Made by a program: the position numbers and the translations under genes. A DNA stretch of 25,682 nucleotides from a virus: positions 1-25,682 of the IMG/VR virus record IMGVR_UViG_3300022562_000146. One strand, 5' to 3'. Below the pieces are notes generated by a model. It worked only from the letters and a program-made list of their open reading frames with translations, did not search any database and was not told the origin of the DNA. Below are positions 1 through 25,682 of the stretch, piece after piece. Position 1 is the stretch's first letter, and every line of letters starts with the position of its first letter.

Positions 1-18
1 CCTCAATTTTCAGAAACC

Positions 19-36
19 GTTACAATTTAACCATCA
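19..36 (+). promoter_or_regulatory. AT-rich intergenic motif, copy 1
   Basis: This 18-nt stretch matches 10538-10555 at 15 of 18 ungapped positions, with the last 11 bases (TTTAACCATCA) identical. Both copies lie in AT-rich spaces just upstream of a gene start. A promoter, operator or RNA element is possible. I see no convincing sigma-70 pair of -35 and -10 boxes, so the function is inference. Confidence 0.35.
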
Positions 37-53
37 CAAATTAGGATTTTCCC

Positions 54-1361
54 ATGACCATGTGGCCTGCCGACAAGGTAGAACGTCGCCCGATCTCCTC
101 CCTGATCCCTTCCGCGACGAATGCCCGAACGCATACCGACGAACAAGTGGCGCAGATTGCTGCGTCGATGCGCGAGTGGGGATGGACGATGCCAATCCTG
201 GTCGACGAGGAAAACGGGATTATTGCCGGTCACGGTAGAGTACTCGCGGCACGCAAGCTCGGCATCGACGATGTGCCGGTGATGATCGCTGCCGGATGGA
301 CCGAAGCGCAGAAACGTGCGTATATGCTGGCCGACAATCAGCTGGCACTGAACGCCGGGTGGAACGACGAACTTCTGCGGCTCGAACTAAAACAGTTGCA
401 GGAGTGGGATTTCGATCTGAACCTGATCGGGTTCGGGGATCTCGGTGCGCTGATGGCCGAGCGGACGCATGGACTGACCGACCCGGACGATGCACCGCTA
501 GCACCGGTCGAACCGGTATCTCGCGATGGTGATATCTGGATCCTCGGGAATCATCGTATCGCCTGCGGGGACTCGACCCGGGCCGACGTCGTCGAGCGCC
601 TGCTCGGGACGGTTCGACCGCACCTCATGGTGACCGACCCTCCGTATGGGGTCGAGTACGATCCTGCATGGAGGCAGCGTGCCGGCGTTGGGTCTGCTGG
701 TGCGGCGACCGGAGTCGTGCTGAACGACGACCGGGCCGACTGGCGCGAGGCGTGGGCACTGTTCCCGGGATCGGTCGCGTATGTATGGCATGGCGGTCTG
801 CACGCAGGGGTCGTGGCGGATAGTCTGATGGCGTGCAAGTTTAAGATTCGGGCGCAGATTGTCTGGGTCAAAACGCGACCGGCACTGTCGCGTGGTCACT
901 ACCATTGGCAGCATGAACCGGTGCTATACGGTGTTCGAGACGGCGAGGATGATCAGTGGCGATTCGTTCCAGAGCACGAAGTTGCGTCCTATTCGGTGAA
1001 AGACGGAGCGACTGCATCCTGGCATGGTGGTCGCAAGCAGTCGACCGTTTGGTTTATCGAGCATCTGAAATCCGACACCGGTCACGGCACACAGAAACCG
1101 GTTGAATGCATGAAGCGACCAATGGAAAACAACAGCAGTCCCGGGCAGGCAGTGTACGAACCGTTTTCGGGTTCCGGTACGACGATCATCGCTGGCGAAA
1201 TGACCGGGCGACACGTTTATGCGATCGAATTGAATCCGGCATATGTCGACGTTGCAGTCGAACGCTGGCAGGCGTTCACCGGCAAACCGGCAATCCTCGA
1301 GGCATCTGGTAGATCGTTCGAGGACGAAAAGCAGGAGCGGAATGGCGAAGCGCGGACCTAA
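54..1361 (+). CDS. ParB-like N-terminal domain fused to DNA methyltransferase (N6-adenine/N4-cytosine type)
   Basis: Predicted 435-aa bifunctional protein. Residues about 10-95 match the ParB/Srx-like nuclease fold, with the GHGRVLAARKLG signature at 59-70. The C-terminal half is an S-adenosylmethionine-dependent DNA methyltransferase with the catalytic DPPY at 195-198 and the AdoMet-binding FSGSGTT at 371-377. Motif IV precedes motif I, which is the beta-class order, and GTQKPVE lies between them. This architecture is common in phages and prophages, often beside terminase genes. It probably methylates phage DNA at a short site; the target cannot be read from sequence. The start is ATG at 54, or the in-frame ATG at 60, with a short AGGA about 8 nt upstream. 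The 3' end overlaps the next gene by 20 nt. No restriction endonuclease is visible beside it, so it looks like an orphan methylase for protection or packaging control. Confidence 0.92.
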   Translation: MTMWPADKVERRPISSLIPSATNARTHTDEQVAQIAASMREWGWTMPILVDEENGIIAGHGRVLAARKLGIDDVPVMIAAGWTEAQKRAYMLADNQLALNAGWNDELLRLELKQLQEWDFDLNLIGFGDLGALMAERTHGLTDPDDAPLAPVEPVSRDGDIWILGNHRIACGDSTRADVVERLLGTVRPHLMVTDPPYGVEYDPAWRQRAGVGSAGAATGVVLNDDRADWREAWALFPGSVAYVWHGGLHAGVVADSLMACKFKIRAQIVWVKTRPALSRGHYHWQHEPVLYGVRDGEDDQWRFVPEHEVASYSVKDGATASWHGGRKQSTVWFIEHLKSDTGHGTQKPVECMKRPMENNSSPGQAVYEPFSGSGTTIIAGEMTGRHVYAIELNPAYVDVAVERWQAFTGKPAILEASGRSFEDEKQERNGEART

Positions 1362-1776
1362 GTCGAAGGCCGACCTCGAGGCCGGCAATGTTATCGTCGG
1401 GTCATTCGGGAAGCGCCCCGACCCGCCTGACGAACTGAATCCTCGGCAGCAGGAAATATGGCGCGAGACTGTCGCGAGCGAGGCATCGGATTTTTTCTCG
1501 ACTGCGGCGCTGCGGTCGCTGCTCGCGAACTACTGCCGGCACACCGAAGCAGCCGAGGGGATTTCTAGTGTCATTAACGAGTTCAAACCCGAATGGTTGA
1601 AAAACAGCGACGGATCGAAGCGTTATCACTTGCTGATCAAAATGCGCGAGATCGAGGTCCGGGCATCTCTGTCCTGCGCGACGAAACTGCGACTGACAAA
1701 CCAGTCGCGGTATACCCCGCAGGCGGCGAGTACTGCAGCGCGTAATGCACCGAAGGCGAAACCGTGGGAAATGTAA
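1342..1776 (+). CDS. terS: Terminase small subunit (P27 family)
   Basis: 144-aa protein that would recognise phage DNA and recruit the large terminase subunit. I place the start at ATG 1342, preceded by GCAGGAGCGG. The frame is open further upstream, but that part lies inside the methyltransferase gene. The N-terminus (MAKRGPKSK) and the following RPDPPDELN and QQEIWRE segments are typical of P27-type small terminases, which open with a basic tail and a helix-turn-helix-like region. The C-terminus, rich in Ala, Lys and Pro, also fits. It overlaps the methyltransferase by 20 nt and the large terminase by 13 nt, giving a tightly coupled packaging block. P27-type subunits are usual in HK97-like cos phages; the cos site was not identified here. 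Confidence 0.88.
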   Translation: MAKRGPKSKADLEAGNVIVGSFGKRPDPPDELNPRQQEIWRETVASEASDFFSTAALRSLLANYCRHTEAAEGISSVINEFKPEWLKNSDGSKRYHLLIKMREIEVRASLSCATKLRLTNQSRYTPQAASTAARNAPKAKPWEM

Positions 1777-3329
1777 AGGGGAGAAAACCTACCCCAAAGC
1801 GGAAACCGACCACCCGGAAAAAGACGATTTCACCCGGCCAGCGGGTGATCAACTGGATCGAGACGCTCTGCCGGGTGCCCGAGGGCAAACTCGTCGGGCA
1901 ACCGATCAAACTCCGTCGGTGGCAGCGGAGAATGATCCGCAAGATTTATGACGACCCGACCCGTCGGGCGCTCATTTCGTTTGGCCGGAAGAACGGCAAG
2001 ACGGCATTCGCGGCGATGCTCTGTCTGGTTCACCTGGTCGGGCCGATGGCGCAGCCGAACTCGCAGCTGGTGAGCGCGGCACAGTCCCGAGATCAGGCGG
2101 CAGTGTTGTTCGCGCTTGCCGCGAAGATCGTCCGGTTGTCTCCGGATCTAAACTCGGTTGTCGTGATCCGCGACACCGCCAAGCAATTATTCTGCCCTGA
2201 ACTCGGCACCCTGTACCGGGCGTTGTCTGCTGACGTATCGACGAACTTCGGCCTGTCGCCAGTGTTCGTCATTCACGACGAGCTCGGTCAAGTGCGCGGC
2301 CCGAGGTCGGAACTGTACGAGGCGCTCGAAACCGCATCGGGGGCGCATGAAAATCCGCTGTCGATTGTGATATCGACACAGGCACCGAACGACGCGGATC
2401 TGCTGTCGGTGCTGATCGACGACGCAAAGCAGAGCATCGACCCGCGCACGAAGCTGTTTCTCTGGACCGCTGACCCGGACCTCGACCCGTTCAGCAAGAA
2501 GGCGCAGCAGCAGGCGAACCCGGCGCTCGGGGATTTCCTGAACGAGCGGGAAGTCAAAGAAATGGCCGAGGCAGCGCGACGGATGCCGAGCCGGGAAAAC
2601 TCGTATCGGAACCTGGTGCTGAATCAGCGCGTGACCTCGCACTCGCCGTTCATTGCCCGGTCGATCTGGGAGGCCTGCGCCGGGGCGATCGATGAATCGG
2701 CATTTCTGTCCTCGTTCGTCGTGTTCGGACTCGACCTGTCGGCGCGAAACGACCTGACGGCACTTGCCTATGTCGCGGAGTCCGAGGATGGCGTGCTGAA
2801 TCTGAAAGTGGACTTTTTCGCGCCCGAACAGGGAGTGCATGAGCGTGCATTGCGCGACCGGGCACCGTATGATTTATGGGCCGAGCAGGGGTTCATTACG
2901 CTCACCCCGGGCGCGTCGGTCACGTATGATTTTGTTCTGCAGCGACTGCTCGAGGTGATGGCAGATGCACCGGAGTCCGAGATTGCGTATGATCGATGGC
3001 GAATTGATCAGTTGAAGTACGAGGCCGAACGGATGGGCGCAACGGACTTGCCTCTGGTAGACTTTGGTCAGGGGTTCAAGGATATGGCACCCGCTGTCGA
3101 TGCGTTCGAGGCCGCGCTGCTGAATCATCGGCTGCGGCATGGCAATAACCCGGTCCTGAATTGGTGCGTGGCGAATGCGGTGACGATGCGCGATCCGTCG
3201 GGGAATAGAAAACTAGACAAGAGCAAGGCGACCGGTCGCATCGACGGGCTGGTCGCCTCAGTCATGGCCGTTGCCCGATCCGCTGCGCGTGAGTCCACCG
3301 CAGCGTCGGTCGGCATGGCTGTTCTCTGA
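1764..3329 (+). CDS. terL: Terminase large subunit (ATPase/nuclease)
   Basis: 521-aa DNA-packaging motor that pumps phage DNA into the prohead through the portal and cuts the concatemer. The ATPase half shows Walker A GRKNGKT at 74-80, Walker B with the DE pair at 172-173 (VFVIHDE), and the STQAP coupling motif at 204-208. The C-terminal RNase-H-like nuclease begins at VVFGLDLSARNDLTAL, with Asp324 a likely metal ligand. Length and motif spacing match the Terminase_1 family of HK97-like siphophages. The start is a GTG at 1764 inside the end of the small subunit gene, so translation is probably coupled. The first 25 residues are very basic (KGRKPTPKRKPTTRKK), suggesting a DNA- or portal-contacting tail. 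No inactivating change is seen. Confidence 0.95.
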   Translation: MGNVKGRKPTPKRKPTTRKKTISPGQRVINWIETLCRVPEGKLVGQPIKLRRWQRRMIRKIYDDPTRRALISFGRKNGKTAFAAMLCLVHLVGPMAQPNSQLVSAAQSRDQAAVLFALAAKIVRLSPDLNSVVVIRDTAKQLFCPELGTLYRALSADVSTNFGLSPVFVIHDELGQVRGPRSELYEALETASGAHENPLSIVISTQAPNDADLLSVLIDDAKQSIDPRTKLFLWTADPDLDPFSKKAQQQANPALGDFLNEREVKEMAEAARRMPSRENSYRNLVLNQRVTSHSPFIARSIWEACAGAIDESAFLSSFVVFGLDLSARNDLTALAYVAESEDGVLNLKVDFFAPEQGVHERALRDRAPYDLWAEQGFITLTPGASVTYDFVLQRLLEVMADAPESEIAYDRWRIDQLKYEAERMGATDLPLVDFGQGFKDMAPAVDAFEAALLNHRLRHGNNPVLNWCVANAVTMRDPSGNRKLDKSKATGRIDGLVASVMAVARSAARESTAASVGMAVL

Positions 3330-3340
3330 TAGGAGGCACC

Positions 3341-4594
3341 GTGGCGTTTCGCTGGCCTTGGCAAAAGAAACAGAACATCACGCAGATCCTCAAAACACTC
3401 GGGATCGAGTTTCAGTCAAAAAGCGGCGCATCGGTCACGCTCGAAAGCGCGATCAAGGTCACGACCGTACTCGCCTGCGCCCGGGTGATTGCGGAAGGCA
3501 TCGCGCAGATCCCGCTCAAACTGTACCGCGAACGACCGGGCGGCGGTCGCGAACCGATGCCAGACCATCCGGTTTACCGTGTACTGGCGCGTCGACCGAA
3601 CGAGTGGCAGACGGCATACGAGTTCCGCGAAATGATGGGGATCCATCTGGCGCTATGCGGAAACTTCTACGCATTCATCAATTCGCCCGATGGACGGATC
3701 ACCGAGTTGTTGCCGTTCGAGCCGGGTGCGGTCACGGTCAAGCGCGACGGGTGGAACATTCTCTACAAGGTCAGGATGCCAAGTGGCGAGCAACAGGACA
3801 TACCGGCATCGCAAATGTGGCACGTTCGGGGCGCGACGATTGGCGGCGTGGTCGGCCTCGACTTCGTGCAGATGGCACGCGAGGCGATTGGTCTGGCAAT
3901 GTCGGTCGAGGAGCATGGTTCGCGTATGTTCGCCAACGGTGCGCGGCCTGGCGGGATCCTCACGACTGCCGGCATACTGAAAAAAGATCAGGTCAATGAG
4001 TTGCGCGAGTCGTGGGAGCAGATGCAGGGCGGGTCTGCGAATGCCTACAGGACTGCGATCCTATGGGGCGGTCTGGATTTTAAGGCGATGGCGATGCCGA
4101 ACGATCAGGCGCAGATGCTCGAGTTGCGTAAATTTCAGGTCGAGGAAATCTGCCGCGCATACCGGGTGATGCCGATCATGGTCGGGTACTCGGACAAGAC
4201 CGCGACCTATGCGAGCGCCGAGCAGATGTTTTTGTCCCATGTAGTGCATACGATGGGACCGTGGTATTCTCGAATCGAGCAATCAGGCGAGCGCAATCTG
4301 CTCACCGAGAAGGACCGAGACGGAGGGCTGTACCTAAAGTTCAATGTTTCGGCGCTGTTGCGCGGGGCGCACGCGGATCGCGCTAACTATTTCAAGGCGG
4401 CGCTCGGGTCTGGCGGGTCGCCCCCTTGGATGACGCAGGATGAAGTGAGAGAATTAGAAGAACTTAACCCGTTCGGTGGCGAGGCGAGTCGTCTACCGAG
4501 ACCGATGCAGTCAGCGCCAACTGGCGCATCGGTTGATTCAGGAGGCGACTCGAATGCACCAACAGCACGCTCTGGTAAGTCTGCGGGAACTTAA
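3341..4594 (+). CDS. Portal protein (HK97 family)
   Basis: 417-aa portal protein; twelve copies form the ring at one capsid vertex through which DNA passes and to which the neck attaches. It resembles HK97-type portals over most of its length: the opening TLESAIKVTTVLACARVIAEGIAQ-type helix region, a PNEWQTAYEFRE segment, the ANGARPGGIL stretch, and IC-AYRV-P-M-GYSD near residue 270-290. The C-terminal tail after about residue 380 is low complexity, as is usual. The start is GTG 3341 with a strong AGGAGG 5 nt upstream, so initiation should be efficient. Its last 41 nt overlap the protease start. It sits directly between the large terminase and the protease, the canonical order. Confidence 0.95.
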   Translation: MAFRWPWQKKQNITQILKTLGIEFQSKSGASVTLESAIKVTTVLACARVIAEGIAQIPLKLYRERPGGGREPMPDHPVYRVLARRPNEWQTAYEFREMMGIHLALCGNFYAFINSPDGRITELLPFEPGAVTVKRDGWNILYKVRMPSGEQQDIPASQMWHVRGATIGGVVGLDFVQMAREAIGLAMSVEEHGSRMFANGARPGGILTTAGILKKDQVNELRESWEQMQGGSANAYRTAILWGGLDFKAMAMPNDQAQMLELRKFQVEEICRAYRVMPIMVGYSDKTATYASAEQMFLSHVVHTMGPWYSRIEQSGERNLLTEKDRDGGLYLKFNVSALLRGAHADRANYFKAALGSGGSPPWMTQDEVRELEELNPFGGEASRLPRPMQSAPTGASVDSGGDSNAPTARSGKSAGT

Positions 4595-5252
4595 ACTCGA
4601 ACCCGACGGCGACGGCATGACGTTCGCCGGTTACGGTGCCGTATTCGGCAACGTCGATGCGTATGGTGATGTGATCGAGGCCGGCGCGTTCGCCGCGTAC
4701 CTGTCCGATGTGAAATCCGGAAAACAGCAATGGCCGGCGATGCTGTCGCAGCATGGCGGGTGGGGCATGAATGCGGATGATATGACCCCGGTCGGCATCT
4801 GGATTGATCTGGCCGAGGACGGCACCGGACTCAAGGTGAGCGGCAAGCTGGCCGACACCCCGCGAGGCACCGAACTGTACCGGCTGATGAAGATGGACCC
4901 GCGTCCTGCGATCGATGGCCTGTCGATTGGTTACATCGCGAAGGAGTGGGAACCCCGCAGCAAGCCAGAGGATCCGCGTCGCCGTTTGAAGCGGATCGAC
5001 CTGGTTGAAATTTCGCCCGTCACGTTTCCCGCGAACCGGCTCGCCCGGGTCGCCAGCGTGAAGGGCATCGAGGATCTGTCGCGCCTTTCCGAAATCGAGG
5101 ATCTCCTGCGTGATGTTGGCGGGTTCTCAAACCGAGAGGCAAAGGCGCTCATTGCCCGGATCAAATCGCTCGGCGTGCCCCGTGACGAGGCATCGAAGGC
5201 TGATCTGATCGGGTTGATCAACCAAAACATCGCAATCGCGAGAGGAGTGTAA
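4554..5252 (+). CDS. Prohead (head maturation) protease, HK97/S78 family
   Basis: 232-aa serine protease that removes the scaffold domain of the capsid protein during head maturation. I choose ATG 4554 because CAGGAGG lies just upstream. The reading frame extends further 5', but only inside the portal gene. Family features are the N-terminal FAGYGAVFGNVDAYGD, the likely catalytic His67 in LSQHG, Ser124 in DGLSIGY, and the RIDLVEISPVTFPAN segment with conserved Glu152. Residues 170-232 form an extra helical tail (SEIEDLLRDVGGFSNREAKAL), also seen in relatives. Such proteases are packaged inside the prohead and digest themselves. The gene lies 2 nt upstream of its substrate, the major capsid gene. 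Confidence 0.94.
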   Translation: MHQQHALVSLRELKLEPDGDGMTFAGYGAVFGNVDAYGDVIEAGAFAAYLSDVKSGKQQWPAMLSQHGGWGMNADDMTPVGIWIDLAEDGTGLKVSGKLADTPRGTELYRLMKMDPRPAIDGLSIGYIAKEWEPRSKPEDPRRRLKRIDLVEISPVTFPANRLARVASVKGIEDLSRLSEIEDLLRDVGGFSNREAKALIARIKSLGVPRDEASKADLIGLINQNIAIARGV

Positions 5253-5254
5253 CG

Positions 5255-6463
5255 ATGGAAGAACTCAAGAAACTGCTCGAGGAGCAGGGTCGCGCCCTTG
5301 CCGAGTTCCGCAAGACGAACGACGAGCGGCTGGCCGCGCTGGAAAGCAAGGGGTATGCCCCTGCCGATCTGACCGAGAAGGTCGCGAAACTGAACGACGA
5401 ACTGTCGGCAATCGGTCGCAAGATCGACGAGGTGCAGACCAAGGCCAATCGTCCTGCCGGCGCGGGGGTCGCCATGACCGCCGACCAGCAGGAACACAAG
5501 CAGGCGTTCGGTCGCTGGCTGCGGAAGGGTGACGAGGGAGGCCTCGCGGAGATTCAGCGCAAGGCCATGAACTCCGGTACCGACCCGCAGGGCGGGTACC
5601 TGATCCTGCCCGAAATGGACATGGCGATTGATCGCGTGGTGCCGACGATCTCGGCGCTCTATCGGATCTCGCGTCAGGTCACCATCGGCACGCAGAAATG
5701 GCAGAAGGTCGTCAAGAAAACCGGCATGGCGATGACCCGTGTCGGCATCGGCGGCACTGCTGGCGAAACGACCGAACCGACCTATGCTCGCATCGAGATC
5801 GAGGCCTACACCGCCGAGGTCGAACCGTGGGTGTATAACGAGACGCTCGAGGATTCGTTCGTGGACCTCGAGGCCGATCTCGCGATGGAGGCCGGTATCG
5901 CCTTCGCCGAGGGTGCCGGGTCGGAGTACTGCACCGGAAACGGCGTGAACAAGGCACGCGGCATCACGGCTTACAACAACGTCGCGAACGCCTCGTATTC
6001 GTGGGGCAACGTCGGATACATCGCCTCGGGCAAATCGGCGGCATTCGCCTCCGTCGCCCCTGCCGATGCCATCGTGAATCTGCAGCACGCGCTCAAGCAG
6101 CAGTATCGCCCGGGCGCGGTGTTCGTAATGAGCGATGCGACGCTCGCCCTGGTTCGCCAGATCAAGGATGCCAGCAACGCCTACTACCTCTGGAACCCGG
6201 ATGCCGCTGCCGGCTTCGGTGGTCGCCTGCTCGGTTCGCCCGTCGAGGTCGACGACAATATGCCGACTATCGCGGCCAACTCGTACAGCATCGCCTACGG
6301 CAATTTCCAGCGTGGCTATGCGGTCGTGAATCGTGCCGGTACCACGGTGATCCGCGATCCGTACACGGCCAAGGGAACCACGAAGTTCAATTTCCGTCGC
6401 CGGTTCGGTGGCGGGATTTACAACTTCGAGGCGATCAAGCTGATGAAGTTCGCGACCTCGTAA
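5255..6463 (+). CDS. Major capsid protein (HK97 fold)
   Basis: 402-aa shell protein. Residues 1 to about 65 are a charged coiled coil (MEELKKLLEEQGRALAEF onward), the delta-type scaffold expected in HK97-like capsids that lack a separate scaffold gene. A Gly/Ala linker follows, and the core begins around SGTDPQGGYLILPE at 107-120. The protease probably cuts near residues 103-106, by analogy with relatives and not shown directly. Later typical segments are VEPWVYNETLEDS, the EGAGSEYCTGNGVNKARGI stretch, GGRLLGSPV at about 325 and RRRFGGGIYNFEAIKLMK at the end. The start follows GAGAGGAGT. A hairpin follows 19 nt after the stop, perhaps limiting read-through or protecting the 3' end of an abundant message. 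HK97-style cross-link residues cannot be assigned by eye. Confidence 0.96.
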   Translation: MEELKKLLEEQGRALAEFRKTNDERLAALESKGYAPADLTEKVAKLNDELSAIGRKIDEVQTKANRPAGAGVAMTADQQEHKQAFGRWLRKGDEGGLAEIQRKAMNSGTDPQGGYLILPEMDMAIDRVVPTISALYRISRQVTIGTQKWQKVVKKTGMAMTRVGIGGTAGETTEPTYARIEIEAYTAEVEPWVYNETLEDSFVDLEADLAMEAGIAFAEGAGSEYCTGNGVNKARGITAYNNVANASYSWGNVGYIASGKSAAFASVAPADAIVNLQHALKQQYRPGAVFVMSDATLALVRQIKDASNAYYLWNPDAAAGFGGRLLGSPVEVDDNMPTIAANSYSIAYGNFQRGYAVVNRAGTTVIRDPYTAKGTTKFNFRRRFGGGIYNFEAIKLMKFATS

Positions 6464-6481
6464 GTCGCTGACTTTGACGAT

Positions 6482-6505
6482 CATCCCGTCAGCGATGGCG
6501 GGATG
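6482..6505 (+). terminator. Hairpin after the capsid gene (weak terminator or mRNA-stabilising stem)
   Basis: CATCCCGTC at 6482-6490 pairs with GGCGGGATG at 6497-6505, giving a 9-bp stem with one G-T wobble and a 6-nt loop (AGCGAT). Only GTTT follows, so an efficient intrinsic terminator is doubtful. It sits between the capsid stop and the very strong ribosome binding site of the next gene, which suits partial termination or RNA processing. Confidence 0.5.
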
Positions 6506-6537
6506 GTTTCAACTGAAATATTGAAGGAGGTTCGACC

Positions 6538-6972
6538 ATGAATGATCTGCACAACAACTGCGACGCGCAGCGTGCGCTCGGCCCGGTGGCCTTGACGACC
6601 GTTGCCGGACTCGCAGGCAAGGTTCTCGACCGTCAGGGGTTCGGCGCTGTCGAGTTTATCCTGTCCTACGGTGCCGTCACCGCGACGAACGCCACCATCA
6701 CCCCGGTGGTCAAGGAAGGCGATGCGACGGGTTCCATGACCAGCGTCGCGGACGGTGACCTGATCGGCACCGAGGCTCTGGCCGCGTTGCCGGCGCAGGC
6801 GACCGCTCGTACCTCGGGCACCGGCAAGTTCGTCAGCACGCGAGTCGGCTACAAGGGCACCAAGCGGTACGTTTCCTGCGGCATCGCCTCGACGACCGTC
6901 ACGGCAGCGACCATCGTGTCGATTGCTGCGGTCATGCACGATCCGCAGATCGCGCCCGTCGCGAACCCGTAA
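6538..6972 (+). CDS. Small structural-type protein of unknown function (possible capsid decoration)
   Basis: 144-aa protein with no enzyme motif, no membrane segment and a composition rich in Ala, Thr, Val and Gly, typical of a beta-rich virion protein. Similar small proteins recur just downstream of capsid genes in many siphophages. The recognisable pattern is a DRQGFGAVEFILSYG strand region, then a TPVVKEGDATGS-type segment, and a VGYKGTKRYVSCGI strand near residues 102-115. It is preceded by AAGGAGGT, essentially a full match to the 16S rRNA anti-SD, so high-level synthesis is expected. Position and predicted abundance fit a decoration or spike protein on the shell, but this is inference. 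Alternatively it could be a minor head or neck component. Confidence 0.75.
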   Translation: MNDLHNNCDAQRALGPVALTTVAGLAGKVLDRQGFGAVEFILSYGAVTATNATITPVVKEGDATGSMTSVADGDLIGTEALAALPAQATARTSGTGKFVSTRVGYKGTKRYVSCGIASTTVTAATIVSIAAVMHDPQIAPVANP

Positions 6973-7065
6973 GGGTGAAGGAAAATCGGGCACGCTGCTC
7001 GTCCCAGTGTGTCGCCGGATCCGTAACCGGCACCCCTTCAATGATCTAGGACGAGGAGATCCAAA

Positions 7066-8499
7066 ATGCAAGACGGCGAGAGACAAGTTGCACCGGTTGT
7101 GAGTGGCATCCGGCGAGATCATGTTGCGCGGTACGAATGGGCCGCAAAGGTGATCGACAAACTGGTACACGATGGCCGGAAGGTAATCGACATTGCCTGC
7201 GGGATCGGCTATGGATCAAACGTGCTGGCCCGGTCGCGGTTCAATGTGACGGCGATCGATATCGATGCCGAGGCGCTCGAGTACGGGCGCAAGCATTACG
7301 CGCACGACCGCATCACGTTCCTGCAGGGCGATGCCAGCAATCCGGAGGGTGGACTTGAATCCGATAACCGGATTTCGACGCAGCGGTGGCACGCGGCGAC
7401 GGTATTCGAGACGGTCGAACACATCGAGGATCCGCGACCGCTGTTGAAATGGCTGCGCGGTCGGGTCAAGGTGCTGCTCGCGAGCGTCCCGAACGAGGAG
7501 GTATTTCCGCATCAAGGCCGCGTGAAATTCCATTTTCGCCACTACACACCGGGCGAGTTCGCCGCACTGCTCAAGGAGTGCGGGTGGATGGTGAACGCCT
7601 GGTACGGTCAGGCAGGACCGGAGTCGGAGGTCGAAAAAGGCCGGATGGGTCGCACGATCATCGCGGTCGCGGTCCCGGCACCGGTCGAGGAAATAACCCG
7701 AGAGCAACCGAAAGGCGAACCGAAGGACGTTACCGCCGAGTTCAAGGCGGCGGCGCTGCCGGCCAAGGTGCCAGATGCGGTTGCGATCCTCGGACTCGGC
7801 CCATCGGTCGCGGAGTTTCTCGATTTCAGCAAGCGGCTCGGCAGCACGAAACGGTTGTGCGACGAGGTCTGGGCGATCAATGCGCTCGGCGGTGTCCTGA
7901 AATGCGACCGCATTTTTCACATGGACGATATTCGCATTCAGGAGGCACGCGCCAAGGCCGACCCGGGCAGCAATATCGCCGCGATGGTCGAGTGGATCAA
8001 GGAGCATCCCGGGCCGATCTACACCAGCAGGCCGCATCCCTCGTATCCCGGCATGGTCGCGTTCCCGCTCGAGGACGTTCTGAACCATTTTCAGCACGAC
8101 TATTTCAACTCGACAGCAGCGTATGCGGTTGCGTATGCGGTGTATATCGGAGTCAAAAAGATCCTGCTGTTTGGGGTCGACTTTACATATCCGAACTCGC
8201 ACAAGGCCGAGAAGGGACGCGCCTGCGTCGAGTTCTGGCTCGGGCAGGCCTCGGCGCGTGGCATCAAGATTTCCCTGCCAAAGACGACCTCGCTGATGGA
8301 TGCGATTCACGACCGATCCGAGCGCCTGTACGGGTACGATACCGTCGATGTTCAGCTGGTCCCGGTCGGCCCGGGCAAGATCACTGCGAAGTTCACCGAG
8401 CGCGATCAAGTGCCGACCGCTGAGGAGATCGAATCGCGATATGATCACTCACGGCACCCGTCGCCGCTGATGCAGGAGGAGGAACCCGCAGATGCTTAA
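7066..8499 (+). CDS. Fused SAM-dependent methyltransferase and DUF115/MAF-like glycosyltransferase-type enzyme
   Basis: 477-aa two-domain protein. Residues about 15-205 form a class I methyltransferase with the AdoMet-binding VIDIACGIGYGS motif at 40-51, the acidic AIDID at 63-67 and FETVEHIEDPRPLLKWL at 114-130. After a charged linker, residues about 235-425 resemble the DUF115/MAF/MptE-like family, with AILGLGPSV at 240-248, DRIFHMDDI at 281-289 and the NSTAAYAVAYAVYIGVKKIL helix ending in FGVDF at 348-373. Family members include flagellin glycosylation factors and pterin pyrophosphokinases, so the exact reaction is uncertain. The gene starts after GACGAGGAGATCC. It ends with an 8-nt overlap into the connector gene, so it is translated with late morphogenesis genes. 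It is not a usual head-module component, and a virion-modifying role is my inference. Confidence 0.82.
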   Translation: MQDGERQVAPVVSGIRRDHVARYEWAAKVIDKLVHDGRKVIDIACGIGYGSNVLARSRFNVTAIDIDAEALEYGRKHYAHDRITFLQGDASNPEGGLESDNRISTQRWHAATVFETVEHIEDPRPLLKWLRGRVKVLLASVPNEEVFPHQGRVKFHFRHYTPGEFAALLKECGWMVNAWYGQAGPESEVEKGRMGRTIIAVAVPAPVEEITREQPKGEPKDVTAEFKAAALPAKVPDAVAILGLGPSVAEFLDFSKRLGSTKRLCDEVWAINALGGVLKCDRIFHMDDIRIQEARAKADPGSNIAAMVEWIKEHPGPIYTSRPHPSYPGMVAFPLEDVLNHFQHDYFNSTAAYAVAYAVYIGVKKILLFGVDFTYPNSHKAEKGRACVEFWLGQASARGIKISLPKTTSLMDAIHDRSERLYGYDTVDVQLVPVGPGKITAKFTERDQVPTAEEIESRYDHSRHPSPLMQEEEPADA

Positions 8500-9289
8500 A
8501 TTGGTATCAGGACCGACCGCCGAACCGGTGTCGCTGACCGAGGCGAAGGCATGGCTGCGGGTGACAGACTCGAACAGCGATACGCTGATCACGCAACTTA
8601 TCGCGAGCGCCCGTCAGTCGGTCGAAATGTTCACGCATCGAATCCTGGTCGCGCAAACGTGGGAGCAGTATCTCGACCAGTTCCCTCCGGGCGACTCGAT
8701 CAGTCTCGGGCTGTACCCGTATCGGTCGATCACGCATATCAAGTATTACGACACCGACGGAACGCTGCAGACGGTCGACTCTGCCGATTATCAAACGCAT
8801 CCGGTGTTCATACCGCCACGGGTGACCCCGATCTACGGGGGGAATTGGCCGTCCTCGCGTGGATGGATCAACGATGTGGTGGTGCGGTTCATCGCGGGTG
8901 ATGCGGTGTCGATCAGCGCCGATGCGTCGACCGATGTGATCACCGCGACCGGGCATGGGTACACCGACGGGGATCTGGTCAGGTTCTGGAATACGGGCGG
9001 GGCGCTGCCGACGGGGTTGTCTGCGAACACCGACTACTATGTGCGCGATGCGACGGCGACCACGTTCAAGGTATCCGCGAACAGCGGCGGCGCGGCTGTC
9101 GATATCACCGGTGCCGGAACCGGGACGAATTTCGCAGGGGATATCCCGAGGGCACTGATTGACGGCCTGCTGCTGCTGGTGGCCCACTGGTACGACAATC
9201 GCCAGACGATGATTGTCGGCAATATCGTGAACGAGGCTCCGATCAATGTTCAGTCGGTGCTGATGCCCTACCGGGTGTTCGAGTTCTGA
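8492..9289 (+). CDS. Head-tail connector protein (gp6 / phiE125 gp8-like) with an inserted beta domain
   Basis: 265-aa connector subunit that sits under the portal ring. The opening (GPTAEPVSLTEAKAWLRV, then DTLITQLIASARQSVE and a TWEQYLDQFP strand) and the C-terminal IPRALIDGLLLLVAHWYDNR helix are characteristic of the gp6-like connector family. Between VVVRFIAGDA (to about 138) and GDIP (from about 216) lies an extra segment of roughly 75 residues carrying HGYTDGDLVRF and ATATTFKVSANSG. In simpler family members this loop is only a few residues long, so it looks like a domain inserted in a surface loop. A related module occurs in the tail tube protein. ATG 8492 follows GGAGGAGG and overlaps the previous gene by 8 nt. 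Confidence 0.88.
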   Translation: MLKLVSGPTAEPVSLTEAKAWLRVTDSNSDTLITQLIASARQSVEMFTHRILVAQTWEQYLDQFPPGDSISLGLYPYRSITHIKYYDTDGTLQTVDSADYQTHPVFIPPRVTPIYGGNWPSSRGWINDVVVRFIAGDAVSISADASTDVITATGHGYTDGDLVRFWNTGGALPTGLSANTDYYVRDATATTFKVSANSGGAAVDITGAGTGTNFAGDIPRALIDGLLLLVAHWYDNRQTMIVGNIVNEAPINVQSVLMPYRVFEF

Positions 9290-9291
9290 CC

Positions 9292-9609
9292 ATGAGGGCA
9301 GGCGATCTCGACCGGATGATTGTGATCGAGTCAGTCGGCGCGACACAATCCTCGAGCGGCGACCCGACGGAATCCTGGTCGACGTTCGCGACGGTCTGGG
9401 CGAAGGTGATCCCGGTCAACACCGCAGAGGGATTTTCGGCGCAGCAGTTCAATGCGAAGGCCGATGTGATTTTCCGCATTCGGCACATCGACAATCTAAC
9501 GCCAGCGATGCGGATCAATTACAACAGCCACTACTACGACATAACCGGGATTACCGAAATGAGGCGGCGCGAGTCGATCGAGATCGCTGCGACGGTGAGG
9601 CGGCAATGA
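9292..9609 (+). CDS. Head closure / head-tail adaptor protein
   Basis: 105-aa small beta-barrel protein of the SPP1 gp16-like head-closure family, which seals the capsid after packaging and docks the tail. The N-terminus MRAGDLDRMIVIE, then TFATVWAKVIPVNTAEGF and the RIRHIDNLTPAMRI segment, are hallmarks. The C-terminal YYDITGITEMRRRESIEI is also typical. The length is normal. It begins 2 nt after the connector stop and ends with a 4-nt overlap into the gp10-like gene, in the expected order for neck genes. Confidence 0.9.
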   Translation: MRAGDLDRMIVIESVGATQSSSGDPTESWSTFATVWAKVIPVNTAEGFSAQQFNAKADVIFRIRHIDNLTPAMRINYNSHYYDITGITEMRRRESIEIAATVRRQ

Positions 9610-10187
9610 GCGGAGGGATCGAGGTCCGGGTGAGCGGGTTGGAAGGCCTGGCAGCGGCGCTGCGCGAGTTGCCACCTAAAATCTCGCGCCGGGTTGCCGA
9701 CAAGACGCTGCGCGAAGCGGCGAAACCGATGCTGGACGCGGCCCGGGCGAAGGCACCCGCCCTCGCGGCCAGTACTCAGTGGCGGCGAGCGGGGGCGCTT
9801 AAAAAGGCAATCCGGATCTCGCGCTTGCGGGTGCCCGGTGACCTGAATCGCGGCGTGACCATCGGTGTCAAACTGCTAAACCGTCGGCAGATGCGTGCAG
9901 CGCGACTCGCATCGACGGTATCGCGGTTAACACGGGGCGTGAAAATATCGAAGGATTGGCAGAATCCGTTTTGGTGGTATTTTCTAGAGCATGGATGGCA
10001 CGCGACCGGTCGCAGGAACGGGCGCGGCCTGACGCGACGGGATTGGAGGAAGTCGGCCCGGGCCGCGTCGAAGTTCATCAAAATGCCATTTCTCAAGCCG
10101 GCGTTTGACGAGCAACATCGCCGGTTTTTAGACCAGTTCGGGTCGATCATGGGGCGCAGGATCGAGGAGATCTGGCGTGGCAGCTGA
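9606..10187 (+). CDS. HK97 gp10-like neck/tail protein
   Basis: 193-aa protein of the HK97 gp10 family, a small component at the head-tail junction or tail-completion step. The N-terminal IEVRVSGLEGLAAALRELPPKIS is the family signature, followed by the basic REAAKPMLDAARAKAP helix and the C-terminal PFLKPAFDEQ segment. It is longer than the usual 130-150 residues because of a basic, Arg-rich central part (about 85-150, including HGWHATGRRNGRGLTRRDWRK). The start overlaps the previous stop (ATGA), and the last 11 nt overlap the tail terminator gene, indicating coupled translation. Confidence 0.87.
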   Translation: MSGGIEVRVSGLEGLAAALRELPPKISRRVADKTLREAAKPMLDAARAKAPALAASTQWRRAGALKKAIRISRLRVPGDLNRGVTIGVKLLNRRQMRAARLASTVSRLTRGVKISKDWQNPFWWYFLEHGWHATGRRNGRGLTRRDWRKSARAASKFIKMPFLKPAFDEQHRRFLDQFGSIMGRRIEEIWRGS

Positions 10188-10524
10188 GGAGCAAATTTAC
10201 ACGGCGCTCGGGGCACTGGTATCGAACCGGTGCTACCCGGTCAAGGCACCGCAGGCCTCGACCCTGCCATATATTGTCTACGAGAAAACGGCTGGCGACC
10301 GGATTGTCACTTTGAATCGCTCGACCGTTCTCGCGAATCACTTTTTCAGTATCAACTGCTATGCCTCGACGGTCGATGCGGCTCGCACGCTCGCGGCCTC
10401 GGTAAAAACCGCGATGGAGTCGGCGGGGGTTGTGAACGAGTTGCAGTCCGAAAGCAACGAATACGACCCCGATACCGACCTCGATTTTATTGCGCTATCA
10501 TATTCATGTTGGGAGAGTGAGTAA
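10177..10524 (+). CDS. Tail terminator (gp17-like, DUF3168-type)
   Basis: 115-aa protein that caps the tail tube when it reaches full length and joins it to the neck. The opening EEQIYTALGALVSNRCYP, then PYIVYEKTAGDRI and the RTLAASVKTAME helix, fit DUF3168/gp17-type terminators; the C-terminal LDFIALSYSCW strand is also typical. The start is GTG 10177, with AGGATCGAGGAG just upstream inside the preceding gene. After its stop comes a 71-nt non-coding space holding an AT-rich motif and a hairpin before the tail tube gene. Confidence 0.85.
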   Translation: MAAEEQIYTALGALVSNRCYPVKAPQASTLPYIVYEKTAGDRIVTLNRSTVLANHFFSINCYASTVDAARTLAASVKTAMESAGVVNELQSESNEYDPDTDLDFIALSYSCWESE

Positions 10525-10537
10525 GCAGTCTGGGGCT

Positions 10538-10555
10538 GTTCAACTTTAACCATCA
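10538..10555 (+). promoter_or_regulatory. AT-rich intergenic motif, copy 2
   Basis: Second copy of the 18-nt element at 19-36 (15 of 18 identities, last 11 bases identical). It lies 41 nt upstream of the tail tube start and overlaps the left arm of the hairpin at 10552-10574. It could be a phage-specific promoter element or operator; only the repetition is directly seen. Confidence 0.35.
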
Positions 10556-10579
10556 TTGAGGACGAGTCGATGATCTTTT
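10552..10579 (+). terminator. Hairpin plus short T run before the tail tube gene
   Basis: ATCATTGA at 10552-10559 pairs with TCGATGAT at 10567-10574 (8 bp, one G-T wobble; loop GGACGAG), followed by CTTTT. This is the best intrinsic-terminator-like structure in the window, but the stem is AT-rich and short, so partial termination or RNA protection is more likely than a hard stop. Confidence 0.45.
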
Positions 10580-10595
10580 GCATAGGAGATAGGTC

Positions 10596-11237
10596 ATGCC
10601 GACACTCGGAATCAATGTCGCAATCGCGCTGCAGAACGCGCTCGGGGGCGACGTAACTGTAAGCGGGATCACGAAGGCGAACCCGGGCGTGGTCACCTGT
10701 TCGGCCTCGCATGGATACTCAAACGGCGATATCGTCGTGCTGGACGTTACCGGCATGACCGAGATCGACGCGCAGGCCTGCCGTATCGCCAACAAGACGG
10801 CGACCACGTTTGAACTCGAGGGGCTGGACACGACCGGCTTTTCGACGTTCACCGCTGGCACCGTGAACAAAGTCTCCGGCCTCGATACGCTCGGGCTGGC
10901 GACCTCGATCAGCGTCGACCAGCAGTCGGTCGACGAGATCGATATCACGACCCTCACCGACAACCAGCGGAAGATCATGTTCGGGTTCCTGTCGCCCGTC
11001 AAAGGGTCGATCTCGGCGCTCTGGGAGGCCGCAGACACGGCACTGGTCAATCTCCGGGCCGCGACCAAGGCGAGCAGTCCTCGGGCGTTCAAAATCACGT
11101 TCGCGGACGGATCCATTGCGGTGTTCAACGCGCTGGTCGCCATCGGCGATGCGTTCCAGATGGATCAGGGGCAACCGGCGAAAACGACCTGCAATTTCAC
11201 ACTGCAGGGTCGTCAGATCATGTTCTACGCCAGCTGA
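10596..11237 (+). CDS. Tail tube (major tail) protein with inserted HGY-type beta domain
   Basis: 213-aa protein that polymerises into the tail tube. It lies between the tail terminator and the tail chaperones, its usual place. The core includes GLDTLGLATSISVDQQSVDEI near 95-115 and the C-terminal MDQGQPAKTTCNFTLQGRQI strand region. Residues about 20-93 hold an extra module with SHGYSNGDIVVLDVTGM and NKTATTFELEGLDTTG, similar to the insertion in the connector protein at 8492. It probably projects from the tube, as Ig-like modules do in other siphophage tail proteins. The start follows ATAGGAGATAGGTC, with an AT-rich motif and hairpin upstream. A small stem (GCCAGC with GCTGGT, 11229-11245) spans the stop codon. 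Confidence 0.88.
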   Translation: MPTLGINVAIALQNALGGDVTVSGITKANPGVVTCSASHGYSNGDIVVLDVTGMTEIDAQACRIANKTATTFELEGLDTTGFSTFTAGTVNKVSGLDTLGLATSISVDQQSVDEIDITTLTDNQRKIMFGFLSPVKGSISALWEAADTALVNLRAATKASSPRAFKITFADGSIAVFNALVAIGDAFQMDQGQPAKTTCNFTLQGRQIMFYAS

Positions 11238-11267
11238 TCGCTGGTCTAAACAACGGAGGGACGAGTC

Positions 11268-11594
11268 ATGGGGCTGTTGAGTCGTGGTGATATTCCGCGT
11301 CCGGTTCGGAAGGCCGAGGCGGTGATGGTCGAGGCGCTCGGTGGCGAGGTCAAGGTGCGGCAGATGACGTTGCCGACCTACCTCGCCCTCGTTCGCGGTC
11401 AGCATGAGCATGGAGACTCGATGCCGCTCGGCCTGGTGATGGCCGAGTGCGTGGTCGATGCTGACGATCTCCCGATTTTTTCGGAGGAGGAGTGGAATAT
11501 CTGGGGCGCGTCGCACCCGACGCAGATCGCCGAATTGTGGACGAAGGTCCGGATGATCACCAGCATCGAACCGGAGGTGGCTGAAAAAAAATAA
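11268..11594 (+). CDS. Tail assembly chaperone, G-type
   Basis: 108-aa chaperone equivalent to lambda gpG. It would coat the tape measure protein and recruit tail tube subunits, then be absent from the mature virion. It begins after ACGGAGGGACGAGTC. The sequence has no enzyme motif; it is acidic in the second half (CVVDADDLPIFSEEEWNIW), typical of these chaperones. It ends AEKK-stop at a run of eight A residues, which allows some ribosomes to slip back one base and make the longer G-T product. Assignment rests mainly on position between the tail tube and tape measure genes, length, and the frameshift arrangement. Confidence 0.88.
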   Translation: MGLLSRGDIPRPVRKAEAVMVEALGGEVKVRQMTLPTYLALVRGQHEHGDSMPLGLVMAECVVDADDLPIFSEEEWNIWGASHPTQIAELWTKVRMITSIEPEVAEKK

Positions 11595-11634
11595 GAACGC
11601 GCCCGGAGTACCAGTTTCTGCTGCTGCTGGCGCG
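11573..11634 (+). promoter_or_regulatory. Programmed -1 ribosomal frameshift cassette (SD-like, A AAA AAA slip site, stem)
   Basis: In the G reading frame the bases at 11585-11591 read A AAA AAA, a canonical -1 slippery heptamer, followed at once by the TAA stop at 11592-11594. Upstream is GGAGGTGG at 11573-11580, a Shine-Dalgarno-like stimulator. Downstream, 6 nt after the heptamer, CGCGCC (11598-11603) can pair with GGCGCG (11629-11634). Slipping back one base leads into the open frame ending at 11908. The three-part layout resembles the E. coli dnaX frameshift signal. Confidence 0.85.
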
Positions 11635-11908
11635 AACGATGGGGATGCCGGTCGCAGAATTGGCTGCGCGAATGACCGCGCAGGAGTTCGTCGAACATTG
11701 GACGGACTACAGGCTGAACCCGTGGGGCGAACAACGCAATGATTTGAGAGCCGGCATGATCGCCTCGATGCTGTTCAATATCAACAGGGGCAAGGACACC
11801 CCTCCGCGATCACCGACAGATTTTGTGCTGTATAGGTACGAAGTGGTGGACGAGGCCGATGTTCGCAGACAGTACGCAAAGCAGCAGCAGAAACGGAGAA
11901 AACGGTAA
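11591..11908 (+). CDS. T-type extension of the tail assembly chaperone (made as G-T fusion by -1 frameshift)
   Basis: After a -1 slip at 11585-11591, translation continues with IRTRPEYQFLLLLARTMGMP and on to RQYAKQQQKRRKR, adding about 105 residues to the 108-aa G protein for a product near 213 aa. The only internal ATG is at 11639, in the middle of the homologous region and without a clear ribosome site, so independent translation is unlikely. The RTRPEYQFLLLLA, GMPVAEL and LNPWGEQR features match the DUF4035/gpT-type C-terminal part of siphophage tail chaperones. The basic C-terminus would contact tail tube subunits. The tape measure start follows directly after the stop. Confidence 0.87.
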   Translation: MRTRPEYQFLLLLARTMGMPVAELAARMTAQEFVEHWTDYRLNPWGEQRNDLRAGMIASMLFNINRGKDTPPRSPTDFVLYRYEVVDEADVRRQYAKQQQKRRKR

Positions 11909-14047
11909 ATGCCTCGTCTAGCGATTGACCTTGTGCTGCAAGTCGCGCAGTTGCAGCGCGATATGAACAAAGTCGTGTCCACGGTCGACAAGGGGTTCCG
12001 CGATATCCGGAATGCTGCAAACTCCGTTCGCAATATCCTCGGTGTCCTCGGTATCTCTTATGGCGCGTATGAACTCGTCAGTTTCATCAAGGCGCAGATC
12101 GAACTGCAGGATCGCCTGGTCGACCTGTCGACCCGACTCAATATCACCGTCACCGACCTCGCCGGGTTCAAGTATGCAGCCGAGGCTGGCGGCACATCAC
12201 TCGAGACATTCACGACCGGGGTTCGCAACCTCAACAAATATCTATCGGAGGCGGCGAATAATCCGGGCAACCGTGGGATCCTGCGTGCGCTCAATGTCGA
12301 CACGAACGACCCGACGAAGGCGATCTACCAGCTGGCCGATGCATTTCGCGACCTTGGCGACACTCCCGCTCGCACCGAGGTATCGCTGCGGTTGTTTGGC
12401 AAGGCCGGCGACGAACTGATCCCGGTACTCGCGCAGGGCAGCGAGGAACTGCGAAAACAGGTAGAGCGCGGCAAGGAGTTCAGCAGGATAACCGACGAGT
12501 CGGCCAAGGCAGCGAAGGCGCTCAAGGACAATATCACCGACCTTAAAGCCGCATCTGCCGGGGCAGCGACCGAGATCGGGAATCGATTGGTTCCCGAACT
12601 GACGAGGCTCACCGGGGAGTTCGCGGAGGGCATCAAACTCGCTGGCGGGTTTTTTAAGGCGATCGAGACATTCGGGACGATAAACCCGTTTCGGACTGAC
12701 GCGGAAAATCTGAAACTGATCCGCGAAGAAATCGAACTGATTGACAAGGGCGAGCAGGCATCGACGGAGGAATATCGGGACAAACTCGAACTGCAAAAGA
12801 GATTTCTCGAATACAAGCAGCGCGAGGCGGCGCTCGCGCTCGGCAAGGGATTCGAGAATTACAAAGGCGGCAGGGAAACCGGGGCTGGCGCGACTGCCGA
12901 GATCGGCGAGGGCGCGGACGGGGCGAAAGCGAGCGTGGAAGGGCTGAATTTCGCACTCGCGGAATCGTCCGGGTTCATCATCAATCTGCGTCGCGAAGCG
13001 TCGAAAATTACCGACGTGAGGGACGAGTTCGATCTGCTGATCGACGAGGCAAATCGCCTCGGCCCTGCCTATGCTCAAATCGCGATCCCGTTGGTCGCGG
13101 TCCTCCGGGCGCACAAGGAAATGCTGATCGTCAGCAAGGCGGCGACGGAGGAGGCTGATCGACAACTCAAAGCGGAGGAACAAGTCGCTGAGATCATCGC
13201 GAAAGCGATCAGCGAGCGAGTCGATTACGCGCAGGCGATTGAGTTCCAGACCTCGCTGCTTGGCAAGTCTGCCGACGAACAGGAACGCCTGGTCGAGTAC
13301 CGTCGCATCGACCTCGATGTGCTGAAACAACTCGAGGCGATTGCGGATCAACCGTACGAGGATCAGGTCGATGCAATCGCGCAGATATACGCGGAAGGCG
13401 AGGAGGCTAAAAAAGTTATCGGTGAACTGATCGACAAGTTCAAGGAACTCAGCCGATCCGCTGACGTTGGAATCGCGGACGCGCTGAATCGAATCGTCGC
13501 GCAGGCGCAAAACAGCGCAGAACTGATGGATCATGCCATTACGAATGCGGCGCAGAGCATGGAGGATGCGATTGTAAAGTTCGCGCAGACCGGCAAGTTC
13601 GAGTTTCGCGAACTGGTATCGAGCATCATCGCGGATCTGCTGCGGTTGCAGATCAAGCAGTCGATCCTCGGACCACTGGCGCAGATTTTTCTCGGTCAGG
13701 GAACCGCAGCGTATGAGTTACTAGGATGGAGCAGCGCCGATCTCGCTGGTCTACCTCCTGGTCTGGCGAGCGGTGGCCCGGTGTCGGCAGGGTCGACGTA
13801 TATCGTCGGTGAGAAAGGGCCGGAATTGTTTGTACCGAACATGAGCGGGACCATCGTACCGAACGATTCCATCGGTTCCGGTGGCCCGACCATGTATGTC
13901 GATGCCCGTGGTGCTGATCGCGCCGAGTTCGAGCGGTTAAAGCAGTTTGTTGTCGCGCTGAATGGCAGCATTGAGGAGCGCAGCGTGACGGCTAACATGA
14001 CGGCCCGGAGGAAGGGCGGCGCATTCGCGTCGACCTTTGGCGCATGA
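11909..14047 (+). CDS. Tape measure protein
   Basis: 712-aa protein that sets tail length and occupies the tail lumen. It directly follows the G/T chaperones, is the longest gene in the tail-building block and is mainly helical with long charged stretches. The N-terminus has the LVLQVAQLQRDMNKVVSTVD segment and a hydrophobic patch at about 40-62. Residues about 533-595 (AITNAAQSMEDAIVKFAQTG through LRLQIKQSILGPLAQIF) match the conserved lambda-like tape measure C-terminal domain. GEKGPELFVP near 633 is a common motif in these proteins. By the usual rule of about 0.15 nm per residue, a tail near 105-110 nm would be expected. Start after AACGGAGAAAACGGTAA; the stop overlaps the next start (ATGA). 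Confidence 0.95.
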   Translation: MPRLAIDLVLQVAQLQRDMNKVVSTVDKGFRDIRNAANSVRNILGVLGISYGAYELVSFIKAQIELQDRLVDLSTRLNITVTDLAGFKYAAEAGGTSLETFTTGVRNLNKYLSEAANNPGNRGILRALNVDTNDPTKAIYQLADAFRDLGDTPARTEVSLRLFGKAGDELIPVLAQGSEELRKQVERGKEFSRITDESAKAAKALKDNITDLKAASAGAATEIGNRLVPELTRLTGEFAEGIKLAGGFFKAIETFGTINPFRTDAENLKLIREEIELIDKGEQASTEEYRDKLELQKRFLEYKQREAALALGKGFENYKGGRETGAGATAEIGEGADGAKASVEGLNFALAESSGFIINLRREASKITDVRDEFDLLIDEANRLGPAYAQIAIPLVAVLRAHKEMLIVSKAATEEADRQLKAEEQVAEIIAKAISERVDYAQAIEFQTSLLGKSADEQERLVEYRRIDLDVLKQLEAIADQPYEDQVDAIAQIYAEGEEAKKVIGELIDKFKELSRSADVGIADALNRIVAQAQNSAELMDHAITNAAQSMEDAIVKFAQTGKFEFRELVSSIIADLLRLQIKQSILGPLAQIFLGQGTAAYELLGWSSADLAGLPPGLASGGPVSAGSTYIVGEKGPELFVPNMSGTIVPNDSIGSGGPTMYVDARGADRAEFERLKQFVVALNGSIEERSVTANMTARRKGGAFASTFGA

Positions 14048-14652
14048 CGACGCTCACAATGCCGTCGTCGCCTTATTTTTCGGCGCAGGGCAGTCGTATT
14101 CAATTGCTGACGAACGCGAAAATACTGCAATCGCCGGCAAACCTTTCGTCGCAGACGGCACTGTATGTCGGGTCGGTCTGGGCGGCGCGGTACGTATTGC
14201 CACCAATGACACGCGATCAGGCTGCGGACTGGATGGCATTCCTGATCGAATTGGAGGGCATGAGTGGCCGGTTCTATGGACCGATACCGGGCGGTCGCGA
14301 ACCTCGAGGAGCGGCGACCGGGACTCCGCTGGTCAAGGGTGCAGCGCAGACCGGGTCGTCGCTGGTGACGGATGGGTGGACGGCAGGGGTCACCGGGATT
14401 CTCAAGACCGGCGATTTTATCGGGGTCGGCGGGTTCCTCTACATGGTGACGGCTGACGCAAACTCCGACGGTACCGGGAATGCGACGCTGTCGATCAAGC
14501 CGCAGATCCGCACCGCTCCGTCCGATAACGCGCCGATCACGACGACGAACCCGACGACGACAATGCGGCTCACTGGCAACGAGGTCGGGTGGGACATTTC
14601 GAGCATGATGATTTACGGGTTGGAGTTTGAAGGCATCGAGACTTTCGTATGA
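14044..14652 (+). CDS. Distal tail / minor tail protein
   Basis: 202-aa protein at the position of lambda gpM or a distal tail protein, between the tape measure and hub genes. The segment with PPMTRDQAADWMAFLIELEGMSGRFYG is characteristic of tail proteins that form the ring at the end of the tube; the ILKTGDFIGVGGFLYMVTAD stretch is a beta module common in them. No enzyme motif is present. The start overlaps the tape measure stop (ATGA) and its own stop overlaps the next start by 4 nt, so the tail-tip genes are translated as a coupled series. Confidence 0.75.
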   Translation: MTTLTMPSSPYFSAQGSRIQLLTNAKILQSPANLSSQTALYVGSVWAARYVLPPMTRDQAADWMAFLIELEGMSGRFYGPIPGGREPRGAATGTPLVKGAAQTGSSLVTDGWTAGVTGILKTGDFIGVGGFLYMVTADANSDGTGNATLSIKPQIRTAPSDNAPITTTNPTTTMRLTGNEVGWDISSMMIYGLEFEGIETFV

Positions 14653-15215
14653 CGATGCCAGCTGGTCGTGCCCTGTCAGCGGCGCTGCAAACGGCCATTG
14701 CAGCAGAGACGGTTCGTCCCGCGATGCTGGTCTACCTCGACCTTCCGTCGGGCGCGGTGCGGGTGAACAGCACAATCTATTCGATCGACTACGACGGCAA
14801 CACCTACACCGGGGTCGGTGACCTCGGGCGTGTCGGCACCGTTCAGGAAGCGACCGATTTCAGCAGTCCGAGTCTGGATCTAATTTTGTCCGGTCTGAAC
14901 GCGTCGCTGATCAGCGCGGCATACACCGATCACTATCAGGGGCGCGATGTTTTTGTGTACCTCGCGTTTCTCGATGGCGATCATGCTCTGGTGGATGCGT
15001 TCGAGTTGTTTGCCGGTCGGATCGACTATATGCAAGTGCAAGCAGACGAGTCGACCGTGACGATCACGGTGCGCTGCGAGAATGAACTGGTGGATTGGGA
15101 ACGACCGAAGATCGCCCGGTACAACGACGCGGACCAGCAGGCGCGGTATCCTGGTGATCTCGGCCTCGAGTATGTCCCGCTCATGGTCGAGCGGGAGATC
15201 GTCTGGGGGCGCTGA
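14649..15215 (+). CDS. Tail tip / hub-like protein
   Basis: 188-aa protein matching a conserved siphophage and gene-transfer-agent tail-tip family (DUF2163-like or lambda gpL-like by position). Recognisable parts are the opening RALSAALQTAIAAETVRPAM, a LVYLDLPSGAVRVNSTIY strand pair, the FSSPSLDLILSGLN stretch and the ending EYVPLMVEREIVWG. It would form the ring that connects the tube to the central fibre. No Fe-S-binding Cys cluster typical of lambda gpL is seen; Cys is almost absent. It overlaps both neighbours by 1-4 nt. The family name is uncertain; the tail-tip role rests on context and pattern. Confidence 0.75.
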   Translation: MTMPAGRALSAALQTAIAAETVRPAMLVYLDLPSGAVRVNSTIYSIDYDGNTYTGVGDLGRVGTVQEATDFSSPSLDLILSGLNASLISAAYTDHYQGRDVFVYLAFLDGDHALVDAFELFAGRIDYMQVQADESTVTITVRCENELVDWERPKIARYNDADQQARYPGDLGLEYVPLMVEREIVWGR

Positions 15216-15619
15216 TGCGAATCGAAAAATGGGAAACGGCGCTCGCCCGGTACATCGAGCAGTGCCGATCGATCCCGTTCAAGTGGGGCGAGCATGACTG
15301 CGCGACGTTTTGTGCCGGCGCGGTGCAGGCCATCACCGGGGAGGATCTGTTTGCACCGTTCCGAGGCCTGTATGCGGACGAGGAGTCGGCGGGTGCCATC
15401 GTCGCGGAATGGGCCGAGGGCGACTATGAGGCACTGATCACCGGCATTGTGGGCGAACCGAAGGCAGTCGAGTTCGCCAATCGCGGAGATATTGTGCTGT
15501 CACTGCGCTACCGTCTGCCGACCATCGGGGTCTGCGTCGGGGAACGCTCGGCGTTCGTGACAAAAAAGGGGCTGACGTTCGCACCGACTATCGACAGCGA
15601 GAAGGCGTGGAGCATATAG
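15215..15619 (+). CDS. NlpC/P60-related tail protein (DUF6950-like), probably lacking the usual catalytic His
   Basis: 134-aa protein in the place of the lambda gpK-type peptidase, just before the J-like tip gene. The PFKWGEHDCATF motif (21-32) supplies the Cys29 nucleophile position of papain-like NlpC/P60 enzymes. RGDIVLSLRYRLPTIGVCVG (90-109) matches the second conserved block, where active members carry His before a VGIY-like strand. Here that position has Pro-Thr, and the only His in the protein is His27 beside the Cys. It may therefore be a degenerate, structural member; DUF6950-type relatives also look this way. The start shares one base with the previous stop, and a single base separates its stop from the J-like gene. 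Confidence 0.78.
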   Translation: MRIEKWETALARYIEQCRSIPFKWGEHDCATFCAGAVQAITGEDLFAPFRGLYADEESAGAIVAEWAEGDYEALITGIVGEPKAVEFANRGDIVLSLRYRLPTIGVCVGERSAFVTKKGLTFAPTIDSEKAWSI

Positions 15620-15620
15620 G

Positions 15621-18600
15621 ATGCCACCGGCAATCGCAGCGATCACGGCATATTTAACACCGATTGTTGGTGGGTTCTGGGCCGGCGTGATCGCGCAGGC
15701 AGTGGTTATCGTGGCCGAGGTCGCGGTACTGAGCGCGATCTCGAAAAAACCGAAACTGCCCGGATACCTGTCCGAACTGCAGGATCGTCATCATGTGATC
15801 CGCTCGGCGGTCGCCCCGCATCGCGTGGTCCTTGGTCAGTCGATTACCTCTGGACCGCTCTGCGGGGCGTTCTCGAAACCCGGGCCGACAGACATTGAGC
15901 ATGAGATTCTGTATCTCGCTGTCGCGCTGGCGGGGCACGAATGCCAGTCAATCGACACGATCCTGCTCAATAACAAATCCAGCACTGATCTGCGGTACGG
16001 GTCGACCGAGGTCGATGTGATTCTGGACGGGTGCTATTACTCGGAGGGCATGGGCGAGGATCTGACGGTCACCATCGAGGGAACCCCGTTCACAGTTGCA
16101 GCGGTGAACGACCTCGAGATCGATTACGACTCGCCCGGGTCGAGTACGGAAACCGGATACCCGTACAAGTGCAATCACACAAACGCGCAAAACCTGGTGA
16201 ATGCCATTCAGGGCGATGCGGGGTACGCGAACGCGGCATACACGGTAGAACTCGGCGTGCAGGAGTGGAGTCAGGTTGCGGCCATGACCGACATTCGCGC
16301 CCGGGTACATATCAAGGTGATCAGCAAGACGAACGAGTCGATCACGGTCAGCGTCGGGACTTCTGGCGATACCGGCATCACGCTAGATACAGAGACGGTC
16401 AGCGACGCGAACGACTACCTGACCATCAGCGAGAATCTCGGCACAACGACGCAGGCGGCAGATGCGATGCTGCTGGCCGATCTGCCCGACTACGTGACCG
16501 TCAACCATCGCGCACGCGGGATCTGCTACCTCGCTCTGAAACTCACGTGGAACCCGGATATCTGGTACACCGGAATACCGCAAATTGCGGCAGTCGTGCA
16601 TGGCGTGAACCAGATATACGACCCGCGTGATTTGTCGACCGGGTGGTCCGATAACCCGGCTCTGATCGTGCGGTGGCTGCTGACCCATCCCGAGGGCATG
16701 AATGTTCCGACCTCGAGAATCGACGACCAGTCATTCATCGATGCGGCGAACGTCTGCGATTACGTGGTCGCCAACGGGCCGAGCGCGTCTGGGAAGCGGT
16801 TTACCTGTAACGGGTCATTCACCCGTGACGAAAAACCGAAGGACATTATGAGCGCGGTTCTGTCCTGCATGGGCGGTCGGTTGACCTATTGGAACGGGAA
16901 ATATCGGGTACACGCGGCGGCATACGATTCTCCGTCGATCACGATCACCGAGGATGATCTGCGCGGCCCGGTGACATTGCAAATCCGGACGGCGCGGCGC
17001 GACCTGTTTAATTCGGTGCGCGGCACGTTCGTCGATCCGGACAAGGACTGGCAGGCGACCGACTATCCTCCGGTCACGAACGCGACCTACGTCACGCAAG
17101 ACGACGGAGACACGATCTGGGGCGACTTGTCCCTGCCGTTCACGATAGACCCGTGGGAGGCGCAGCGCCTCGCCAAGATCGAACTCGAACGGTGCCGGCG
17201 CGGGATGACGCTGCAGCTGCAGTGCAAGTGGACCGTTTTGAATGTTCGGGTCTGGGATACCGTGACGTTCACGAGCGCACAATTCGGGTGGTCGAAGGTG
17301 TTTCGCGTCGTCGCAATGAGCGTCGATATGATGAATGGCCCGAACCTGACGCTGCGCGAGGAGGAACCGGAGATATACGATTGGGATACATCGGATGGCG
17401 ATGCAATTCCAGACCCGACGAATCCGGACGATCCTGGCGGGACGACCCCTGACGGAACGCTCGAACCTCCGTCGAACCTTTCCTACGAGATTATCAACTA
17501 CACGGTGACGGCCTGCGTGCGGCTCGCCATGACCCCGTCGCCATCGGCGTTCGCGACTGATTACGAGGTGCAATATCGGCTGTCTGCAGATGCGGAATGG
17601 TCGCAGACGATCCCGTACCAGAATCTCTATACCTCGCTTACCGACGTTCAGATCGTATTTTGCGGAGTTCCCGCAGGCAATTACATCGTGCGCGTCCGGG
17701 CGGTGAATAAGACAAACGGAACGGCCTCAAAGTGGGTCGAGGCAGCGGTGCGTATCAACTTTCCGGCGCTCAACTACTCACCGAACGTATCCGGTCTGGA
17801 GCTCGCCAACGGCGCGAACGCGACGCAGTTCATCGTCAAGGATCCGAAATTTGTCTGGCGCAAGGCGAGCGGGACAAACAGCAACGGGTCGGACTTTTAT
17901 TTCGACTACTACGAGGTCAGGTTCCTCGACGGGCAATACCCGATTTTCACGGCTCGGACGGTGGCCGAGGAGATCGTTGTCCCGTATCAGGACAACGTGC
18001 GCGAGTACGAGCGCCTGAATGGAACATGGGGCGCGTACCGTCAGTTCACGGTCGCGGTCTATGCGGTCGGCACCGAGGGGCAAATGAGTCAGCTGCCGGC
18101 GAAAATCACCGTCAGCAATCCGGCACCGGAACTGCCGACGAACATCACGGTGAGTGCCGATGCAGGCGGGTTCGTCGATGTATCGTGGACACCTCCGGGA
18201 GATCCGGATTGGGCCGGGACGCTGGCATGGGCCTCGACGACCTCCGGGTTCGGGATCTCTGGTACCGAGAAGGGATCGGGGAATTGCGTGTTTGATGGCG
18301 CTGACACATCGGTGCGCGTAGCCGGTTTGACACCGGGCGAGACGTACTATTTCAAGTTCGCGAGTTATGACGTTTACGGGAAAACCGGGTTGATCGTCAG
18401 CGATCAGTACTCGGTCACGATCCCGACATTCGACCCAAACGATACGACGGCACCAGCGACACCGACCGGTGTATCGCTGTCGACCGGCCTGGTAAACACC
18501 TCGCAGGCCTCCCTCGCCTATATCGAGGCATCGTGGAACGCGAACGCGGAAACCGATCTAGGGGGATATATCCTGCGTGTAGGACGGCAGGGATCGACGA

Positions 18601-19469
18601 ACTGGACGACGCTCGCTGGTATCACCGAGATCCGACTCACAAAGGACACGACCCGTTTCCGGTGGGAGGATGCGATACCGGGGGTCGGGTACGAGGGCAA
18701 GATTGCGGCGGTCGATCAGGTCGGCAATATATCGGCGTGGTCCTCGCTGTTCACGCAGACCGCGCAAACTGATACCAGTGCCCCGAGCGCACCGACCGGC
18801 GTGTCATTGACTGCGGTCGTTCGATCCCTGTACCTGACGTTTACCGGTGTTTCCGATGCCGATCTTGCGTATTACGAGGTCTATGCGTCGACCTCGAGCG
18901 GTTTTACACCGGATACCTCGACGTTCTCGAATCTCTACTATCGAGGCCTCGGGACCGCGCTCACGTATGAGAATGCCAGTGACGCGACGTATTACGTCAA
19001 GATTTGCGCGGTCGATCATTCCGGCAACCGGTCGTCATTCACGACGCAAGTCTCGGCCACCATCGCGAAGGTCAGCGGGTCGCAGATCGGGAGCAGCACT
19101 GTCACAGGCTCAAATATCGGCAGCAGCACTGTCGAAAAAACTAACATGGCGAACGATTCGGTCGGGACCAACCAGATCGAAGCGGGAGCGGTGACCAATA
19201 CCCGGATTGCAGCAGGCACCATCGAAACGTCGCGACGCAGTAGTCTGACGACATTTACATATGGGTGGGGGCCGACTGCCGGGACGCCCGGTCAACTGGA
19301 CTTCGGCGCACAGGCTCATGGTTTCGGCAAGATTCCCATCGGCCTGTTCACAACCGGGAACAAGAACGTCGCGCTCTGGCTGTACGCGCTGGATGCCACC
19401 AATGCGTCCATCGCCGGGTACGACTTCGTGGGGACACAATCGGGGACCATCACGGTCTATCAATGGTGA
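15621..19469 (+). CDS. J-like tail tip / central fibre protein with fibronectin type III modules
   Basis: 1282-aa protein, the largest here, that would form the tail tip and contact the host. A long hydrophobic stretch at about 5-40 is common in this class. Residues about 50-600 match the phage tail-tip (lambda J-like) core, with QIYDPRDLSTGWSDNPALIV near 330-350 and CNGSFTRDEKPKDIMSAVLS near 395-415. The linker at about 590-615 is rich in Asp, Pro and Gly. Four fibronectin-III-like modules follow (about 616-712, 838-935, 940-1050, 1052-1147), then a shaft-like repeat (SQIGSSTVTGSNIGSSTVEK and NTRIAAGTI) and a short beta-rich end that may be the receptor-binding tip. The start at 15621 follows AGCATATAGG; translation is probably coupled. 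Confidence 0.93.
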   Translation: MPPAIAAITAYLTPIVGGFWAGVIAQAVVIVAEVAVLSAISKKPKLPGYLSELQDRHHVIRSAVAPHRVVLGQSITSGPLCGAFSKPGPTDIEHEILYLAVALAGHECQSIDTILLNNKSSTDLRYGSTEVDVILDGCYYSEGMGEDLTVTIEGTPFTVAAVNDLEIDYDSPGSSTETGYPYKCNHTNAQNLVNAIQGDAGYANAAYTVELGVQEWSQVAAMTDIRARVHIKVISKTNESITVSVGTSGDTGITLDTETVSDANDYLTISENLGTTTQAADAMLLADLPDYVTVNHRARGICYLALKLTWNPDIWYTGIPQIAAVVHGVNQIYDPRDLSTGWSDNPALIVRWLLTHPEGMNVPTSRIDDQSFIDAANVCDYVVANGPSASGKRFTCNGSFTRDEKPKDIMSAVLSCMGGRLTYWNGKYRVHAAAYDSPSITITEDDLRGPVTLQIRTARRDLFNSVRGTFVDPDKDWQATDYPPVTNATYVTQDDGDTIWGDLSLPFTIDPWEAQRLAKIELERCRRGMTLQLQCKWTVLNVRVWDTVTFTSAQFGWSKVFRVVAMSVDMMNGPNLTLREEEPEIYDWDTSDGDAIPDPTNPDDPGGTTPDGTLEPPSNLSYEIINYTVTACVRLAMTPSPSAFATDYEVQYRLSADAEWSQTIPYQNLYTSLTDVQIVFCGVPAGNYIVRVRAVNKTNGTASKWVEAAVRINFPALNYSPNVSGLELANGANATQFIVKDPKFVWRKASGTNSNGSDFYFDYYEVRFLDGQYPIFTARTVAEEIVVPYQDNVREYERLNGTWGAYRQFTVAVYAVGTEGQMSQLPAKITVSNPAPELPTNITVSADAGGFVDVSWTPPGDPDWAGTLAWASTTSGFGISGTEKGSGNCVFDGADTSVRVAGLTPGETYYFKFASYDVYGKTGLIVSDQYSVTIPTFDPNDTTAPATPTGVSLSTGLVNTSQASLAYIEASWNANAETDLGGYILRVGRQGSTNWTTLAGITEIRLTKDTTRFRWEDAIPGVGYEGKIAAVDQVGNISAWSSLFTQTAQTDTSAPSAPTGVSLTAVVRSLYLTFTGVSDADLAYYEVYASTSSGFTPDTSTFSNLYYRGLGTALTYENASDATYYVKICAVDHSGNRSSFTTQVSATIAKVSGSQIGSSTVTGSNIGSSTVEKTNMANDSVGTNQIEAGAVTNTRIAAGTIETSRRSSLTTFTYGWGPTAGTPGQLDFGAQAHGFGKIPIGLFTTGNKNVALWLYALDATNASIAGYDFVGTQSGTITVYQW

Positions 19470-19473
19470 CGAA

Positions 19474-19704
19474 ATGAAACGGCAGATACCTTTCAAGTGC
19501 GGCGCAGTGGTTCGTCCCGACAACAGCATCCTGTATGCGTGGCATTGGGGCGGGTCTTTTGACAAGGACTGCCCGATGACGGTGGACATACCGGATGGCT
19601 GCACAGCCGTGGAACTGACCCCGGAACAGAACGACCTCATTATCAAGGACATTCACGGTGTCGAGTTCGTCAATGGTGAACTTCGGCAAAAATCGGCATC
19701 ATAA
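19474..19704 (+). CDS. Small protein of unknown function
   Basis: 76-aa product starting at ATG 19474, 4 nt after the J-like stop. The frame is open upstream, but that part overlaps the J-like gene, so the internal ATG is preferred although its ribosome site is weak (GGTGACGAA). No motif is recognised. The sequence has paired aromatic and charged segments (ILYAWHWGGSFDKDCP, ELTPEQNDLIIKDIHG), suggesting a small folded domain. Small accessory proteins are common between tip and fibre genes, so a role with fibres or their assembly is possible but unproven. Confidence 0.6.
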   Translation: MKRQIPFKCGAVVRPDNSILYAWHWGGSFDKDCPMTVDIPDGCTAVELTPEQNDLIIKDIHGVEFVNGELRQKSAS

Positions 19705-19722
19705 CGGTTTGAGATAACTGAC

Positions 19723-20037
19723 ATGGCAAAAAAAACCATCCATCTATTCGTCGAGACGAACATCGTCACCGAGACTCATACGCACCGGACGATTCGCGGT
19801 GTCGAGCAGGCCGATCACGTAATCCGCGAGGACTATGTCGCTGTTGGAATCGACGAGGACGGTCAGACGTTGATCTCGAGGATTTGCGCCAGCGATGCCG
19901 ATGCGCGTGCGTTTCTGAAATCGGACACAGCACGGGCTGCGTTCGAGAATCACCACGGGAAGGACATTATCCTGGTCGACGAGGATCTCGCGAAACCGAG
20001 CAAGAAGTTCAAGACCGCCATCGGGAGGGTTAAATGA
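19723..20037 (+). CDS. Protein of unknown function
   Basis: 104-aa protein, soluble, with no enzyme motif or membrane segment that I recognise. It opens [15 protein letters not shown] and ends with a basic tail ([13 protein letters not shown]). The centre has alternating strand-like and acidic stretches ([20 protein letters not shown]). It begins 18 nt after the preceding stop without a strong ribosome site and overlaps the fibre start (ATGA), so it is expressed with the fibre. It could be a small fibre-associated or chaperone protein, but no function should be assigned. Confidence 0.65.
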
Positions 20038-22043
20038 GCGCATATATCACCGGGACGGTCACTGTCACAAATGGCGACGCAACGGTCGTCGGTGTCGGTA
20101 CGTCATGGCTGACGGAGATTACCGCTGGCGATCTGTTTTCGATTTCAGGGAGCGGTGTCACCTATGAGGTCGCATCGGTCACCGACGATACGCATCTGGA
20201 ACTGAGCGCGAATTACGCGGGAACGAGCGGGAGCGGCAAGGCATACATGATCGTGCGCGACTTCACCGAGTCGCAGGAGTACCCGTACACGAATCCCGGC
20301 GACACGCTGAATACGGTTTCAACCATCGTCAAGCGGCTCGCCGTCATGCTCGACGACTCGATGAACAAGGGATTCAAGCAGACTGTTCGAGTTGCGACGA
20401 CTGCTGCGCTCGCGGCAAATACCAGATCCGGAAACGTCCTGACAGCCGATGCGAATGGTGCGCTCGCGGCGATCGATGGCGTGAGTCTCGTCGTCGGCAA
20501 CCGGTTGCTGGTCAAGGACGAGGGCACCGGGGCGAATAACGGCATTTATGTCGTGACCGACTTGGGTGATGCATCGAACCCGTGGGTACTGACTCGGGCC
20601 GGCGATTTCGATACCGATGCGGAGGTATTCGCGCAAGTTCAGGTGCCGGTCGCGGAAGGGTCGGCAAACGCGGACCTGGTATTCGGCCTGACGACGAACG
20701 ACCCGATCACACTCAATACGACTGCCCTTGCTTTTGCGGCATCTGCGACAGGACCGCAGGGGGCGCAGGGAGCGCAGGGCGTTCAGGGGGCGCAGGGCAC
20801 GCAGGGCGTGCAGGGAGCGCAGGGCGATACCGGGGCGCAAGGCGCACAAGGGAATCAAGGCAACCAAGGCGATACCGGCGCTCAAGGGCCGCAAGGGACT
20901 CAGGGCAACCAAGGCACGCAGGGAGCGCAGGGCGTTCAGGGGGCGCAAGGCTCTGCCGGTGCTGCCGGTGGCGTGGACTTCGTATGGTCAAGTTCGACGA
21001 CGATGGCCGATCCGGGCAGCGGCTACGCACGATTCAACAATGCGACGCTTGCCAGCGTCACGGCTATCGCCATCGACGACCTGACCGCGAGCGCGGTGGA
21101 CGTATCGGGCTGGATCACTTCGTTCGACGATTCCGACAGCACGATCAAAGGCACGTTGACCATCGTCAAGGACGGTGATTTCAGCGTGATCGCGATCTAC
21201 GATGTAACCGGTCTGACCGACAATGTGGGGTGGACCGAACTCGCAGTGTCGCACCACAGCAGCGGCGGCACCTTCACGAACAACGACGGCCTCCGAGTCT
21301 TTTTCTCGACGACCGGCGACAAAGGCACGCAGGGCGCTCAGGGCGCTGCCGGGGCGCAAGGAGCGCAGGGCGATACCGGGGCGCAAGGAGCGCAGGGAAC
21401 TCAGGGCGTGCAAGGGGCGCAGGGAGCGCAAGGCGCACAAGGCACGCAGGGCAACCAAGGCACGCAGGGCAACCAAGGCACGCAGGGCAACCAAGGCACG
21501 CAGGGCGTTCAAGGAGCGCAGGGCGCTCAGGGCGCTGCCGGAACAACGCCGACGACGTTCCTCGTCCTATCCGCCGCTGGCGGCACGCCGACCACGACCG
21601 CAGGGTGCGCGAGTCCGGCGCAGTCCGAGACGACCACGAACAAGATCAACTACTTCTCGCTCGATTTCGATGCCGCGACCGACGAAAACGCATCCTGGAT
21701 GGTGCGTATGCCGACGGATTGGAACGCCTCGACCGTCACCGCGACGTTCCTCTGGACCGCCAGCAACACCGGGAATGTGGTGTGGGCGTGTCAGGCCGTC
21801 GGATTCAGCGACGATGACGCGCTCGACACCGCCCACGGCACCGCGCAGTCGGTGACGGATGGTGTGACGGCTGCCGGTGATGTGATGATTTCGGCGGCGA
21901 CCTCCGCGATCACCATCGGCAACAGCCCGGCTGCGGGAGACTTCGTGGTGTTCCGCGTGTACCGCGATGCCGACAACGGATCGGACACCTGTACGGTGGA
22001 CGCAAAACTGCTGGCGGTCTACATCGCCTATGGGGTGGCGTAA
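20034..22043 (+). CDS. Collagen-like tail fibre protein
   Basis: 669-aa fibre. Residues 1-75 form an N-terminal beta domain ([20 protein letters not shown]), probably for attachment to the tail. Residues about 115-238 hold a fibre domain ([37 protein letters not shown]). A 24-triplet Gly-X-Y block lies at 240-311, a beta domain ([20 protein letters not shown]) at about 313-425, a second block of 26 triplets at 428-505, and a C-terminal beta domain ([14 protein letters not shown]-like, [14 protein letters not shown]) to the end, perhaps the trimerising head. The blocks are very Gln-rich: 41 of 50 triplets end in Gln and only two contain Pro. The protein probably trimerises as a triple helix. 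Start after GGGAGGG, overlapping the previous stop. Confidence 0.9.
20751..20966 (+). repeat. Collagen-like coding repeat, block 1 (24 Gly-X-Y triplets)
   Basis: Twenty-four consecutive Gly-X-Y codon triplets within the fibre gene, 20 of them ending in Gln. DNA repeats are imperfect 9-mers such as GGCACGCAG, GGAGCGCAG and GGCGTTCAG. Two GDT triplets break the pattern. Confidence 0.95.
21315..21548 (+). repeat. Collagen-like coding repeat, block 2 (26 Gly-X-Y triplets)
   Basis: Twenty-six Gly-X-Y triplets, 21 ending in Gln, no Pro. The block shares many 9- to 20-nt words with block 1, so the two probably arose by duplication and could recombine with each other. Confidence 0.95.
21441..21503 (+). 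repeat. Perfect 18-bp tandem repeat, 3.5 copies
   Basis: GGCACGCAGGGCAACCAA occurs three times without change at 21441-21494, followed by half a copy (GGCACGCAG). Each unit encodes Gly-Thr-Gln-Gly-Asn-Gln. Perfect identity suggests recent expansion or slippage. Copy number changes would keep the frame. Confidence 0.95.
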
Positions 22044-22802
22044 ATGGCGATTCAGTTTGTTGGGTACGCCATGACCGCAATAGCGGGAGCGATATCGGGC
22101 GATACGAACGTTTCGCTTACCTCATTAAGCGGAGGAATTGCATCAGCGGCTGCGGCAAATGATATTGTTATCGCTATATACGGGGCTGGATCACAGGCGG
22201 ATGATCTATCGTTGTCCATCACAGACGGATCAACCGCGTACACCCTTCTAGGGAGCGAACTTTATTCCGACGATACCCGCGATACGAATTTGCGAGTCGC
22301 TTATAAGATCATGGGCGGCACACCTGACACGACGACGACATTCGGCCCGACCGGAAACGTTTCATGGGCAGGTCTGCTCGCGGTTTATGTTTGGCGTGGG
22401 GTTGATACAACGACACCGATTGACGTTACTGTCCAGACTGCAACCGGTATTGATACGCTTTTGGTAAATCCGCCTTCGATCACCCCAACAACGGCGGGGG
22501 CAGTTATCGTGTGCGCCGGAGCCGGCGCACGCGGGTCAACAACGAGTGCCGATACTTATTCGTCGTCCGACTTGTCAAATTTTTACTCGCTCCACTCGTC
22601 GGACGATACGGGCGTAGTCGTCGGGGTTGGGTCTAAAGACTGGATCAGCGGCGCGTTCGACGCGGCGCAATGGACGTTTGACGGGATTGATAATAGCTTT
22701 TTTTCGTGGGGTGCTGTGGCATTGGTGCTTCGCCCATCTGCGGCAGGAAGCCGTAAACGATCACCGACCGGCGGCGTGGCTTACGGTGGAATGGCTTACT
22801 AG
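22044..22802 (+). CDS. Fibre-associated or receptor-binding-type beta-sandwich protein
   Basis: 252-aa protein starting on the ATG directly after the fibre stop (TAAATG). The central motif VYVWRGVDTTTPIDV near 115-130 and the preceding AANDIVIAIYGAG and ITDGSTAYTLLGSEL segments are typical of a beta-sandwich module found in many phage tail fibres and appendages. It ends with a low-complexity tail rich in Gly, Arg and Ser. There is no signal peptide. Its DNA is visibly poorer in GC and richer in T at third codon positions than the genes on either side, suggesting a different origin. Position after the collagen-like fibre fits a terminal adhesin or fibre-bound receptor-binding protein; the function is inferred. 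Confidence 0.75.
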   Translation: MAIQFVGYAMTAIAGAISGDTNVSLTSLSGGIASAAAANDIVIAIYGAGSQADDLSLSITDGSTAYTLLGSELYSDDTRDTNLRVAYKIMGGTPDTTTTFGPTGNVSWAGLLAVYVWRGVDTTTPIDVTVQTATGIDTLLVNPPSITPTTAGAVIVCAGAGARGSTTSADTYSSSDLSNFYSLHSSDDTGVVVGVGSKDWISGAFDAAQWTFDGIDNSFFSWGAVALVLRPSAAGSRKRSPTGGVAYGGMAY

Positions 22803-22811
22803 GAGAGACAA

Positions 22812-23288
22812 ATGAAATACGCACTCATTCTGAACAACGCCATCGTGGAGTATCGTGAATATCCCGAGCCGCTATTGCCCGAGCAGATCAAGCACATCGG
22901 CGGTCTGCCGATCCTGCGCCCGGTCGTGCTGGTTCCTGCGGTCGGGTATGACCCGGACATTCATACCAAGTCGGTGAACGAGCAGATCACCGACACACAG
23001 GTCACGCAGACTGAGGTCCGGTCGGATCGCCCACTGGCCGAGGTCAAGGCGTGGAAAATTCGGAGGCTACAAGGCGAGCGCGAGCAGTACATCGAGGGAA
23101 ACTACAGTTGGGCCAACGCGATCACACGCCTCGCTCGCGGCATCCAGAGCAAGACCGACCCGCAGTACACCGTCATGCGCGATGCGCTGATTAACCTCGA
23201 CGGCATCCTGCAAACCGCGCTCGATGCGGTCACGGCGGCGACCACGGTCGATGAAGTGAAGGCAGTCACGGCGAACTGGCCGCAATGA
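22812..23288 (+). CDS. Tail fibre assembly-like / fibre-associated protein
   Basis: 158-aa protein after a good AGGAGAGACAA ribosome site. The N-terminus (MKYALILNNAIVEYREYP) and the LPILRPVVLVPAVGYDPDIH segment form a small domain often found in fibre-associated phage proteins. The C-terminal half begins PLAEVKAWKIRRLQGEREQY and is helical, like many tail fibre assembly chaperones whose last part starts with a Lys- and Arg-rich helix. Its place just after the two fibre genes supports a chaperone role, but no single diagnostic motif proves it. The stop overlaps the glycosyltransferase start (ATGA). Confidence 0.7.
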   Translation: MKYALILNNAIVEYREYPEPLLPEQIKHIGGLPILRPVVLVPAVGYDPDIHTKSVNEQITDTQVTQTEVRSDRPLAEVKAWKIRRLQGEREQYIEGNYSWANAITRLARGIQSKTDPQYTVMRDALINLDGILQTALDAVTAATTVDEVKAVTANWPQ

Positions 23289-24523
23289 TTTCTGTATTCA
23301 CTCCCACCCACGATCCGCGATTTCTGGTCGAGGCATACGAGTCCCTGCTCGCGCAGACCCACAGCGAGTGGGAATGGGTGATCGTGCTAAATGGCGGCGC
23401 GACCTTACCGGTCGAATTGAGCGATGACCGGGTGCATCCGATTTTGGCACCGGACGGGCTGGCCGGGGTCGGGGCACTTAAAAAGTTCGCAACGTCATGC
23501 TGCCGTGGCGATATCCTGGTCGAACTGGATCACGACGACATTCTCGCGCCGACCTGTCTCAAGGAGATTCAGTCGGCGGTCGATGGTGGGGCCGATTTCG
23601 TCTATTCAGACTTCGCCAATTTCTACCACGACGGGAAGTGCCAGATTTACGGGCGTGCGTATGGGTGGGAAAACTACAAGTCGACCGTATGCGGGAAGGA
23701 CGTTACCGCGATGCGTTCGTTCGCACCGGATGCGGGATCACTGTCTGCGATTTTCTTTGCGCCGAACCACGTTCGCGCATGGACGGTCGCGGCCTATATC
23801 AAGGCGGGAGGGTACGACCCGAAGCTGGCAATCTGCGACGACTACGATCTGGTCTGCAGGACGTATCTATCGGGCGCGACGTTTCATCATATTCCGAGGT
23901 GTTTGTACCTGTACCGGATGCGGCAGGATGGAGGGAATACATTTCTAAAACGAAATGCCGAGATCCAGACCAAGCAGCAGGAAGTCGCCAATCGCTATTT
24001 CTACCAGCTGGTGAACGAGTGGTGCCGCAGGGAGGGACTCGAAAAGATCGACCTCGGTGGTGGCATCGGGAAACCGGACGGATACACCAGCATTGATTTG
24101 CGCGGGGGCGATATTGTCGCGGACATAAGGCGCGGGATTCCGCTCGCTGACAATTCCGTCGGTGTCGTGCGTGCGTATGATTTCCTCGAGCATATAAACC
24201 CGGGAGCGGTCGTCCATGTAATGAACGAAATATACCGTGTCCTGGTACCGGGCGGGTGGTTGCTGTCAATGACCCCGTCGACGGATGGGCGTGGTGCATT
24301 TCAGGATCCGACCCATGTATCATTCTGGAACCCGAACTCTTTTTGGTATTACACTCGTCGGGAGCAGCAGAGGTTCGTTCCTGAAATCTCTGCGCGGTTT
24401 CAGGGGAGGCGCGTGTTTCAGGCCTACCCGAGCAAGTGGCATGAGGAGCATCGGATCCTCTATGTATATGCGGATCTTTGTGCATTGAAGGGACAACGGC
24501 AGTCGGGGTTATGCGAGATTTGA
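23285..24523 (+). CDS. Fused family-2 glycosyltransferase and SAM-dependent methyltransferase
   Basis: 412-aa two-domain enzyme. Residues 1 to about 240 form a GT-A fold, family 2 glycosyltransferase: MISVFTPTHDPRFLVEAYES at the start, the metal/nucleotide-sugar motif LDHDD at 81-85 and a probable catalytic-base region ICDDYDLVCR at 183-192. Residues about 250-405 form a short class I methyltransferase with IDLGGGIGKPDGYTSID at 255-271, YDFLEHI at 298-304 and VLVPGGWLLSMTPSTDGRGA at 319-338, then DPTHVSFWNPNSFWYY. That last block recurs in phage-borne methyltransferases. The domain order is the reverse of the enzyme at 7066. The donor sugar and acceptor are unknown. Overlapping the fibre-assembly gene and followed after 1 nt by the endolysin, it is a late gene; glycosylation of tail fibres or capsid is an inference. 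Confidence 0.88.
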   Translation: MISVFTPTHDPRFLVEAYESLLAQTHSEWEWVIVLNGGATLPVELSDDRVHPILAPDGLAGVGALKKFATSCCRGDILVELDHDDILAPTCLKEIQSAVDGGADFVYSDFANFYHDGKCQIYGRAYGWENYKSTVCGKDVTAMRSFAPDAGSLSAIFFAPNHVRAWTVAAYIKAGGYDPKLAICDDYDLVCRTYLSGATFHHIPRCLYLYRMRQDGGNTFLKRNAEIQTKQQEVANRYFYQLVNEWCRREGLEKIDLGGGIGKPDGYTSIDLRGGDIVADIRRGIPLADNSVGVVRAYDFLEHINPGAVVHVMNEIYRVLVPGGWLLSMTPSTDGRGAFQDPTHVSFWNPNSFWYYTRREQQRFVPEISARFQGRRVFQAYPSKWHEEHRILYVYADLCALKGQRQSGLCEI

Positions 24524-24524
24524 A

Positions 24525-24974
24525 ATGGCATCACGCTCGATCAACGATTTGCATCCGACCTTGCAACGCTCATGCCGTGATTTTCTGGGCGCGTGCCGCG
24601 CATCCGGCATCGATGTTCTGGTGACCTGTACCTATCGCAGTCAGCAAGAGCAGGATGCCCTGTACGCACAGGGTCGAACTGTTCCGGGTCGGATCGTTAC
24701 ATGGACGCGAAACAGTCTGCATTGTGCAACGATGGCAGATGGCACGCCTGGTGCCCGGGCGTTTGATTTTGTTCCGCTGCGGAACGGTGTTCTGGTCTGG
24801 GGCACTCATGGCAACGGATTAGACGACGATCCGACGGACGACGACGAGGACGATCTCGAGTTGTGGCAGCGATGCGGCCAGATCGTACGTGCGGTCGGTC
24901 TGGAATGGGGCGGGGATTGGCCCGAAACCAACAGGGATATGCCGCACGCTCAGATGATGAGGGGAACGGCATGA
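24525..24974 (+). CDS. Endolysin, M15-type L-Ala-D-Glu (or similar) peptidase
   Basis: 149-aa zinc peptidase that would cut the peptide stem of peptidoglycan at the end of infection. It matches the T5 endolysin group: TYRSQQEQDALYAQGR at 36-51, zinc ligands His66, Asp81 (in AFDF) and His141, and Asp138 in RDMPHAQ as the likely catalytic base. The usual PHFQ is PHAQ here. Between the second and third ligands is a very acidic loop (DDDPTDDDEDDLE, 100-112). There is no signal peptide or membrane segment, so release needs a holin or similar. The start lies 1 nt after the glycosyltransferase stop with only a weak ribosome site, so translation is probably coupled. The stop overlaps the next start (ATGA). 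Confidence 0.92.
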   Translation: MASRSINDLHPTLQRSCRDFLGACRASGIDVLVTCTYRSQQEQDALYAQGRTVPGRIVTWTRNSLHCATMADGTPGARAFDFVPLRNGVLVWGTHGNGLDDDPTDDDEDDLELWQRCGQIVRAVGLEWGGDWPETNRDMPHAQMMRGTA

Positions 24975-25315
24975 AAGAATACGACCACGGGTATCCGGCC
25001 AATGCCGACGATGGGCCGCAACCGCGCAGGGAACGCTTCAATGCGACTCTGCCCGGTGGTTTCAGTTTCGGGATCGAGGGGCAGAACATCATCAAGTTGC
25101 TGCTGATCATGGTCGGGTTCGCGTTTCTGGGATATCTGATCTGGCAAGTTGGCGAGCAAATGAAAAGCAGCAACAAGCAGGCGGCAGAGGAACATAAACA
25201 ACTTGCGGACGGCATCGCGGAAATGGTCTATGTGATCTCGCTGCAACCGGAGGAACGCAAGCGGCTCGGTCTGACGATGCCGCGATCACTTCGCAACAAA
25301 TCGCGGGACAACTGA
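24971..25315 (+). CDS. Single-span membrane protein, candidate holin
   Basis: 114-aa protein with ATG 24971 overlapping the endolysin stop; the upstream part of the open frame lies within the endolysin gene and is not used. Residues 1-38 are polar, 40-60 form one clear membrane helix (NIIKLLLIMVGFAFLGYLIW), and the rest is charged and helical (KSSNKQAAEEHKQLADGIAE), ending basic. Directly after an endolysin without a signal peptide, a holin or other lysis-membrane role is the natural reading. One span and a long polar tail could also fit an inner-membrane spanin partner, though no lipoprotein partner is seen here. No family is recognised, so this is a context-based call. Confidence 0.7.
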   Translation: MKEYDHGYPANADDGPQPRRERFNATLPGGFSFGIEGQNIIKLLLIMVGFAFLGYLIWQVGEQMKSSNKQAAEEHKQLADGIAEMVYVISLQPEERKRLGLTMPRSLRNKSRDN

Positions 25316-25328
25316 ACAGGAGGGTGCC

Positions 25329-25682
25329 ATGAGTTTTCCGAAGGTTCGAGCAATGCTTGGCGGCGACGGCCTCGAGGTCGCGGACGGCGGCGTGATTCAG
25401 GTCGCATCGGGCGGCAGGATCAATCTGGAATCTGGGGCGCGTCTTGAATATGGCGGTGCCGATGTGCTGGCCGAGTTGGGTTCGATGGACAAGTGGCCGG
25501 CATCTGTTTCAATGTCGACGACTCCCGCCTCGGGAACGTGCGCGGTGCAGTTGACGTTCAAAGATTCAGACGGGATCGCGCTGGCGCGTGTTACGTCCGG
25601 GCTGATCTATATGTCGAACTCGACGGGACTGGCAATTGCCGGTGCCACCGGGATCGCGGTCCTGACGAACGGTGCGCTTACG
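25329..25682 (+). CDS. Beta-rich structural-type protein, 3' end beyond the window
   Basis: Open from ATG 25329 through the last base (118 codons, no stop), preceded by CAGGAGGGTGCC. Residues about 13-45 show short repeats with alternating Gly and hydrophobic residues (GLEVADGGVIQVASGGRINL and so on), as in a small beta-helix or trimeric shaft. Residues about 55-118 (SVSMSTTPASGTCAVQLTFK, then DSDGIALARV) resemble the Ig-like module common in phage decoration and tail proteins. It lies after the lysis genes, so it would be an additional virion or fibre protein. The function is not assigned because the gene is truncated. Confidence 0.75.
   Translation, partial: MSFPKVRAMLGGDGLEVADGGVIQVASGGRINLESGARLEYGGADVLAELGSMDKWPASVSMSTTPASGTCAVQLTFKDSDGIALARVTSGLIYMSNSTGLAIAGATGIAVLTNGALT

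Follow-up and report, generated by a model that had tools for sequence, protein, structure and literature searches.

A conserved phage protein with a methyltransferase domain and a Maf/MptE/GT42-like domain in the head-gene block, and its near-obligate 144-aa neighbour

What does a protein with two enzyme-like domains do when its gene lies among the head genes of a phage? This question was raised by the ORF at positions 7066-8499 of the window, a 25.7-kb virus fragment that was analysed over its whole length. The window had a standard gene order. A ParB-like/DNA methylase gene and the terminase genes were followed by the portal, protease, HK97-type capsid protein and 144-aa genes, all 5' of the ORF, and then, 3' of it, by the genes for a gp6-like connector, a head completion protein and the tail. 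An earlier note on this DNA had described a 477-aa two-domain ORF in the head-gene block with an 8-nt overlap on the connector gene, and this description was confirmed. The connector ATG was located at 8492, and the overlap reads ATGCTTAA. The connector's own AGGAGG site sits within the 3' end of the ORF. No promoter or terminator was found within the head gene block, and no weight was given to this absence. The features are listed below by coordinates in the window, strand and description.

5255-6463, + strand: HK97-type major capsid protein (Phage_capsid, PF05065, 8.7e-55); alternative acceptor
6538-6972, + strand: 144-aa putative decoration or minor capsid protein (phrog_5707); near-obligate neighbour and proposed acceptor
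7053-7058, + strand: GAGGAG resembling a ribosome-binding site, 7 nt 5' of the ATG of the ORF (by eye)
7066-8499, + strand: two-domain protein (P0001), 477 aa, ATG start; 35 further non-redundant loci have this fusion in the same position
7066-7680, + strand: class I SAM methyltransferase domain, residues 1-205 (Pfam Methyltransf_23, 2.1e-10; conservation)
7771-8340, + strand: Maf/MptE/GT42-like transferase domain, residues 236-425 (AlphaFold2 with Foldseek and VIA; conservation in the siphovirus and marine groups)
8341-8496, + strand: C-terminal tail, residues 426-477, short and moderately conserved (YDHS); model confidence low at the end
8492-9289, + strand: gp6-like head-tail connector; its start overlaps the ORF by 8 nt

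The ORF did not arise by chance, because the same fusion occupies the same place in those 35 other viral and prophage loci and its C-terminal half is conserved. Overall, the ORF was real, conserved and under-described; the fold proposed in the earlier note was supported, whereas its suggestion for the sugar donor was weakened. Some neighbouring genes had features of their own. The connector holds an inserted beta-rich domain at about residues 137-215, which also matches tail-fibre PHROGs, and the connector of the relatives L014 and L026 cross-matches the tail tube protein. The gene at 54-1361, 5' of the terminase genes, encodes an N6/N4 DNA methylase to which a ParB N-terminal domain is fused.

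Domain assignment and predicted fold

The motifs named in the earlier note, VIDIACGIGYGS, AILGLGPSV and FGVDF, were all present in the ORF. Its reading of the first half as a methyltransferase was borne out by Methyltransf_23, which scored 41 bits against the Pfam cut-off of 27; Methyltransf_25, 31 and 11 were also above their own cut-offs. Together with a GxGxG-like motif I element and the next acidic residue, these profile matches assign the N-terminal half to the class I SAM-dependent methyltransferases. ACGIGYGS (ACGxGYG), IDID (D-x-D) and FETxEH were conserved among the methyltransferases of the family. When PDB sequences were searched with the protein and with the C-terminal profile (phmmer/hmmsearch), the N-terminal half matched only generic methyltransferases, and the C-terminal half yielded no informative match. 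A role in anti-phage defence was considered with PADLOC and rejected, the sole match being MADS mad2 over residues 24-95, which is the SAM-binding motif.

The C-terminal domain was modelled with AlphaFold2 on 35 relatives. The pLDDT of 74.9 was moderate and was lowest around the His loop. A MAF/MptE-type fold for this half had been set beforehand as the test of the earlier note, and the predicted fold was indeed best matched by MptE and the GT42 sialyltransferases. Six Foldseek matches had E < 0.001, all of which were MptE/HPPK (8sd5) or CstII, with 8sd5 at the top (Foldseek E 1.7e-4; VIA Z 10.1 over 145 residues). The VIA Z values were 9.4-9.8 for Cst-I/CstII, 9.7 for SteA, 8.2 for thiamin pyrophosphokinase and 6.4-7.6 for mammalian sialyltransferases (human ST8SiaIII, 7.6), and those of unrelated rows were below 6. 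Rows within 1 Z were counted as tied. This applies to 8sd5 and GT42, and therefore sugar transfer and pyrophosphoryl transfer cannot be told apart by the fold on its own. A pyrophosphokinase as top single structural match, tied with GT42, counts against the sugar-transferase reading.

The assignment of the C-terminal half to PF01973 held at the level of the fold but not at that of the sequence score, which was 17.7-19 bits against a gathering cut-off of 34.6 and covered residues 349-377 only. Weak PF01973 matches occurred in 31 of 35 relatives (best E 1.4e-4). Moreover, a profile of the siphovirus sequences and 59 marine sequences aligned with bacterial Maf-like proteins across their central domain (hhalign E 1.7e-4 over 125 columns, with a probability of 50% in a single comparison). 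Similarity to the PF01973/Maf superfamily was thus found over the whole domain, and the Maf/DUF115 superfamily provides the best matches to the predicted fold. PF06002 (GT42) gave no match in the window protein at E<=1. CstII scored 5.5 bits against the family profile, which is within the shuffle range, as the best of 300 shuffled CstII sequences reached 5.7.

The conserved motifs of the domain were GLGPS, D281, MD (286-287), FGxD (369-372), H379, E382, GR (384-385), EFW (389-391) and YGY (422-424). In the siphovirus and marine branches alike, the positions with at least 90% conservation included G243, G245, S247, N272, D281, D287, D372, H379, E382, R385, E389, F390 and W391. GLGPS, FGxD and H-x9-EFW match the order and spacing of GNGPS, CGID and H188-x9-EF in CstII. 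The H-x9-EFW element (H379-x9-E389-F390) was present in 90 of 94 members and missing from four, including L007 and L008, which have T/N instead. His188 is the general base of CstII (PMC4202792), and the correspondence of the motifs suggests a catalytic role for H379.

The same structural matches could denote a small-molecule enzyme, as the earlier note had also proposed. An ATP-dependent pyrophosphokinase, similar to MptE/HPPK or thiamin pyrophosphokinase and acting on a nucleotide or pterin-like substrate, would then be joined to a small-molecule methyltransferase in phage or host metabolism. HPPK (8sd5) tops both Foldseek and VIA, thiamin pyrophosphokinase scores well above the unrelated rows, and PF01973 is named after MptE. 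However, the likeness to the archaeal 6-hydroxymethylpterin diphosphokinase MptE is one of predicted fold only, and the motif order and H-x9-E element resemble GT42/Maf, the families used for this comparison. No pterin pathway gene was seen in the gene context of the ORF. Furthermore, a metabolic enzyme need not be tied to one capsid-adjacent gene subfamily over 60 distinct sequences, and it need not turn up again among the head-tail genes of an unrelated marine group. A pyrophosphokinase was considered unlikely.

The protein may also have kept the fold and lost catalysis, thereby serving as a virion component or an assembly factor. Its position in the head block and its extreme conservation fit a structural or chaperone function. 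Nevertheless, the conservation is focused on GxGxS, D281, D287, D372, E382, R385 and E389, which are common to the marine group at about 35% identity, and an intact methyltransferase has been added in many relatives. Such a non-catalytic role was judged quite improbable.

Distribution of the family and pairing with the 144-aa gene

With the C-terminal half as the query, 45 loci in viruses (61-72% identity for nearly all of them) and 19 in genomes were recovered; the latter included prophages in Mesorhizobium, Variovorax and Pseudolabrys. The domain stands alone in the prophages of Pseudolabrys sp. Root1462 and Variovorax sp. WS11 and is fused in that of Mesorhizobium alhagi CCNWXJ12-2. This half was 57-73% identical among the siphovirus-type relatives. 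The non-redundant full-length members numbered 61 with the window included, of which 36 were fused to the methyltransferase described above, 22 consisted of the domain alone and 3 lay beside a different methyltransferase (Methyltransf_23). The best tree implies a minimum of 15 changes between the fused and not-fused states, and well-supported branches force at least 4. The transferase-like domain is therefore the core, and methylation is an exchangeable addition. The fusion, on which the earlier note had centred, is thus a state that was gained and lost.

The window protein had no PHROG match. A search of 50,697 phage records with the C-terminal domain gave one remote relative only, a Microcystis phage protein. 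This protein (L005:11647-12450) is annotated as 'type 11 methyltransferase' but has the transferase-like motif and looks like a stand-alone transferase-like relative, in which QRPCAEY replaces GRACVEF. PHROG 4603, annotated as alpha-2,3-sialyltransferase, was weakly matched by the stand-alone relative L021 (4e-4) but not by the window protein. A distant marine branch at 34-36% identity to the window had 457 matches in viral contigs. Its loci (L151-L230, L067, L068) adjoin SU10-type adaptor genes, and downstream they share conserved genes for proteins of 99 and 142 aa; no 144-aa gene was found in their head-tail cluster. No match was obtained when cultured phages were searched with a marine relative. 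A literature search, mainly of openly available papers, found no description of this phage family. As judged from these sequence searches, the transferase-like domain family is an undescribed phage family, common in environmental phages (61 non-redundant loci and more than 450 distant marine matches) and nearly missing from cultured phage records and PHROGs.

The pairing of the domain with the 144-aa gene was explored from both sides. Among the loci found via the C-terminal domain that had enough upstream sequence, the 144-aa gene lay upstream in 50 of 51, and the exception was the distant marine-type L067. Among the loci found via the 144-aa gene, a transferase-domain gene came next in 23/23 at about 43% identity or more and in 0/41 below that value; these counts include near-copies, the distinct sequences being 60 linked and 37 unlinked. 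The linked 144-aa proteins form one clade on the tree. Hence, the pairing represents one acquisition, kept without seen loss, and it counts once rather than as many independent events. It persists where the capsid protein is only 28-40% identical or is a ClpP-capsid fusion. In L008, L013, L030, L047, L055 and L080, HNH- or GIY-YIG-like homing endonuclease genes were seen by eye between the capsid, 144-aa and transferase genes.

The 144-aa protein is probably a decoration protein, because its gene directly follows the capsid gene. The linked forms have an extra loop (residues ~87-97) with R91 in 56/60, where all 37 unlinked proteins have a gap. Position 69 is S/T in 60/60 linked proteins, and S occurs there in 1/37 unlinked ones. 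The linked subfamily also has Y44, T48 and T50. These subfamily differences (the loop with R91, S69, Y44, T48 and T50) are candidate contact or acceptor sites. The median identity over six proteins was 64% for the transferase domain, 55% for the 144-aa protein, 41% for the portal, 38% for the connector, 35% for the capsid protein and 28% for the terminase. The mirror-tree correlation with the transferase domain was 0.72 for the capsid protein, 0.72 for the portal and 0.71 for the 144-aa protein. Mirror-tree comparison was rejected as a means of picking the acceptor, since 0.71 does not separate the 144-aa protein from the capsid protein at 0.72.

These near-equal correlations would also fit a glycosyltransferase with this fold that acts on the major capsid protein, the connector or a tail protein, whose genes share the cluster, instead of the 144-aa protein. 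In the glycosylated mycobacteriophage virions known so far, the glycan is reported to sit on the capsid protein (PMC11256854). However, the transferase gene stays with the 144-aa subfamily while the capsid protein changes, as in the diverged and ClpP-fused capsids above. The other acceptors were given a low probability.

Proposed reaction, sugar donor and known systems

The reading preferred here, with moderate confidence, is that the C-terminal half is an inverting CMP-sugar-type Maf/GT42 glycosyltransferase that acts on a phage head protein, most likely the 144-aa neighbour, with an optional methyltransferase. The domain would move a sugar from a CMP-sugar donor to the head protein, the 144-aa putative decoration protein being the first candidate. 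The optional N-terminal methyltransferase would then methylate the transferred sugar or the modified product. Decoration of structural proteins had been proposed in the earlier note; the choice of target was strengthened by the near-invariable pairing with one 144-aa head gene subfamily, while sugar transfer is a prediction from the fold, the motifs and the gene context.

Lipooligosaccharide is the substrate of GT42 enzymes, and many prophage glycosyltransferases alter host envelope glycans. Accordingly, the gene might encode an enzyme that changes the surface glycans of the host (in superinfection exclusion, for example) and is merely parked in the head operon. Against this, it is embedded in late structural genes and overlaps them, it is tied to a capsid-gene subfamily, and it is present in phages of very different hosts, all of which make a host-directed function very improbable.

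The donor sugar of the preferred glycosyltransferase is a guess. NeuB is the committed enzyme for nonulosonic acids, the donors put forward in the earlier note. It was found in 2/6 prophage hosts and in 0/15 viral contigs of relatives, some of which are fragments; KdsB was above cut-off in 6/6 hosts. PF06002 gave no match in the prophage hosts, and the controls were silent too. A nonulosonic acid as a general rule is not supported by these counts and is doubtful. CMP-Kdo is the favoured guess instead, because Kdo is the ulosonic acid that every host examined can make and activate with CMP, and because Kdo is also among the sugars that the Maf of Clostridium botulinum can transfer to protein (PMC11339370). 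For the window, Kdo is a guess carried over from these hosts of relatives.

The closest known counterparts are the Maf flagellin glycosyltransferases (PF01973), which share the fold superfamily and the motif order GxGPS, D-P/DD, GxD with the phage domain. Their target is a self-assembling protein, similar to the proposed phage head target. According to PMC11339370, the N-terminal domain of Maf is Rossmann-like and has weak methyltransferase-like motifs. In contrast, the phage protein has 477 aa versus about 830, lies below the PF01973 cut-off, carries a real and separately gained methyltransferase, and is encoded in a head cluster with no flagellin. Cst-I/CstII of GT42 (PF06002) have a similar predicted fold and the same H-x9-E spacing after the GxD strand, but the phage domain has no PF06002 match and a sequence score in the shuffled range, and the known GT42 acceptor is lipooligosaccharide. 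As reported in PMC11256854, phage-encoded glycosyltransferases were proposed to glycosylate the capsid in the mycobacteriophages Che8 and Rita. The related Maravista has its glycosyltransferase genes close to the 3' genome end, whereas the Maf/GT42-like domain of the window is inside the head block and has a near-obligate 144-aa partner.

Virion glycosylation is known in few phage systems, to which this family would add a Maf/GT42-type enzyme. It offers a concrete candidate for an enzyme-substrate pair, including in prophages of cultured soil bacteria. A head glycan could alter adhesion, recognition or the stability of the particle, and an enzyme that comes with its own acceptor as a self-contained pair would be useful as a protein-glycosylation tool. 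A wider proposal is speculative and unlikely: an uncharacterised family of protein-glycosyltransferases with the Maf/GT42 fold would be widespread in phages, would be inherited together with one capsid-decoration subfamily and would place a Kdo-type sugar on the head exterior, with methylation as an option supplied by an exchangeable methyltransferase. If true, phages would have their own equivalent of flagellin glycosylation, based on the one CMP-sugar nearly every LPS-bearing host makes.

A second, unrelated fusion was seen at 23285-24523, where GT2 is joined to Methyltransf_11. It has 16 viral relatives, and the match spans nearly the whole length in 12/16. This gene lies 3' of a collagen-like tail fibre gene at 20034-22043, whose 669-aa product has long GAQGAQG collagen-like repeats; this protein is probably a tail fibre and a possible target of the GT2-methyltransferase.
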